Shown here piece after piece: positions 1 to 64,000 of a DNA stretch of 64,000 nt (positions are counted from its first letter, which is position 1; each line of letters begins with the position of its first letter). The notes under the pieces were generated by a model. The model was given only the letters and a program-made list of their open reading frames with translations. It made no database searches and had not been told where the DNA came from. Source of the stretch: Agrobacterium tumefaciens. GTDB lineage: Bacteria; Pseudomonadota; Alphaproteobacteria; Rhizobiales; Rhizobiaceae. Both the position numbers and the translations under genes were made by a program. The stretch lies in assembly GCF_013337285.1 (NCBI RefSeq), contig NZ_SUPW01000002.1:372001-436000 (forward strand). Direction: 5' to 3'.

Positions 1-483
1 GGGGGCGCCTTCGAACCAGGCCAGATCGAATGGCTCGAGGAGGAACTCGAAAACCATCCGGACCTGCCGAAGCTTCTGGTGATGCACCATGCGCCGGCGC
101 TCGATTTCGACCGTCCCGACGCGGAGTGGGAATCTCTGTCCTTCGACGATACCGAGGCGCTGGACGAAGTGTTGTTCGAACACGACGTCATGGGCATTCT
201 GGCGGGCCATATCCATTATGATCGCATGTCGCACTGGCAGGGTATTCCCGTTGTCGTCGGCATCGGCCAGCATTTCGCTACCGACCCGTTGTGGCTGCAT
301 GAGGGTGTGCGCATGCTGTCCGGTGCATCTTTCGCCATCGGCACGGCGCGGGATACCGGTCTGACCGTCACCTTCGCGCCGCAGCCCAGCGATCGCCGGG
401 AACTCAAGCGTCATACGCAGGCCGGCATGGTTGAGCTTGTTACGGAATATGAGAGCGGGCAGGCGCAGGACGCAGCTGAATAA
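1..483 (+). CDS. Metallophosphoesterase, C-terminal part (5' end outside window)
   Basis: The reading frame is open from base 1 to a TAA at 481-483, giving about 160 C-terminal residues. The visible part has LVMHHAP and then AGHIHYD, the last two metal-binding blocks (the GH and GHxH motifs) of calcineurin-like phosphoesterases such as CpdA/GpdQ-type phosphodiesterases. These are dinuclear-metal enzymes that hydrolyse phosphodiesters such as cAMP or glycerophosphodiesters. The N-terminal DxH and GNHD metal blocks must lie upstream of the window, so substrate class cannot be decided. The tail after the fold is Gln/Glu-rich and probably disordered. Confidence 0.8.
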   Translation, partial: GGAFEPGQIEWLEEELENHPDLPKLLVMHHAPALDFDRPDAEWESLSFDDTEALDEVLFEHDVMGILAGHIHYDRMSHWQGIPVVVGIGQHFATDPLWLHEGVRMLSGASFAIGTARDTGLTVTFAPQPSDRRELKRHTQAGMVELVTEYESGQAQDAAE

Positions 484-645
484 GACGACATATCCAGATT
501 GAGTGATGGGCGGAAACCTTTGCGGGTAAATCCGCCCATTTTGTTATGTTCGACACAATCGGAAGTTTTCTGGCCCATCCAGTATCTTTCCGACTGGTCA
601 TTGATTATTTTTTGCGCTACAAGGCCACATCTTCAACACCAGCTA

Positions 646-740
646 GGGAGGTTCTCATGGATATTGACATTCGCTTTCGCCTCCCGGCCCCAGTAGTGCC
701 GCTGCTGGCTTAGGTGTTACCCCGCGGTTTGACCGCGTTT
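646..740 (+). promoter_or_regulatory. Hairpins around the leader ORF (possible attenuator)
   Basis: GGGAGG at 646-651, which is the leader Shine-Dalgarno, is the exact complement of CCTCCC at 680-685 inside the leader ORF. A second hairpin, CGCGGT-TTG-ACCGCG at 723-737, follows the leader stop and is trailed by TTT. The T-run is short, so intrinsic termination is uncertain. Together they could switch with ribosome position. The arrangement is seen directly; the switching is inference. Confidence 0.4.
657..713 (+). CDS. Candidate 18-residue leader peptide upstream of the ABC exporter
   Basis: An ATG at 657 opens an 18-codon frame, MDIDIRFRLPAPVVPLLA, ending in TAG at 711-713. It has a strong Shine-Dalgarno, AGGGAGG at 645-651, five bases before the ATG. 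It lies 149 bases before the ATG of the ABC exporter at 863 and is followed directly by a hairpin. The strong ribosome site on such a short frame, followed by structured RNA, is the layout of a regulatory upstream ORF. No homologue is known to me, and chance occurrence is possible. Confidence 0.4.
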   Translation: MDIDIRFRLPAPVVPLLA

Positions 741-862
741 CCCATTTCTCGATTCGTCATGTGGCTGTCACGGCCATATCCAAAGACTTTTCCGTTCCGT
801 CGTGAGCCATATTTGCGTTTGCTCACCTTTCGATGGGGCGATTGATTGCCGGAGCTTGGCCT

Positions 863-2713
863 ATGTTTGGCTGGTTTGAAAAACGCCTCGATCCTTTTCC
901 TTCTTCGACGCCCGATGTGCCGCCGAAGACGCTGTTGCCGTTCCTGTGGCATTATGTGAAGCCCGCATGGCCGTGGCTGCTGCTGCTTGGCCTGATGTCC
1001 ATGGGCATCGCCATTGCCGAAGCCATGCTCTACAAATTCCTCGGCAGTATCGTTGACTGGCTTTCCACCGCCGATCGCGCGACGTTTTTTGCCGATGAGG
1101 GCTGGCATCTGATCGTCATGGCCGGGCTGGTGCTCTTCCTGCTGCCGCTGATGGGCGCGATCCACACCATGACGATGCACCAGACGCTTGCCGGCAATTT
1201 CGGCATGATCGCGCGCTGGAAGATGCATCGTTTCCTGCTGCGTCACTCCATGAACTTTTTCGCCAATGAATTTGCGGGCCGGGTTTCGACCAAGGTGATG
1301 CAGACGGCACTGGCGATCCGCGAAGTGGCGTTGAAGGTGATCGATGTTTTCGTCTACGCCATCAGCTTCGTCGTTTCGATGCTGTTTATGGTGGCGGCGG
1401 CCGACTGGCGGCTGGTCATTCCGCTTCTGGCATGGCTCGGCATCTATATGGGTATCCTCGCCTATTTCGTGCCGAAACTCGGCCGGCTGGCGCAGGAACA
1501 GGCCGATGCACGCTCGCTGATGACGGGCCGGATCGTCGATAGTTACACCAACATCTCGACGATCAAGCTGTTTTCCCATGCGGGCCGTGAGGAGCGATAT
1601 GCGCGTGAGGGCATGAATGTGTTTCTGGGCACCGTTCACCGCCAGATGCGCAAGATTTCCGCCTTCAACATCCTGATCGACCTCAATAATGCGGTGGTGC
1701 TGTTTTCCACGGCCTCGCTTGGTCTCTATTTCTGGATGCAGGGTTCGGTGACGGCCGGTTCGGTCGCCATCGCCATCAGCCTTGCCATGCGCGTCAACGG
1801 CATGTCGCAGTGGATCATGTGGGAAGTCACGTCGCTGTTTGAAAATATCGGCACGGTCTATGACGGCATGTCGATGATGACGAAGCCGCATGATATCGTC
1901 GATGCTCCGAAGGCGCCGCAGCTTGCGGCACCGCAGGGCGCCATCCGTTATGATAACGTCCGCTTCCACTACGGCAAGAACAAGGGTGTGATCGACGGGC
2001 TGACGCTAGATATCAAGCCGGGCGAGAAGGTTGGTCTCGTCGGTCGCTCAGGCGCTGGCAAGACGACGCTGATGAACCTGCTTTTGCGCTTCTATGATCT
2101 GGAAGCGGGCAGGATCACCATCGACGGGCAGGACATCTCCAAGGTGTCGCAGGACAGCCTGCGCGAGCTGATCGGTGTGGTGACGCAGGATACGTCGCTG
2201 CTGCACCGCTCGATCCGCGACAACATCGCCTATGGCCATCCCGAGGCCACCGACGAGCAGGTGATCGCGGCGGCGAAGCGGGCAAATGCCTGGGACTTCG
2301 TGGAAACGCTGGTCGATATGCATGGCCGACAGGGCCTCGATGCCCAGGTGGGCGAGCGCGGCGTAAAACTCTCCGGCGGCCAGCGCCAGCGTATCGCGAT
2401 CGCCCGTGTCTTCCTCAAGAACGCGCCGATCCTGGTGCTGGACGAGGCGACCTCGGCGCTCGACTCCGAAGTTGAGGCGGCGATCCAGGAGAACCTGTTC
2501 TCGCTGATGGAAGGCAAGACGGTGATTGCGATTGCCCACCGCCTTTCGACGCTGACGGAAATGGATCGGCTCATCATCCTCGACAAGGGCCAGATCGTGG
2601 AAGCGGGCAGCCATGCGGAACTGGCGGCGATGGGCGGCATCTATGCCGATCTGTGGCGGCGTCAGTCCGGCGGCTTCATCGCCGACCATGACGCGGAAGT
2701 GGCCGCGGAATAA
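863..2713 (+). CDS. ABC exporter half-transporter, MsbA-like (first of two)
   Basis: This 616-residue protein has an N-terminal six-helix exporter domain (about residues 25-330) and a C-terminal ATPase. The ATPase has Walker A GRSGAGKTT, signature LSGGQRQR, Walker B ILVLDEATSALD and the H-loop AHRLS, all intact. Such proteins dimerise and export lipids, drugs or peptides across the inner membrane. I place the start at ATG 863 (MFGWFEKRLD), with GGAG eight bases upstream; an in-frame ATG at 833 has no comparable site. A closely similar paralogue follows at 2834 after a terminator, so the two may form homodimers or a heterodimer. Substrate is unknown. Confidence 0.9.
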   Translation: MFGWFEKRLDPFPSSTPDVPPKTLLPFLWHYVKPAWPWLLLLGLMSMGIAIAEAMLYKFLGSIVDWLSTADRATFFADEGWHLIVMAGLVLFLLPLMGAIHTMTMHQTLAGNFGMIARWKMHRFLLRHSMNFFANEFAGRVSTKVMQTALAIREVALKVIDVFVYAISFVVSMLFMVAAADWRLVIPLLAWLGIYMGILAYFVPKLGRLAQEQADARSLMTGRIVDSYTNISTIKLFSHAGREERYAREGMNVFLGTVHRQMRKISAFNILIDLNNAVVLFSTASLGLYFWMQGSVTAGSVAIAISLAMRVNGMSQWIMWEVTSLFENIGTVYDGMSMMTKPHDIVDAPKAPQLAAPQGAIRYDNVRFHYGKNKGVIDGLTLDIKPGEKVGLVGRSGAGKTTLMNLLLRFYDLEAGRITIDGQDISKVSQDSLRELIGVVTQDTSLLHRSIRDNIAYGHPEATDEQVIAAAKRANAWDFVETLVDMHGRQGLDAQVGERGVKLSGGQRQRIAIARVFLKNAPILVLDEATSALDSEVEAAIQENLFSLMEGKTVIAIAHRLSTLTEMDRLIILDKGQIVEAGSHAELAAMGGIYADLWRRQSGGFIADHDAEVAAE

Positions 2714-2724
2714 AAAAAGCATAG

Positions 2725-2751
2725 GGGCGGGGAACACTCCCCGCCCTTTTT
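2725..2751 (+). terminator. Rho-independent terminator after the first ABC exporter
   Basis: GGGCGGGGA at 2725-2733 pairs with TCCCCGCCC at 2738-2746 and is followed by a run of T. It lies 12 bases after the stop codon and separates the two ABC genes. Confidence 0.85.
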
Positions 2752-2833
2752 CATTTCCCGAACGTTACCGAAATATAATCTCTTCCCCAACGCTCTGCGG
2801 CTGTTCCGGCAACGGGAATCCGCCTATATCCCG

Positions 2834-4702
<1,869 letters not shown>

Positions 4703-4900
4703 GACTGCGCTCTGCGACCGGGCGGCTATTCAATATGCACAAATATGAAATCAATGGTTGCTAATATCTGAAAAAACACACGAATAAAAAAGATTTATTC
4801 AACCTGAAATTTATAACAGGGCGGTAAGCTCTTGTTTATCGGTGCATGCAAAAAAAGGACCGCGGGAGGAACGCGCTCATTTTTTTGTGGATCGAGAACA

Positions 4901-6814
4901 ATGCATATTTTTAGAATTCGTATTCTTCTGCCGGCATTGTTCGGCATCACAGTTCTCTTTTCCATCGCCCAGGGGGCCGCAAGCATGCGGTCCATCGGTG
5001 AGATGGAGCAACAGGCCGGCAACATCGTTCGGCGTATGGAGCGTTCGCTCATCATCGCCGATCTGAGCGACAGGCTAAGCGATATTCGTCGCAACTATCT
5101 GGTGGCGATGAACGCGGCAACGCCGGAGGCGCGGAATGCCATGTTCCAGCGCATCCTCAAAGCCCAGCAGGAGCGCGCCGAGGCGTTTGATGCCTATGGT
5201 GCGCAATTGCAGCTGCCTGCAACGATTGAAAAATTCCAGCGCCTGAATGGAATGGTCACAAATTACGAGGCCATGGGCGTGGAGCTGAAAAAAATCATCG
5301 TCACCGGCGATGTCGACGCCGCCCGGGCGCAGGTCGCCAAGATGACGCCGGTGGGCAACGCGGCGGGTGTGCTGATGAAAGAGATGATTGAGGACAATCG
5401 CGAGCGCGGTCTGGCGGACCAACAGGCGGCAGAGGCGGCGGGTGATTTTGCCTTCTTCATGTCGCTTGGCGGCATGCTCGTTGCCGCTGCCGTTGCGCTT
5501 GCCGCTGCGGTTTTTAGTTTCCGGCGTATCTCGCGCCCGATCAATGACATCACCCGCGCCATGAACGGGTTGGCTGCTGGCGATAATGAGAGCGCCATTC
5601 CACATTCCGGCCGCAAAAACGAGATCGGTGAAATGGCCGCGGCCGTTGCCGTATTCCGCGACAATGCCATCGAACGCGAGCGTCTGGAGCGGGAAACCGA
5701 GGCCAATCGCAGCCTCAGCGAGCAGGAGCGGATCGAGCACGAAGCACAGAAAGCGCGAGAAGCGGAAGAAATCCGTTTCGCGGTTGAAAATCTGGGCGCC
5801 GGGCTGAAGAAACTCTCGCAGGGCGACATGACCTGTCGTCTGGATATCGCCTTTGCCGAGCGGCTGGATGGTTTGCGCGGCGATTTCAACGAATCGGTCG
5901 CGACGCTGCAGGCGGCGCTGCGCTCGGTCGGTGAAAATGCCCGGGTCATCGATGCGGGCGCCGGCGAAATTCTGGCGGCGGCAGGCGATCTTTGCCGCCG
6001 CACAGAACAGCAGGCATCTTCCGTCGAAGAAACGGCGGCGGCGCTGGAACAGGTGACGACGGCGGTGAAGGATTCGGCCCATCGCGCCGCCGAAGCCGGC
6101 CGGATCGTGGAGCGAGCGCGGGAAAGTGCCGAAATGTCCGGCCAGATCGTTACGCGCACGGTTCTGGCGGTGCAGGATATCGAAAAATCCGCCAATGAGA
6201 TCAGCAATATCATCAGCGTCATCGATGAGATTGCATTCCAGACCAACCTTCTTGCACTGAACGCCGGGGTGGAGGCTGCCCGGGCAGGCGATGCCGGCAA
6301 GGGTTTTGCCGTCGTGGCGCAGGAGGTGCGCGAACTGGCGCAGCGTTCGGCCAATGCCGCCAAGGAGATCAAGGTTCTCATCAGCCGTTCCGGCGAGCAG
6401 GTGCGCGAAGGGGTGTCGCTGGTCGGCAAGACGGGGGAGGCGCTTGAAGGGATCGTCGACGAGGTGCGGGAGATCAACCGCCACGTCGCATCCATCGTTG
6501 TCTCGACGCGTGAACAGTCGACCGGTCTTTCGGAAATCAGTTCCGCCGTGAACCTGATGGATCAGGGCACCCAGAAAAACGCGGCCATGGTGGAACAGAC
6601 GACGGCTGCCAGCGGCAGCCTCGCTTCGCAGGCGGGCGCCCTCAACGTGCTGCTTTCGCAGTTCACATTGCGGGGGGCGGGGGAAAACATTCTTGTGGCC
6701 GGTCCGGCCTCGGTTCCGCAGCCTTCGCCGGCACGCGCGATGGGGCAAAAAATCGCTGCCGCCTTCGGTGGTGGACGACAGGCCGCGTCGGCACAGGAAT
6801 GGTCCGAGTTCTGA
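4901..6814 (+). CDS. Methyl-accepting chemotaxis protein with CheR-tethering pentapeptide
   Basis: This 637-residue chemoreceptor has TM1 near residues 7-27, a helical periplasmic domain of about 155 residues (4HB type), TM2 near 185-207, HAMP near 208-260 and an MA signalling domain. The signalling tip reads [23 protein letters not shown]. It ends in EWSEF, which fits the xWxxF pentapeptide that recruits CheR/CheB for adaptation, so it is probably a self-sufficient receptor. ATG 4901 (MHIFRIRIL) puts the first membrane segment at the N-terminus; the in-frame ATG at 4832 would add 23 unlikely residues. The upstream 130 bases are AT-rich. Ligand unknown. Confidence 0.92.
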
Positions 6815-6843
6815 TCCGGGCTCTGCGGCCCGGCAAAATAAGG

Positions 6844-6868
6844 ACGGCGGCTTTCGGGCCGCCGTTTT
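6844..6868 (+). terminator. Rho-independent terminator after the chemoreceptor
   Basis: ACGGCGGC at 6844-6851 pairs with GCCGCCGT at 6858-6865, followed by TTTT. It lies between two convergent genes and mainly serves the + strand chemoreceptor. Confidence 0.8.
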
Positions 6869-6889
6869 CGTAGGTCAGGGCGTCTGGTG

Positions 6890-7822
6890 TTACCGGCCGA
6901 TCATGAAATCCGCCATCAGTCCGTAATGATTGGAGCCGAGGCTGTCGGGCAGGCGGGTGGTCTTCATCAGGGTTGCCGGTTCACGGGCGAAGATGTGGTC
7001 GATGGCGATGCCGAAGCGGCCTGCCTCCGTTGGCCATGTGGCGGGTTCCCATGGTGCTTTCTTCAGGTCGTTGGCGGCAAGAAAAGCGCGCATGTCGGGG
7101 GCGATGCTCGCCGAATTGAAGTCGCCCGCCAGAATGAGCGGCCCTGTGACGCGGAACAGGATTTCGCTGATCTCGTCCAGCTCATGTGCATGATAATCGT
7201 CGAAATAGGGTTTGGTGATGTGACCGGCGGCAAGCGTCAGCTCCGTGCCATCGAAATCGACGCTGGCGATGGCGAAACGGTCGCGGCGCAGATCGCTGAG
7301 GCTGTGGAAATGGCCTTCCAGCAATGGCCGTTTCGACAGGATCAAAAGGTCGCAGGTGGGCGTTCCGGTATAACAGCCGAGCCTGTGGGGATAGGTTTGC
7401 TCAAGCCGTGGCAGAACCGATTGCAGCGCCGCCGCCTCGAACAGATAGACAGCATCCGCGCCTGATTCGAGAATGGTGTCGGCAATCGCATCCGCATTGA
7501 CGCCATTGTCCATCAGCACGTTGAAGGACAAAAGCCGGAAGGGCCTCGCATCCGATGCCGGGTTGGCGGATGTGGAGAATTCCATCAGCATGGCGATGGC
7601 ATGGATGGCAAGTGCCAGCGACCAGACCATGAGCAGGGCGGAAACGGTGTCGCGCGTGAACCAAAAGACGAGGCACGACAACAGGATACAGACAAGGGCG
7701 ATGTGGAGCTGGAAACTTGTGACGAAGGCGAGAAGCCAGAAATCCGTCACATAACGCAGGCTGGCGATGAAAAGAACGGCAGCCACCATCGTGGAGACCA
7801 TGCAAGCGAGCTTCGCCGTCAT
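6890..7822 (-). CDS. Endonuclease/exonuclease/phosphatase-family protein, membrane-anchored
   Basis: This 310-residue protein has an N-terminal part with about three hydrophobic helices (residues 5-85) and a C-terminal EEP-fold domain. Conserved EEP blocks are LSFNVLMDN near the domain start, LAGDFNS in the middle and DHIFAR near the end, which supply the metal-binding and catalytic Asn/Asp/His. Relatives cut phosphodiester or phosphomonoester bonds; the substrate here is unknown. The active domain probably faces the periplasm. The start at 7822 has AGGGA upstream; the longer in-frame start at 7885 lacks a good site. It is convergent with the chemoreceptor and divergent from petA. Confidence 0.8.
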   Translation of the reverse strand: MTAKLACMVSTMVAAVLFIASLRYVTDFWLLAFVTSFQLHIALVCILLSCLVFWFTRDTVSALLMVWSLALAIHAIAMLMEFSTSANPASDARPFRLLSFNVLMDNGVNADAIADTILESGADAVYLFEAAALQSVLPRLEQTYPHRLGCYTGTPTCDLLILSKRPLLEGHFHSLSDLRRDRFAIASVDFDGTELTLAAGHITKPYFDDYHAHELDEISEILFRVTGPLILAGDFNSASIAPDMRAFLAANDLKKAPWEPATWPTEAGRFGIAIDHIFAREPATLMKTTRLPDSLGSNHYGLMADFMIGR

Positions 7823-8088
7823 CCGAATCCCTGCTTTCCAAGCTCTCCCTGTGCGTCTCGTAACATGGGGCACAGGCGGGCACAATGTTGCCCGCCTGCC
7901 AAGGCCCGCGAAAAATGCGAAACAAATCGGCCCCTCAGGCAGAATTACGGCAGCTTTGTGTGCTTTGCTCTTGCCAAGTCAGTCAATATTTTGCGATCAA
8001 ACACATTGACGCGGTTTCTTGATGCCGCAGTTGTGTCCAGGACGATGGGACGGAGTTTGTCCTGGATCAAATCATAGCGGGAGGACTC
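7823..8088. promoter_or_regulatory. Divergent intergenic region before petA
   Basis: This region separates the minus-strand EEP gene from the + strand bc1 operon and should hold promoters for both. I see no ORF in it that I trust. TTGTCCTGGATCAA at 8057-8070 resembles an FNR/FixK box (TTGAT-N4-ATCAA) with a perfect right half and two mismatches on the left. That is only suggestive. Confidence 0.4.
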
Positions 8089-8127
8089 ATGCGATTTACG
8101 GCAAAAACAGCGCAGAGGATGGTGTAG
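8089..8127 (+). CDS. Candidate 12-codon upstream ORF of petA
   Basis: ATG 8089 follows GGGAGG (8079-8084) and opens [12 protein letters not shown], ending in TAG at 8125-8127, two bases before the GTG start of petA. The petA ribosome site AGAGGA lies inside this frame. Translation of the short frame could therefore couple to petA initiation. It may be chance, but the Shine-Dalgarno is stronger than that of petA itself. Confidence 0.35.
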
Positions 8128-8129
8128 CG

Positions 8130-8708
8130 GTGAGCGAGCACGTAACCAATCACGACGCCTCGGGTGAACCGACCCGTCGCGATTTTCTTTATCTAGTAAC
8201 CGGAATGACGGGCGCCGTTGGCGCTGCTGCAGTCGCATGGCCGTTCATCGACCAGATGCGTCCCGATGCATCGACGCTGGCGCTCGCTTCCATCGAAGTG
8301 AATGTCGCGGCGGTCGAGCCGGGCATGTCGCTTACCGTGAAGTGGCGCGGCAAGCCGATTTTCATCCGCAACCGCACGGAAAAGGAAATCGATGAAGCCA
8401 AGGCGGTCGCTCTCGGCGACCTCAAGGATCCGGTGGCGCGCAATGCCAACATTGCCGCCGAAGCGCAGGCGACGGATATCGACCGTTCCGCCGGTGAGGG
8501 CAAGGAGAACTGGATCGTCATGATCGGTTCCTGCACCCATCTCGGTTGCGTTCCGCTCGGCCAGGCCGGCGATTTCGGCGGGTGGTTCTGTCCCTGCCAT
8601 GGCTCGCACTACGATACGGCGGGCCGCATTCGTAAGGGCCCGGCGCCGCAGAACCTCGCCATCCCGACATTTGCATTCACATCCGATACCGTGATCAAGA
8701 TCGGATAA
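8130..8708 (+). CDS. petA: Ubiquinol-cytochrome c reductase Rieske iron-sulfur subunit
   Basis: This 192-residue protein is the Rieske subunit of the bc1 complex, which takes electrons from ubiquinol and passes them to cytochrome c1. The cluster ligands are in CTHLGC (Cys135, His137) and CPCHGSHYD (Cys154, His157), with Cys140 and Cys156 able to form the usual disulfide. The N-terminal RRDFLY followed by one membrane helix fits Tat-dependent insertion without cleavage. I choose GTG 8130 because it gives the normal family N-terminus and has AGAGGA upstream; the ATG at 8019 would add 37 unrelated residues. First gene of petABC, also called fbcFBC. Confidence 0.95.
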
Positions 8709-8722
8709 GGGGACAGATATTT

Positions 8723-10006
8723 ATGAGTGGCCATTCCAGTTATCAGCCGTCCACCGGCATCGAGAGGTGGATCGATTCGCGGCTTCCCTTGCCGCGCTTG
8801 ATCTATGACAGCTTCGTTGCCTATCCTGTCCCGCGTAACCTGAACTACGCCTACACCTTCGGTGCGATGCTTTCCGTCATGCTGATCGTGCAGATACTCA
8901 CCGGCGTCGTGCTTGCCATGCATTATGCCGCTGAAACGACGGTTGCCTTCAATTCCGTCGAAAAGATCATGCGTGACGTCAACCACGGCTGGCTGCTGCG
9001 TTATATGCACGCCAACGGCGCGTCGTTCTTCTTCATCGCGGTCTATCTGCACATTGCCCGCGGTCTTTATTACGGGTCCTACAAGGCGCCGCGCGAAATC
9101 CTCTGGATTCTCGGCTGCGTGATCTATCTCTTGATGATGGCGACGGGCTTCATGGGCTACGTGCTTCCCTGGGGCCAGATGTCCTTCTGGGGCGCGACCG
9201 TTATCACCGGCTTCTTCACGGCTTTCCCGCTGATTGGTGAATGGATCCAGCAGTTCCTGCTCGGCGGCTTTGCGGTGGATAATCCAACGCTCAACCGCTT
9301 CTTTGCGCTTCATTACCTGCTGCCCTTCATGATCGCGGGTGTCGTCATCCTGCACGTGTGGGCGCTGCATGTGACCGGCCAGACCAACCCGACCGGTGTG
9401 GAAGTGAAGAGCAAGACCGATACGGTTCCCTTCACGCCCTATGCGACGCTGAAGGATGCGCTCGGCGTTTCGGTGTTCCTCATCGCCTATGCCTGGTTCA
9501 TCTTCTACATGCCGAACTTCCTCGGCCACCCTGATAACTACATCATGGCCAATCCGCTCTCGACGCCGGCGCATATCGTGCCGGAATGGTATTACCTGCC
9601 GTTCTACGCGATGCTGCGCGCCATCACCTTCAATGTCGGGCCGATCGATTCCAAGCTCGGTGGCGTTCTCGTCATGTTCGGGGCGATCATCGTGCTGTTC
9701 TTCCTGCCCTGGCTCGATACGTCGAAGGTTCGCTCTGCCGTCTATCGTCCGTGGTACAAGTTGTTCTTCTGGATTTTCGTGGTCAACGCCATCCTGCTCG
9801 GCTGGCTGGGTTCACGTCCTGCGGAAGGCCTCTATGTCGTCATGTCGCAGATCGGCACGCTGTACTATTTCGGGTTCTTCCTCGTCATCATGCCGATCCT
9901 CGGTCTGGTCGAAACGCCGCGGCGTATTCCGAATTCGATTACCGAGGCCGTTCTTGAAAAGAACGCCGCCAAGAAGGGTGCCGCGCCAGCGGTCGCCCAG
10001 ATCTGA
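8723..10006 (+). CDS. petB: Cytochrome b subunit of the bc1 complex
   Basis: This 427-residue integral membrane protein carries the two b-type haems and the Qo and Qi quinone sites. It has about eight membrane helices. His residues in helices B and D ([10 protein letters not shown] region; HYLLPF and HVWALHVTG regions) supply haem ligands, and PEWYYLPFY is the family's Qo-site PEWY loop. The length matches bacterial cytochrome b. It begins 14 bases after petA, with GGGG and GGACAG upstream of the ATG, and is followed by petC after 22 bases. It forms one operon with both. Confidence 0.96.
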
Positions 10007-10028
10007 GCGCGAAGGAAGGATGACGACA

Positions 10029-10937
10029 ATGAAGACGCTTCTCACGAGCATCGCGCTTATCGCCGCCATTGGCTGTTCCGCCGCCGCTTTTGCGGCGGAG
10101 GAAAGCCATGACCTCGCCACCAAGACCGAACATGCTATTGTCGGCAGTCACTTCCCGGTCATCAAGCCCGAGGAACAGAGCTGGTCCTTTGCCGGACCTT
10201 TCGGCAAATACGACAAGGGCCAGCTGCAGCGCGGTCTCAAGGTCTATAAGGAAGTCTGCTCCGCCTGCCATTCGATGAGCCTTGTTTCCTTCCGCACGCT
10301 GGGAGATTTCGGTTATTCGGAAGATCAGGTGAAGGCTTTCGCTGCCGAATATGAAGTGCAGGACGGCCCGAACGCCGATGGCGAAATGTATAATCGCAAG
10401 GCTGTGCCTTCCGATCATTTCCCTTCGCCGTTCCCGAACCATGAGGCGGCAGCCGCCGCCAATGGCGGGGCGGCACCGCCCGACATGTCGCTGCTTGCCA
10501 AGGCGCGCGGTGTGGAGCGTGGTTTTCCGCAATTCATCATCGACATGATCCCGATCATCGGCGGTTATCAGGAAGGCGGCCCGGATTATATCCATGCGCT
10601 GCTGACCGGATATCAGGATGCGCCGACAGGTATCAAAAACTCGGATGGTTCGGACTACCAGGTGCCGGAAGGCACGCACTTCAACCCGTATTTCGTCAGC
10701 GGTCCTTCCTTGAAGATGGCGCCGCCGATCAGCGCCGATCAGGTGACATACGACGACGGTGCGCCGCAGACGGTGGATCAATATTCCAAGGACGTGTCCG
10801 CCTTTCTGATGTGGGCTGCGGAGCCGCATCTGGAACAGCGCAAGCGCACCGGCTTCATGGTCATGGTGTTCCTGTTCATCTTCACGGCACTGATCTATCT
10901 CACCAAGAAATCGGTCTACGCCCGCAAGGAACATTGA
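10029..10937 (+). CDS. petC: Cytochrome c1 subunit of the bc1 complex
   Basis: This protein of about 302 residues has an N-terminal signal peptide ending near AAFAA, a covalent c-haem site CSACH at Cys77-His81, and one C-terminal membrane helix (FMVMVFLFIFTALIYL). It takes electrons from the Rieske protein and passes them to cytochrome c. Two in-frame ATGs exist, 10020 and 10029. AAGGAAGG at 10012-10019 is nine bases before 10029 but abuts 10020, so I prefer 10029; the difference is three residues. A terminator follows, closing the operon. Confidence 0.93.
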   Translation: MKTLLTSIALIAAIGCSAAAFAAEESHDLATKTEHAIVGSHFPVIKPEEQSWSFAGPFGKYDKGQLQRGLKVYKEVCSACHSMSLVSFRTLGDFGYSEDQVKAFAAEYEVQDGPNADGEMYNRKAVPSDHFPSPFPNHEAAAAANGGAAPPDMSLLAKARGVERGFPQFIIDMIPIIGGYQEGGPDYIHALLTGYQDAPTGIKNSDGSDYQVPEGTHFNPYFVSGPSLKMAPPISADQVTYDDGAPQTVDQYSKDVSAFLMWAAEPHLEQRKRTGFMVMVFLFIFTALIYLTKKSVYARKEH

Positions 10938-10965
10938 GCCGCATCCAGTTGCCGGCCAATCAACG

Positions 10966-10995
10966 GCCTCCACGGTCTTCCGTGGGGGCTTTTTT
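10966..10995 (+). terminator. Rho-independent terminator of petABC
   Basis: GCCTCCACGG pairs with CCGTGGGGGC (including one G-T pair), with a four-base loop, followed by a run of six T. It lies about 30 bases after the petC stop codon. Confidence 0.85.
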
Positions 10996-11172
10996 ATGGC
11001 CTGTCGGACAAAGGAACTGTTATCCGATCGCAGTTCACGCGACCTAGGCTGTCGAGGTTCTTTACCAACAGATGATGGCCGACGGTCGCGGTCCTTTTTT
11101 GTTGGTCCGCCGCCATCAAGTTGATAGGGTGGCCCGAACCCTCTGATCATTCCCATACCAAATGGAAATACC

Positions 11173-11715
11173 ATGACCGTTATCGCTTCGGAGCTTTCCG
11201 CTGCCATCCGTTCCATTCCCGACTATCCGAAGCCGGGCATCATCTTTCGGGACATCACCACATTGCTCGGCAATCCGCGCGCTTTCCGCCGGGCGGTGGA
11301 CGAGCTTGTGCAGCCCTATGCGGGAACGAAGATCGACAAGATTGCCGGCATGGAAGCACGCGGCTTCATTCTGGGCGGGGCGGTGGCGCATCAGCTTTCC
11401 GCCGGTTTCGTGCCGATCCGCAAGAAGGGCAAGCTGCCACACACCACGGTACGGGTTGCCTACAGTCTGGAATATGGCGTGGACGAGATGGAAATGCATG
11501 TGGACGCCGTGCAGCCCGGTGAGAAGGTCATTCTGGTCGATGATCTGATTGCGACTGGCGGCACCGCCGAAGGCGCAGTCAAGCTTTTGCGGCAGATGGG
11601 CGCGGATATCGTCTCCGCCTGCTTTGTTATCGATCTGCCCGATCTCGGTGGCCGCAAGAAGCTGGAGGACCTTGGCGTGGAGGTGCGGACGCTGGTGGAG
11701 TTTTCCGGCCATTGA
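11173..11715 (+). CDS. apt: Adenine phosphoribosyltransferase
   Basis: This 180-residue enzyme converts adenine and PRPP to AMP in purine salvage. The PRPP-binding loop [14 protein letters not shown] is present, along with the family sequences [16 protein letters not shown] near the N-terminus and [14 protein letters not shown]. The length is typical. ATG 11173 gives the normal N-terminus although the upstream site is weak (GGAA). It stands alone between the bc1 operon and a convergent methyltransferase gene. Confidence 0.95.
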
Positions 11716-11729
11716 GGCAGAAATAACGT

Positions 11730-12365
11730 TCAGGGCTGCTGCGGTAGCCCGCTCGTCCCGCCGGTTTTTCGTAAGGCAATCCATGTCCAGTAAACGCCCA
11801 GAGCGCGGTTCCCGGCCTGAATGGAACCGACCTCCGCTTCCCGGATTAACGTGAAGCCAAGACGGGCGGCCTCGTCTATGGTTTCCGCCGGGGAAATGGC
11901 AAAGGCGCGCCGGCCCTCGGGCGCCGGACCATGACGCAGCGACATGATGAGCAATCCGCCTGTCGCCGTCATCGCCGAGAGGCTTTCCATCGCAGCCCGC
12001 CTTGCATCGTGATTAACGTGGTGCCAGACGCCGCACAGGACCACCAGATCGAAGGTGCCATAGCGGCGAGCCTTTGTTAGCGCGGGCAAACTGTCATCCA
12101 GCCACGTTATTCTCTCCGATGAATGCAATTGCATGCCGGGTTCCCGAAGCTCTCCGACCGGCTCGACGGCAAGAACGCCATGGCCCTGCGCGGCAAACCA
12201 GGCGGCGTCGCGGCCGGTGCCGCTGCCAATATCTGCGATCCGGGAGAGTGTCGTCGGCAGCAGGTCGATGACGGGTGCGTAAATCGCGCCGCAGTCGAGA
12301 TTGTCGAATCTGGAAATCAGCTCGGGCGTTGCTGCTTCGGCATAACCCTTGAGAATATCATCCAT
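11730..12365 (-). CDS. Class I SAM-dependent methyltransferase
   Basis: This 211-residue protein has the SAM-binding glycine-rich motif ADIGSGTGRDAAWFA near residues 44-58 and the acidic end of strand beta-2 at AVEP. Later blocks FDLVVLCGVWHHV and GGLLIMSLRHG fit the class I fold. The GTGRDA form of motif I recalls thiopurine/tellurite-type small methyltransferases, but the acceptor cannot be named. It is convergent with apt (14-base gap) and transcribed in the same direction as the MaoC pair upstream, separated by 62 bases. Confidence 0.8.
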   Translation of the reverse strand: MDDILKGYAEAATPELISRFDNLDCGAIYAPVIDLLPTTLSRIADIGSGTGRDAAWFAAQGHGVLAVEPVGELREPGMQLHSSERITWLDDSLPALTKARRYGTFDLVVLCGVWHHVNHDARRAAMESLSAMTATGGLLIMSLRHGPAPEGRRAFAISPAETIDEAARLGFTLIREAEVGSIQAGNRALGVYWTWIALRKTGGTSGLPQQP

Positions 12366-12427
12366 ATTTACCGGCCCGCCGCTTTTCCTGCTGAAAGGTA
12401 TCGCGGCGGCGTGATAGGGGCCAGTGC

Positions 12428-12895
12428 CTATTCGAACTCCAGAACCCCGCTGCGGAAGGTCAGAACCGTCTCTCCCGACTGGTTCACACCTTCGTTGAAG
12501 GTGGTGTTGAGCCAGACGCCGGCGCGGGATTCCAGCGGGCGGGTATCGAGCAGGGTGACGAAATAGGTCACATCATCACCGGCAAACACCGGCTTCTTCC
12601 ATTTGAGCTCTCGAAAACCCGGCGAGGGGCCGAGCCGCGGTGGCTCAAGGCCTTGCTGTTTCAGCCTCTTTACCTCTTTTGTCCAATGGGACAGGAAACA
12701 CTTCATCCAGCCCGCGCCCGTGTGCCAGCCGGAGGCACAGAGGCCGCCGAAAACGCTGTCTCTGGCGGCCTCGGCATCGAGATGGAAAGGCTGCGGATCA
12801 AAATCGCGGGCGAAGCGAATGATGTCTTCGGCGGAAAAATGCAGCGTATCAAGGGTCACGCGTTCGCCGATCGGGGAAAGTTCTGCCAGTCTCAT
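12428..12895 (-). CDS. MaoC-family (R)-specific hydratase-like protein, downstream member
   Basis: This 155-residue single-hotdog protein has the hydratase motif region FARDFDPQPFHLDAEAA and GLCASGWHTGA, where Asp and His of the D-P-Q-P-x-H block act in hydrating enoyl-CoA thioesters. Its start ATG overlaps the stop of the upstream MaoC gene by four bases (ATGA, 12892-12895), so translation is probably coupled. The two products may form a heterodimer that mimics the two-hotdog hydratases. The substrate is not known. Confidence 0.85.
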   Translation of the reverse strand: MRLAELSPIGERVTLDTLHFSAEDIIRFARDFDPQPFHLDAEAARDSVFGGLCASGWHTGAGWMKCFLSHWTKEVKRLKQQGLEPPRLGPSPGFRELKWKKPVFAGDDVTYFVTLLDTRPLESRAGVWLNTTFNEGVNQSGETVLTFRSGVLEFE

Positions 12896-13365
12896 GCTGC
12901 AAGGCCTCCATTTGCCCGCATCAGGAACATGACGGTGTTTTCGCCGTGCGATACCAGCACGCCGCGCTGGTTAAAAAGCTCGTGGCGGAATTTCACGAGG
13001 CCGATGCCGGGGCGTGAGCCGGAAGGGCGCTGTTCCAGAACGATGGATTTTCCCGAAAGCGTATCGCCCGCCAGAACAGGCTTTTTCCAGTCGACGTAAT
13101 CGATGCCGGGGCTGCCCTGCGAGGTCGAGTTGGCAATATAGCTGTCTGCCATCATCCGCATCAGCAGGCTGCAGGTGTGCCAGCCTGATGCCGCCAGCCC
13201 GCCGAGAATGCTCTGACGGCCGGCTTCTTCGGAAAGATGCATGGGTTGAGGGTCGAATTCGCTGGCGAAAGCAATGATCTGCTCGGCCGAAATCGATTGC
13301 GGTCCGAGGGGAAATTCCCGTCCGACGGGGAAATCCTCATAGGCATAAGTCGCGACCGGCGTCAT
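12892..13365 (-). CDS. MaoC-family (R)-specific hydratase-like protein, upstream member
   Basis: This 157-residue MaoC-like hotdog protein has FASEFDPQPMHLSEEAG and GLAASGWHTCSL, the same two blocks as its neighbour. I place the start at 13365 because GGGAGG lies five bases upstream; the 13389 start would add eight residues without a site. It precedes the second MaoC gene with a four-base overlap. A rhizobial palindromic repeat lies upstream of the pair. Both are probably soluble CoA-thioester hydratases or dehydratases. Confidence 0.85.
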   Translation of the reverse strand: MTPVATYAYEDFPVGREFPLGPQSISAEQIIAFASEFDPQPMHLSEEAGRQSILGGLAASGWHTCSLLMRMMADSYIANSTSQGSPGIDYVDWKKPVLAGDTLSGKSIVLEQRPSGSRPGIGLVKFRHELFNQRGVLVSHGENTVMFLMRANGGLAA

Positions 13366-13475
13366 GGCGTCCTCCCTTCGCACAGTCAAGGTTGGCGCAT
13401 CTAAGATGATTTTTCCGTTTACGTAAAGGTCAAATCGAAGGTGTGATGCGATGGAGGGATGGCGAGCGGGTGAGG

Positions 13476-13607
13476 CCCGTTTCTTCTCCCCGCCGGGGAG
13501 AAGTCCGCGGCAGCGGGATGAGGGGGCGAGGGTCGAGATATACGGAGAGCTTGCCCCCTCATCCGACCCTTCGGGCCACCTTCTCCCCGGCGGGGAGAAG
13601 AAACGGG
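13476..13607. repeat. Nested palindromic intergenic repeat (rhizobial RIME-like)
   Basis: A 28-base arm at 13476-13503 is the exact reverse complement of 13580-13607. Each arm contains its own small palindrome, CTTCTCCCCGCCGGGGAGAAG-like. Inside lies a second inverted pair, GATGAGGGGGCGAG (13517-13530) against CTTGCCCCCTCATC (13551-13564), with one mismatch. The whole could fold into one long stem. Such elements are common between genes in Rhizobiaceae. It occupies the gap between the MaoC pair and ychF, both on the minus strand. Confidence 0.85.
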
Positions 13608-13679
13608 CGGTAAGGCCGGCGCCCCTTCGATCAAGGCTTCAAAGAAGCGATCTATCCCCCAGACGGGCTCCAAACCAGA

Positions 13680-14783
13680 TCAGGTATTGAAGCGGAAGTG
13701 GATGACGTCGCCGTCCTGAACCACATATTCCTTGCCTTCATCGCGCCCCTTGCCGGCTTCCTTGGCGCCCACTTCGCCCTTGTAGGCGATGTAGTCGTCA
13801 AAGCCGATGGTGAAGGCGCGGATGAAGCCGCGTTCGAAATCGGTATGGATGACGCCGGCGGCGGCGGGGGCTTTGGTGCCGCGCACGATCGTCCAAGCGC
13901 GCGTTTCCTTCGGGCCGACGGTGAAATAGGTGATGAGGTCGAGCAGGTGATAGCCGGCACGGATCAGCCGGTCGAGACCAGCTTCGGTAAGGCCAAGCGC
14001 CGAGAGGAATTCCTCGGCTTCATCGGCCGGAAGCTGCGCGACTTCGGCCTCGATCGCCGCCGAGATGATCACGCATTCCGCGCCCTGCTGCTTTGCCATC
14101 GCTGCGACGGCCTCAGTGTGCTCGTTACCGGAGGATGCGTCGGCTTCCGAGACGTTGCAGACATAGAGGACCGGGTGCGATGTCAACAGATTGAGGCCCT
14201 TGAGGATTTCGATCTCCTCGGTCGCCAGCGACTTCAAAAGCAGACGTGCCGGCTTTCCGTCGTTAAGCAGCGCGATGACGGCTTCCATCACGGGCAGTTG
14301 GGCGAGGGATTCCTTGTCCTTGCTGCTGGCGCGCTTGCGGGTCTGCTCAACGCGGCGCTCCAGGCTTTCGAGGTCGGCGAGCATCAGCTCCGTCTCGATC
14401 GTGTCGGCATCGCCGACAGGATTGATGCGGCCTTCCACGTGGGTGATATCGTCGTCCTCGAAGCAGCGCAATACATGTACGACGGCATCGACTTCGCGGA
14501 TGTTGGCGAGGAACTTGTTGCCGAGACCTTCACCCTTCGATGCGCCGCGCACCAGGCCGGCAATGTCCACGAAGGAGATGCGGGTCGGGATGATTTCCTT
14601 AGAACCGGCGATGGCCGCAAGCTGCTGCATACGCGGATCAGGCACCGCAACTTCGCCGGTATTCGGCTCGATGGTGCAGAAGGGATAGTTGGCGGCCTGT
14701 GCGGCAGCCGTTTTCGTCAGCGCGTTGAAGAGGGTGGACTTGCCGACATTCGGCAGCCCGACGATACCGCATTTAAAGCCCAT
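13680..14783 (-). CDS. ychF: Redox-regulated ribosome-binding ATPase YchF/OLA1
   Basis: This 367-residue Obg-family protein has the P-loop GLPNVGKSTLFNALT at the N-terminus, the switch block DIAGLVRGASKGEGLGNKFL, and in place of the canonical GTP-specific NKxD the sequence NVSE (YVCNVSEAD), which explains the family's preference for ATP. A C-terminal TGS domain begins near LLDLITYFTVGPKETRAW. The start at 14783 (MGFKCGIVG) matches the family N-terminus exactly; the open frame continues upstream to 15065 without support. It is divergent from clpS. Confidence 0.96.
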   Translation of the reverse strand: MGFKCGIVGLPNVGKSTLFNALTKTAAAQAANYPFCTIEPNTGEVAVPDPRMQQLAAIAGSKEIIPTRISFVDIAGLVRGASKGEGLGNKFLANIREVDAVVHVLRCFEDDDITHVEGRINPVGDADTIETELMLADLESLERRVEQTRKRASSKDKESLAQLPVMEAVIALLNDGKPARLLLKSLATEEIEILKGLNLLTSHPVLYVCNVSEADASSGNEHTEAVAAMAKQQGAECVIISAAIEAEVAQLPADEAEEFLSALGLTEAGLDRLIRAGYHLLDLITYFTVGPKETRAWTIVRGTKAPAAAGVIHTDFERGFIRAFTIGFDDYIAYKGEVGAKEAGKGRDEGKEYVVQDGDVIHFRFNT

Positions 14784-15021
14784 GGCTTGAAACCTGTCCG
14801 TTTGAAAGAATTCGTTGAGGAGCCTTTTGCGGAATGGGCAGGGCAAGGTCAAGCCCGCGGGCCGATTTGGGCCGGCAAAGCCCTGCGAATGGGTCGGAAT
14901 TTCGCGCGAGCGCCGCACCGGGCTTGTCGATGGTACGGTTGCGGCGCAATATAAGTGGATCAAACGATCTTTCGCTAGCCAAGGGGATTTTCCCCGTGAA
15001 CGACCATGATGAGCGACAATC

Positions 15022-15333
15022 ATGAGTGACAGTCCTGTCGATCTCAAACCGAAACCGAAAGTCAAACCGAAGCTGGAGCGGCCGAAGCTCTACAAGGTCA
15101 TGCTGCTGAATGACGACTATACGCCGCGCGACTTTGTCACCGTGGTGCTGAAGGCCGTCTTTCGCATGAGCGAGGAAACCGGCCATCGGGTGATGATGAC
15201 GGCGCATCGCTTCGGCAGCGCGGTGGTTGTCGTCTGTGAGCGCGACATCGCCGAGACCAAGGCCAGGGAAGCGACCGATCTTGGCAAGGAGGCTGGGTTT
15301 CCACTGATGTTCACCACGGAACCGGAAGAGTGA
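15022..15333 (+). CDS. clpS: ClpS-family N-degron adaptor with altered pocket
   Basis: This 103-residue adaptor binds N-degron substrates and delivers them to ClpAP. The core KVMLLNDDYTPRDF contains the Asn30-Asp31-Asp32-Thr34 pocket residues, and His62 lies in TAHRFGSA. The position corresponding to E. coli Met40, the pocket gatekeeper, is Arg36 here. Agrobacteria are known to encode two ClpS proteins, and the absence of clpA next door suggests this is the second, more specialised one. The N-terminal 20 residues are Lys/Pro-rich. It is convergent with the GNAT gene (3-base gap). Confidence 0.88.
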   Translation: MSDSPVDLKPKPKVKPKLERPKLYKVMLLNDDYTPRDFVTVVLKAVFRMSEETGHRVMMTAHRFGSAVVVVCERDIAETKAREATDLGKEAGFPLMFTTEPEE

Positions 15334-15336
15334 ATA

Positions 15337-15789
15337 TTAGTCCTGCCGGATCTGAAAGCCGGTCTTGTTCTGCACAAAACCGCAGCTTTCGTAAAAGGCA
15401 TGAACCGCAGGGTCGTCGCGGCCCGTCAGCAGCATGACCTTGTAACAGTTTGCGGTGAAAGCGGCCTTGATGGCATGGCGCACGACCATGCGGCCATATC
15501 CCCGACCGCGCTGGGCCTCCAGCGTCACTACATTTTCGATGAGGGCATAGGGGCGGGCGGCACGCGTCAGGTTTGGAACAACCAGAAGCGTAGCGGTCGC
15601 AACCGGTTTTCCGTCATGCATTGCCAAAAACACCGTCAGGCCGGATTGCTCAAGCATGGCGGTGAAGGGCGCACCAGCCTTTTGCGCCGTCAATTCGGGG
15701 TCCGATGGATTGAGCGCCCGGTAAAGTTCAAGCAGGCCAGGCAGATCGCCGGGACCGGCTTCGCGCAGGACAATGGTCTCTGAAGGCAT
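15337..15789 (-). CDS. GNAT-family N-acetyltransferase
   Basis: This 150-residue protein has the acetyl-CoA pyrophosphate loop EAQRGRGYGRMVVRHA (motif A, Q/RxxGxG/A) and a preceding strand IENVVTLE. The late block VMLLTGRDDPAVHAFYESCGF is typical of GNAT motif B. It transfers an acetyl group from acetyl-CoA to an amine that cannot be identified. It begins five bases from the end of pth on the same strand, so the two are probably co-transcribed. Confidence 0.85.
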   Translation of the reverse strand: MPSETIVLREAGPGDLPGLLELYRALNPSDPELTAQKAGAPFTAMLEQSGLTVFLAMHDGKPVATATLLVVPNLTRAARPYALIENVVTLEAQRGRGYGRMVVRHAIKAAFTANCYKVMLLTGRDDPAVHAFYESCGFVQNKTGFQIRQD

Positions 15790-15794
15790 TCGAG

Positions 15795-16511
15795 TTAGTC
15801 CTTCTTGCCGAACATTCGCTTCAGCATTTCTGCCATCGGCCCCGTTTCCGGCAGCTTTTTCGGCTGGGCGCTGTTGCGCGCCTGATGGATGTGGGACTGC
15901 CCGGCGGGTTTGGCCGCCTTCACCGGCTTTTCGGCTTCCGGCTTGCTGCCCGTGGCCAGCGCTAGCTTGTTCATCAGCTGCGAATCTTCACCCTTCACCA
16001 GCATGGCGGCGTTGTCGGCAATGGCGTCCAAAAGCGGATCGAGCCAGACCCGGTCGGCCTTGGCGAAATCGCCGAGCACATGGCCGTGCACGCGTTCCTT
16101 GTCGCCGGGGTGGCCGATGCCGAGGCGCAGGCGGCGGTATTCCTTGCCGCAATGGGCGTCGAGCGATTTCAGACCGTTATGGCCGCCATGGCCGCCGCCC
16201 GTCTTGATGCGCGTGCGGCCGGCGAGAAGATCGAGCTCGTCATGGATGGCGATGATGTCGCCCGATGTAAGCTTGAAGAAGCGCATGGCTTCGCCGACGG
16301 ATTCGCCGGAAAGGTTCATATAGGTGAGCGGCTTCATCAGCAGAACCTTCTCGCCGGCGATTTCACCTTCGGAAATCTCCGCCTTGAACTTTCTCGCCCA
16401 CGGCGAAAAGGAGGGTAGGCGCTGCAATGCGTCGACGGCCATGAAACCGATATTGTGGCGGTTTCCCGCATATTGTGCGCCGGGATTACCAAGTCCTGCG
16501 ATGATCTTCAT
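15795..16511 (-). CDS. pth: Peptidyl-tRNA hydrolase
   Basis: This 238-residue enzyme frees tRNA from peptidyl-tRNA that drops off the ribosome. It has [18 protein letters not shown] with the catalytic His, [19 protein letters not shown] and [12 protein letters not shown]. It is longer than E. coli Pth (about 194) because of a Lys/Pro/Gln-rich C-terminal tail from about residue 185, a feature common in rhizobia. I choose ATG 16511 (MKIIAGLGN) on family alignment; an upstream in-frame ATG at 16526 adds five residues, and neither has a strong ribosome site. Confidence 0.95.
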
Positions 16512-16610
16512 GGGGCATGTCCGCATTTTTACCTGATGATGCTGTTGTCACCACCCCGAAATCCGCTGGCTGTCAATCATTTTATCGATTTGGGCAATAT
16601 TTGAAGGATG

Positions 16611-17339
16611 TCAGGGGCTGACGAGATTATAGCGGTCGAATATCCGCTGTTGCGCGCCGTCGGCGATCATTCTGTCCAGCCGTGCCTGCAATTTCGCGAT
16701 GACCGCGTCGGGAACACTCTTGTTGCAGGCAAGTCCCAGCTGTTGCCGCGAAAGCGTTATCACTTCCCTGAAGGTATCGGCCGGCAGGCTTTTGAAGGTG
16801 CTCTCCGACATGGGCATCAGGTCGATGCGCCCCGCTCTCAATTTATGAAGCGTGATCTGGAAATCCGCGCCGACATCCACCTGCGGGAAACCGAGCGTTT
16901 CCAAGAGGGTTTCGGTATAGTCGCCGCGCTGGGTGCCGACGCGATATTTCTTCGCGTCCTCAAGGCTGGAGACATTGATATCCGCCTTGCGGCGCGCCAC
17001 GAGAATGTTGCGGTCGGTGTGGATCGGCGAGACCCATTTGAAGAGTTTTTCCCGTTCCGGCGTTCGCGCCGTGGCGAAGACGCAATGCATGGTCTGTGTC
17101 GTGGCGAGCGCAATTGCCCGCGCCCACGGCATGACAGCGACTTCGTAACTGGTGCCGGTTTCCTCCAGCAGGATCTTCAGCTGGTCGAAATAGACGCCGT
17201 GCACGCTGCCGTCGGCGGCCTGCAGATTATACGGAGGATAGACTTCGGTCGTCAGGAAAAGCTTGGCCGCGCTGGCCGGCCATGGGGCAAACAGGGGTGC
17301 GAGAGCAAGAAAGATCAGACAAATGCGGATCAATCCCAT
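16611..17339 (-). CDS. Periplasmic substrate-binding protein (family 3), orphan, next to a GGDEF-EAL gene
   Basis: This 242-residue protein has a signal peptide (ICLIFLALAPLFAPWPASA) and a type-II periplasmic binding fold of the SBP_bac_3 class, normally specific for amino acids or amines. KLFLTTEVYPPYNLQAADG starts the mature domain. No permease or ATPase gene is nearby. Instead it begins 16 bases after the stop of a membrane GGDEF-EAL protein on the same strand, with GGTGGAG upstream of the ATG. This suggests a sensory role for a ligand rather than transport (inference). Confidence 0.82.
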   Translation of the reverse strand: MGLIRICLIFLALAPLFAPWPASAAKLFLTTEVYPPYNLQAADGSVHGVYFDQLKILLEETGTSYEVAVMPWARAIALATTQTMHCVFATARTPEREKLFKWVSPIHTDRNILVARRKADINVSSLEDAKKYRVGTQRGDYTETLLETLGFPQVDVGADFQITLHKLRAGRIDLMPMSESTFKSLPADTFREVITLSRQQLGLACNKSVPDAVIAKLQARLDRMIADGAQQRIFDRYNLVSP

Positions 17340-17355
17340 GGCTGTCTCCACCGCC

Positions 17356-19743
17356 TCACGCTTGCCGTGCCGCAATGCGGCCAATATCGGATATTGTGTC
17401 CAATGTAGTGATCAGCCTTTCGACGGGCTGTGGCCTTGCGAAGAAATAGCCCTGTCCGTAATCGGCGCCTATTTCCGTCAGAAGTTCCTTCTGCTCTTCC
17501 GTCTCGACGCCCTCGGCGATGACGGTGCAGTTCATCTTGTGCGAGATGGCGGCTATGCCTTCGACCAGCATGCGGTTGCGCTGCCTGATTTCCACCGCGT
17601 CGTCGCAGATGGAGCGGGTGAAGGACTGGTCGATCTTGACGATATCGACCGGAAAACGGCTGAGATAGCTGAGTGAGGAATAACCCGTGCCGAAATCATC
17701 CAGCGCGATGCGGCAGCCCAACTGGTGAATGGCGTTGAGGATCGCCCGGATTTGCGGGTCGTCCTTCATGATGACGGCCTCGGTTATCTCGATGACCAGC
17801 CGTTTGGGAAGGATGCCGTGCCGGTGCAGCACGCCGGCGATCCGCGTCGGCAATCCCGGTTCGAACTGTAGCGGCGAAAAATTCACCGCCACATAGGTCT
17901 GTTCCATGCCCGGCAGGCGCGACAGCCTGGCAAGATTGGCGATCGACTGATCGAGGATGACATTGCCGATGCGATTGATGGTGCCGTTCTCTTCCGCAAG
18001 GCTGATGATGGCGGCGGGGGAGAGCAGACCCTTTTCCGGGTGATTGAGACGCAGCAAAGCCTCGAAACCCGCCGTTCCGCCGGTCGAGAGGTCTTGAATT
18101 GGCTGGAAATGCGCCTCGAACCAGTCTTCGGAAAGCGCCTGTGCGATATCCCTCTCCAGTTCGGCATATTCGCGCGCCCGGTCCATGATCGAGGGATCGA
18201 AGATCTGTGAGCCGTTTTTGCCCGTTCTTTTGCGGCTATACATGGCCATGTCGGCATTCTGCAGAAGCTCGGAGGCGCTGGTTGCATGCAGGGGATAGAC
18301 GGCCATGCCGATGCTGGCGCTAAGGCGGATACTGTTGCTTCCGATCTCAAAAGGCGTATCCAGTATGGCGCAGATCCGCTCGCAGAACTGCAGGGCGCGC
18401 TCTTCCACCGTGTGGCCGGCAAGCAGAATGGCAAACTCGTCGCCGCCCAGACGCGATGCGCTGTCGAGCGGCGTCAGTAGCGGTTCGAGTTTCAGCGTGA
18501 ATTCGCGCAGAACCGCGTCGCCCGCAGCATGGCCGAGATTGTCGTTGATGGCCTTGAACCGGTCCAGATCAATGAAGAGGCAGGCCAGTTCGCTGCCGTT
18601 CCTGTCCGCATCGCGGATTTGCAGGTCGAGAATCGCTTCGAAACCCTGACGGTTGAAGAGGCCGGTCAGATGGTCGGAAATGGCCTGCTGGCGGTTACGT
18701 TTTTCAGACTGGCGCAGTTCGGTCACGTCAGTCATGACGCAGAGGCATGTGCTCTGCTGCGTGGCATCGCTGGAATCGAGGGCTTTCTCGAGAATGAGGG
18801 CGTCCATGACGCCGCCGTCCATGCAATGAAAGCGGACCGTAATGCCGGTATGTGGGGCGTCCGGCGACTGTTGTGCCGCCTTGCGCTGCTGGAACAGGGG
18901 CCGGTCATCCGGGTGGATGAGGTCGGCGAAATTCAGGCCTAGTATTTTCGCGCGGTCGTAACCGGTCGCCTGCACCCAATAATCGCTGACGGCGGCAATC
19001 CGGTCATGCCTGTCGAGCGAGAACAGCATGGCGGGTGTGCGGTTGTAGATCTCCGTCTTGCGTTCATGGGCGTTCTTGATCTCCAGCTCTTCCTTTTCAA
19101 GCTGGGTCTGCATTTCGTTGAAGCTTTTCGCCAGCCGGCCGATTTCGTCCTTCGAGCGCCAGTCGACATGGTGACGGGAGCCGAGACGCCGTGTCGCCTC
19201 TATCGCTGCCGCAAGCCGCATCAGCGGGCGGATGACCATGAAGCGGTTGCCGGCGATGGCCGCCAGGACGATGGTGAGAATGGCGAGAACGAAAATGGTG
19301 ATGAAAGCCATCTCGGTGCGGCTGAGAGAGGTGAGGAGGCTGACATTGTCGTAATAGACCGTCAGTTCGCCAACGGTAACAGTGCCCTTCGTCGTCTTGT
19401 AGGTTACCTCGCGCGTCGTTGAGGCGGCATCCTGAATAAAACCGCTGCCGGCCGTCTGCACGATATCGAGCTGGCCGGACGTATCCTTGACCTCGACCAT
19501 CTTGATCGTCGGATCGGAAACAAGGGTTCCGGTAATCTGATTTATGGTGTCGTCGTCCATATCCCAAAGGGGGCGGGCGAGCGCCTGCGCATTTGTCGAC
19601 AGCAGAATCTCAAGGTGATTGCGCTGGCTACGGATGGCCTCGTGATAGGAGAGCGTCAGCAAAAGGGTAAAGAGCGGAGCGACCACTGTAAGAAGTGCGC
19701 CGGAAACAATCGCGATAAAGCGGCTTTCGACGGAATGAGCCAT
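17356..19743 (-). CDS. Membrane-bound GGDEF-EAL protein with HAMP and PAS domains
   Basis: This 795-residue c-di-GMP protein has TM1 at about 9-32, a periplasmic region of about 110 residues, TM2 at about 143-163, HAMP, a PAS domain at about 230-350, GGDEF (RLGGDEFAILL) and EAL (GFEALLRLNHP). Catalytic signatures of both halves are intact: in EAL also VNFSPLQ, EITE, DDFGTGYSS and KIDQSF. The RxxD inhibitory site five residues before GGDEF is absent (TPLD instead). It may therefore make or degrade c-di-GMP. The periplasmic binding protein gene immediately downstream is a likely partner. Confidence 0.92.
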   Translation of the reverse strand: MAHSVESRFIAIVSGALLTVVAPLFTLLLTLSYHEAIRSQRNHLEILLSTNAQALARPLWDMDDDTINQITGTLVSDPTIKMVEVKDTSGQLDIVQTAGSGFIQDAASTTREVTYKTTKGTVTVGELTVYYDNVSLLTSLSRTEMAFITIFVLAILTIVLAAIAGNRFMVIRPLMRLAAAIEATRRLGSRHHVDWRSKDEIGRLAKSFNEMQTQLEKEELEIKNAHERKTEIYNRTPAMLFSLDRHDRIAAVSDYWVQATGYDRAKILGLNFADLIHPDDRPLFQQRKAAQQSPDAPHTGITVRFHCMDGGVMDALILEKALDSSDATQQSTCLCVMTDVTELRQSEKRNRQQAISDHLTGLFNRQGFEAILDLQIRDADRNGSELACLFIDLDRFKAINDNLGHAAGDAVLREFTLKLEPLLTPLDSASRLGGDEFAILLAGHTVEERALQFCERICAILDTPFEIGSNSIRLSASIGMAVYPLHATSASELLQNADMAMYSRKRTGKNGSQIFDPSIMDRAREYAELERDIAQALSEDWFEAHFQPIQDLSTGGTAGFEALLRLNHPEKGLLSPAAIISLAEENGTINRIGNVILDQSIANLARLSRLPGMEQTYVAVNFSPLQFEPGLPTRIAGVLHRHGILPKRLVIEITEAVIMKDDPQIRAILNAIHQLGCRIALDDFGTGYSSLSYLSRFPVDIVKIDQSFTRSICDDAVEIRQRNRMLVEGIAAISHKMNCTVIAEGVETEEQKELLTEIGADYGQGYFFARPQPVERLITTLDTISDIGRIAARQA

Positions 19744-19916
19744 GTTTGATTGCAGCTACCCTTTGCCCCGGAATTTTGCGCCCCGTTTTCATCCGTCCGA
19801 AGTTTCCACGACAGCGCAAGGGTATCTTTTCATGGAAGTGTTAATCGACACTGAAACAGGTCCCGCATCATGGGCTGGCGGCAAGCTTTCTGTCTTTAAA
19901 GTTCACAAAAACTAAA

Positions 19917-19944
19917 AGGCCCGTTCCGAAAACGGAACGGGCCT
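19917..19944 (-). terminator. Rho-independent terminator of rplY
   Basis: On the minus strand AGGCCCGTTCC pairs with GGAACGGGCCT around a six-base loop, followed by TTTAGTTTTTG. It lies about 35 bases after the rplY stop codon. Confidence 0.9.
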
Positions 19945-19979
19945 CAATGTCCAAAGCTATCCGGCCTTGCGGCCGCCGA

Positions 19980-20588
19980 TTATTCCTCGGAAGCTTCTTC
20001 GGTCGTCTCTTCTGCAACGCCTGCAGCCGGAGCAATGATCGTTGCGATCGTGAAGTCACGGTCGGCGATGACAGGCGTGATGTTCTTCGGCAGCTTCACA
20101 TTCGAAATGTGGACGTTGTCGCCGATCTTCAGACCGGAGAGATCAACGGTGATGAATTCCGGAATGTCGTTGGCCGGGCAGTGGAATTCCACCGTGTGGC
20201 GAACGATGTTCAGAACGCCGCCGATCTTGATGTCCGACTTTTCTTCGTTTTCGAAGTGAACCGGAACTTCAACGTTGACGAGCGTGTTGCCCGAAACGCG
20301 CAGGAAGTCGACGTGCATGGTGAAGTCGCGGACCGGATCAAGCTGGTAGTCCTTCGGGAGAACCTTGATCTTCTTGCCGTCGACGTCGATCGTCCCAACC
20401 GTCGTCATGAAACCGCCAGCGTGGATACGCTTGGTGACTTCATTGGTCGAGAGTGCGATAGAAATGGGGGCCTGCTTGTCACCATAGATGACAGCGGGAA
20501 TCAAACCGTTGCGGCGAAGTTCACGAGAGGACCCCTTACCAACTCGTTCGCGCGCCTCGGCCTTGAGCTCATACGATTCTTTGCTCAT
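19980..20588 (-). CDS. rplY: 50S ribosomal protein L25, CTC long form
   Basis: This 202-residue protein binds 5S rRNA. The N-terminal half (about 1-95) is the L25 domain, starting [22 protein letters not shown]. The C-terminal half is the TL5/CTC beta-domain with [15 protein letters not shown], followed by an Ala/Glu-rich tail. The length fits the CTC form, twice that of E. coli L25. AAAGGA precedes the ATG. Terminator downstream. Such genes are often near pth, which lies 3.5 kb away here. Confidence 0.95.
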
Positions 20589-20770
20589 GGCAATTCCTTT
20601 CGAGGTTATATGGAGAGTTCATGCCCGCAGGCGCTGAACTGGAGAGGCTTAAAAGCCATCCCGCCCGCGTTGCCTCCAAGGGTGTCTACACGGGTGCGGG
20701 CGCTATAATACAAAAGGACCATAAAGACAAGAGCGGCCCGTTTTTCACGAGGGCGTAGTCCTGATTTTAT

Positions 20771-20802
20771 TAGTTGCAACTAATTCACTCGTTTGTTGCA
20801 AC
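20771..20802. promoter_or_regulatory. Twin GTTGCAAC palindromes before the MHYT-GGDEF-EAL gene
   Basis: GTTGCAAC occurs at 20773-20780, within the longer palindrome TTAGTTGCAACTAA, and again at 20795-20802. The centres are 22 bases apart, about two helical turns. They lie about 85-110 bases before the ATG of the downstream gene and about 200 bases from the divergent rplY. The arrangement looks like a dimer-of-dimers operator for an unknown regulator. Confidence 0.5.
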
Positions 20803-20884
20803 TTTTAATATATGCTTATCCATGCATATAAACCCGCTGAAAACCTGGCAAATGATAAAGCTGCACAAAATTCCAATAGTGTAG

Positions 20885-22975
20885 ATGATAATGCTGACAG
20901 TTCTCCAGTGCCTCGCCATCGATCATGACTTCCGATATACCATTGCAGCGGTCTTCGTCTGCATGCTGGGAAGCTTCGTTACGATACGTCTTTTTTCGAG
21001 GGCGCGCCTGGCGACCGGGCTGCAGAAGGTCAATTGGCTGTTTCTGGCGGGTGTGAATGGTGGTGCTGCGATATGGACCACCCATTTCGTGGCGATGCTG
21101 GGTTATTCCGCGGCGGGCGAGGTGGGTTACGATCCCTATCTGACCGGACTGTCGCTTCTTGTGGCCATTGTCACGACAACTGCCGGCTTTGGCATTTCCG
21201 CCTATGCCGGACGCAGCGCGCTGGTGGAAGCGGGTGGCATGATCCTCGGTCTTGGTATCGCGGCGATGCATTATACCGGCATGGCCGCTTATAATGTGCA
21301 GGGCGTGATTTTCTGGAACCAGGCTTATGTCATCGCCTCGCTGGTGCTGGGCGCGGTGCTGGGCGCGATTGCGGTCAACCGAGTGGCGCGGCCCCTCAAC
21401 CGCTTTTGCCAATATAGTGCGGTAACGTTTCTGATCCTGGCCATCGCCTCGATGCATTATACCGGCATGGCCTCGATGTCCTTCGCGTTTGATCCTCGCG
21501 TCGTCATTCCGGAGAATCTGCTGCCGCCGGCCATTATGGGCGGAGGTGCCATCGCGGTCACGCTTCTGCTGCTGGCGCTCGGACTTTCCACCTATGTCAT
21601 CGATGCCCAGTCCACTCAGCAGGCGGTTGCCCGCTATCGCCATCTTTCGCTGCACGATCCGCTGACGGGCATTCCCAACCGCGCGGCTTTCATCGAACAT
21701 CTCAACCGTCGCACGCGTCATATTTCCCTGGGCGCGCATACCGCACTTCTGTCCATCGATCTCGACCGCTTCAAGGAAATCAACGACGTGCACGGTCACG
21801 CGGCGGGGGACGCGGTGCTGCGCGCCATTGCCGACCGGGCGAGTTCCGTGCTGAAGGCCGGGGAGTTTCTGGCCCGCATGGGTGGCGATGAATTCGTGGC
21901 GATGACCCATTCCTATTATACCCGTGGCGACGGCGCGGAATTCGCCCAGCGACTGATCGAACAGATCAGCAAGCCGGTCGAGTGGAACGGGCAGACATTT
22001 TCCGTGGGCGCAAGTGTGGGCATATCGGTCCGCAACAGCGGCGCCATTGATGCCGACACGCTGATGGCGCAGGCCGATGTCGCCATGTATCGGGCAAAAG
22101 GCGGCAGTTCGGATACGATCTGCTTCTATGACAAATCCATGGACGAGGCTGCCCGCGAGCGCAACGCGCTTGCCATCGCCATGCGCAGTGGTCTCGCCAA
22201 CAAGGAATTCGAGCTTTATTACCAGCAGCAGAACGATACCAAAAGCGGCAGCATTGTCGGTTTCGAGGCGCTTTTGCGCTGGAAACATCCCGAACGGGGC
22301 ATGGTTTCTCCCGCTGAGTTCATTCCGATTGCCGAACAGACCGGCTTCATCGTTGAACTCGGCGAATGGGTTCTTCGCGAAGCCTGCGCGCAGGCCGCGC
22401 TGTGGAAGAAGTCGCTTTCCATCGCCGTGAATGTTGCGCCGCAGCAGCTCGCGGATAATGATTTCCCCGAAAAGGTGGAGAAGATCATTCTGGAGACGGG
22501 ACTTGCGCCGGAACGGCTCGAGCTGGAAATCACCGAAGGCAGCATCATTGCTGACCATCGCCACGCGCTCATCACGATCCGCAAACTCAAGGCGCTCGGC
22601 GTAAAGATTGCCATGGACGATTACGGCACGGGCTATTCCTCGCTGTCGACGCTGCAGAGTTTCCCTTTCGACAAGATCAAGATCGACCGCGCCTTCATTG
22701 ATGGCCTGTCGACCAATGTGCAGTCGGAGGCGATCGTTCGCTCGACCCTCATTCTGGCGCACAGCCTCAACATCCCGGTGCTGGCGGAAGGGGTGGAGAC
22801 CAAGGCCCATATCGAATTCCTGCGCCGCGAAGGCTGCCTGCAGGTGCAGGGCTTCTTTTTCGGCAAGCCCGGTCCGCTGAACTCCATCGCCAATCTTGTC
22901 GATGATACGTTCCTATCAGTTGAGGAAGAAACCGACGCGACCGACGGCCGGCGTTACTTCAAGGCGGTTCGTTAG
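20885..22975 (+). CDS. MHYT-GGDEF-EAL integral membrane c-di-GMP protein
   Basis: This 696-residue protein begins with a seven-helix MHYT sensor (about residues 8-235), with two MHYTGM repeats and a related TTHFVAML. MHYT domains are proposed to bind copper and sense oxygen, CO or NO. Then come GGDEF (RMGGDEFVAM) and EAL (GFEALLRWKHP, with VNVAPQQ, EITEGS, DDYGTGYSS, KIDRAF), both with intact core residues. The inhibitory RxxD site before GGDEF is not present. The start is ATG 20885 or ATG 20891; no strong ribosome site decides it. It stands alone with a hairpin downstream. Confidence 0.92.
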   Translation: MIMLTVLQCLAIDHDFRYTIAAVFVCMLGSFVTIRLFSRARLATGLQKVNWLFLAGVNGGAAIWTTHFVAMLGYSAAGEVGYDPYLTGLSLLVAIVTTTAGFGISAYAGRSALVEAGGMILGLGIAAMHYTGMAAYNVQGVIFWNQAYVIASLVLGAVLGAIAVNRVARPLNRFCQYSAVTFLILAIASMHYTGMASMSFAFDPRVVIPENLLPPAIMGGGAIAVTLLLLALGLSTYVIDAQSTQQAVARYRHLSLHDPLTGIPNRAAFIEHLNRRTRHISLGAHTALLSIDLDRFKEINDVHGHAAGDAVLRAIADRASSVLKAGEFLARMGGDEFVAMTHSYYTRGDGAEFAQRLIEQISKPVEWNGQTFSVGASVGISVRNSGAIDADTLMAQADVAMYRAKGGSSDTICFYDKSMDEAARERNALAIAMRSGLANKEFELYYQQQNDTKSGSIVGFEALLRWKHPERGMVSPAEFIPIAEQTGFIVELGEWVLREACAQAALWKKSLSIAVNVAPQQLADNDFPEKVEKIILETGLAPERLELEITEGSIIADHRHALITIRKLKALGVKIAMDDYGTGYSSLSTLQSFPFDKIKIDRAFIDGLSTNVQSEAIVRSTLILAHSLNIPVLAEGVETKAHIEFLRREGCLQVQGFFFGKPGPLNSIANLVDDTFLSVEEETDATDGRRYFKAVR

Positions 22976-23005
22976 GCCGGCCGCAGCCCGCGGTTGCGGC
23001 CGGCC
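22975..23005 (+). terminator. Strong hairpin after the MHYT gene
   Basis: GGCCGGCCGCA (22975-22985) pairs with TGCGGCCGGCC (22995-23005). No T-run follows directly, so it may be a stabilising hairpin or a weak terminator. Confidence 0.5.
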
Positions 23006-23081
23006 ATACCGGTCGCAAAGTTTTTAGTTGAAACATGAACGCTTCCAGCGCACCATTGCCGAAAAGCTTTGGGAGGAGCGT

Positions 23082-24041
23082 ATGCCGACAGACATCGCCC
23101 ATGCGGACCGCGTCTATGAAACCGCGGGCCACCGTTCCGCAGCCGCAAGTTCTCCGATTGTCGCTTCATGGCGTCGTTGCATGGTCAAGCACCGACTTGC
23201 GCCGGAGGAAAACCGTAAACCGATCTTCCTGAGCGATGTCGAGTTTCGCCGTGCCCGCGAAAGTGCTGCGGGCCTGATCGCCGAAAGCACTGATGAACTC
23301 GACCGCATCTTTCACAGTGTCGGCAAATCCGGCTGCTGCCTGCTTTTGACCGATGCGCAGGGTGTTGCGCTGGAACGGCGCGGTGCTGCCGCCGACGACC
23401 GGGAATTCCGTGCCCTCGGTCTCTGGTCCGGTGCGGTCTGGAGTGAGGCGAGCGTCGGTACCAACGGCATTGGCACGGCACTTGTTGATGAGCGCTCGGT
23501 GGTGGTCTATCGCGACCAGCATTTCTTCACCTCGAACACCGAACTCTGCTGCACCACGGCGCCCATCCGCGATCACACTGGCCGGGTGACGGGGGCGCTC
23601 GATATTTCCACCTGCCGCGACGACATCAACGAGATGACCTTCTCCTTCGTCACCCAGGCGGTAAGGGATGCGGCGCAGCGCATCGAGGGCAATCTTTTCC
23701 GCCGGGCCTTTCCCGGAGCACGCATCGTCGTTGTGCCGAGCGGTTTCGGCGCGGCGCTTTCGCTGCTGGCGGTGGATCAGGACGATCTCGTTCTCGGCGC
23801 GACGCGTGCCGCACGTCTGGCGCTGAAGCTCGACGACCATGCCATCGCGCAGGGTCTGCCCGCTGCGGATATTCTGCAGGAAGAACGTCACGACGGCGGT
23901 TCCGACCTTGCGGAAGCGGAGCGCTCGGCCCTGCGCCGGGTTCTGTCGCGCACCAATGGCAATGTCACGCAGGCTGCATCCCTGCTCGGCATCAGCCGCG
24001 CCACGCTGCATCGCAAGATGAAGAAGCTTGCCGTGCATTGA
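23082..24041 (+). CDS. GAF/Fis-type transcriptional regulator, AcoR-like without AAA+ domain
   Basis: This 319-residue regulator has an N-terminal GAF-like sensor (SEASVGTNGIGTALVDER and SNTELCCTTAPIRDHTGRVTGALDIS) and a C-terminal Fis helix-turn-helix (GNVTQAASLLGISRATLHRKMKKL). The ATPase domain of AcoR/NtrC activators is missing, so it cannot drive sigma-54 in the usual way. I place the start at ATG 23082 after GGGAGGAG; the ATG at 23028 has no site. It lies 153 bases before an aldehyde dehydrogenase gene and probably controls it. Confidence 0.85.
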   Translation: MPTDIAHADRVYETAGHRSAAASSPIVASWRRCMVKHRLAPEENRKPIFLSDVEFRRARESAAGLIAESTDELDRIFHSVGKSGCCLLLTDAQGVALERRGAAADDREFRALGLWSGAVWSEASVGTNGIGTALVDERSVVVYRDQHFFTSNTELCCTTAPIRDHTGRVTGALDISTCRDDINEMTFSFVTQAVRDAAQRIEGNLFRRAFPGARIVVVPSGFGAALSLLAVDQDDLVLGATRAARLALKLDDHAIAQGLPAADILQEERHDGGSDLAEAERSALRRVLSRTNGNVTQAASLLGISRATLHRKMKKLAVH

Positions 24042-24058
24042 GGCTGTTTAAGCCTTCC

Positions 24059-24099
24059 CGCAGCGCGTCTGTCGCAGATGTGAGACAATGTGCGCTGCG
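24059..24099. promoter_or_regulatory. Nested palindrome between regulator and aldehyde dehydrogenase genes
   Basis: CGCAGCGC (24059-24066) is the inverse of GCGCTGCG (24092-24099), and between them lies TGTC-N10-GACA (24070-24087). It lies 18 bases after the regulator stop and about 95 bases before the dehydrogenase ATG. It could be the operator of the Fis-type regulator or an RNA hairpin. Confidence 0.4.
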
Positions 24100-24194
24100 G
24101 AACTGCGCCGCCCCTCTACCGGCCCGCACCATCCAGGCCCACCTTCCTCTCATGCGATCCGTCGCGGATCGTTTTCATCAGGGAGGATGAAATC

Positions 24195-25712
<1,518 letters not shown>

Positions 25713-25764
25713 GTTCCTCCCCGGAAGCCGGCGGTGGTTCTTCATGATCTCAAGCCGCCGGCGC

Positions 25765-25792
25765 GTTCCCAGGGGCTTCGGCCCCTGGGAAC
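25765..25792. repeat. Perfect 12-bp hairpin with TTCG loop
   Basis: GTTCCCAGGGGC pairs perfectly with GCCCCTGGGAAC around a TTCG tetraloop, a very stable RNA fold. No T-run follows on the + strand. It lies between convergent genes and may block 3' decay of the dehydrogenase mRNA or be a copy of a short repeat. Confidence 0.7.
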
Positions 25793-25805
25793 CCGGTACA
25801 AACAA

Positions 25806-25834
25806 AAAGGCCGGAGGTTTTGCCTCCGGCCTTT
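25806..25834. terminator. Bidirectional terminator between convergent genes
   Basis: AAAGGCCGGAGG (25806-25817) pairs with CCTCCGGCCTTT (25823-25834). T-runs follow on both strands, so it can end the dehydrogenase mRNA and the minus-strand chemoreceptor mRNA. Confidence 0.85.
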
Positions 25835-25846
25835 CGTCGTTACGGC

Positions 25847-28111
25847 TTATGCCGCGTAACGCTGATCCCGCTGCTGGGTATGGCCGACGGAGAATTGCCC
25901 TACCTGTTCGGTCAGGCCATCCGCCTCGTTTGCCAGCGAGAAGGCCGCTGCCGTGGTTTCCTCCACCATGGCCGCATTCTGCTGCGTCACATGATCGAGT
26001 TCGTTGACCGAGGCATTGATCTCGCCAAGGCGGCCTGACTGTTCGCGCGATGCCGTGGCAATCGCGCCGATCTGGTCGCTGACCGACTGGACGCGTTTCT
26101 GGATTTGCTCCAGGCTTTCGCCGGTCTTCAGCACCAGAGCCACGCCGCTTTCCACATCGCCCGCCGAGGTGGCGATCAGCGTGGTGATGTCGCGCGCGGC
26201 GGCGGCCGATTTCTGGGCGAGTTCGCGAACCTCCTGCGCCACGACCGCAAAGCCCTTTCCGGCTTCACCGGCGCGCGCCGCTTCCACACCGGCATTCAGT
26301 GCCAGAAGGTTGGTCTGGAAGGCGATCTGGTCGATGACGTCGATGATCTGGCGGATCTTCGACGACGAGGTTTCGATCCGCTCCATGGCGACGATCGCTT
26401 CTTTCACGACAGCCGTGGATTTATGGGCGTCCTGCATGGTTTCCGCCGTCGTGCCGACTGCGACATCGCAGCGTGACAGCGAAACATTGACGGCCTGCGT
26501 CATGTCGCCCAGTGCCGCTGCGGCTTCTTCAAGGGCGGCGGCCTGACGTTCCGTGCGCCGCGACAGATCTTCCGATGCGCTTTTCAGCTCGCCGGAACCG
26601 GAGCGGATGGCATTGGCGCTTTCGCCGATATTGGAGATTGTCGCTTCCAGCCCTGCCATGGAGTTGTTGAAGTCGATGCGCAGATGATCGAGCGACGGCA
26701 CGAAGGATTTTTCAATACGAAGATCGAGCCTGCCGGCTGCAAGATGAGCAAGGCCCGAGGCAAGCGCATCGACGGCCTCTTCCAGTTCCTTGGCGCTTCT
26801 TGCCTTTTCCATTTCGCGCTGGGCGCGTTCCTCGTCCAGCTCCTCGCCCTTACGATGCGACTCGGCTTCCATGTTCTGCTTGTCGAGAATGCCCTGCCTG
26901 AAGGATTCCAGCGCGCGCGCCATGGTGCCGATCTCGTCGCCACGGGAAACCGCCTTGATCTCGATGTTGTTTTCACCACCGTTCAGGCGCTCCATCAGCC
27001 CGGCAAGGCCGGTCAGCGGCTTGGTGAGGCTGGCGGAAACGAAGATGCCGATAAGCGTCATGACGGCGAGCACCGCCAGTGTCGCCAGCGTAGCCCAGAA
27101 GGCCAGATCGTTGGCGGCGGCGAGAACCTTGCTTTCCTGCTGACCGATGGCCAGAAGATGCTTCTGTCCGAAGACGGAGACCGGGCGATAGGCATAGAAG
27201 ATGTTGCCCGCAGACGTATGCGCCATCACCGTTCCGGCTTCGCTGCTGCCGGAGAGGGCCGCGAGGCTTTCGGAAATGGCGGCATCTGCGCCGCCCGAAA
27301 GCACGCCTGCCCGGCGTTTGCCATCCGCCGTCAGAAGAACGGCGTCGTCGATGGTCTTGCCGGTTTCCTCAGGGGTGACCACCGCACCGATGCGGTCGGC
27401 TGAAATGCGCATGATGACGGCGCCCTTGCGCTGCAGTTGCCCCCAGTTGGAGACCGCGAGCGGCATGCCGACCATGGCCGCATCATTTGCTCCGCCGGTA
27501 AATCCGGTCGTGCTGACGACACCGTCCTTGCCGGCTTCCACGCGGTCGAACAATTCCTTGATCGCGCTGTTCTCCGGGTCCTTCACATCGGTCAGGAAGT
27601 TCTTGCCCTTGGTGACGGAGTAGATAATCAGCCCGGTCTTGTCGATCACATAGATATCGCTGACCCGGGTGTTGCGCCAGACGCTGGCGATGGTCGCGTT
27701 GATCGTTGCGTGGCGGATGGCGTAGAGCAGCCGCAATCCTTCGCCATTGAAGGAGGCGCGCTCTTCCTCGGAGACACCTTCGCGGCGGAAAGCCTGGATG
27801 ATCGCATCCTTTTCCGTCGGCACGACATTGGTCATGGTTTCCAGCGCCTGGGCGATCGCGGCATTTTGCGACAGTTCGGAAATGCTCTGTTCAACCCGCA
27901 GCGTATAGGCGTCCAGCTGCTTGGACTGGTTTCCTGCAACCGTCTCCAGCCTGATTTTACTGGCGTCGATCAGGCCCGACTTGCCCATCTCATAGGACAG
28001 CAGCCCCACGGACAGGCAGGAAACCAGCGTTGCGCCCGTAACGAGCGCCGCAAATTTAGCCTTGATTGACAATGATTTAGCTCTGACAGCAGTCGGATTT
28101 GCACCCGGCAT
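25847..28111 (-). CDS. Methyl-accepting chemotaxis protein with large periplasmic domain
   Basis: This 754-residue chemoreceptor has TM1 at about residues 18-40, a periplasmic domain of about 260 residues that looks like a double Cache sensor (GKNFLTDVKDPENSAIKELF, VSNWGQLQRKGAVIMRISAD), TM2 near 305-328, HAMP, a helical linker and an MA domain with the tip [23 protein letters not shown]. It ends in QQRDQRYAA, without the xWxxF pentapeptide, unlike the receptor at 4901. The start at 28111 follows GGGGGAGGA; the longer frame to 28168 has no site. Cache ligands are often amino or organic acids. Confidence 0.92.
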   Translation of the reverse strand: MPGANPTAVRAKSLSIKAKFAALVTGATLVSCLSVGLLSYEMGKSGLIDASKIRLETVAGNQSKQLDAYTLRVEQSISELSQNAAIAQALETMTNVVPTEKDAIIQAFRREGVSEEERASFNGEGLRLLYAIRHATINATIASVWRNTRVSDIYVIDKTGLIIYSVTKGKNFLTDVKDPENSAIKELFDRVEAGKDGVVSTTGFTGGANDAAMVGMPLAVSNWGQLQRKGAVIMRISADRIGAVVTPEETGKTIDDAVLLTADGKRRAGVLSGGADAAISESLAALSGSSEAGTVMAHTSAGNIFYAYRPVSVFGQKHLLAIGQQESKVLAAANDLAFWATLATLAVLAVMTLIGIFVSASLTKPLTGLAGLMERLNGGENNIEIKAVSRGDEIGTMARALESFRQGILDKQNMEAESHRKGEELDEERAQREMEKARSAKELEEAVDALASGLAHLAAGRLDLRIEKSFVPSLDHLRIDFNNSMAGLEATISNIGESANAIRSGSGELKSASEDLSRRTERQAAALEEAAAALGDMTQAVNVSLSRCDVAVGTTAETMQDAHKSTAVVKEAIVAMERIETSSSKIRQIIDVIDQIAFQTNLLALNAGVEAARAGEAGKGFAVVAQEVRELAQKSAAAARDITTLIATSAGDVESGVALVLKTGESLEQIQKRVQSVSDQIGAIATASREQSGRLGEINASVNELDHVTQQNAAMVEETTAAAFSLANEADGLTEQVGQFSVGHTQQRDQRYAA

Positions 28112-28298
28112 CTGTTTCCTCCCCCAAAAAAACGTTGCCGCAGCGTCGCAACAATTGTTTACGGCCACGTTAAAGGGCTGAAATTTGTATGATTATTTCC
28201 CGCATACCGCGAAAAAATCGTCGACCTGCTCAGGCGTCGTACCCGTAATAAAACTGCAACAGAACGGGCGCATACCGTGCAAAGTTCAACGGTCGTTC

Positions 28299-29138
28299 AT
28301 GTTCATGCAAGCTTTTCGCGCTCCATCTCCTGCCACAATCGATGATGTTTGCGGAACCCGCGCAGACGGATATGACGGAGCCACTTTGCGATCGACGCCT
28401 GATTTCGCCGTTATCGTGCCCATGCACAATGAGGAAGCGAGTGTTGAGACGCTCGTGGCAGAGATCGTGGCTGCGTGTCAGCCGGTCGGCCAGTTCGAGA
28501 TCGTCGTGGTAGACGACGCCTCCTCGGACCGCACGGCGGACGCCGTTCTTGCGCTTGGCGATCGTTATCCCATGTTGCGGCTGGTGCGGCACGACCGCCA
28601 GGGCGGGCAGTCGGCGGCGATCCATAGTGGTGTGCAGGCGGCGCGCGCGCCAGTTATCTGCATGCTTGACGGCGACGGCCAGAACCCGCCGGACAATCTG
28701 CCGGCGCTGCTTGCACCGCTTCTTACCGCCAATGGCACCGGCCGCCTTGGGCTCGTTGCCGGCCAGCGCGTCGGCCGGCGCGATACGCTTGGAAAACGTC
28801 TTTCCTCCCGCTTCGCCAATGGGCTGAGGGCGCGGATATTGAAGGACGGCACGCGCGATACCGGCTGCGGCCTCAAGGCCTTCCGCCGTGACGCCTATCT
28901 CGCCTTGCCCTATTTCGATCATCACCACCGCTATTTCCCGGCGCTGTTTAATCGCGACGGCTGGCAGGTCGCCCATGTCGACGTGACGCATCGGGCGCGG
29001 CAGCATGGCAATTCCCATTACACCAATATCGGCCGCGCGCTTGTCGGCATCCACGATCTGATCGGCGTCGCCTGGCTGTTGCGCCGGCGCAAGCGGGCAA
29101 GCTGGGCTGAAACTTTCAAAACGGAGACATCGCCGTGA
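28299..29138 (+). CDS. Polyprenyl-phosphate glycosyltransferase, GT2 (DPM-like)
   Basis: This GT2 enzyme of about 279 residues has the donor and metal region VIVPMHNEEASV, the strand EIVVVDDASSD and CMLDGDGQNPP (DxD-type), with GLVAGQRVGRRDTLGKRLSSR further on. The family transfers a sugar from a nucleotide donor to undecaprenyl- or dodecaprenyl-phosphate. It resembles ArnC and RgtE, which make lipid-linked aminoarabinose and galacturonate donors for LPS. No clear ribosome site supports ATG 28299 or 28305. Its stop overlaps the next gene's start (GTGA), beginning a four-gene operon. Confidence 0.85.
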   Translation: MFMQAFRAPSPATIDDVCGTRADGYDGATLRSTPDFAVIVPMHNEEASVETLVAEIVAACQPVGQFEIVVVDDASSDRTADAVLALGDRYPMLRLVRHDRQGGQSAAIHSGVQAARAPVICMLDGDGQNPPDNLPALLAPLLTANGTGRLGLVAGQRVGRRDTLGKRLSSRFANGLRARILKDGTRDTGCGLKAFRRDAYLALPYFDHHHRYFPALFNRDGWQVAHVDVTHRARQHGNSHYTNIGRALVGIHDLIGVAWLLRRRKRASWAETFKTETSP

Positions 29139-29446
29139 ATACACCGGCTCTATGGTCCATGCTGCATGTTAACAGCTGGAAGGAATTTCTCTGGGTCATG
29201 ACCGGCTTCATGGGCCAGATGCTGTTCACCATGCGTTTTCTGGTTCAGTGGATTTCATCGGAACGGGCCAACCGTTCGGTCATTCCCGTGGCCTTCTGGT
29301 ATTTTTCCGTGCTCGGCGGGTTGGTGCTTTTGTCCTATGCGGTGTGGCGCCGCGACCCGGTCTTTATCATCGGACAGGCATCCGGGCTGTTCATCTATGC
29401 CCGAAATCTCTGGTTGATCCATGCAGAACGCCGCCAGCATGCATGA
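29135..29446 (+). CDS. Lipid A biosynthesis N-terminal-domain (LABN) small membrane protein
   Basis: This 103-residue protein has three to four membrane helices and the family block TMRFLVQWISSERANRSVIPVAFWYFS. LABN domains are also fused to LpxB in some species. As free proteins they sit beside GT2/GT39 lipid-glycosylation genes, where they may help flip or present the lipid-linked sugar. It starts with GTG 29135 after GGAG, overlapping the preceding stop by four bases, and its end overlaps the next gene by 26 bases. RgtF of Rhizobium is a possible counterpart (recalled, unverified). Confidence 0.8.
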   Translation: MNTPALWSMLHVNSWKEFLWVMTGFMGQMLFTMRFLVQWISSERANRSVIPVAFWYFSVLGGLVLLSYAVWRRDPVFIIGQASGLFIYARNLWLIHAERRQHA

Positions 29447-30932
29447 CGGGGCAGCAGCTCTTCCCTATGCGCAGGCGAGCGAACAGCGGCAATGGATGAC
29501 GCTGGCGCTTGCGGCCATCGTGCTGGTGACGGCGCTGCGCGTCCTCGGTCTTGCCTTCAATCGCACCGATCTCTTCGTCGATGAGGCGCAATATTGGCTA
29601 TGGGGCCGCGAGATGGCTCTCGGCGCTTATTCCAAGCCGCCGCTGATCGGCTGGCTCATTCGCGCGTTCAGCATTCTGGGTGGCGGCGAAGGCACTTTTC
29701 AGGTGCGGCTGGCCGCACCTGTGGTCCATGGCGTGGCGGCGGCGGCCATCCTTGTGCTTGGGCGGATGATCTATGAGGCCAGGCTCGCTTCGCTCGCCGC
29801 GGTCGTCTATCTGACATTGCCCGCTGTGACGCTCGGCAGCCTGCTGATCTCGACCGATACACCGATGATGCTGTTCATTGTGCTGTCGATGATCTGCGTG
29901 CGCAAGTTGGCGCAGGCCCGCAGTGAGGGCAGGGCGGCGGTGGGCTGGAGCCTCGCGCTCGGCCTCTGTTTCGGCCTCGGCCTGATGTCGAAATACGCGA
30001 TGATCTATTTTCTGCCCTGCTTCATCGCGGCTGGCTGGCTTTGCACGGGTTGGCGCATCCGGCTGCGGGATGCGGCGATCGCTGCTCTGGTTTGCGTCGC
30101 GGTCATCGCTCCCAATCTGTGGTGGAATGCGGCGCATGATTTCATGACCGCGCGCCATACGGCTGACAATGCCAACTGGCATGGCATTCAGCTGAAAATT
30201 GGCCCGGCGCTCGAGTTTTTCTTCTCGCAGGCGGGTGTTGTCGGGCCGTTCGTCTTCGTCGCCATGATCGTTGCGACATTGCGCGCCAAGAGTGCTGAAA
30301 CCCGGGCGCTGGTTGCTCTTTCGGTGCCGATTGTGCTGTTGATCACGGCACAGGGGTTGATGTCGCGGGCGCTCGCCAACTGGGCTGTCGGGGCCTATGC
30401 CGCGGGGGTGCTTCTGGCGGTGCCGGTGCTGGCATCCCGGCGCTGGCTGACGGTCTCCACCCTTGTGCTCGGTGGTGTCGTCGCCGTCGCGCTGCCCGTC
30501 ATGACAATTGCCGGGACGCAACTACGCCTGCCGAGCGGCGAACTGGCGATGAAGCGTTATCTCGGCCGGTCGGAATTGGTGTCTACTGGTTTTATTCGGG
30601 CGAAAGAAGCGGGGGCGGATGCCATCGTCGCGTCCGATCGCTCCATATTGGCCGAGCTTTTTTATCAGCTGCGGGACGAAAAACAGCTGCTGACACGCGC
30701 ATTGCCGGAAACGGGCGTGCCTTCCAGCCACTACGCGCTTCTTTACCCGCTGAAAGCCGGTGAAGCGAAAAACCCGCTGTTTCTGGCAAGCGCGGATGGC
30801 CTGCCTACCTGCCTTTCCGGCGAAGCGCCGGTTGCACGCTGGACTGCCGGGCCGGGTTTCCTCGAGGGCAGGGAAATCGGGCTCTGGCGCCTGCTGCCGC
30901 AATGCATTCCGGGAGGCGCTAATGGACAATGA
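29421..30932 (+). CDS. GT39/ArnT-like membrane glycosyltransferase
   Basis: This 503-residue protein has about ten to twelve membrane helices and the catalytic first-loop block RTDLFVDEAQYWLWGREM, in which the acidic pair (DEAQYW) is the hallmark of GT39/GT83 enzymes using polyprenyl-phosphate sugars. KPPLIGWLIRAFS follows, as in ArnT and RgtA-D. It would transfer the sugar made by the upstream GT2 onto LPS core or lipid A at the periplasmic face. Starts at ATG 29421 or 29439 are both possible. It overlaps both neighbours slightly, so the operon is tight. Confidence 0.88.
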   Translation: MQNAASMHDGAAALPYAQASEQRQWMTLALAAIVLVTALRVLGLAFNRTDLFVDEAQYWLWGREMALGAYSKPPLIGWLIRAFSILGGGEGTFQVRLAAPVVHGVAAAAILVLGRMIYEARLASLAAVVYLTLPAVTLGSLLISTDTPMMLFIVLSMICVRKLAQARSEGRAAVGWSLALGLCFGLGLMSKYAMIYFLPCFIAAGWLCTGWRIRLRDAAIAALVCVAVIAPNLWWNAAHDFMTARHTADNANWHGIQLKIGPALEFFFSQAGVVGPFVFVAMIVATLRAKSAETRALVALSVPIVLLITAQGLMSRALANWAVGAYAAGVLLAVPVLASRRWLTVSTLVLGGVVAVALPVMTIAGTQLRLPSGELAMKRYLGRSELVSTGFIRAKEAGADAIVASDRSILAELFYQLRDEKQLLTRALPETGVPSSHYALLYPLKAGEAKNPLFLASADGLPTCLSGEAPVARWTAGPGFLEGREIGLWRLLPQCIPGGANGQ

Positions 30933-31770
30933 CCTTTCGCATATGCGGATCACGATCTGGGTGATGTTCGTCACCCTGGCGCTTGTCATCCTGTTTGCGA
31001 CCTTCCCCTCCATCGATCTTGGGTTCTCTTCGCTGTTCTTCTCTCCCGAGGGAAATTTGTGGTCTGGCCGCGAACCGCTTCCCGAGTGGTTTCGCGACAC
31101 ATTGCGCGAGCTGACGGAACTCGCCACCATTTTGGCCTTCATCGTCTTTATCGGCAACATCCGGCTCGGTTCCCAGCAGCGCACCGGCTGGCGCGTCTGG
31201 GCTTTCCTCTGTGGGCCGGTGGTTTTGTGCGCCGGGCTTCTGGTCAACGGCGTGTTGAAGGCCAATATCGGCCGTGCCCGGCCGTTCAGCGTCAGCGATT
31301 TCGGCGGGCAGCAGCTTTTCACACCACCCTTCCAGTTCAGCACCCAGTGCTTTTCGAACTGTTCGTTTTCGTCGGGGGAAACGGCGCTAATCGCCAGCTT
31401 CTTCCTGCCGCTCTGCGCGCTCGTCTGGCCCCGCCTGCAATGGCCCGGTCGTGTCGTGATGGGCAGCTTCGCCGCCGGCGCGGTCATCCTCATGTCCGGT
31501 CTTCGTATCGCGGCCGGCGGGCATTTCCTCAGCGATGTGGTGATGTCTGTGCTGTTTTCAGCCCTGACGACGCTCTTTCTCTACCGGGCGCTGGCAATCG
31601 GTCGTCATCGCCATCTGTTTACGAGTGATGCCGTCACCGCAGATACGGTCAGCCTGTGGCGTCATGGCAGCCATGCCGTCCGTCTCCGGGCCAAGCGATG
31701 GTGGCCGAAAATCAAGGCCGCCGCCACACGCCTGCAACGGCCTCCGGATGCGGGCGCGGCATCGTCTTGA
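30922..31770 (+). CDS. PAP2-family membrane phosphatase (LpxE-like)
   Basis: This 282-residue protein has six predicted membrane helices and the acid-phosphatase signature in three parts: KANIGRARP (KxxxxxxRP), SSGET in place of PSGH, and SGLRIAAGGHFLSDV (SxxRxxxxxHxxxD form). The start, ATG 30922 after GGGAGGCGC, overlaps the previous gene by 11 bases. Relatives include LpxE, which removes the lipid A 1-phosphate, and undecaprenyl-diphosphate phosphatases. It is the last gene of the GT2-LABN-GT39 operon, which suggests it either trims lipid A phosphates or recycles the carrier. Confidence 0.85.
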   Translation: MDNDLSHMRITIWVMFVTLALVILFATFPSIDLGFSSLFFSPEGNLWSGREPLPEWFRDTLRELTELATILAFIVFIGNIRLGSQQRTGWRVWAFLCGPVVLCAGLLVNGVLKANIGRARPFSVSDFGGQQLFTPPFQFSTQCFSNCSFSSGETALIASFFLPLCALVWPRLQWPGRVVMGSFAAGAVILMSGLRIAAGGHFLSDVVMSVLFSALTTLFLYRALAIGRHRHLFTSDAVTADTVSLWRHGSHAVRLRAKRWWPKIKAAATRLQRPPDAGAASS

Positions 31771-31904
31771 GTGGCGTAGAATGATTTTTGCGGTCGTGCT
31801 TTAACGCTTCAATGGTTTTCCGGGAGGCGAGGGCGACGACCTTTCGGACGCGCATGAAGTATGGGGGTCATCCGATGAATGGCAAACCTCACCCAGCACT
31901 CCGA

Positions 31905-31990
31905 CGTCATCCTCGGTCCTGTCCCGAGGATCTGCAACGGCTTGATTTCGTTGACGTGTCTAGATCCTTGGGTCAAGCCCAAGGATGACG
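31905..31990. repeat. Double-palindrome intergenic repeat
   Basis: CGTCATCCT at 31905-31913 is inverted as AGGATGACG at 31982-31990. Each half contains its own palindrome: ATCCTCGG...CCCGAGGAT and ATCCTTGGG-TCAA-GCCCAAGGAT. Such GTCATCCTCGG elements are scattered between genes in Rhizobiaceae. It lies between convergent genes. Confidence 0.75.
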
Positions 31991-32014
31991 TTGAGATGAT
32001 GTGTAACGGCAGCG

Positions 32015-32947
32015 TCAGTCGAACAGGCCGGAAACCGACTGTTCCTGTGCGGTGCGGTTGATTGCTTCGCCGAGCAGGCCCGCCGTGCTGATGACGCGGA
32101 TATTGTGTGCGGATTGCACACCGGTGGTCGGCTGGATGCTGTCGGTGATGACGAGTTCGCGCAGCTTCGAGGAGGCCACGCGGGCAACTGCGCCGCCGGA
32201 CAGCACGCCGTGGGTAATATAGGCGGTGACGCTGGTGGCGCCCTTCTTCAGCAGCGCTTCGGCCGCATTGCAGAGCGTGCCACCGGAGTCGATGATGTCG
32301 TCGATGAGGATGCAATCCTTGCCGGAAACATCACCGATAACGTTCATGACTTCGGATTCGCCCGGACGGTCACGGCGCTTGTCGACGATAGCTAGCAGAC
32401 AGTCCAGACGTTTCGACAGGGCGCGGGCGCGCACCACGCCGCCGACGTCAGGTGAAACGACCATGACGTTGTTGGTGTCGTAATGTTCCTTGATGTCGCG
32501 AGCGAGAATCGGTGCTGCGAAAAGGTTATCGGTCGGAATATCGAAAAAGCCCTGGATCTGGCCGGCATGAAGATCAAGCGTCAAGACGCGGTCGGCACCG
32601 GCTTCGGTGATCAGATTGGCAACGAGCTTGGCGGAAATCGGGGTGCGGGGGCCGGCCTTGCGGTCCTGGCGGGCGTAGCCGAAATAGGGAAGCACTGCCG
32701 TGATGCGTTTTGCCGAGGAGCGGCGCATGGCATCGATCATGATGAGCAGTTCCATCAGATGATCATTTGCCGGAAACGATGTGGACTGAACGACGAAAAC
32801 GTCCTCGCCACGGACGTTTTCACTGATTTCTACGAATATTTCCTGATCAGCAAACCGCTTTACGGTGGCATTTCCCAAGGGAACGTTGAGATACTTGCAG
32901 ATCGCTTCGGCAAGGTGCCGGTTCGAATTGCCTGCGAAAACCTTCAT
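32015..32947 (-). CDS. prs: Ribose-phosphate pyrophosphokinase (PRPP synthetase)
   Basis: This 310-residue enzyme makes PRPP from ribose 5-phosphate and ATP for nucleotide, His and Trp synthesis. It has [19 protein letters not shown] at the start, the ATP/metal region [15 protein letters not shown] and the PRPP-binding loop [14 protein letters not shown]. The length is standard for class I enzymes. The start at 32947 matches the family; upstream ATG 32971 adds eight unrelated residues. It is convergent with the PAP2 gene across a repeat. Confidence 0.96.
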
Positions 32948-33167
32948 TGCGCCCGCCTGTTTCCATGCCATCGCCTTGCGCTACGGAAATCTGTCTGCCG
33001 TAACCAAGCGTCGTTCAAGGGGAGGAACATCCGGCTGAAAAACCTTTGCCGGACACGCCTTGTTGCCATGCGCGCCTTAATAGCGCTGTTGCTTCCGATT
33101 GCAAGAGGACTCAGCGCTTTCGCAATGATTTTCATGAAATCTCTGTGACTTCTCCCGCCGTTTCACC

Positions 33168-33932
33168 TCATCCCCTTTGAGACTGCTTCCATGATGAATA
33201 GTCGCTAAGCGTTTTTGCGGCGATATCCTGCATGACCCTGTCGGTCACGGCGGCCCATGGATCGCTGCCCTTTGCGGCCACTGTCTCCTGTCCCTGAAGA
33301 CGGTGAAGCCGCACGCCATTGGCATCCAGCACATCCCACACGTAGATAACATTGACCTTGGCGCCATCGGCAAAGGCGGAGAAATATCCTTTCAGGATGT
33401 TCTCTGCCGAGTTGTCGTTGGAGGCGCGGATGGTCAGTCCCTTCGCCCGTGCCTCGGCACCCAGCTGCCGCGAGAGCGGCGTGACGGCCTGAACGGGCGC
33501 GCCGATGATCGGCAGGAAGCGGATGGTATTGCCGGAACCGGCCGGAGCAAGCGCGGCCGTTTGTTGCAAGGGCGGTGGCTGGCCACCCGCAGGGGATGGT
33601 GCGGATGAAGGGGCCTGGCCAAGCGGCTCGCCATACTGGCTGCCGCTGGAAAGCGCTTGTGCCTGCGCCTGCAGGGAATTCTGCGGCGCATAGGCTGGCA
33701 CGGAGGATGCGATTGCCGACGCACCTGCCGGCGCGCGGTCGGCGGCGGCGGCCATCTGGTCGAGATCGCCCTGGGTTACCGGCGTCGACTGTGACGTATT
33801 GTGGCCGACATCCACCTGCGGTGTCAGCGCTTCCGTGGTGTTGCAGCCCGAGAGGGCCAGCACCAGCGCCGGAACGACAAGAGCTGGAGAGGCAAAGGCT
33901 GGGAAAGGGGAGACAAACCCCGTCCGGCTCAC
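33168..33932 (-). CDS. Predicted lipoprotein of unknown function
   Basis: This 254-residue protein has a lipobox LALSGC near residues 25-30 after a hydrophobic stretch, so it is probably lipidated by Lgt (encoded 4 kb away) and held at the outer membrane. The middle is low-complexity (Pro, Ala, Gln, Ser). The C-terminal 110 residues, with IRFLPIIGAPVQAVTPLSRQ and VIYVWDVLDANGVRLHRL, are ordered and look conserved among rhizobia, but I cannot assign a function. Confidence 0.75.
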   Translation of the reverse strand: MSRTGFVSPFPAFASPALVVPALVLALSGCNTTEALTPQVDVGHNTSQSTPVTQGDLDQMAAAADRAPAGASAIASSVPAYAPQNSLQAQAQALSSGSQYGEPLGQAPSSAPSPAGGQPPPLQQTAALAPAGSGNTIRFLPIIGAPVQAVTPLSRQLGAEARAKGLTIRASNDNSAENILKGYFSAFADGAKVNVIYVWDVLDANGVRLHRLQGQETVAAKGSDPWAAVTDRVMQDIAAKTLSDYSSWKQSQRG

Positions 33933-34022
33933 GTGACGTTTTCTCTCATGTTCCGCTCCTTCCTGCCCAAGGTGGCGGCAATGTAAGGGCGGTTTTCACG
34001 CTCTGTCAAACCCGGCGGCGAT

Positions 34023-35174
34023 TTAAGCTGTGAGAAGATCGAGACTATGGCGCGAGAGCGGCTCCGGAGCGCTGTCGGTGGTCAGATAGGTCTGGCCGAG
34101 CGTCATGGCGGTGCCAGCATCGGAGTCCATCACGATCATATGCACGAACAGCGTCATGTCGCTGGTAATCTCCTGTGGATTGCCGGCGTGGAACATCTGA
34201 TGCTCCATCCAGGACGGCGAGAAACGCGCGCCCAGCGAATAACCGCAGGAGTTCAGCCGGTGACGGGTGAGCCCGCGCTCGTCCATGACGCGGGCGTGGA
34301 CGTCGAAGACATCGCCGAAGGTCTTGCCCGGCCGCAGCACTTCCTCGATGGCTGTGAGATTTTGCAGGCAGGCGCTGTAAAGTTCCTTCTGGCGGAAATC
34401 CTGCTCGCCAATCACCACCGTGCGCATCATGGCGGCATGGTAATGGGCGCTGACGCCGGCCCATTCCAGCGTTAGCTGGTCCTTGGTGTCGAGCCTGCGG
34501 CGGCCGGATTTGTAACGGCACAGCAGCGCATCCGCGCCGGAGCCGATGATGAATTCATTGGCGGGATAATCGCCTCCGCCAGCCAGCACCGCGCCCTGCA
34601 TCGCTGCGAGAATTGCGGCTTCGTCCGCGCCGGCCTTGATGAGCGGCAGAGCGGCGTCGAGGGCGTCGTCGGCAAGCTGGCCGGCCTTACGGGCATAAGC
34701 AATCTCGGCCGGGCTTTTGACGAGCCTAAGCGTGCTGACGAGGTAGGAGGCGTCAACCATCTGGCCGAAGCTGGCAAGCTGGTTGTCCAGCAGGCGGGCG
34801 ACACGGCCGGTCATGCCGTGGGTATCGTATTCCACGCCGATTTTTGCGCCGAGCAGGTCGAGGTCACTCAGGAGATTTTTAAGATCGAGCGTCGGGTCGG
34901 CATTGGGCCGGTCGACCCAGATGAGGATATTTTCGATGATCGAGGTGTTGCGCGCCTGACGCAGATCGGCCGAGCGGGTCAGCAATGTCATTGAACCGTC
35001 CGACTTGACCACCAGCGTCTGGAAAAAGCAGTAGCCGAAGGTATCGTAACCGGTCAGCCAATACATGCTTTCCTGCGCAAAAAGCAGCAGGGCATCCAGC
35101 TTCTCTTCCGCCATTTTCGCCATCAGCCGCTCGCGGCGGGCTTCGAATTCCGAAAGCTCGAAGTGCAGGGCCAT
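34023..35174 (-). CDS. M24-family Xaa-Pro peptidase-like protein
   Basis: This 383-residue protein has a creatinase N-terminal domain and a C-terminal pita-bread fold. However, the metal-binding residues of M24 enzymes are largely not evident. LEWAGVSAHYHAAMMRTVVIG replaces the usual D-x(10)-D block, HRLNSCGYSLGARFSP lacks the standard HGxGH context, and MTLFVHMIVMDSD lies near the end. It may therefore be a degenerate or ectoine-hydrolase-like (DoeA) member. The start at 35174 follows GGAGGA; the upstream pgeF stop is one base away, so they are co-transcribed. Confidence 0.75.
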   Translation of the reverse strand: MALHFELSEFEARRERLMAKMAEEKLDALLLFAQESMYWLTGYDTFGYCFFQTLVVKSDGSMTLLTRSADLRQARNTSIIENILIWVDRPNADPTLDLKNLLSDLDLLGAKIGVEYDTHGMTGRVARLLDNQLASFGQMVDASYLVSTLRLVKSPAEIAYARKAGQLADDALDAALPLIKAGADEAAILAAMQGAVLAGGGDYPANEFIIGSGADALLCRYKSGRRRLDTKDQLTLEWAGVSAHYHAAMMRTVVIGEQDFRQKELYSACLQNLTAIEEVLRPGKTFGDVFDVHARVMDERGLTRHRLNSCGYSLGARFSPSWMEHQMFHAGNPQEITSDMTLFVHMIVMDSDAGTAMTLGQTYLTTDSAPEPLSRHSLDLLTA

Positions 35175-35175
35175 G

Positions 35176-35970
35176 TCAGTCCTCCAGAATTGCGATTGCG
35201 GAAATCTGCCGGCCATAATCGGGTTCGGCGCGGTGGGTCGTGCGGCGGTAGGAATAGAAACGTTCTTCATCCGGATAGGTGCAGAGGCCGAGATTTTCCG
35301 CCTTTACGCCGGCTTTGGTCAGGCGGTCGATGGTGAACCGCTTGAGGTCGAAGAGGGCATGGCCCTGCTTCTCGGCTTCGGTGAAATAATCCGCGTAAGC
35401 CGGATCGATATCGATGAAGCGCGCCACATATTCTGGCCCGACCTCGTAATTGCTCTGGCTGATGGAGGGGCCGAGCGAGGCTGCGATGCGCTCGCGGTTG
35501 GCGCCCAGCTTCGTCATGGTCTCGATGGTGTTTTCTAGCACGCCGAACAATGCGCCCTTCCAGCCAGCGTGGGCAGCGCCCACGACACCGGCTTCGGCAT
35601 CGGCAAACAGGATCGGGCCGCAATCGGCGCTCAAGACGCCGAGTACGAAACCCGGCGTCGCCGTCACCATCGCATCGGCTTGCGGGCGGTTGCCGTCATA
35701 GCTTTCATCGACCACGAGAACATCGGGAGAATGGACCTGATGAACGGTGGCGAGGCGTTCCGGGGACAGGCCGAACCATTGCGCCACGCGCCGGCGGTTT
35801 TCCTGAACAAGTTCCGGCTCGTCATGCGAGCCGAGACCGACATTGAGACCCTGATAAAGCCCTGAGGAGACGCCGCCCTGCCGAGTGAAGAAACCGTGGC
35901 GAACACGGTTTTCACCTGACGCGGCGAGCAGGGGGCTCTGGATGGGGAGCGGCAGCGTTACGTTCTGCAT
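35176..35970 (-). CDS. pgeF: Peptidoglycan editing factor PgeF (laccase-domain, YfiH family)
   Basis: This 264-residue Cu-oxidase_4 protein has TVHQVHSPDVLVVD, MVTATPGFVLGVLSADCGPILFAD and VGAAHAGWKGALFGV, which supply the conserved His-Cys-His metal set. Such proteins hydrolyse misincorporated L-Ser from muramyl precursors and also show purine nucleoside phosphorylase-like activity in some family members. It sits in lgt-midA-pgeF-M24 order on the minus strand, a common rhizobial arrangement. About 150 bases separate it from midA, with no gene seen between. Confidence 0.9.
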   Translation of the reverse strand: MQNVTLPLPIQSPLLAASGENRVRHGFFTRQGGVSSGLYQGLNVGLGSHDEPELVQENRRRVAQWFGLSPERLATVHQVHSPDVLVVDESYDGNRPQADAMVTATPGFVLGVLSADCGPILFADAEAGVVGAAHAGWKGALFGVLENTIETMTKLGANRERIAASLGPSISQSNYEVGPEYVARFIDIDPAYADYFTEAEKQGHALFDLKRFTIDRLTKAGVKAENLGLCTYPDEERFYSYRRTTHRAEPDYGRQISAIAILED

Positions 35971-36120
35971 GGTGCGGGAGTTCCTTGGAGAATATCGCTG
36001 TTGGCCAGTGGGGTGCGTTAAGCGAGATGTTTCCTGTTGCTGCGGCGTTGCGCGGCGTGTGTGATGCAGTGTGCCTGCTTCGTGTGTCGCGACGATGTTG
36101 GCCCAGAGGTTATTGCGCTG

Positions 36121-37221
36121 TCAATCCACCGCACGAAACGGCATGAGATGAAGCGCGGGACTTGAAACGGCGATGACCTTGAAAAGTTCCCCCATCTTGC
36201 CGGCGCCTTCGCCGGCGAGACGGTTGACCGCTTCGGCAATCGCCAGCATCTGGTCGGGTGTCGCCTTGGCGGCAAGGGCTGCCGCCCGCTCCTTGAGGCC
36301 GAGACCGTAAAGAAAGTCACCCTGTCTCAGGGTGCCGTTGACATGCACACCGGTCGCTTCGGCTGTTTTCACGAGGCTTTCGAAATCGACATGGCTCGTC
36401 AGGTCCGCTTCGCCGGGATGCGCAAGCGGTGGGTCGAAGGCGTGGTGGCGCATGGCCTGCAGCGTATCGCCAAATCCGGCGACCAGATGGCCGTAGTCGA
36501 TGGCGAGCGCCGTGCCGCCATGGATAGACAGGCGCTCGCAGATCGCCGTCATCACGGCTTCGCGGGCGGGTGAAACTTCGAATATGGTGCCAAGCGGCTG
36601 TCGTTCAGGCTGCGGTGGCAAGAGGGCTGGGTCGATGCCGGCAAGGCCGGTCGAGAAGACAAGCTCGTCATTTGCATCGAGACTGACAACCCGCTCGCGG
36701 AAACCCTGCGGTGTTCTCACGAATTGCCGTATCGGGATGGCGTCGAAAAGTTCGTTGGCGACGAGGAGCAGGAAGCCTTCCGGCACCGCGTCGAAGCTTT
36801 CATGCCATGTTAGCCGGCCGGCATGGTCGGCAAGCGTTTCCTTCTGGATTGTGGAAAGGCGAGGACTGGTCTCCACCAGATGGACCCGCATCGCCTCGTA
36901 AAGCGGCGGTGCGATGCGGCGGATGACGCGCAGCATGTCCGACATCATGGTGCCGCGGCCGGGGCCGATTTCCACCAGCCGGGTCTCCGTGGGCGCGCCG
37001 TGCCGCTGCCAGGCATGCACCACGAAAACGCCGAGCATTTCGCCGAAAAGCTGGCTGACATCAGGCGCGGTGATGAAATCACCCGAGCGACCGAAGGGCT
37101 CGCGGCTTTTGTAATAACCGTGTTCGGGATCAGCGAGGCAAAGCGAGAAATAGTCGGTGACGCTGAGCGGACCGTTGAGCCGGATAAGGGATTTGATGCG
37201 TTGCGCAAGCGGTGTCGTCAT
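36121..37221 (-). CDS. MidA/NDUFAF7-family SAM-dependent protein methyltransferase
   Basis: This 366-residue protein has the SAM site LVEIGPGRGTMMSDMLRVI and other family blocks, HGYYKSREPFGRSGDFITAPDVSQLFGE and ANELFDAIPIRQFV. Mitochondrial NDUFAF7 methylates an Arg of the NDUFS2 subunit during complex I assembly, so this product may act on NuoD (established for the eukaryotic family; inferred here). It starts 15 bases after the lgt stop, so the two are co-transcribed. Confidence 0.9.
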   Translation of the reverse strand: MTTPLAQRIKSLIRLNGPLSVTDYFSLCLADPEHGYYKSREPFGRSGDFITAPDVSQLFGEMLGVFVVHAWQRHGAPTETRLVEIGPGRGTMMSDMLRVIRRIAPPLYEAMRVHLVETSPRLSTIQKETLADHAGRLTWHESFDAVPEGFLLLVANELFDAIPIRQFVRTPQGFRERVVSLDANDELVFSTGLAGIDPALLPPQPERQPLGTIFEVSPAREAVMTAICERLSIHGGTALAIDYGHLVAGFGDTLQAMRHHAFDPPLAHPGEADLTSHVDFESLVKTAEATGVHVNGTLRQGDFLYGLGLKERAAALAAKATPDQMLAIAEAVNRLAGEGAGKMGELFKVIAVSSPALHLMPFRAVD

Positions 37222-37236
37222 GGCAGGCCATACCGC

Positions 37237-38049
37237 TTAGGCGATTTTTGCGGCGCTGCGTGCGCGCAGGACCGCCCAGAGGCCGAGAAGAAACATGGGT
37301 GTGGAAAGCACCATGCCCATGGTCAGCCAGTTGCCGGCGAGATAACCGATCTGCGCATCCGGCTCGCGGAAAAATTCCACGAAGATGCGTGACAGGGCAT
37401 AACCGCAGACGAAGATGCCGGTGACGACGCCGGGTGTTTTCAGCGCCCTGAAGGCATAGATGGCGATGGCCAGAATGATGACGAGTACGAGGCCTTCGAG
37501 GCCTGCTTCATAAAGCTGGCTCGGGTGCCGCGCAAACGGCCCGCCGGTCGGGAAGACGACTGCCCAGGGCACATCGGCGATGCGGCCCCACAATTCGCCA
37601 TTGATGAAATTGGCGATGCGGCCGAACAGCAGGCCGATGGGTGCGACGGCTGCGATGACGTCGAACATGCTCCAGACCGGGATGCCGTTCTTGCGGGCAA
37701 AGAGGATCATGGCGACGGTGGTGCCGATGAGGCCGCCATGGAACGACATGCCGCCGTTCCATATTTCGAGCGCCCTTAGCGGATTGGCGGCGACGGCGCC
37801 GAGATCGTAAAACAGGATGTAGCCGATGCGGCCGCCGAGCACGATGCCGCCGGCTGCCCAGAGGATGAAATCATCAAGGTGCTGTGCCGAAATCGGCGAG
37901 GTATCGTTCGGCCACAGGCGATCCGTGCGGGCGAGGCGGCGGGCATAAAACCAGCCGAGCATGATGCCGGCGACATAGGCAATGCCATACCAGTGGATCG
38001 CCAGAGGCCCAATGGAGAGCGCAATCGGATCGATATTGGGAAAGGGCAT
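37237..38049 (-). CDS. lgt: Prolipoprotein diacylglyceryl transferase
   Basis: This 270-residue inner-membrane enzyme transfers diacylglycerol from phosphatidylglycerol to the lipobox Cys. It has [21 protein letters not shown], the signature GRIGNF-like [14 protein letters not shown], and [12 protein letters not shown], with about seven membrane helices. I choose ATG 38049 ([14 protein letters not shown]), which gives the family N-terminus; the frame stays open to 38469. First gene of a minus-strand group that continues with midA and pgeF. Confidence 0.95.
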
Positions 38050-38357
38050 GATGGCAAGTTGGGTGGGAGCGGCTAACAATCCGTATATTCCGTCATCGTT
38101 GCTGGGCGGACAACAGAATGATCCATTGCCTCGAGGGGCCGGGCGATGATGCTCACCGGTCTCCCTGACGCCAAGGAAAATGGCGATTGCCGAGGCGGCG
38201 GTCAAGGTGATTTTTCGTGAGCGGATTGCGATGTCGGGCGCTGCAGCGAAAGGCCGCATTTTTCGATTTCGCTTGCAAGGCGGCTGTCGAGCACCTACCT
38301 GAAAGGCATCAACAGCAGGGAATGGAACGCTCCCTGAACCGACGAAGGAACAGCGCC
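38050..38357. other. Divergent intergenic region between lgt and the UbiK-like gene
   Basis: This stretch of 308 bases should hold promoters for both directions. I see no credible ORF or strong palindrome. AAGGAACAG before 38358 is the ribosome site of the + strand gene. Confidence 0.5.
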
Positions 38358-38621
38358 ATGAGCACGACAGGCACCAACCGTATTCTGGATGAATTCGCCA
38401 GGCTGATGACCGATGCGGCCGGCGCGGCGCAGGGCGTGCGCAAGGAAGCGGAAGCCGCCCTTCATGCACAGGCGGATCGCTGGCTGAACAGTCTCGATGT
38501 GGTCAAGCGTGAGGAATTCGACGCGGTGCGTGAAATGGCCATCAAGGCGCGCGATGAAAACGACGCGCTGCGCGCCCGCATCGAGGCTCTGGAAGCAAAG
38601 CTTTCGGCCGCCAAAGACTGA
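38358..38621 (+). CDS. UbiK/BMFP-family accessory factor (YqiC-like)
   Basis: This 87-residue protein is almost wholly helical, with an amphipathic N-terminal half ([21 protein letters not shown]) and a C-terminal coiled coil ([16 protein letters not shown]). This is the shape of the BMFP/DUF526 family, whose E. coli member UbiK trimerises, binds lipids and supports aerobic ubiquinone synthesis. I place the start at 38358 after AAGGA; the open frame from 38217 lacks support. A terminator follows at once. Confidence 0.82.
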
Positions 38622-38644
38622 TTTTTAGCGCTTTTTCCTGATGG

Positions 38645-38676
38645 GTCCCGGATCGCCTGCGATTCCGGGACTTTTT
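38645..38676 (+). terminator. Rho-independent terminator after the UbiK-like gene
   Basis: GTCCCGGA (38645-38652) pairs with TCCGGGAC (38664-38671), followed by TTTTTG. It lies 23 bases after the stop codon. Confidence 0.88.
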
Positions 38677-38724
38677 GTTTGCGGGCCATGCAACCCGAAA
38701 TAATCTCCGGTTGCCAAAACCAGC

Positions 38725-38781
38725 CTCTGGCGCGATTTTTTTGGTGCCTGTGGACACTTCCAAAAAACGCAATCGCCAGAG
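38725..38781. repeat. Imperfect 57-base inverted repeat in a 428-base gene-free gap
   Basis: CTCTGGCG (38725-38732) is inverted as CGCCAGAG (38774-38781), and inside it TTTTTTGG (38737-38744) pairs with CCAAAAAA (38760-38767). The result is a long hairpin with small bulges. The rest of the gap from 38677 to 39049 holds no gene I trust; a 71-codon frame at 38675-38887 crosses this repeat and has no ribosome site. Confidence 0.5.
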
Positions 38782-39049
38782 TCGCTTATGTATCTCGCCT
38801 GAGGTGATGGGGGAGAAGATATCCACTGCTCAAAAAGCAAAAATGGCGGGCGAGGGGTGGCAGCAGGACTCGGCCATTATACACTGATTTTAAATGATGA
38901 TTCGAAACGACCTGGTAAGCTCCGGACAGGGTGAATGGTTAATTCTGTTGGTGTCGGGCAATCGTCTCAAATGTTGAATCCGGTTTGTGTGTGCGTTTTG
39001 TGCCCGGCGTTCAAAACAGAACATTCAATACCGGCTGAGAAGGTGCCGC

Positions 39050-39550
39050 ATGAGCCTGATAGAATTTGAAATTGAACGTCAGTCCAATCCCGTGGACATG
39101 ATCGAGATTGTCGCTGCCTCGAATGACTGGTCGTTCGAGCGTTCCGGCGAAGACGAGATCGCCATGACGGTGGCTGGTCACTGGGCCGATTACCACGTTT
39201 CCTTTGCGTGGATGGAGGATTTCGAGGCGCTGCATCTGGCCTGCGCTTTCGACATCAAGGTGCCTGACCACCGCGTCAACGAAGTCATTTGCCTGCTGTC
39301 GCAGGTCAACGGGCAGGTGCTGATGGGTCATTTCGATCTGTGGCGGCAGGAAGACGTTGTGATCTTCCGCCAGTCCCTGCTTCTGGCGGGTGGTGCCGAA
39401 CCCAACAACCAGCAGGTGGAAGTGCTGCTTTCCAGCGCGCTTGAGGCCTGCGAACAATATTATCAGGCATTCCAGTTCGTCGTCTGGTCGGGGCTGGATG
39501 CGAAAAGTGCAATCGAAGCGGTCATGTTCGAGACCGTCGGAGAAGCGTGA
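39050..39550 (+). CDS. YbjN-domain protein
   Basis: This 166-residue protein belongs to the YbjN family (Pfam YbjN), recognised by YHVSFAWMEDFEALHLACAFDIKVP and LLSQVNGQVLMGHFDLW. YbjN-type proteins resemble type III secretion chaperones in fold and have been linked to stress tolerance and motility, but no biochemical role is settled. The start at 39050 follows AAGG. Its stop overlaps or abuts the start of proC, so the two are co-transcribed. Confidence 0.82.
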   Translation: MSLIEFEIERQSNPVDMIEIVAASNDWSFERSGEDEIAMTVAGHWADYHVSFAWMEDFEALHLACAFDIKVPDHRVNEVICLLSQVNGQVLMGHFDLWRQEDVVIFRQSLLLAGGAEPNNQQVEVLLSSALEACEQYYQAFQFVVWSGLDAKSAIEAVMFETVGEA

Positions 39551-39552
39551 AG

Positions 39553-40371
39553 ATGGTATACAAGGCTTCCGGTCCGCTCGTCCTCGTCGGTGCCGGCAAC
39601 ATGGGCGGCGCCATGCTTTCGGGCTGGCTGAAAAAGGGCGTGCCGGGATCTCAGGTCATCGTCATCGATCCGCGCCCTTCCGATGCCATGCGAACGACGA
39701 TTGCCGAGGCCGGAGCGACTCATAACGAAAGCGTGCCTGAAGGCGTCAAGGCTGGCATTCTGTTTGTGGCGGTGAAGCCGCAAATGATGGAAGCCGTGCT
39801 GCCGTCCCTCAAGCCTCTGCTCGGAGCGGATACCGTCGTCGTCTCGATTGCGGCCGGCACCACCATCGGCACGTTCGTCTCTCATTTCGGCGCGGTTGCC
39901 GCCGTGCGGGCCATGCCCAACACGCCGGCCATGGTAGGGCGCGGTGTGACGGGGGCTTATGCCAACGATCGGGTGACGCCGGAACTTAAAGCTGTGGTGG
40001 ACGGGCTGCTAAAGGTCAGTGGTCCGGTCGAATGGGTTGAAACCGAAAGCGATATAGACGCGGTGACCGCGGTTTCGGGCAGCGGCCCGGCCTATGTCTT
40101 TTATCTGGTGGAATGCATGGCGGAAGCCGGCCGCAAGGCCGGTCTGCCGGCGGATGTCGCCATGCGCCTGGCGCGAGAAACCGTGGCCGGTGCAGGCGAA
40201 TTGCTGCATCAGTCCCCAGACGAGGCGGCGCGCCTGCGCCAGAACGTGACCTCGCCCGGCGGAACCACGGCGGCGGCACTTTCGGTGCTGATGGCTGATG
40301 ATGGCATGCAGCCGCTGTTCGACAAGGCGATTACGGCGGCAAAAACGCGTGCGGAAGAACTTGCTGGTTGA
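39553..40371 (+). CDS. proC: Pyrroline-5-carboxylate reductase
   Basis: This 272-residue enzyme performs the last step of proline synthesis with NAD(P)H. The nucleotide fold starts at [18 protein letters not shown], and the C-terminal signature [15 protein letters not shown] plus [16 protein letters not shown] is complete. GGAG at 39539-39542 is ten bases before ATG 39553 and four before an alternative GTG at 39547 that overlaps the ybjN stop (GTGA). I prefer the ATG; the difference is two residues. csaA follows closely. Confidence 0.95.
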
Positions 40372-40399
40372 AAAACTTGCAGGCAAGCGGGAGCAGGGT

Positions 40400-40741
40400 A
40401 TGAGCGGTGAAATTTCCTATGCCGATTTCGAGAAGGTCGATATCCGTGTCGGCACCATCGTCGAGGCCGAACCCTTTCCCGAAGCCCGCAAGCCGGCAAT
40501 CAAGGTGAAAATCGATTTCGGTCCTGACATCGGCATCAAGAAATCTTCCGCGCAAATCACCGTGCATTATACGCCGGAAAGCCTGATCGGCCGGCAGGTG
40601 TTGGGTGTGGTGAATTTTCCGCCGCGCCAGATCGGCCCGTTTCGCTCCGAGGTCCTGACGCTGGGCTTTGCTGACAGCAACGGCGATATCGTGCTTGCTG
40701 CCGTCGAACGGCCGGTGCCGAACGGCGAGAAGATGTGCTGA
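40400..40741 (+). CDS. csaA: tRNA-binding domain protein, CsaA-like
   Basis: This 113-residue OB-fold protein shows the EMAPII-like tRNA-binding fold: [25 protein letters not shown] at the start and [20 protein letters not shown] later. CsaA acts as a dimer, binds tRNA and has chaperone-like effects on secretion in Bacillus. The start at 40400 follows GGGAGCAGGG. It is 28 bases after proC, probably in one operon with ybjN and proC. Confidence 0.9.
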
Positions 40742-40817
40742 GACAGCAGCATGGCCGCTCGATCTCTTAGGTTGAGCACGGTATTCCCGAATTCATGACA
40801 GTTTTCGCTCCGGTGTC

Positions 40818-42197
40818 TTATGCCGGAATTTTAACGATTACCCGCAAACCGCCCATCGGGCTGTCGTCCAGCGATACGTCGCCGCCATGGCCGCGCGCGA
40901 TGTCACGGACGATGGAGAGGCCAAGTCCTGTGCCCGAGGCGTTGAGGTTGCGCGCCTCGTCCAGCCTGAAAAACGGCTTGAAGACATCTTCGCGGGAGGC
41001 CTCCGGAATGCCCGGCCCGTCATCATCGAAGGTCATGATGATGGAGCGCGGCGCCTTGCGGATATCGACATGGAGATTGGTGGCATAACGCTGGGCATTT
41101 TCCGCCAGATTGGCGACGAGGCGGGAAAGGGCGTTCGGTCGCGCGATGATACGGTCGATATTATAAAGCTCGTAGCTGAATTTCTTGCCGTGAAGCTCGA
41201 AATCATGGCCGATCTTCTCCAGAAGTGCGGGAAGCTCCAGCGTGCCGACATCCTCCTCGACATCGGTGCGGGCAAAGGTCAGATAGGCCTCCAGCATCGA
41301 CTGCATGTCCTCGACATCCTTGTCCAGCCCTTCAAGGTCCGGATTGTCGCCCGCCAGAGCCAGTTGCAGCTTGAAGCGCGTGAGGATGGTGCGCAGGTCG
41401 TGGCTGACGCCGTTCAGCATGGCGGTGCGCTGCTCCATCTGCCGCTCGATGCGTTCGCGCATGAGGATGAAGGCGAGACCCGCCCGCCGGACTTCATCTG
41501 CGCCACGGGGAGAATAGGCACTGATCTTCTGGCCGCGGCCGAAATTTTCGGCCGCTTTGGCAAGCGCTTCGATGGGCTTGATCTGCCCGCGCAGGAAGAG
41601 GATCGAAATAGCAATCAGCACCAGCGATGCGCCGACCATCCAGACGAGGAAGATATGGGTATTTGAAGCATAGGCCGCGCTGCGGCTGGTAAAGACGCGC
41701 AGGGTCTTGTCGTCCAGCTGGACGCGGATTTCCACCAGCGAGCCGTTGCCATAGGTATCAATCCAGAATGGCCTGCCGATCTGCTGGCGCAACTGATCGG
41801 CCAGAATTCTGTCGAGGATCGAAAACAGTGGCTCCGGCCTCGGCGCGGGCAGGTCTGCCTTCGGTTCGATATAGACACTGAGATCCAGTCTCTCGCGGGC
41901 AATGCGGATGACGCGCTGGTAGTCATCTTCCTCGGGGTCGGTTTGCAGAAGCTCGATGATCGCGGCAATATCGCGCGTCACGGCGGCAGAAAGACGCTCC
42001 GTCACCAGCTGCCAGTGCCGCTCCATGAAGACGGCGGCGACCACGCCCTGAAGCAGGATCATCGGCAAAATGATGATCAGCAGCGAACGTGTGTAAAGCC
42101 CGGTGGGCAACCAGTGGCGCAGCCCTCTGGCAAACGAACGCCAGGCCTTCGCTATGCCGCTTTTTTTGACCGTATTGAGAAAATCGAGGCTCGCCAT
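40818..42197 (-). CDS. Sensor histidine kinase, EnvZ-like, cognate of the PetR-like regulator
   Basis: This 459-residue kinase has TM1 near residues 25-47, a periplasmic domain of about 130 residues, TM2 near 175-197, HAMP, an H-box NGVSHDLRTILTRFKLQL with the phospho-acceptor His, an N-box LVANLAENAQRYATN, and G-boxes DDGPGI and GTGLGLSIV. It follows an OmpR-type regulator. A TTG at 42230 would overlap the regulator stop (TTGA); ATG 42197 is the conservative start. The signal is unknown. Confidence 0.88.
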   Translation of the reverse strand: MASLDFLNTVKKSGIAKAWRSFARGLRHWLPTGLYTRSLLIIILPMILLQGVVAAVFMERHWQLVTERLSAAVTRDIAAIIELLQTDPEEDDYQRVIRIARERLDLSVYIEPKADLPAPRPEPLFSILDRILADQLRQQIGRPFWIDTYGNGSLVEIRVQLDDKTLRVFTSRSAAYASNTHIFLVWMVGASLVLIAISILFLRGQIKPIEALAKAAENFGRGQKISAYSPRGADEVRRAGLAFILMRERIERQMEQRTAMLNGVSHDLRTILTRFKLQLALAGDNPDLEGLDKDVEDMQSMLEAYLTFARTDVEEDVGTLELPALLEKIGHDFELHGKKFSYELYNIDRIIARPNALSRLVANLAENAQRYATNLHVDIRKAPRSIIMTFDDDGPGIPEASREDVFKPFFRLDEARNLNASGTGLGLSIVRDIARGHGGDVSLDDSPMGGLRVIVKIPA

Positions 42198-42226
42198 GGC
42201 CGTGCGCCCGCCTTTCGTTTGTCCTG

Positions 42227-42940
42227 TCAATCCACGCTCAGCCGGTAGCCGATGCCGCGCACCGTTTGCAGATAGACCGGGTTGGCTGGGTCGTCCTCGA
42301 TCTTGCGGCGAAGACGGTTGATCTGCACGTCAATGGTTCTTTCGCCCACTTCCGATTCCGCCTCAACCAGTTCATGCCGCGGAATGGTGTCGCCGGCGCG
42401 AAGCGCAAAAAGCAGCATGATCTCCTGTTCACGGTCCGTCAGGCGGATCGTTTCGGGGCCGCGGCGCAATTCCTTTTTGGGAATGGAGAAGCTGTAGGGA
42501 CCGAACATGATCTGCTCGATCTTGGGCGTATCGGGCGAAGTGTTGCGCCGCAGGATATTGTTGATGCGCAGGACAAGCTCACGTGGGTCGAAGGGCTTGG
42601 CGAGATAGTCATCAGCGCCTGCCTCCAGCCCCTCGATGCGGGAATCCGCTTCCGAGCGGGCGGTCAGCAGAATGACCGGCACGGATTTGTCTTCGTTCAG
42701 CGAGCGGGTGAGCGAAAGTCCGTTTTCTCCCGGCATCATCACGTCGAGGATGAGCAGGTCGAAACGGATGCCGATCATTTTGCGGCGCGCTTCGGCGGCA
42801 TCCGCAGCGACGGAAATTCGGTATCCCTTCTCACCCAGAAAGCGCTGGAGAAGGTTGCGAATGCGGGCATCGTCATCGACGATCAGGAGGTGGGCGGCGT
42901 CGTCATCCGCCGGCGGGCGTTTTGTCGTTGCTGTCGCCAT
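42227..42940 (-). CDS. petR: OmpR-family response regulator, PetR-like
   Basis: This 237-residue regulator has a receiver domain with acidic pocket VDDD, phospho-acceptor LLILDVMMPGENG, LLTAR and the Lys of AKPFDP, then a winged-helix output domain (ERTIDVQINRLRRKIEDDPANPVYLQTVRGIGYRL). A MarR-family gene lies just upstream, the order of petP-petR in Rhodobacter, where petR is needed for bc1-complex synthesis. The bc1 operon is about 32 kb away here, so the name is an inference from pair order. A histidine kinase gene follows closely. Confidence 0.8.
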   Translation of the reverse strand: MATATTKRPPADDDAAHLLIVDDDARIRNLLQRFLGEKGYRISVAADAAEARRKMIGIRFDLLILDVMMPGENGLSLTRSLNEDKSVPVILLTARSEADSRIEGLEAGADDYLAKPFDPRELVLRINNILRRNTSPDTPKIEQIMFGPYSFSIPKKELRRGPETIRLTDREQEIMLLFALRAGDTIPRHELVEAESEVGERTIDVQINRLRRKIEDDPANPVYLQTVRGIGYRLSVD

Positions 42941-42942
42941 TG

Positions 42943-43470
42943 TCAGTCACTTTCGCCGGTTGCCGGGCTGCGCATTTGCGCCAGGAATTTTCGCACGCAG
43001 GCGCGGGCATCGGGGCCAAGTCCCTCCAGCGCACGATCGATACGCCGCGATTGTGGTTCGCTCAGGGCCAGCGCCAGTTCGCGTCCCGTCAGTGTCGGAT
43101 AAAGCCGGCGCTGGCGGCGGTCTTCGGGGCCGGCCATCTGGCGGATATAACCGTCGTCGATCAGTTGCTTGAGGACGCGGGCAAGGCTCTGTTTGGTGAT
43201 CTGCAGGGTATCAAGCAAATCCGCCACCGTCATGCCCGGCTGCCGGCTGACGAAATAGACTACCCGGTGATGCGCCCGTCCATATTCCAGTTTCGACAGG
43301 ATAACATCGGGATCGGAGACGAAATCGCGATAGGCGAAAAACAGCGCCTCGATTATATCGAAGTCGATCTTGCCGTCGTCAACCTTCGGGAGTGCCGGTA
43401 TTTGTCTCGCGGCGGCGGTTTTGAGCGATTGCGGTGGCACTGCGGTTCCTTCATATCCTGCGGCTGACAT
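42943..43470 (-). CDS. petP: MarR-family regulator, PetP-like
   Basis: This 176-residue protein has a MarR winged helix (RQPGMTVADLLDTLQITKQSLARVLKQLIDDGYIRQMAGPEDRRQRRLYPTLTGRE region). The stretch FVSDPDVILSKLEYGRAHHRVVYF precedes it. It lies two bases before the petR-like gene on the same strand. Starts at 43470 and 43539 are in frame; neither has a good ribosome site, and I prefer the shorter. Confidence 0.78.
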   Translation of the reverse strand: MSAAGYEGTAVPPQSLKTAAARQIPALPKVDDGKIDFDIIEALFFAYRDFVSDPDVILSKLEYGRAHHRVVYFVSRQPGMTVADLLDTLQITKQSLARVLKQLIDDGYIRQMAGPEDRRQRRLYPTLTGRELALALSEPQSRRIDRALEGLGPDARACVRKFLAQMRSPATGESD

Positions 43471-43614
43471 ACGTCGATGCGCCAATATTCTGTAAACATA
43501 GCCGAAAATGCGTCCGCTCGGGAGAATGCCGCCGATCATTTTCTGTTGCGGTGGATAATATGCTGCGGGTGCGGGTGCAACTGGAATCCTGAGTGGCCTT
43601 TACCGGAAATAGAA

Positions 43615-43639
43615 AAGAGCGCGGGAAGTCCGCGCTCTT
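43615..43639 (-). terminator. Terminator of the SH3-domain gene
   Basis: On the minus strand AAGAGCGCGG pairs with CCGCGCTCTT around a short loop, followed by TTCTATTT. It lies 31 bases after the stop of the SH3 gene and before the petP-like gene. Confidence 0.8.
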
Positions 43640-43669
43640 CAGTTGTTCCATACCATTCAGCCAATGGGT

Positions 43670-44275
43670 CTACTGATAAACGTAGACGATCCGGTGCGTT
43701 GATGGCTCGACCAGAACCGGCACGTCGTTCACCCGGACATAACGATACTGATAGTCGGGGACTTCAACGAGACGGGTATCGGACGGCAGAGTTGTGCCGA
43801 CGACCACATCGCCATCGAAGGTAACTGTGTCCCCAGGATGCTCGTCCATATAGGTGATAACCGCTTCGGGCGGGGTGATGTCGACGTCGCCCACGCGGCC
43901 GAGGTTCGGGTCGCCGGGATTGGGTTCAGCCTGCACGCTTGAGGTCTTTTCATACGTCACGACAGGCACGCTGAGTTCCGTGCGGCGGTCTTCGAGAATG
44001 ACGGGAGAACCCTCATACATCACATTCAGATAATCGGCATGCGCCCAACCGCGCAGGCCATTGACCTCGATACGGCACCAGCTGCTGCCATCCATGCAGC
44101 CGTCCAGCACTGCGCTGCTGCCACGGGTGGCCAGACCCAGTTCGGGATAGTCTTCGCCGGGGCCGGAGCGAACGGAAATGTCCGATGCGGTGGTGGCGAC
44201 CATGGCGGCGTTTGCATAACCGGCCATCAGGGCGAAAGCGCCGCCAGCCATGAGCATTTTAAGCGTCTTGTCCAT
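43670..44275 (-). CDS. Secreted SH3-domain protein with DUF1236-like C-terminus
   Basis: This 201-residue protein has a signal peptide ending near AGYANA, then a bacterial SH3 domain (ISVRSGPGEDYPELG, GWAHADYL), a linker, and a C-terminal block YRYVRVNDVPVLVEPSTHRIVYVYQ that looks like DUF1236. This combination is frequent in rhizobia and is probably periplasmic, perhaps binding cell wall. The start at 44275 follows AAAAGGAG at eight bases. No partner gene is evident. Confidence 0.85.
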   Translation of the reverse strand: MDKTLKMLMAGGAFALMAGYANAAMVATTASDISVRSGPGEDYPELGLATRGSSAVLDGCMDGSSWCRIEVNGLRGWAHADYLNVMYEGSPVILEDRRTELSVPVVTYEKTSSVQAEPNPGDPNLGRVGDVDITPPEAVITYMDEHPGDTVTFDGDVVVGTTLPSDTRLVEVPDYQYRYVRVNDVPVLVEPSTHRIVYVYQ

Positions 44276-44508
44276 GTGTCTCACTCCTTTTAAGACTGGA
44301 GCTACAACGTCGCAGCCACCCGGGCGTTCCACATTTTTCGACGGCTATTGCCGTTTTTGGCCAGGGGTTAATCGCTATCTAATTGAATTTTATTGTGATT
44401 TTCAAGGTCAGTCTGACAGCGGAAAAGCCGTATCTTTTCTCCGCCATTGTGCTGGAACCGGTCGCGGTCTATAGGAAGCGGGATTTGTCGGACAAGGAGA
44501 TACGGGAT

Positions 44509-45153
44509 ATGGGAAAGTTGCAGGCGGGCATTATTCCGGTCACGCCGTTCGAGCAGAACTGCACCATCCTCTTCGATGAGGACACCAAGGAGGGTGTTGT
44601 CGTTGATCCCGGCGGCGATGTGGACGTCATCCTCCAGGTCGTCGCTGAAAACGGCATCACGCTCAAGGAAATCTGGCTGACGCACGGGCATCTCGACCAT
44701 GCCGGCGGTGCCGAGGAATTGCGTGCGAAACTCTCGCTGTCGGTCATCGGTCCGCATGAGGACGACCGGCCGTTGCTTGAGAGGATCGAGACGCAGGCCG
44801 AGAAATATGGCATCACCGGTCTTCAGAACGTCGTGCCGGACAAATGGCTGAAAGACGGCGACAGGGTATCCTTCGGGGGCCATGTCTTTGAGGTCTATCA
44901 TTGCCCGGGCCATGCGCCTGGTCATGTCATCTATTATAATCGCGAGCAGCAATTCGCCCATGTTGGTGACGTGCTGTTTGCTGGGTCGGTGGGGCGGACC
45001 GATCTGCCCGGCGGAAACCATGAGCAATTGATGGCGTCCATTCGCGACAAGCTTTTGCCGCTCGGCGACGATGTCGGGTTCATCTGCGGGCATGGCCCGG
45101 GCGGGCGGCTGGGCGATGAACGCCGCAACAATCCCTATCTTCAGGGGCTCTGA
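44509..45153 (+). CDS. MBL-fold metallo-hydrolase, glyoxalase II-like
   Basis: This 214-residue enzyme has the dinuclear-metal motif THGHLDHAGG near residues 61-70, HCPGHAPGH, HVGDVLFAGSVGRTDLPGG, and a final HGPGGRLGDERRNNPYL. It resembles the small glyoxalase II-type hydrolases of the YcbL group, which cleave thioesters such as S-lactoylglutathione. The start at 44509 follows AAGGAG. The frame is open 42 codons upstream without support. It is convergent with the csp gene. Confidence 0.88.
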   Translation: MGKLQAGIIPVTPFEQNCTILFDEDTKEGVVVDPGGDVDVILQVVAENGITLKEIWLTHGHLDHAGGAEELRAKLSLSVIGPHEDDRPLLERIETQAEKYGITGLQNVVPDKWLKDGDRVSFGGHVFEVYHCPGHAPGHVIYYNREQQFAHVGDVLFAGSVGRTDLPGGNHEQLMASIRDKLLPLGDDVGFICGHGPGGRLGDERRNNPYLQGL

Positions 45154-45183
45154 GTGCCTTATGTATGGTGCGTGGGGCAGGCA

Positions 45184-45209
45184 TAAAAAAACCCGGCATT
45201 CCTGCCGGG
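45184..45209 (-). terminator. Terminator of the cold-shock gene
   Basis: CCCGGCA (45192-45198) pairs with TGCCGGG (45203-45209). On the minus strand a run of T follows (A-run 45184-45191 on +). It lies about 30 bases after the csp stop codon. Confidence 0.85.
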
Positions 45210-45240
45210 CTTCAACTAGAAAAGAAAGCCGTTTTTAGGG

Positions 45241-45456
45241 TCAGCCAGCAATCTGCAGATTGACTGCCTTCGGGCCCTTGCCGCGACGATCCGGTTCCGT
45301 GTCGAAGCTCACTTTCTGATTTTCTGAAAGTCCGGACAGGCCGGAAGCCTGTACAGCAGAGATGTGAACAAAGATATCAGCGCCACCATTGTCTGGCTTG
45401 ATGAAGCCGAAGCCTTTGTCTGTATTGAAGAATTTTACGGTGCCAGTTTCGGCCAT
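45241..45456 (-). CDS. Cold-shock domain protein
   Basis: This 71-residue OB-fold protein has RNP1 KGFGFIKP and RNP2 IFVHISAV, the nucleic-acid-binding motifs of the CspA family. It begins MAETGTVKFFNTDKG. Such proteins melt RNA structure and can be cold-induced or constitutive. AAAAGGACCT lies before the ATG; that same ribosome site is complementary to a segment about 90 bases upstream in the leader, described separately. A terminator follows. Confidence 0.95.
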   Translation of the reverse strand: MAETGTVKFFNTDKGFGFIKPDNGGADIFVHISAVQASGLSGLSENQKVSFDTEPDRRGKGPKAVNLQIAG

Positions 45457-45461
45457 GCATC

Positions 45462-45562
45462 AGGTCCTTTTCGCTCTGCCCGCGTTCAGCTACAGGCAGC
45501 ATTACAGTTTTGCCCCGCGAGGGCGTTGGCAGGCAGCTCTTGACTATTGAGAAAAAGGACCT
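45462..45562 (-). promoter_or_regulatory. Leader inverted repeat that can mask the csp ribosome-binding site
   Basis: In the minus-strand transcript, AGGTCCTTTT (45562-45553) is the perfect complement of AAAAGGACCT (45471-45462), which contains the csp Shine-Dalgarno. The pair is ten bases, eleven with a G-U. The loop is about 80 bases. If both are in the mRNA, the ribosome site can be hidden. The transcript start is not known. Confidence 0.5.
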
Positions 45563-45903
45563 TCACAGCGGGAAGTAATGGCGTTCTCATCCAACGTTTT
45601 TCGTCCCACCGCCCGAGGTTTATAGCGTCCCCAGTGCGCAAATTTTATAGGCCTTCCCATGCTCGCAAATTGCCCGAACCGCAGTAGATTGATGCGTTTA
45701 TGGAAAATTGGCAAGCAAAAGTTTTCACGGGCTTTTTGTCAGATAAAAAACCTGCGGTAGAATTATAGCGTGTAATCGCACATTTTTTTCGCATAAGTGA
45801 TACTTGATGAAATAATTGCCGGTTGGTACGGGTGTTCCCGGCAAAAAATTGGATGCCGAAACGCGTTTTTTCCGCCGAGTGAGAAAAAACGGTTCTTTTT
45901 GCG
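45563..45903. other. Gene-free region between csp and the DMT exporter
   Basis: The region probably holds the csp promoter (A/T-rich TATAAA-like elements on the minus strand near 45620-45655). A 89-codon minus-strand frame at 45725-45994 overlaps the exporter's 3' end and has no support. Confidence 0.45.
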
Positions 45904-46806
45904 TCAGGCAGTTCCAGCCACGGTTTTTTGCCGCTTTCGCGTCAGTTCCGGTACCAGTTCCACGATCAATATGGCGATGAATATGATCAGGCATCCGACA
46001 TAACCGGCACTGGAAATGGCCTCATTCAGGAAAAGCGAGGCCATCAAAGCGCCGAAAAGCGCCTCCGAGGACAGGAATATCGCCGCCTGCGGCGCCGTGG
46101 TGTAACGCTGGCCGATGACCTGCAAGACGAAGGCGAGGCCGGAGGAAACGAGGCCGACATAGAGGATTTCCGCCAGCGACGCCTCGATGGCCGCCAGGCT
46201 GATCGGTTCGAAGACGATGCCGATCATGCAACTCAGGAGAGCGCAAACCGCAAATTGTGTGCAGGAGAGCGCCAGTGGTCGTCCGCTCTCGGAGACGAAG
46301 CGTCCCGCCAGCGTGATCTGAATCGCCCAGAAGAAGGCGCAGATGATGCTGAGAATATCGCCCCGGGTCAGTGTCTCGAACGCGCCGCCAGACAGAAGGA
46401 AGATGCCGCCAAGCATCATCAGGGCGCAGGGCCAGACGACCCAATGGGGATGACGCCGGTAAAGGACGACGGCGATCACGGGTACGAAAATGACGTAAAG
46501 CCCGGTCAGGAAGGCGGAATTGGTAACGGTCGTCGTTAAAAGCCCGACCTGCTGGGTGGTGGCGCCGCCGAATAGCGCCAGACCCACGAGGATGTAGCTA
46601 CCGATTTCCCTACGGCGCGGCGGTGATTTTTTCGACCGGGTTTCCATCATGGCAAAGGGCAGCACGGCGATTGCGGCGATGGCGAAACGCAGGCCGACAA
46701 ACCAGAACGGACCAATGGAGGCCATGGCGGAGGATTGGGCGACGAAACCGCCTCCCCAGATCGCTGCGGCGAGCAAAAGCAGCATATTGGCCTGAATACG
46801 CGTCAT
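45904..46806 (-). CDS. EamA/DMT-family metabolite exporter
   Basis: This 300-residue inner-membrane protein has ten predicted helices in two EamA repeats, starting LLLLAAAIWGGGFVAQ and repeating at ILSIICAFFWAIQITLAGRF. Members export amino acids, drugs or other metabolites; the substrate is unknown. ATG 46806 gives the usual short N-terminus; the upstream extension to 46929 is not typical. The C-terminus ends in a basic tail (ELTRKRQKTVAG). Confidence 0.88.
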   Translation of the reverse strand: MTRIQANMLLLLAAAIWGGGFVAQSSAMASIGPFWFVGLRFAIAAIAVLPFAMMETRSKKSPPRRREIGSYILVGLALFGGATTQQVGLLTTTVTNSAFLTGLYVIFVPVIAVVLYRRHPHWVVWPCALMMLGGIFLLSGGAFETLTRGDILSIICAFFWAIQITLAGRFVSESGRPLALSCTQFAVCALLSCMIGIVFEPISLAAIEASLAEILYVGLVSSGLAFVLQVIGQRYTTAPQAAIFLSSEALFGALMASLFLNEAISSAGYVGCLIIFIAILIVELVPELTRKRQKTVAGTA

Positions 46807-46987
46807 GATTGGCACCAGCACACAAGGGGCCGGAAGATCATTCAATCGGCCTTGGCAATTCGGGGATTTTTTGAAATGTCGATCAGACGGTTTCCCGGGT
46901 GCTTTAGCAGTAACCTGCCGGTGCCGCAAGCCGGCGGAAGGCGGTCACTCTCACAGGCGCGACTGCCACGGCTTTTGGAGCCCCGGC

Positions 46988-47296
46988 TTATTTGTAGCGG
47001 CGGGCTTCGTCCTTGAGGCTCCGCCGGGTAAGCGTCAGGCCGCCGATGCCGAGGCCGATGAAGGCCGCCGCCGACAGGATGATGAGCAGGACATGGGGAC
47101 CGGCCTGCGACGTGGCCGCTTGCGGGATCGAGGCAGTTTGCAATGTATCGACGGCTTGGGCCGCCGCATTGGCGGATGTCGCGATACCCGCAGCCATGGT
47201 GACGATGACAAGAAAAGCAGCCGCCGCCATCCAGAGGGAAAACAGCGTTCTCTGCGCCCTTAACCTTTCAACGGAAGTCCGGTCGTTGGTAAACAT
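46988..47296 (-). CDS. Small membrane protein of unknown function
   Basis: This 102-residue protein has two hydrophobic helices, LWMAAAAFLVIVTMAAGIAT and VLLIILSAAAFIGLGIGGLTL, joined by an Ala/Thr/Gln-rich loop of about 30 residues, and a basic tail (TRRSLKDEARRYK). The start at 47296 follows AGAGG; the frame is open to 47407 without a site. I recognise no family. Confidence 0.65.
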   Translation of the reverse strand: MFTNDRTSVERLRAQRTLFSLWMAAAAFLVIVTMAAGIATSANAAAQAVDTLQTASIPQAATSQAGPHVLLIILSAAAFIGLGIGGLTLTRRSLKDEARRYK

Positions 47297-47441
47297 GGCG
47301 ATTGCCTCTTGTCCCTGTCCATGAACGATAAAAGAGGCTTCGAAATGGACGGCTTGGAGACCGAATTCTGGCGTTCCGCGGTATTTATTGCGGCAATATT
47401 GTGGCAAACGGGATTACAGGGGGTGCCTGCCGCAGATAACC

Positions 47442-48371
47442 TCAGAGGCCGCGTTTTCCGAAGGTGCGGGTCGGGCGCTGTGGATGCGGCTCAGTCGGGC
47501 GCTCTTCACGGAAAAATGGCGGCATCGTGCCGTTCCGGTCCGTCCGCGGCGCAGTGTTGAAATAGGCGCTGCCGAGTTCGGGAAAACGTGCGTCGAAACT
47601 TGTAGGTGCGAGTTCCGGCTTGGCGAGAGCATAACCCTGCATCAGCAGGACGCCGAGATCTTCACACAGATCGACCTGCCAGGCGCTCTCCAGCCCTTCG
47701 AATACCGGCTCTATTCCATCGTCGCGAAACTGGCTGACGATGACGCGCAGGAGGGCGGCGCCGGCTGAATTCTGCATGAAATCACGCACCCAGCCCGCTT
47801 CGAATTTCACATAATCGGGCTTGATGAGTTTTACCCGGTCGATGTCGGAATCGCCTGCACCGTAATCGTCCAGCGCCACGCGAAAGCCGATGTCGTGCAT
47901 GTGGTAGGCGAAGTCTGCGACCATCTGCGTGTCGGAGGCTTTTTTCTCGGAGATTTCGCAGACGATGCGGTCTGCCGTCATGCCGGCTTCGTGGGCGGTA
48001 AGCCGCATGCGCTCCACTTCCTGCCGCATCTTGGCGGGGGTCTGGAACAGGCCCGGATGGAAGTTGACGAAGATGCGGGCGCGGGAACGGTTGAGCCTGC
48101 CGGTATTGAGAATGTGGATCGTGCGCAGGATGCTGTCGATATTCTCGATATCGTCAGGCTCCACCAGCGAGAAGAACTCGCCTGGCGTCACCGGTTCGCC
48201 ATTGCGATGGGGCCGTACCAGACCTTCGAAGGAATCGATGTCGAGCGCGCCGCTCGTCGTTCGGCGAAAGATCGGCTGCAGGGCCGATTTCAGGTTGAAT
48301 GTTTGGTAGGCCGTGGACCATGTGCCATCGACCTCGCGGACAAGACTGGAAAAGATGCTTTTGGGCGCCAT
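47442..48371 (-). CDS. Stand-alone EAL-domain protein (c-di-GMP phosphodiesterase-like)
   Basis: This 309-residue cytoplasmic protein consists of one EAL domain at about residues 25-265 and a Pro/Arg-rich tail. The signature reads FEGLVRP (EGL, not EAL). The other metal and catalytic blocks are close to consensus: VNFHPG, CEISEKK, DDYGAGDSD, VKFEAGW, FEGLE. So activity is possible but not assured. There is no GGDEF or sensor domain. It may be a degenerate c-di-GMP receptor. Confidence 0.85.
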   Translation of the reverse strand: MAPKSIFSSLVREVDGTWSTAYQTFNLKSALQPIFRRTTSGALDIDSFEGLVRPHRNGEPVTPGEFFSLVEPDDIENIDSILRTIHILNTGRLNRSRARIFVNFHPGLFQTPAKMRQEVERMRLTAHEAGMTADRIVCEISEKKASDTQMVADFAYHMHDIGFRVALDDYGAGDSDIDRVKLIKPDYVKFEAGWVRDFMQNSAGAALLRVIVSQFRDDGIEPVFEGLESAWQVDLCEDLGVLLMQGYALAKPELAPTSFDARFPELGSAYFNTAPRTDRNGTMPPFFREERPTEPHPQRPTRTFGKRGL

Positions 48372-48443
48372 TTTTCAACCAGCTATAGAGACACGACCCC
48401 TAGGCTCGCGAATGTAGCGTATCAAGCGTTACTTCCGGGTTAA

Positions 48444-49796
<1,353 letters not shown>

Positions 49797-49820
49797 TCGG
49801 TTGATACAGTCTTGAAGGAA

Positions 49821-49846
49821 GCCCGGCAGCAATGCCGGGCTTTTTT
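49821..49846. terminator. Terminator after aatA
   Basis: GCCCGGCA (49821-49828) pairs with TGCCGGGC (49833-49840), followed by TTTTTTCG. The convergent antiporter stop lies only four bases beyond. Confidence 0.88.
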
Positions 49847-49849
49847 CGT

Positions 49850-50956
49850 TTAAAGCCCGAGAAACAGCAGCATGATGAAGGTGGCGAAGAGGATGAAATG
49901 TGTCATTCCCTCAATCGCATTGGTCTCACCGTCATTGAGATTGATGGCGGCGGCGATGAGGGTGATGAAGACCATCACGGTTTGAACCGGCGTCATCGCC
50001 ATGATGAAGGGCTGGCCGGTGTAAAGCGCAATACCTTCCATGACAGGCACGGTGAGAATGACTGTCGACAGTGATGCGCCCATGGCGATGTTGACCACGG
50101 CCTGCATGCGGTTGCGCAAGGCTGAGCGGAGCGCGGTGAGGATTTCCGGCGATGCCGAAATCGTCGCCACCACCACTGCCATCAGCGCCGGTGGCGCGTT
50201 AGTGCCTTCAAGGCTGACGCTTAAAAAGCTCGACATGAATTCCGCCAGCACGCCGATCAGCACCACGCCGGCGATAATGAGGCCGATGGAGAGCGGCACG
50301 CTGCCTTCGTCCTCTTCCTCCGCGTGGCTGTCGGATGGTTGACCGGCTGGGTGCGCCTTGCGGGGATAGGCATAGCTGAAGAAATAGCTGTGCGGGCCGA
50401 CCTGCATTTTCAGGAACAGGGCATAAAGCGCAATCATCGCGACGATGGTGAAGGCTGAATAGACGTGCCAGCTCTGTTCCGGAATGAATTCCGGCACGAT
50501 CATCGAGATGCCCATGGCGGTGAGGATCATCACACCGTAGGTCCTGCCGGAATCGTCATTATAGGACTGTTCGCCGTGGCGCAGCCCGCCGAGGAGAGCG
50601 GCGAGGCCGAGAATGCCGTTGATATCGATCATTACGGCGGAATAGATCGTGTCGCGTACCAACGTCGGCGAATTGGATTCATTCATGATGATGGCGAGGA
50701 TCAGCACTTCCACCGCCACCGCCGAGAGCGTCAGGATCATCGTGCCATAGGGATCGCCGACTTTGGCGGCGAGGATTTCGGCGTGATGGGCAACTCGCAT
50801 CGAGACCAGAACGATGAGCCCGATCAGGGCGATCGCGGCGATGAGCGATGCCGTTTTCCCGCCTTCGAATATTGCATGTTCGGCCATATAGGCGGCGATT
50901 GCTGCTGGTATCGCCAGCAGCAATATGCGCTCCTGCTTCAGAATAGAACCCACCAT
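49850..50956 (-). CDS. Ca2+/cation:proton antiporter, ChaA-like
   Basis: This 368-residue membrane protein has about eleven helices in two inverted halves. The alpha-repeat motifs of the CaCA family are visible as AVEVLILAIIMNESNSPTLVRDTI and VVVATISASPEILTALRSALRNRMQ, with the ion-binding acidic residues. A soluble acidic loop SDSHAEEEDEGS separates the halves. Length and motifs match ChaA-type Na+(K+)/Ca2+:H+ antiporters. It is convergent with aatA and divergent from the DUF2188-like gene. Confidence 0.88.
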   Translation of the reverse strand: MVGSILKQERILLLAIPAAIAAYMAEHAIFEGGKTASLIAAIALIGLIVLVSMRVAHHAEILAAKVGDPYGTMILTLSAVAVEVLILAIIMNESNSPTLVRDTIYSAVMIDINGILGLAALLGGLRHGEQSYNDDSGRTYGVMILTAMGISMIVPEFIPEQSWHVYSAFTIVAMIALYALFLKMQVGPHSYFFSYAYPRKAHPAGQPSDSHAEEEDEGSVPLSIGLIIAGVVLIGVLAEFMSSFLSVSLEGTNAPPALMAVVVATISASPEILTALRSALRNRMQAVVNIAMGASLSTVILTVPVMEGIALYTGQPFIMAMTPVQTVMVFITLIAAAINLNDGETNAIEGMTHFILFATFIMLLFLGL

Positions 50957-51153
50957 CGATTTCCCTTCCCCTGATAGTCGCAGGCTGTGACGTATCGTCC
51001 CTCAGATCAAGCAGGATTTGCGCTTGAGTGCTTTTGGTAGGATAGTGGTGCCGTCAAGGACATGCTGCTCATGCCGTGTTGTCCCCTGTCGGGTGCAATG
51101 CTTGAAGCGCGGTTGTGGTTGCCATGTCGCCGACTGAAACAGGAGGAACATGC

Positions 51154-51420
51154 ATGACCAAAGTGGTGTATGAAGTCGTGGAACATGACGGTGGCTTCGC
51201 CTACCGCATGAACGGCGCTTATTCCGAAACTTTCCCTTCCTATGCGGATGCCGTCGAGGCTGCGCGTATCGTTGCCGCCGAACAGCAGGTGGGCGGCGAT
51301 GACGAGGAAATCAGCTATCAGGACGAACGCGGCCAATGGCATGAAGAATATAGCCAGGGCGGCGACCGGCCGGAAGCCGAGGTCGTGGACAAGACTTTAC
51401 CGCCGGCCAGACCGTTTTGA
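51154..51420 (+). CDS. DUF2188-like small protein
   Basis: This 88-residue protein reads YEVVEHDGGFAYRMNGAYSETFPSYADAVEAAR, the pattern of DUF2188 (a beta-strand pair followed by a helix), and has an acidic C-terminal half. The start at 51154 has a strong AGGAGGA seven bases upstream. Function unknown. It is convergent with the LysR gene at 51530. Confidence 0.7.
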   Translation: MTKVVYEVVEHDGGFAYRMNGAYSETFPSYADAVEAARIVAAEQQVGGDDEEISYQDERGQWHEEYSQGGDRPEAEVVDKTLPPARPF

Positions 51421-51529
51421 TGAAAGAGCCGGCATTTCCGGCGAAATCCGCATCATCTTCCATGTTCCGCCAGTTGGTTTTCAAGTCATCGCGGACGAGA
51501 CGCGCTCGGCAACCCGTTCTCGAGTAATC

Positions 51530-52474
51530 CTAACGCCGCTGCGGCGGAGCGCCCGGATCGGTCTCCTTGAGATGCGCCTTCAGGCCTTCGACGAGGGCGC
51601 TGAACACGGCACGGCATCGCGGCGAGGTCTTCAGATTTTCATGCATCGCCACCCAGGTGTGCAGCGGGATGTCTATACCAGGAAGAACCTGCACCAGCCG
51701 AGGATCCTTGCGCGCGAGACCGATCTGGCAAACGCCGATGCCAGCGCTGGCGCGGATCATGGCAAGCTGGGCGAGATTGCTGTCGGCGCGGATTTCGAAG
51801 CAGATGTCTTCAATGTCGGGTATTTCCGGATCAAGGGCGCGCATTCGCTGAATGGCCGCCCTGATGAAAGGCGTCTTGCGGTCGAAACCGACCATCCGGT
51901 GCTCGTTTAATTCTTCCATGATCTTTGGAATGCCGGCTTTCGCCAGATAGTCGCGCGTCGCATGAAAGCCCAGACGGAAATTGCCGATGTAGCGCATGAC
52001 GATCGCATCCTGCTGCGGTTCGGTCATGCGGATGGCGATATCGGCTTCGCGCCGTAAAAGGTCTTCCAGCGTATCCGATAGCGAAAGCTCGATCTCGAGC
52101 CGCGGGTGAATCTCCTGCATGACCGCGATGATGGGCGGCAGCATTTCCACGCCGATGATGTCAGACGCGCTGATGCGCACTGTGCCTTCGATCTTGCCGA
52201 CTTCGCCGGAGGCCGCCCGCATGAGCGCTGCCGCTGTCGCCGCGAGATTTTCCGCATAGGGCCGGAGCGCAAGGGCAGCTTCCGTCGGCATCAGCCCGTG
52301 CGGTGAGCGGATGAACAGCGGAAAACCGACCGCCTCTTCCAGAGCGCCGATATGACGCCCCGCAGTCGGTTGTGTAATGCCCAGTTCACGCGCGGCCGCA
52401 GACAGCGAGCCGTCGCGCAGCACGCTGAGGAAGGTGCGGTAAAAATCCCAGCTGACATCCCGGCTCTTGATCAT
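51530..52474 (-). CDS. LysR-family regulator
   Basis: This 314-residue regulator has an N-terminal winged helix (FLSVLRDGSLSAAARELGITQPTAGRHIGALEEAVGFPLFIRSPHG) written here by its key region only: AARELGITQPTAGRHI. The C-terminal part fits a type-II effector-binding fold. Starts at 52474 and 52501 are in frame; neither has a clear ribosome site. It is divergent from the NAD-dependent epimerase gene at 52564, 89 bases away, and probably controls it. Confidence 0.88.
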   Translation of the reverse strand: MIKSRDVSWDFYRTFLSVLRDGSLSAAARELGITQPTAGRHIGALEEAVGFPLFIRSPHGLMPTEAALALRPYAENLAATAAALMRAASGEVGKIEGTVRISASDIIGVEMLPPIIAVMQEIHPRLEIELSLSDTLEDLLRREADIAIRMTEPQQDAIVMRYIGNFRLGFHATRDYLAKAGIPKIMEELNEHRMVGFDRKTPFIRAAIQRMRALDPEIPDIEDICFEIRADSNLAQLAMIRASAGIGVCQIGLARKDPRLVQVLPGIDIPLHTWVAMHENLKTSPRCRAVFSALVEGLKAHLKETDPGAPPQRR

Positions 52475-52563
52475 AAATTTTTGTATACCTGCTCCACTCA
52501 TTTCGACAATTTCGTATATCGCGCGACGGAACGATACTCCAGCCAGAAAACGGAGTGTTGGTC

Positions 52564-53601
52564 ATGATAGATGAAAACCACGCAAATACAGCAGAGAATA
52601 ACAAGCCTCTGGCGCTGATTGTCGGGGCGAATGGCGGCGTCGGCAGCCATGTTGCGAAGATGCTGTTGCAACGCGGCTGGCAGGTGAGGGCGCTGACGCG
52701 CCAGCAAGCATCATCCGGTGCGTCGGACGGTATCGAGCGTGTGACCGGCGACGCGCTGAACCGACGGGACGTGGTGGAGGCCGCGAAAGGGGCAACGCTC
52801 ATCGTCCATGCGGTCAACCCTCCGGGATATCGCAACTGGGACAGGCAGGTGCTGCCGATGCTCGACAACACCATCGAGGCGGCTGAGGCTTGTGGGGCGA
52901 GGATCGTGTTTCCCGGCAGCGTCTATAATTTCGGCCCGGACGCTTTTCCGCTCCTGACGGAAGACAGCCCGCAAAAACCTTTCACCCGCAAGGGTGCGTT
53001 GCGGGTGGAGATGGAGCGGCGGCTGAAGATGGCGTCGATGCGCGGCGTGCCGGTGCTGATTGTCCGCGCCGGGGATTTTTTCGGACCAGACGCGAAAAAC
53101 AACTGGTTTTCGCAGATGCTGGTGCGACCGGGCAAGCCTGTCCGCAGTGTTCAGAACCCTGCGGCACCCCATTCCGGACATCAATGGGCCTATCTGCCTG
53201 ATGTGGCGGAGACGATCGGCCGGTTGCTCGACCGCTCGGACGAACTACCGGCTTTCGCCGTTTATCACATGGAAGGTTTCTGGGATTTCGACGGGTTGCA
53301 ACTGGTTGCGGCAATCGAGCGGGTCGTTGGTCACCCGGTCAAGATGCGGCGGCTTTTCTGGCCGGGCATAAAGCTGGCCGCGCCTTTCGTTCCCCTGTTT
53401 CGCGAAGTGCTGGAAATGCAATATCTCTGGCAGATGCCGATCCGCATGAGCAACCGCAAGCTTGCGGATTTTCTCGGAACGGAACCACGGACGCCGATTG
53501 ATGCGGCCGTCTCGGCGACATTGGCGAGACTCGGCTGCCTCGCGCAGGTGCAGCAACCGGCGAGCCTCCATCATCCGGCGGATGCCGGGGGCAGGGTGTG
53601 A
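52564..53601 (+). CDS. NAD(P)-dependent epimerase/dehydratase-like protein
   Basis: This 345-residue short-chain dehydrogenase-like protein has the nucleotide motif ALIVGANGGVGSHVAKML and later IVFPGSVYNFGPD, with the family Tyr. The remainder resembles NmrA-like or extended SDR proteins that act on sugars or quinones. ATG 52564 follows GGAG at eight bases. It is divergent from a LysR gene. The next gene starts over its stop codon (TGATG), so the two are translationally coupled. Confidence 0.82.
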   Translation: MIDENHANTAENNKPLALIVGANGGVGSHVAKMLLQRGWQVRALTRQQASSGASDGIERVTGDALNRRDVVEAAKGATLIVHAVNPPGYRNWDRQVLPMLDNTIEAAEACGARIVFPGSVYNFGPDAFPLLTEDSPQKPFTRKGALRVEMERRLKMASMRGVPVLIVRAGDFFGPDAKNNWFSQMLVRPGKPVRSVQNPAAPHSGHQWAYLPDVAETIGRLLDRSDELPAFAVYHMEGFWDFDGLQLVAAIERVVGHPVKMRRLFWPGIKLAAPFVPLFREVLEMQYLWQMPIRMSNRKLADFLGTEPRTPIDAAVSATLARLGCLAQVQQPASLHHPADAGGRV

Positions 53602-53990
53602 TGGCCACTGTGGCAAACGGGATGTCAGCTCGGCGTCGCTTGTTCGCGGTGATTTCGGCGGGTGTGCCGGTGTTGATTTTCTTGCAGGTGCTGCTGGCGG
53701 GGTTGTCGATCTATTATGACGGATCGCTGCTTTCGGTGCACAAGGGGCTCGGCATGTTTATCGCCGTCCCCATCTCGTCGCTGGTCTTCCTGGCGCTGCG
53801 TTATGACGATCTGCGGCCGAACCTCAAACGTGCGCTGGCGCTGCTTGCGCTCTATTGTCTGCAGGTGGCGCTGATGAGCATCGGCCGGGAAGCGGGCAAT
53901 GGCCTTCTGCAGGCGCTGCATGTGGCCAATGCCTTTGTCATGGGGGCTTTTTCCGATTTCGCCGCCCGGCAGGCACGCGCCGCATCCTGA
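53601..53990 (+). CDS. Small membrane protein, DUF6220-like
   Basis: This 129-residue protein has four hydrophobic helices, beginning RRLFAVISAGVPVLIFLQVLLAGLSIYY, with the conserved-looking VHKGLGMFIAVP. His and the helix count recall small haem-binding or DUF6220 proteins; a function cannot be assigned. The start is ATG 53601, overlapping the epimerase stop by one base; a GTG at 53598 is also possible. The pair with the epimerase suggests a shared redox task. Confidence 0.65.
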   Translation: MATVANGMSARRRLFAVISAGVPVLIFLQVLLAGLSIYYDGSLLSVHKGLGMFIAVPISSLVFLALRYDDLRPNLKRALALLALYCLQVALMSIGREAGNGLLQALHVANAFVMGAFSDFAARQARAAS

Positions 53991-53996
53991 AACGCA

Positions 53997-54030
53997 AAAC
54001 GCCGCACTGCGGAGAAGCAGTGCGGCGTTT
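53997..54030. terminator. Hairpin terminator between convergent genes
   Basis: AAACGCCGCACTGC (53997-54010) pairs perfectly with GCAGTGCGGCGTTT (54017-54030). It has T/A flanks on both strands and can serve both convergent genes. Confidence 0.85.
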
Positions 54031-54044
54031 GGCTTTGTCAATGA

Positions 54045-55157
54045 TCAGCCGAGCGCGGGATAGTCGGTATAGCCTTCTGCACCGCCGCCATAGAAGGTCG
54101 GCTGGTTCGGATCATTCAGCGGTGCATCGTTCTTGAAGCGGCGCACCAGGTCCGGATTGGCGATGAAGGCCTTGCCGAAGGCCACAGCATCGACCTTGCC
54201 GCTTTCCACGGCTTCGATGGCGCTTGCACGGTCGTAGCCGTTATTGGCAATCCACAGGCCCTTGCCGCCGGCATTGCGATAAGCGCCCTTGAAGGCGGCG
54301 TAATCAAAGGGCTTGTCACCCTGTTTGAAATCACGCGGGCCACCCGTTGCACCCTCGACGACGTGGATGAAGGCGAGATTGCGCTTGCCGAGTTCAGCCG
54401 ACACATAATTGTAGAGCGGCTGCGGGTCGGCCTCGAAAATATCGTTGGCAGGGGTGACGGGGGAGAGGCGGATACCTGTGCGGCCTGCGCCGATTTCTTC
54501 CGTAACCACATCCACCACTTCCAGAAGGAAGCGGGCGCGGTTCTCGATCGAGCCACCATAGTCGTCGGTGCGCTGGTTGGTGCTGGATTTCAGGAACTGC
54601 TCGATCAGATAACCATTGGCGGCATGGATTTCGACGCCGTCGAAACCAGCTTCCAGCGCGGCACGGGCGCCGCTGCGGTAATCTTCAAGGATGAGGCCGA
54701 TATCGTCGATGGTGAGCGCGCGCGGTTCGGAGGTTTCCGCAAAAGCACCGGTGCCGTCATCATTGATGATATAGGTCTTCGACTTGGCGGGGATGGCGGA
54801 AGGAGCGACCGGCTGGCCGCCATGCGGCTGCAGTGAGGTATGCGAAATGCGGCCCACATGCCAGATCTGCGCGACGATCTTGCCACCGGCCGAATGCACA
54901 CCGTCGGTGATCTTCTTCCAGCCCTCGATGGCTTCCTGCTTGTAGAGGCCCGGAACATCCGCATAGCCCTGACCCTGCTGGGAAATCGGCGTGCCCTCTG
55001 TGACGATCAGCCCGGCTGTGGCGCGCTGCTCGTAATAGGTGGCGTTGAGGTTGTTGGGAATTGCGCCCGGCGAACGGTTGCGGGTCAGGGGAGCCATGAC
55101 GATACGGTTGGCGAGTGCGATATCGCCGGCCTGTGCCGGTTCGAAAAGACTGGTCAT
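54045..55157 (-). CDS. Old Yellow Enzyme-family alkene reductase (NemA-like)
   Basis: This 370-residue FMN enzyme reduces activated C=C bonds and N-ethylmaleimide-type electrophiles with NAD(P)H. It has NRIVMAPLTRNRS at the start, the active-site pair in QIWHVGRISH, GFDGVEIHAANGYLIEQFL, and FGKAFIANPDLVRR near the end. The Tyr of the FMN-proximal loop is in DDYGGSIENRARF. An ArsR-type gene lies 127 bases upstream on the same strand and probably controls it. Confidence 0.93.
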   Translation of the reverse strand: MTSLFEPAQAGDIALANRIVMAPLTRNRSPGAIPNNLNATYYEQRATAGLIVTEGTPISQQGQGYADVPGLYKQEAIEGWKKITDGVHSAGGKIVAQIWHVGRISHTSLQPHGGQPVAPSAIPAKSKTYIINDDGTGAFAETSEPRALTIDDIGLILEDYRSGARAALEAGFDGVEIHAANGYLIEQFLKSSTNQRTDDYGGSIENRARFLLEVVDVVTEEIGAGRTGIRLSPVTPANDIFEADPQPLYNYVSAELGKRNLAFIHVVEGATGGPRDFKQGDKPFDYAAFKGAYRNAGGKGLWIANNGYDRASAIEAVESGKVDAVAFGKAFIANPDLVRRFKNDAPLNDPNQPTFYGGGAEGYTDYPALG

Positions 55158-55284
55158 GCGACTTCACTTTCTGGTCGGTTGGCGAAATTGCGCTTAAGGC
55201 GCGCTGTCTTTCGGTCTGGGTGCCGGACTGAAAACCGTTTGGTGGTTTCCGGTTCGGCACCCCAGGGCTCAAAGCTTGGGAGGC

Positions 55285-55599
55285 TCAGAGATTCGCGTGC
55301 AGATAATTGCGGAACGCGTCGATGGTTTCCTCGTTGCGTTCGAAAAACACCCATTGCCCGACCTTCTTCGACCTTATCAGGCCGGCTGCCTGCAACACCG
55401 CCAGATGCGATGAGACGGTGGATTGTGACAGGCCGCTGATCTGGAACTGGTTGGCGCACACACCCATGCTGAGCGGATGGTCCTGACAGAAGTGACTTTC
55501 GGGGCTTTTCAGCCATTCAAGGAACTTCAGCCTTGCGGGGTGCGAAAGAGCTTTGAGGATTTCCTCCGGGTTCATCGGTATTTCTTCAATATCTGGCAT
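55285..55599 (-). CDS. ArsR-family regulator
   Basis: This 104-residue winged-helix protein has ALSHPARLKFLEWL and the DNA-reading helix SQSTVSSHLAVLQAAGLI. Two cysteines lie between helices (HFCQDHPLSMGVC); the CxxCxxC-type arsenic set is absent, so it may sense an electrophile or redox change. Starts at 55599 and 55575 are in frame. A palindrome overlaps its promoter region. It precedes the Old Yellow Enzyme gene. Confidence 0.86.
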   Translation of the reverse strand: MPDIEEIPMNPEEILKALSHPARLKFLEWLKSPESHFCQDHPLSMGVCANQFQISGLSQSTVSSHLAVLQAAGLIRSKKVGQWVFFERNEETIDAFRNYLHANL

Positions 55600-55602
55600 A
55601 AA

Positions 55603-55630
55603 CGATATTTATATCGATGATTTACGATAT
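55603..55630. promoter_or_regulatory. Candidate ArsR operator
   Basis: CGATAT-TT-ATATCG at 55603-55616 is a perfect palindrome, and a further half CGATAT lies at 55625-55630, 22 bases from the first. It begins four bases before the ArsR ATG on the minus strand, so it covers the promoter or start. AT-rich 12-2-12-type sites of this shape are usual for the family. Confidence 0.6.
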
Positions 55631-55678
55631 ACAAATCACGTATCCGTGAGGCCTACTAGGGGGGCCAGGAGCGCTTCC

Positions 55679-55783
55679 CAAAAAAGAAGGCCGCTGGATG
55701 TCTCCGCGGCCCGATAAGTTTGAAGGTTAAAACCTCCAGAGGGGAACAGCTGTCTCGTGCCTTATGGGAGCGTGACAGCCAAC
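55679..55783 (-). ncRNA. AbcR-type small RNA (alpha-r15 family), downstream copy
   Basis: Read on the minus strand, this starts near GGCTGTC (55780), forms stem GGCTGTC/GACAGCT with loop motif CTCCCA, then carries AGCTGTTCCCCTCTGGAGG, and ends in a terminator GGCCGC...GCGGCC followed by T-run (55679-55710). The copy at 55863 shares the same middle block and layout. Two tandem sRNAs beside lsrB match AbcR1/AbcR2, Hfq-dependent repressors of ABC transporter mRNAs in Agrobacterium and Sinorhizobium. Which name belongs to which copy I cannot say. Confidence 0.85.
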
Positions 55784-55862
55784 TAAAATATGGGAGCGCT
55801 AATAATGCAAAACAAGGTTGCATCGTGCGATATTTCGCCAAATTGGGGAAAATTCTTGCGGG

Positions 55863-55985
55863 TAAAAAAAGAGGGCCGCCGGATAGATCCAGGGCCCTTT
55901 AAGTGTGAAGGTCAAAAACCTCCAGAGGGGAACAGCTGATGCGGTGGAACTGGGAGGAAAAGCCACCGTGTGCATCAGCTGAGTG
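55863..55985 (-). ncRNA. AbcR-type small RNA (alpha-r15 family), upstream copy
   Basis: Read on the minus strand, it begins near CAGCTGATGC (55981), pairs with GCATCAGCTG (inner GGTGG/CCACC) around the loop TTCCTCCCAG, the anti-Shine-Dalgarno motif, then AGCTGTTCCCCTCTGGAGG and a terminator AGGGCC...GGCCCT with seven T. It lies downstream of the lsrB terminator. The loop would pair with ribosome-binding sites of target mRNAs. The 5' end is inferred from the stem, not mapped. Confidence 0.88.
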
Positions 55986-56096
55986 CGATATGATGCTTAT
56001 TTGTGCACGAAACAACTCTTTTTTGTGCAGGTCAGGCATGCGCATGATGCAGGCCTCGATATTTCCGGTATATTTTATGTGCAATGCTGGTTGGCA

Positions 56097-56124
56097 AAAG
56101 GTCTGGCGCGCGACCGCGCCAGAC
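56097..56124 (-). terminator. Terminator of lsrB
   Basis: GTCTGGCGCG (56101-56110) pairs with CGCGCCAGAC (56115-56124). On the minus strand it is followed by CTTTTG. It lies 54 bases after the lsrB stop and before the sRNA promoter. Confidence 0.8.
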
Positions 56125-56177
56125 AGATCAACCGTCTGAATTAGTATGATTTTTTATGGTGCTGGCCTATTTAAACG

Positions 56178-57080
56178 TCAGAAATTCCAGTTTCGGGCTT
56201 TTGCCACGACAAAGTCTCTGAAGGCTTTCAGTTTTGCTGCGTTTTTCATCTCGTCCGGGTAACAGAAGTAGGTATCGAACGAGGGAATATCTGCCGCGAG
56301 CGACAGCTGGATCAATCCCGGATCGCGGCCGACAATGTAATCCGGCAAACAGGCTATGCCTATTCCCAGCAGACAGGCGCGTTTGATCGAGGTCTGGCTG
56401 TTGATCTGCAGATGCGGAATGCGCGTGTTGTCCGAGGAGCGACCGGCATTCTCCAGCCAGTTGACATCAAGCAGGTAGTTGGGTGCTGGTTCACCGAACG
56501 AGATGATGCGGTGATTGTCTAAATCCTCGATCGACTGGGGTTCGCCGTGGCGATTGATGTAAGACGGCGCGGCATAGACGTGCATATGCACTGTAAACAG
56601 CTTGCGCTGGATGAGGTCCGATTGCTGCGGCTGGCGCAGGCGGATGGCGCAATCGGCGTGACGCATGTTCACGTCCAGCTCCTCATTGTCGAGGATGAGC
56701 TGGATCGACATTTCCGGATAGAGTTGCAGGAACTCCTGCACCTTGTCCGTCAGCCAGCCCTGGCCGAGACCAACCGTGGTCGTCACGCGCAGCTTGCCGC
56801 TCGGCTTCTCCGTCGTTTCGGTCAGCTGCATCTTCACCGTTTCGAGCTTCAGCAGCACGTCATGGGCGGTGCGGTACAGCAACTCGCCCTGCTCGGTAAG
56901 AATCAGACCGCGAGCGTGGCGATGGAACAGCTTGACGCCGACATCCTGCTCCAGCGCGCTGACCTGACGGCTGATGGCCGACTGGGACAAATGCAGCTTG
57001 TCGGCAGCGTGGGTGAAAGACCCTGCTTCGGCTGCGGCATGAAAAATGCGCAGTTTATCCCAGTCCAATGGCATTGCCAT
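56178..57080 (-). CDS. lsrB: LysR-family regulator LsrB
   Basis: This 300-residue regulator has the winged helix AADKLHLSQSAISRQVSALE and a C-terminal effector domain. Cysteines lie at 144, 236, 244 and 273; the set is shifted by two from Cys146, Cys238 and Cys275 that I recall for redox-responsive LsrB of Sinorhizobium meliloti. LsrB activates oxidative-stress and LPS genes. It sits 18 bases after trxB, fitting the known trxB-lsrB pair, with AbcR-type sRNAs downstream. Start at ATG 57080 or ATG 57074. Confidence 0.92.
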   Translation of the reverse strand: MAMPLDWDKLRIFHAAAEAGSFTHAADKLHLSQSAISRQVSALEQDVGVKLFHRHARGLILTEQGELLYRTAHDVLLKLETVKMQLTETTEKPSGKLRVTTTVGLGQGWLTDKVQEFLQLYPEMSIQLILDNEELDVNMRHADCAIRLRQPQQSDLIQRKLFTVHMHVYAAPSYINRHGEPQSIEDLDNHRIISFGEPAPNYLLDVNWLENAGRSSDNTRIPHLQINSQTSIKRACLLGIGIACLPDYIVGRDPGLIQLSLAADIPSFDTYFCYPDEMKNAAKLKAFRDFVVAKARNWNF

Positions 57081-57098
57081 GCCTATCCTGCCTTTCGG

Positions 57099-58073
57099 TT
57101 ATTCCGCTGCAACCGCGAGCGGTTGTTGTGCGGTGAGATAGCGTTCTGCTTCCAGCGCCGCCATGCAGCCCATGCCGGCGGCGGTGATCGCCTGGCGGTA
57201 AATGTCGTCGGTCACGTCGCCGGCCGCGAAGATGCCTTCCACGTCGGTCGCCGTGGAATCGGGCGCGGTCCACATGTAGCCATTGTCCTTGAGCTTCACC
57301 TTGCCCTTGAACAGTTCGACTGCCGGCGCGTGGCCGATGGCGACGAAGACGCCGTCGATGGGCGTGTCGTTGACGACGCCGGTTCTGGTGTCACGCAGCC
57401 GCACACCCGAGACGGAGGGTGGCATGGGCGGCTTGGAGGGTGCGCCGGTGATTTCGGCGATTTCCGTGTTCCAAAGGATCTTGACGTTTTCCTTGGCGAA
57501 CAAGCGTTCCTGCAGGATCTTTTCCGAGCGGAAGCTGTCGCGGCGGTGCACCACGGTCACAGACTTGGCGATATGGGCGAGATAGAGCGCTTCTTCCACG
57601 GCGGAGTTGCCGCCGCCGACCACGATCACGTCCTTGTTGCGATAGAAGAAGCCGTCGCAGGTGGCGCAGGCGGAAACGCCAAAACCCTGAAATTGCTGTT
57701 CGCTTTCGATGCCGAGCCACTTGGCCTTGGCGCCGGTGGCGATGATCAGCGTGTCGGCAGTCCAGACCTGACCGGAATCGGTCTTGACCACGAAAGGCCG
57801 GATGGTGGTATCAACTTCGGTGACGAGGTCGCTGACGATTTCCGCGCCCACATGTGTGGCCTGCTTCAGCATCTGGTCCATCAGCCAGGGGCCTTGGATC
57901 GGATCGGCAAAGCCCGGATAGTTCTCCACATCGGTGGTGATCATCAGCTGGCCACCCTGTTCCATGCCGGCAATCAGCACGGGTTTCAGCATTGCGCGGG
58001 CCGCGTAGATGGCCGCCGTATAACCGGCGGGACCAGAGCCGATGATCAATACCTTGGTATGGCGGGCAGACAT
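57099..58073 (-). CDS. trxB: Thioredoxin reductase
   Basis: This 324-residue flavoenzyme reduces thioredoxin with NADPH. It has the FAD site IIGSGPAGYTAAIYAARA, the redox disulfide CATC (Cys136, Cys139) in SACATCDGFFYR, the NADPH site VVGGGNSAVEEALYLA, and IFAAGDVTDD near the end. The length is standard. It lies upstream of lsrB and divergent from the lrp-type gene, 250 bases apart. Confidence 0.97.
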   Translation of the reverse strand: MSARHTKVLIIGSGPAGYTAAIYAARAMLKPVLIAGMEQGGQLMITTDVENYPGFADPIQGPWLMDQMLKQATHVGAEIVSDLVTEVDTTIRPFVVKTDSGQVWTADTLIIATGAKAKWLGIESEQQFQGFGVSACATCDGFFYRNKDVIVVGGGNSAVEEALYLAHIAKSVTVVHRRDSFRSEKILQERLFAKENVKILWNTEIAEITGAPSKPPMPPSVSGVRLRDTRTGVVNDTPIDGVFVAIGHAPAVELFKGKVKLKDNGYMWTAPDSTATDVEGIFAAGDVTDDIYRQAITAAGMGCMAALEAERYLTAQQPLAVAAE

Positions 58074-58323
58074 GGAAACAATCCTTTCAATAACGGGGTC
58101 TTTCGGTAAGGGGCCTTCCAGCCGCAGAGCGGCGGACGGGCCGCAACCCCTTCGTTGCCCGGTATTTAAGGTTGTCTAGTGTCTTTATTCAAGGGCAGCC
58201 TTGCGTTACCAACAAGGCAGTTGTGGATGCACACGCAATTTTGTGTCCGGCTGGCGGCATATTGTTGCGAATCCTGTGCCGAATAGTACAAGGAAGTTCC
58301 CCCGATTAACGAGGAACCTCTCC

Positions 58324-58791
58324 GTGACCAGCGTCGACCTCGATGCCATCGATCTGAAAATCCTGCGCGAATTGCAGCGTGACGGGCGCATGACCAATGT
58401 GGAGCTGGCCGAAAGGGTCGGTATTTCCGCACCGCCCTGCCTCAGGCGCGTCCGCAAGCTGGAAGAAGCCGGCGTAATCGAGGGTTATCACGCCATGTTG
58501 AACGCGCCGAAGCTCGGTTTTGACCTCGTCGCCTTCTGCATGGTCGGCCTCAAGCGTCAGTCGGACAGCAATCTGAAGGCCTTTGCGGCGGCGACCGCTG
58601 GCTGGTCGCTGGTGCGTCAGGCGTGGATGGTGTCTGGCGAAAGTGATTTCCTGCTGCATTGCATCGCCAGAAACCTCACCGAGTTTCAGGATTTCGTCAT
58701 CGAGGTTCTGACGGCGGACGAGAATGTCGATACGGTGCGCACGATGCTGACCATCCGTCAGGTCAAGCGCGTCGGTCTCGTGGAAATCTGA
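58324..58791 (+). CDS. Lrp/AsnC-family regulator
   Basis: This 155-residue protein has a winged helix (LDLKILRELQRDGRMTNVELAERVGISAPPCLRRVRKLEEAGVI, key part VELAERVGISAPPCLRRV) and a RAM effector domain. Its start is GTG 58324 after GAGGAA; the frame to 58201 has no site. In rhizobia an lrp gene lies between the LPS-core genes and trxB. It is convergent with lpsB. Effector unknown, possibly amino acids. Confidence 0.9.
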   Translation: MTSVDLDAIDLKILRELQRDGRMTNVELAERVGISAPPCLRRVRKLEEAGVIEGYHAMLNAPKLGFDLVAFCMVGLKRQSDSNLKAFAAATAGWSLVRQAWMVSGESDFLLHCIARNLTEFQDFVIEVLTADENVDTVRTMLTIRQVKRVGLVEI

Positions 58792-58822
58792 ACGGCGGGC
58801 TTTGCAACTGCTTTGCTGAGCG

Positions 58823-59878
58823 TTATCCGCGCCGTAGCGCGTCATAGACCGCACCGAGACTTGTCGCCTCTTTTTCCAGCGGGAATGCGGTGCGCACATG
58901 CGCAAGCCCGGCGAGTGAATGGCTCTTGGCCAGAGCCGGATCGGCAAGATAGGGCTTCATCGCATCCCTGAGCGATTCATAGTCGCCCGCTTCGACCACC
59001 ATGCCGGTCTTGCCCTTGACGATCATTTCCTCGTAGGCACCAGCATTGCTGGCAACGACTGATGTTTCCGAGGCCATGGCTTCCAGCGGCGTCAAGCCGA
59101 AACCCTCGTTGCGCGACGGCGCGACATAGAGCGTCAGCCGTCTGTACCAGGGTTTGATGTCATCAACTTCGCCCTGAAACACGATGCGGTCGGAAAGGCC
59201 GGCTGCCGCGACATCGGCCTGGAGCTTGTCACCAAAGGCCTTGTGTTCCGCCGTCACGCGGCCCGAAACCACGGCCGTCCATTCAGGGTGTGCGGGCAAA
59301 AGCTCGATCATGGCGCGCACGAAGAGATCGGTGCCCTTCTGGTGGCGCACGCGTCCGAAGCAGCCGATCAGATAGTGTCCCGGCAGGCCCGTTGAGGCGA
59401 TCGTGTCCTCGGGGCCTTCCGCCGGATGAAACAGATCGGTGTCGACGCCATGCATCACGACGCTATGTGGGACTTCCAGAAACGAGCCGGAACGGCCGCT
59501 GGTTGCGACCACCGCGTCCATCTTCGAAATCAGAAAGCGGGTATAGGCGGAATGCCGTCTTTGCGCGGCCGAGGTGAAGAGCAGCTTTATCTTCATGCGC
59601 AATACATCGCGCATGAAAATGCCCGGCAGCATTTCAAGATTGCGGCGGGCGTGCCAGATGCGGGGGCCGCCGAACGGCCCGTTTTGCCAGAGACGCCACA
59701 GATCGCGGAAACGCACATGCGGCAGATGTGGCGGCAGGCCGGGGCCGATGACGGCCACTTTCTGTCCCAGCCGGTTCTGCACAGGAATGAGCTGAACGAT
59801 GGTGGAGGTAACGCCGGAGAGCCTGCGCTTGAAGTTCGGTGCAAGCACCTGCACATCTTTCAGACTGACGTGGGGCAA
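58823..59878 (-). CDS. lpsB: GT4 mannosyltransferase of LPS core (LpsB/LpcC-like)
   Basis: This 351-residue GT-B enzyme has GCFGRVRHQKGTDLF and the nucleotide-sugar E-x7-E block RNEGFGLTPLEAMA. LpsB of Sinorhizobium and LpcC of Rhizobium leguminosarum have the same length and transfer mannose onto Kdo in the LPS inner core. Position beside greA matches the S. meliloti LPS cluster as I recall it. The start at 59878 is 84 bases from the greA stop, on the same strand. Confidence 0.88.
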   Translation of the reverse strand: MPHVSLKDVQVLAPNFKRRLSGVTSTIVQLIPVQNRLGQKVAVIGPGLPPHLPHVRFRDLWRLWQNGPFGGPRIWHARRNLEMLPGIFMRDVLRMKIKLLFTSAAQRRHSAYTRFLISKMDAVVATSGRSGSFLEVPHSVVMHGVDTDLFHPAEGPEDTIASTGLPGHYLIGCFGRVRHQKGTDLFVRAMIELLPAHPEWTAVVSGRVTAEHKAFGDKLQADVAAAGLSDRIVFQGEVDDIKPWYRRLTLYVAPSRNEGFGLTPLEAMASETSVVASNAGAYEEMIVKGKTGMVVEAGDYESLRDAMKPYLADPALAKSHSLAGLAHVRTAFPLEKEATSLGAVYDALRRG

Positions 59879-59962
59879 GATGAGCTTCCGTTGTTCCGGC
59901 TAATTGGCTTCAGCGCGTCAGAGCGCCATGCATCCGAGAGGATGCATGGCCTGCGAGAGCAA

Positions 59963-60439
59963 TCAGCCCCACTGTACGGCGAGGATTTCGTAACCCTTGG
60001 CGCCGCCCGGTGCGTTGACTTCGATGCTGTCACCGACTTCCTTGCCGATGAGGGCGCGGGCAATCGGCGAGGAAATGGAAATGCGGCCAGCCTTCACATC
60101 GGCTTCCTGATCGCCGACGATCTGGTAGGTCTTTTCCTCGTCGCTATCCTCGTCGACCAGCTTGACGGTGGCGCCGAATTTGATCTTGGAGCCGGACATC
60201 TTGGAAAGGTCGATGACTTCCGCGCGCGCGGTCAGGTCTTCGAGTTCAGTGATGCGGCCTTCATTATGGCTCTGGGCTTCCTTGGCAGCGTGGTATTCGG
60301 CATTTTCCGAAAGGTCGCCATGGGCGCGCGCTTCCGCAATTGCCTCGATGATACGGGGACGCTCCTCCTGCTGGCGAACGCGCAGCTCCTCCTGCAGCTT
60401 GACGAATCCACCCTGAGTCATCGGTACTTTTTCTACCAT
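59963..60439 (-). CDS. greA: Transcription elongation factor GreA
   Basis: This 158-residue protein binds the RNA polymerase secondary channel and promotes cleavage of backtracked RNA. It has the N-terminal coiled coil with [28 protein letters not shown], in which the acidic tip carries Asp and Glu (GDLSENAEY), and the C-terminal FKBP-like domain ending [10 protein letters not shown]. It starts after the leader terminator described separately. lpsB follows on the same strand. Confidence 0.96.
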
Positions 60440-60474
60440 TTTTTTATCCTTCGCATTCCGGTCGCTTTACTTGC

Positions 60475-60516
60475 AGACACAAAAAGAAACAGGTTCCGGA
60501 GAGGAACTCCGGAACC
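60475..60516 (-). terminator. Terminator-like hairpin in the greA leader
   Basis: On the minus strand GGTTCCGGA (60516-60508) pairs with TCCGGAACC (60500-60492), and TGTTTCTTTTTG follows. It lies 36 bases upstream of the greA ATG. A TATAGT element on the minus strand (60540-60545) could start RNA near 60533, giving a terminated RNA of about 50 bases. No upstream minus-strand gene needs this terminator. Confidence 0.6.
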
Positions 60517-60639
60517 ATGCCAAAATCAAAACTGAGCCGACTATATCAGAAGAGGACAGCGAAATGCCAGCAAATTTGAGCCGGTGAAATTTCCGCAATT
60601 ATTCATTGGCTTAGTCGACATGATTGACATTTTTCAATA

Positions 60640-60654
60640 GAACATATAGTGAAC
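60640..60654. promoter_or_regulatory. Putative LexA (SOS) box
   Basis: GAAC-ATATAGT-GAAC is an exact GAAC-N7-GAAC direct repeat, the LexA box of rhizobia and other alphaproteobacteria. It overlaps a promoter-like TTGACA (60624-60629) and TATAGT (60645-60650, 15-base spacer) and ends six bases before ATG 60661. Chance gives about two such 8-base matches in 64 kb, so position and gene function carry the argument. Confidence 0.7.
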
Positions 60655-60660
60655 ATTATT

Positions 60661-61893
60661 ATGAAGAAGTCAATCAGGCAACGGCTTGCCATTCTCTCCG
60701 ACGCGGCGAAATATGACGCGTCCTGCGCCTCCAGCGGCACGACGAAACGCAACTCCGCAGTATCAGGCGGACTGGGTTCAACGGAGGGGTCGGGCATCTG
60801 CCATGCCTATGCGCCGGATGGGCGCTGCATCTCACTCCTGAAAATCCTGCTCACCAATTTCTGCATCTATGATTGCGCCTATTGCATCAACCGCTCTTCC
60901 AGCAATGTCGAGCGGGCGCGGTTTACCGCCGAGGAGGTGGTGTGGCTGACGCTGGAGTTCTATCGGCGCAACTATATCGAGGGGCTGTTTTTGTCCTCCG
61001 GCATTATCCGCTCCTCGGATCATACGATGGAAGAGATGGTGCGCGTGGCGCGGGAACTGCGTGTTACGCATGGCTTTCGCGGTTATATCCATCTGAAATC
61101 GATCCCTGAAGCGTCGCCGAAGCTCATAGAGGAGGCGGGGCTCTACGCGGACCGGCTGTCGATCAATATCGAATTGCCGACCGATAGCGGTATTGGTCGC
61201 TTTGCGCCGGAAAAGCAGCCTGCCAATATTCGCCGCTCCATGGCCGATATCCGTCTGAAGATCGAGGAGGCGGGCGAGCCGACGGTGCGGACGCGCCGGA
61301 CCAAGCGCTTCGCGCCCGCCGGGCAGAGCACGCAGATGATCGTCGGGGCTGACGGCGCTGACGACAGCACCATCCTCTCCACCAGCGCCCGGCTTTATGG
61401 CAGTTATGGTCTGCGGCGCGTCTATTATTCGGCCTTCAGCCCCATTCCGGATTCCTCGAAAAACCTGCCGCTGATCAAGCCGCCCTTGATGCGTGAGCAC
61501 AGGCTTTATCAGGCGGACTGGCTTTACCGTTTTTACGGTTTTGACATCGGCGAAATAACCGCGATCGGCGGCGATGGCATGCTCGATCTCGATATCGACC
61601 CAAAGCTGGCATGGGCGCTCAAAAATCGCGACCGTTTTCCGGTGGATGTGAATGCCGCGGATCGGGAAATGCTGCTGCGCGTGCCCGGTTTCGGCACCAA
61701 GACGGTCGCTTCCATCCTGTCATCACGGCGGTTTCGGCGGGTACGGCTGGAGGATGTTGCCCGTTTTGGGGTGTCCCTGAAAAAGGTGAAGGCCTTTATC
61801 GTCGCGGATGGCTGGACGCCGGGCAAACTGACTGAACGGCCGGATCTGCGGGCGATGTTTGCGCCACAGCCCGAACAGTTGTCGCTGTTGTGA
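60661..61893 (+). CDS. Radical-SAM protein of the UdgX-linked putative DNA repair family
   Basis: This 410-residue protein has a radical-SAM cluster CIYDCAYC with Cys68, Cys72 and Cys75 (Cx3Cx2C), in a TIM-barrel domain, and a C-terminal helix-hairpin-helix (VDVNAADREMLLRVPGFGTKTVASIL) that should bind DNA. The family is annotated as putative DNA modification/repair radical SAM protein, linked to UDG genes. The start ATG 60661 lies six bases after the LexA-type box and has no Shine-Dalgarno, so the mRNA may be leaderless; GTG 60649 lies inside the box. UdgX follows directly. Confidence 0.9.
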   Translation: MKKSIRQRLAILSDAAKYDASCASSGTTKRNSAVSGGLGSTEGSGICHAYAPDGRCISLLKILLTNFCIYDCAYCINRSSSNVERARFTAEEVVWLTLEFYRRNYIEGLFLSSGIIRSSDHTMEEMVRVARELRVTHGFRGYIHLKSIPEASPKLIEEAGLYADRLSINIELPTDSGIGRFAPEKQPANIRRSMADIRLKIEEAGEPTVRTRRTKRFAPAGQSTQMIVGADGADDSTILSTSARLYGSYGLRRVYYSAFSPIPDSSKNLPLIKPPLMREHRLYQADWLYRFYGFDIGEITAIGGDGMLDLDIDPKLAWALKNRDRFPVDVNAADREMLLRVPGFGTKTVASILSSRRFRRVRLEDVARFGVSLKKVKAFIVADGWTPGKLTERPDLRAMFAPQPEQLSLL

Positions 61894-63347
61894 TGTACGG
61901 CCCGGTTCTGGAAGGACGGGGCGATTTTGGCGAGTGGCGTGATGCGGCGCGTTCGGCGCTTGCCGCCGATGTGCCGCCGGAGGCGATTGACTGGCGGCTA
62001 CGGGACGATGAGGCGGGACTGCTGGATTTTGCCGGTGAGCCGTTGCCGACGCCCAAGGCTGGTGAAACGCAGGTTTCCGTTCCGGCCGCCTTCGTGGCAC
62101 TGGCGCAGGCGGTGATCTGCCACAGCGAAAAGGGCCGTTTCGCGCTACTCTACCGGCTGCTGTGGCGGCTTAGGCAGGATCGGGCTCTGCTGCAGTTCAA
62201 GTCCGATCCGGATGTTTCACAAGCGCGATTGCTCGAAAAATCCGTCCGTCGTGACTGTCACAAGATGACAGCCTTCGTTCGTTTCAAGGAGTTACCCTTA
62301 CCGCAGGGGCAGGGCGGGCGACGGCGCTTCGCCGCCTGGTTCGAGCCGGATCATTTCATTGTCGAGCGCGAGGCCCCGTTTTTCCAGCGGAGGTTCACTG
62401 ACATGGACTGGCTGATCGCGACGCCGAAAGGCTTTGCGCGATGGGATGGAAGCGTGCTGCAAACATCGCGGGAGGCCGCCGCCAAACCCGATTTGGCAGA
62501 CGAGACGGACGATCTCTGGCGGACCTATTATGCCAATATATTCAATCCGGCCCGCCTGAAGATCAAGGCGATGACGGCGGAGATGCCGAAAAAATACTGG
62601 AAGAACCTGCCGGAAGCGGATCTCATTCCCGGCCTCATTCTGGGGGCGGAGGCGCGGGTGCTTGATATGGCGGCCAAGGCCGCAACCCAGCCGCAGCCGT
62701 TTCACCACCGCCTGCAAGCCGTTGCCGCCGCGGCACGGGAGGAGGTCCTGTCGCCGGAACCGGAAGATTCGCTTGCCTCTCTGAGGCGGCAGGCAAGCCA
62801 ATGCACGCGGTGCCCGCTGCATTGCAAGGCGACGCAAACTGTTTTTGGCGAGGGGCCGCAGGATGCTGATGTCATGATCGTCGGCGAGCAGCCTGGCGAT
62901 CACGAAGATCTTGCCGGAAAACCTTTCCTCGGCCCTGCTGGTCAGCTCTTTGACCGGACGCTCGGCGAGATCGGCGTGGATCGCAGGCGGCTTTACGTCA
63001 CCAATGCCGTCAAGCATTTCAAATATGAAACACGTGGCAAGCGGCGTATTCACCAGCGGCCGGATGCGGGTGAGGTGCAGCAATGTCGCTGGTGGCTGAA
63101 CCAGGAAATTGCACTGGTGCAGCCGAAGCTCATCGTCGCCATGGGTGCGACGGCGCTTTATGCGCTGACCGGTGGCAAGGAGAAAGTCACCGACGTTCGG
63201 AGCCGCGCTCTTCCCATGCAGGAAGGGCGAACGCTGTTTGTCACGGTGCATCCATCCTATCTGCTGCGCCTGCCGGATGCGCGGGTGAAAGAGGCGGAAA
63301 TTCTGCTCTTCAAAAAGGATATGGAGTTTATAAGATTATTCGAATAG
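61893..63347 (+). CDS. udgX: DUF4130-UdgX fusion (uracil-DNA cross-linking glycosylase)
   Basis: This 484-residue protein joins an N-terminal DUF4130 domain (about 1-245, found next to or fused with this radical-SAM family) to a C-terminal UDG-fold domain (about 285-484). The latter has CTRCPLHCKATQTVFGEGP with Cys residues for an iron-sulfur cluster, GEQPGDHEDLAGKPFLGPAG, and KRRIHQRP with His387, the covalent catalytic His of UdgX. UdgX forms a covalent bond to deoxyribose after uracil removal. The start overlaps the radical-SAM stop (TGATG); GTG 61890 is possible. They are translationally coupled. Confidence 0.92.
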   Translation: MYGPVLEGRGDFGEWRDAARSALAADVPPEAIDWRLRDDEAGLLDFAGEPLPTPKAGETQVSVPAAFVALAQAVICHSEKGRFALLYRLLWRLRQDRALLQFKSDPDVSQARLLEKSVRRDCHKMTAFVRFKELPLPQGQGGRRRFAAWFEPDHFIVEREAPFFQRRFTDMDWLIATPKGFARWDGSVLQTSREAAAKPDLADETDDLWRTYYANIFNPARLKIKAMTAEMPKKYWKNLPEADLIPGLILGAEARVLDMAAKAATQPQPFHHRLQAVAAAAREEVLSPEPEDSLASLRRQASQCTRCPLHCKATQTVFGEGPQDADVMIVGEQPGDHEDLAGKPFLGPAGQLFDRTLGEIGVDRRRLYVTNAVKHFKYETRGKRRIHQRPDAGEVQQCRWWLNQEIALVQPKLIVAMGATALYALTGGKEKVTDVRSRALPMQEGRTLFVTVHPSYLLRLPDARVKEAEILLFKKDMEFIRLFE

Positions 63348-63495
63348 ATTGTTTTATTAATTTATGAAAATATTGTACTATTCTTTTACTTTTATGAATA
63401 TAATTTACTATTTTTTGGTTCGGTATTTTTATTGAAATTTTATACTTATCGATGATAATTGAATCGGTTTTATTTATTTATTGCGTGGACATATC
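63348..63495. other. AT-rich intergenic region
   Basis: This 148-base stretch is far more AT-rich than the surrounding DNA, with long T and A/T runs. It separates udgX from the last gene. It probably holds a promoter, and could be a site for nucleoid proteins or reflect acquired DNA. Confidence 0.6.
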
Positions 63496-64000
63496 ATGTT
63501 GGGTGAACTCGACCTCACGACAGTCATACTGATGCAAAAATGCTCTTATATTGTGGGATTGCTGAGTTTCATCTATCTTAAGTTGTCAAATCGTGGATTG
63601 CGTGGCCCGGTTGCTCTTGCCGCCGGCTTTGCAGCCATGACTATTGGCTCCACACTCGCCGGTTACGGCGAATGGGGGATAATGTCACCGGCTTTATGGC
63701 AGCTCGGCAGTGTCGTTTTCGGCATTATTGGTTATGCGCTGATCTGGCTCGGTCTGAAAGTTTTGAGCGACGGACGCCCTGTGGGCCGGCGGACGGTGGT
63801 CGCCCTCTGTCTTGTCGCGCTGCTGGCGATTGTCGTCGCGCTGCAGGTGGCTGAAAACAATGCGTATCGTGCGGCTCTTTTCAATGGTTGCGCGGCTCTC
63901 GCCTATCTTGCGGGCGCGGGTGGGCTTTTCGCCAGGTGGCGCAAGGAGCGGCTTCTCTCCCGTCTGGCGCTCGGCGCAATCACCGGCATTTCCGGTCTGA
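63496..64000 (+). CDS. Multi-pass membrane protein, N-terminal part (runs past window end)
   Basis: An open frame begins with ATG 63496 (MLGELDLTTVILMQKCSYIV) and runs 168 codons to the window edge without a stop. It has about five hydrophobic helices, among them [37 protein letters not shown] and VVALCLVALLAIVVAL. Such N-terminal membrane modules often precede GGDEF domains in rhizobia, but the C-terminal part is not visible. The ribosome site (GTGGACATATC) is weak. Function is undetermined. Confidence 0.7.
   Translation, partial: MLGELDLTTVILMQKCSYIVGLLSFIYLKLSNRGLRGPVALAAGFAAMTIGSTLAGYGEWGIMSPALWQLGSVVFGIIGYALIWLGLKVLSDGRPVGRRTVVALCLVALLAIVVALQVAENNAYRAALFNGCAALAYLAGAGGLFARWRKERLLSRLALGAITGISGL

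Follow-up and report, generated by a model that had tools for sequence, protein, structure and literature searches.

The window analysed here is a 64,000-nt stretch of the Agrobacterium tumefaciens genome (NCBI RefSeq assembly GCF_013337285.1, contig NZ_SUPW01000002.1, positions 372,001 to 436,000). Two overlapping genes lie on its forward strand, to which all coordinates below refer (+). The first gene (60661..61893) begins with ATG and encodes a 410-aa radical SAM protein, which matched the NCBIfam model TIGR03916 (rSAM_link_UDG) with a score of 565 bits (cut-off, 343.5). The radical-SAM CX3CX2C motif (60862..60885) is present, Pfam Radical_SAM was also matched, and the motif's cysteines (C68, C72 and C75) were conserved in 156/156 aligned rows. 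Three additional cysteines (C22, C47 and C56) and His48, spanning 60724..60828, were invariant in 156/156 rows and in 40/40 rows of A2; these residues are predicted ligands of an auxiliary Fe–S cluster, which C22, C47 and C56 would hold. The cysteine counts leave out loci L043, L066, L067 and L112 and rows shorter than 330 aa. The helix-hairpin-helix that a preliminary description of this DNA had assigned to the protein corresponds to a C-terminal segment (residues ~327–356; 61639..61728) with weak profile matches to RuvA (E = 0.0009) and ComEA (E = 0.008), and is best called helix-hairpin-helix-like.

The stop codon of the first gene (TGA, 61891–61893) overlaps the start codon of the second (ATG, 61893–61895) in the sequence TGATG (61891..61895), and an ATG at the same offset was found in 24/67 family loci. 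The second gene (61893..63347) encodes a 484-aa fusion protein, which consists of a DUF4130 region (TIGR03915, 214.9 bits, over cut-off) at residues 9–242 (61917..62618) and a UdgX domain (TIGR03914, 346.5 bits, over cut-off) at residues 244–480 (62622..63332). The UdgX domain contains GEQPG and the R-loop KRRIH (residues 383–387; 63039..63053), in which His387 was aligned with a histidine in 128/133 UdgX rows, the other five being gapped; the 133 rows include the window's own genome a second time. Thus, the DUF4130-UdgX fusion with His387, overlapping the end of the radical-SAM gene, is as first described. The NCBIfam names of the three models, all matched over cut-off, imply a putative repair role and mention neither SOS control nor leaderless translation. 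According to the motif definitions in an excerpt of PMC10359453, GEQPG, KRRIH and HPS are common to the window's UdgX and that of Mycobacterium smegmatis, whereas the window's UdgX is fused behind DUF4130 and placed under a predicted SOS promoter.

Upstream of the radical-SAM gene, a predicted LexA (SOS) operator of the form GAAC-N7-GAAC, GAACATATAGTGAAC, occupies 60640..60654 and is separated from the ATG at 60661 by six bases, in agreement with the preliminary description. That description had estimated that about two such matches would arise by chance in 64 kb; the expectation was 1.90, and four matches were found, among which the 60640–60654 box is the only one located outside every ORF of at least 150 aa. 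Since the window count alone was unremarkable, we examined the upstream DNA of related loci. Genomes were drawn at the family, order, class and phylum levels (the draws overlap), and TIGR03916 was over cut-off in 67/151, 38/199, 18/289 and 70/349 of them, respectively; the upstream DNA covers all of these genomes except 12 of the 70 in the phylum draw. A control of the family search also detected TIGR03916 in Caulobacter crescentus. Sub-cut-off class loci (L113–L124) and L077, which is the window's own genome again, were left out of the counts, and the box was counted in both orientations because the GAAC orientation alone gives false misses. The exact box was present within 110 bp upstream of the radical-SAM gene in 69/70 own-family loci and in 67/70 other alphaproteobacterial loci. 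In control windows from the same loci it occurred in 16/4474 (family) and 9/4396 (other alphaproteobacteria), that is, in 0.2–0.4%. The exact box was absent from the alphaproteobacterial loci L067, L082, L091 and L098. Conservation upstream of orthologues had been set beforehand as a refuting test, and the box proved to be conserved in the family, the order and the class. By inspection, L082, L091 and L098 contain partial boxes; L067 is a divergent, sub-cut-off TIGR03916 match. None of the operator patterns tried was found at L133.

Outside the Alphaproteobacteria, the operators were different in sequence. In other classes of the phylum, the alphaproteobacterial box was found in 0/20 loci, and CTGT-N8-ACAG was found in 14/20 (control windows, 3/1329); four of the remaining six loci carry CTGT-N8-CCAG and two (L168 and L169) carry neither. 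Caballeronia, a named betaproteobacterium, likewise carries CTGT-N8-ACAG upstream, in the form CTGTATAAACATACAG. A further set of 80 loci, mostly from Bacteroidota with some Moraxellaceae, contained CTAA-N5-TTAG in 23 loci and GGA-N5-TCC in 16 (base-shuffle expectations, 0.2 and 0.4, respectively), and 42/80 matched neither. Both patterns are given as Bacteroidetes SOS motifs in an excerpt of PMC8565304. None of the patterns tried was found at L268–L270 (two Bacillota records and one Gemmatimonadota record). As judged from sequence, an SOS-type operator is kept at the operon across several bacterial groups, although its DNA code varies by group.

The window's own genome encodes LexA (over cut-off), and its lexA gene is preceded by GAACACATATGGAAC. 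A tighter box pattern detected nine sites in this genome and none for a reversed control. One of the boxes sits between a uvrA-like and an ssb-like ORF, which, from their sequences, we take to be uvrA and ssb. The operon thus shows sequence features expected of a LexA regulon member: a lineage-type operator in the promoter, conservation beyond chance, and a lexA gene with its own box in the genome. Together with the lineage-specific operators found elsewhere, these features support the LexA control proposed in the preliminary description and make it very probable that the operon belongs to the SOS response.

The promoter was then considered relative to the start codon. In the window, a −35-like TTGACA (60624..60629) begins 37 nt before the ATG and a −10-like TATAGT (60645..60650), contained within the operator, ends 10 nt before it. 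The −10/−35 pair reported at the box is therefore present as hexamers, but a promoter scan with spacers of 16–18 nt found no promoter there, because the two hexamers are separated by 15 nt. Reading on from the box, the first start codon in frame was ATG in 67/67 family loci, and the best −10 hexamer was located exactly 6 nt before the ATG (a position from which the window departs) in 39/67, compared with 5.3 in base shuffles, ties being assigned to 6 nt in real loci and shuffles alike. The best TTGACA-like hexamer (at least 4 of 6 bases) began 35–37 nt before the ATG in 29/67. The gap between the end of the box and the aligned ATG was 2 nt in 28 loci, 3–7 nt in 20, 11 nt in two and 13–17 nt in 17. 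When anchored at the ATG, the 2-nt and 13–17-nt classes had in common a −35-like T at −35 and G at −33, as well as TAT from −12 to −10, while the box itself shifted by approximately one helical turn. In a protein tree of 65/67 box-bearing family loci (L066, which is cut short, and L043 were left out), the far register required three changes, two of which were forced by well-supported branches. Shine-Dalgarno (SD)-like matches of at least 3 nt were present in 24/67 loci compared with ~46 in shuffles, and those of at least 4 nt in 7/67 compared with ~10. No SD-like match of at least 4 nt precedes the window's ATG at 60661, which agrees with the lack of a Shine-Dalgarno sequence originally noted for the first gene.

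The ATG in every locus, the −10 position across the family and the small number of SD-like matches support the suggestion that the mRNA is leaderless or nearly so; such an mRNA is probable and well supported, although the window's own promoter, with its 15-nt spacer and its TATAGT 10 nt from the ATG, is a less clean example than others. From the geometry of the 67 loci, the predicted transcript start lies at 60657..60661, and the window's own leader could be 0–4 nt. In an excerpt of PMC3616915, the leaderless starts of Sinorhizobium meliloti were all AUG. The AUG at the 5′ end is as predicted here; the S. meliloti report covers 171 mapped starts, whereas the start described here is predicted from geometry and coupled to a LexA operator. 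Two far-register family loci, L062 and L063, carry SD-like AGGA or GAGGT, and their mRNAs look leadered. Several loci outside the family show SD-like leaders by eye.

The genes accompanying the radical-SAM gene differed among lineages. DUF4130 was encoded downstream of it in 63/67 family loci (flanks partly cut), in 20/20 other-class loci and in 78/80 of the mainly Bacteroidota loci at E 1e-3 (76 at 1e-4). The UdgX-DUF4130 fusion was found in 60/67 family loci, where the downstream flank is partly cut, and a UdgX match was found in 8/20 other-class loci, where flanks are limited, and in 0/80 mainly Bacteroidota loci; among 25 whole genomes from the last set, none had UdgX over cut-off and two had weak sub-cut-off matches. 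All 46 aligned DUF4130 proteins (45 from mainly Bacteroidota loci and the window's own segment) matched DUF4130, and no UDG family was among the 25 listed of the 26 families that they matched. In the 151 family genomes, UdgX and the radical-SAM gene occurred together over cut-off in 65, UdgX alone in 13 and the radical-SAM gene alone in two. In the two radical-SAM-only genomes, the gene lies near the end of a contig or its contig is short. A further 20 own-family UdgX loci are not adjacent to the radical-SAM gene: in 17 of them UdgX stands alone, at L292 and L293 it comes with a full DUF4130, and at L288 with a partial one. The box was found at 0/20 of these loci. Thus, in the family, UdgX and the radical-SAM gene are mostly found together, yet the predicted control tracks the latter, and radical SAM plus DUF4130 appears to form the SOS core, with UdgX as a bolt-on.

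Regarding the nature of DUF4130, a sequence-profile comparison with solved structures detected no relative (best E, 0.35), and no DHH triad was found among the invariant columns. Kinship with RecJ was tried and obtained no support from the sequence profile (hhalign probability against a RecJ alignment, 0.4%). In a profile search of solved structures, none could be clearly assigned to the TIGR03916 or DUF4130 type. A phage origin of the genes was also considered and set aside, as matches were partial and distant and were confined to five phage records.

These observations bear on several alternative explanations. That the 60640–60654 box is a chance match, as four occurrences against 1.90 expected might suggest, has practically no probability: it is conserved in 136/140 alphaproteobacterial loci against 0.2–0.4% of control windows, and the ratio of 69/70 family loci to 16/4474 control windows places it far beyond chance. 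Alternatively, the box may be a real operator that acts as a roadblock, with LexA impeding transcription from a promoter further upstream that yields an mRNA with a normal leader. The empty 16–18-nt scan and the SD-like leaders of some relatives would fit this arrangement; however, the spacing of −35, −10 and ATG remains fixed while the box shifts, the start codon is invariably ATG and SD-like matches are few, and we regard such an upstream promoter as improbable.

With respect to function, the preliminary description proposed that UdgX captures a lesion on which the radical enzyme then acts. As a two-step uracil pathway, in which UdgX marks or captures the lesion, the radical-SAM enzyme acts on the captured site and all three parts are needed, this proposal draws on the frequent fusion of UdgX to DUF4130, on the conserved cross-linking histidine and on co-occurrence, because 65 of the 67 family genomes with the radical-SAM gene were also over cut-off for UdgX. 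The own-family association thus stands, but as a general mechanism the proposal is unsupported. UdgX was not detected in the 80 mainly Bacteroidota loci or, over cut-off, in the 25 whole genomes; it was matched in 8 of the 20 other-class loci, with limited flanks; in 13 family genomes, UdgX occurs although the radical-SAM gene does not; and the 20 UdgX loci apart from that gene lack the box. The uracil-first model is weakened by these data, and we give the strict pathway little chance of being correct. Direct reversal of a lesion by an SplB-like radical-SAM photolyase, resembling spore photoproduct lyase, has been proposed in the literature for the enzyme associated with DUF4130 and would suit both the SOS control and the helix-hairpin-helix-like end. 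The best matches found for the radical-SAM protein, whose AF2 model was weak (mean pLDDT, 67.7), were instead of the HydE, viperin, PFL-activase and BioB types. Spore photoproduct lyase was not among the matches listed, which, given the weak model, is not evidence against kinship. The three extra invariant N-terminal cysteines, for their part, fit an auxiliary cluster. We consider direct reversal unlikely, if somewhat less so than the uracil pathway.

The explanation that we prefer, and consider likely, is a LexA-repressed SOS operon that is transcribed into a leaderless or near-leaderless mRNA and encodes a radical-SAM/DUF4130 repair core with a fused UdgX. It builds on what was directly observed, namely operator conservation, lineage-matched operators, gene content, motif conservation and the promoter geometry of 67 loci. 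LexA bound at 60640–60654 would cover the −10 region beside the transcript start. After damage, activated RecA would remove LexA, and the mRNA would then be made from the ATG or from within approximately four bases of it. The product would be a two-part DNA-repair core, comprising the radical-SAM enzyme with its putative DNA-contacting, helix-hairpin-helix-like end and DUF4130, and this pair may act on damaged DNA without needing uracil. UdgX, fused to DUF4130, would add a second activity, the covalent capture of uracil-derived abasic sites. We also put forward, tentatively and as possible rather than probable, a more specific version, in which radical SAM and DUF4130 together would be a core tool of the bacterial SOS response that has gone unrecognised, deployed under four LexA-type operators across lineages: the radical enzyme, with its auxiliary Fe–S cluster, would process a non-uracil lesion, DUF4130 would be a DNA partner of the RecJ/Cdc45 type with altered catalysis, and UdgX would be optional.

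Part of this picture has precedents. The TIGR03916 protein is presumably COG4277. An excerpt of PMC8565304, which cites reports on Verrucomicrobia and Caulobacter, already predicts SOS control of a COG1573–COG4277 operon; given this prediction and the motifs in the same paper, SOS control of the operon is known in kind. As described there, that operon, like the one reported here, has two genes under a LexA-type motif, whereas here the operator is the alphaproteobacterial direct repeat on a predicted leaderless promoter. The excerpt labels the Bacteroidetes genes a uracil-DNA glycosylase system, in contrast to the 46 DUF4130 proteins, for which no UDG family was listed; the label may come from the COG assignment of fused relatives. 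New here are the near-universal box in the family, the side-by-side view of operator switching, the predicted leaderless start and the apparent control following the radical-SAM gene. In the open PMC literature, we did not find UdgX together with radical SAM, and UdgX, LexA and the SOS response did not appear together among the best-ranked matches listed, although such a link may exist. The terms SOS and operon are absent from the UdgX papers PMC10359453 and PMC10776899.

In a passage of PMC10359453, specialists describe the role of UdgX as "largely unknown". Strong, lineage-matched SOS control would give the operon a physiological setting that is open to direct test, and because the predicted control follows the radical-SAM/DUF4130 core and not UdgX, attention moves from uracil to this core. 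The sliding of the operator by a helical turn at a predicted leaderless SOS promoter, with the −10 element and start codon fixed, offers a clean natural test of where a repressor can be placed. A gene of the same name is reported, in an excerpt of PMC13130816, to be upregulated under desiccation in Acinetobacter Tol 5.

At three own-family loci (L012, L021 and L025), two predicted LexA boxes were observed 11 bp apart, overlapping with one GAAC half-site in common. This overlapping double box is a possible intermediate in the register shift, in which the box moved about one helical turn relative to the ATG between own-family loci.

Further boxes were observed elsewhere in the genome of the window. 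At C1:949400-954400 (L165), the box GAACAAAAGATGAAC is followed 2 nt later by the ATG of an ORF of approximately 100 aa, which is a candidate for a second leaderless-like SOS gene. At C1:432000-437000 (L157), tandem boxes that overlap each other, GAACAAAATGAGAACAAATTTGGAAC, lie shortly 5′ of a Shine-Dalgarno-like stretch and an ATG, with an ORF that we take to be DnaE-like further downstream.

In the mostly Bacteroidota set, the alphaproteobacterial-like pattern was present at 4 of the 80 loci, all from Chryseobacterium (L193-L196), as GAACTAATTTTGAAC or GAACTAAATTTGAAC, 66–78 bp 5′ of the TIGR03916 match. Two loci from other classes of the phylum (L168 and L169) carry none of the LexA box types tested upstream of the radical-SAM gene; at both, inspection by eye revealed an inverted repeat, GTCTCAT-CCA-ATGAGAC, directly 5′ of this gene, which is perhaps another lineage-specific operator. 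Partial TIGR03916-like DNA was also detected in five phage records (H61-H65), two from Acinetobacter phage and three from gut phage.

On the upstream side of the operon, a terminator-like 10-pair stem with a T-rich tail (60492-60516, − strand) is separated by approximately 50 nt from the divergent, presumably GreA-like gene downstream of it (59963-60439), and is possibly a greA leader attenuator. Directly past the operon (63348-64000), an AT-rich stretch and then an ORF were seen by eye; the ORF starts at about 63497 with a membrane-like N-terminus and extends beyond the window end.
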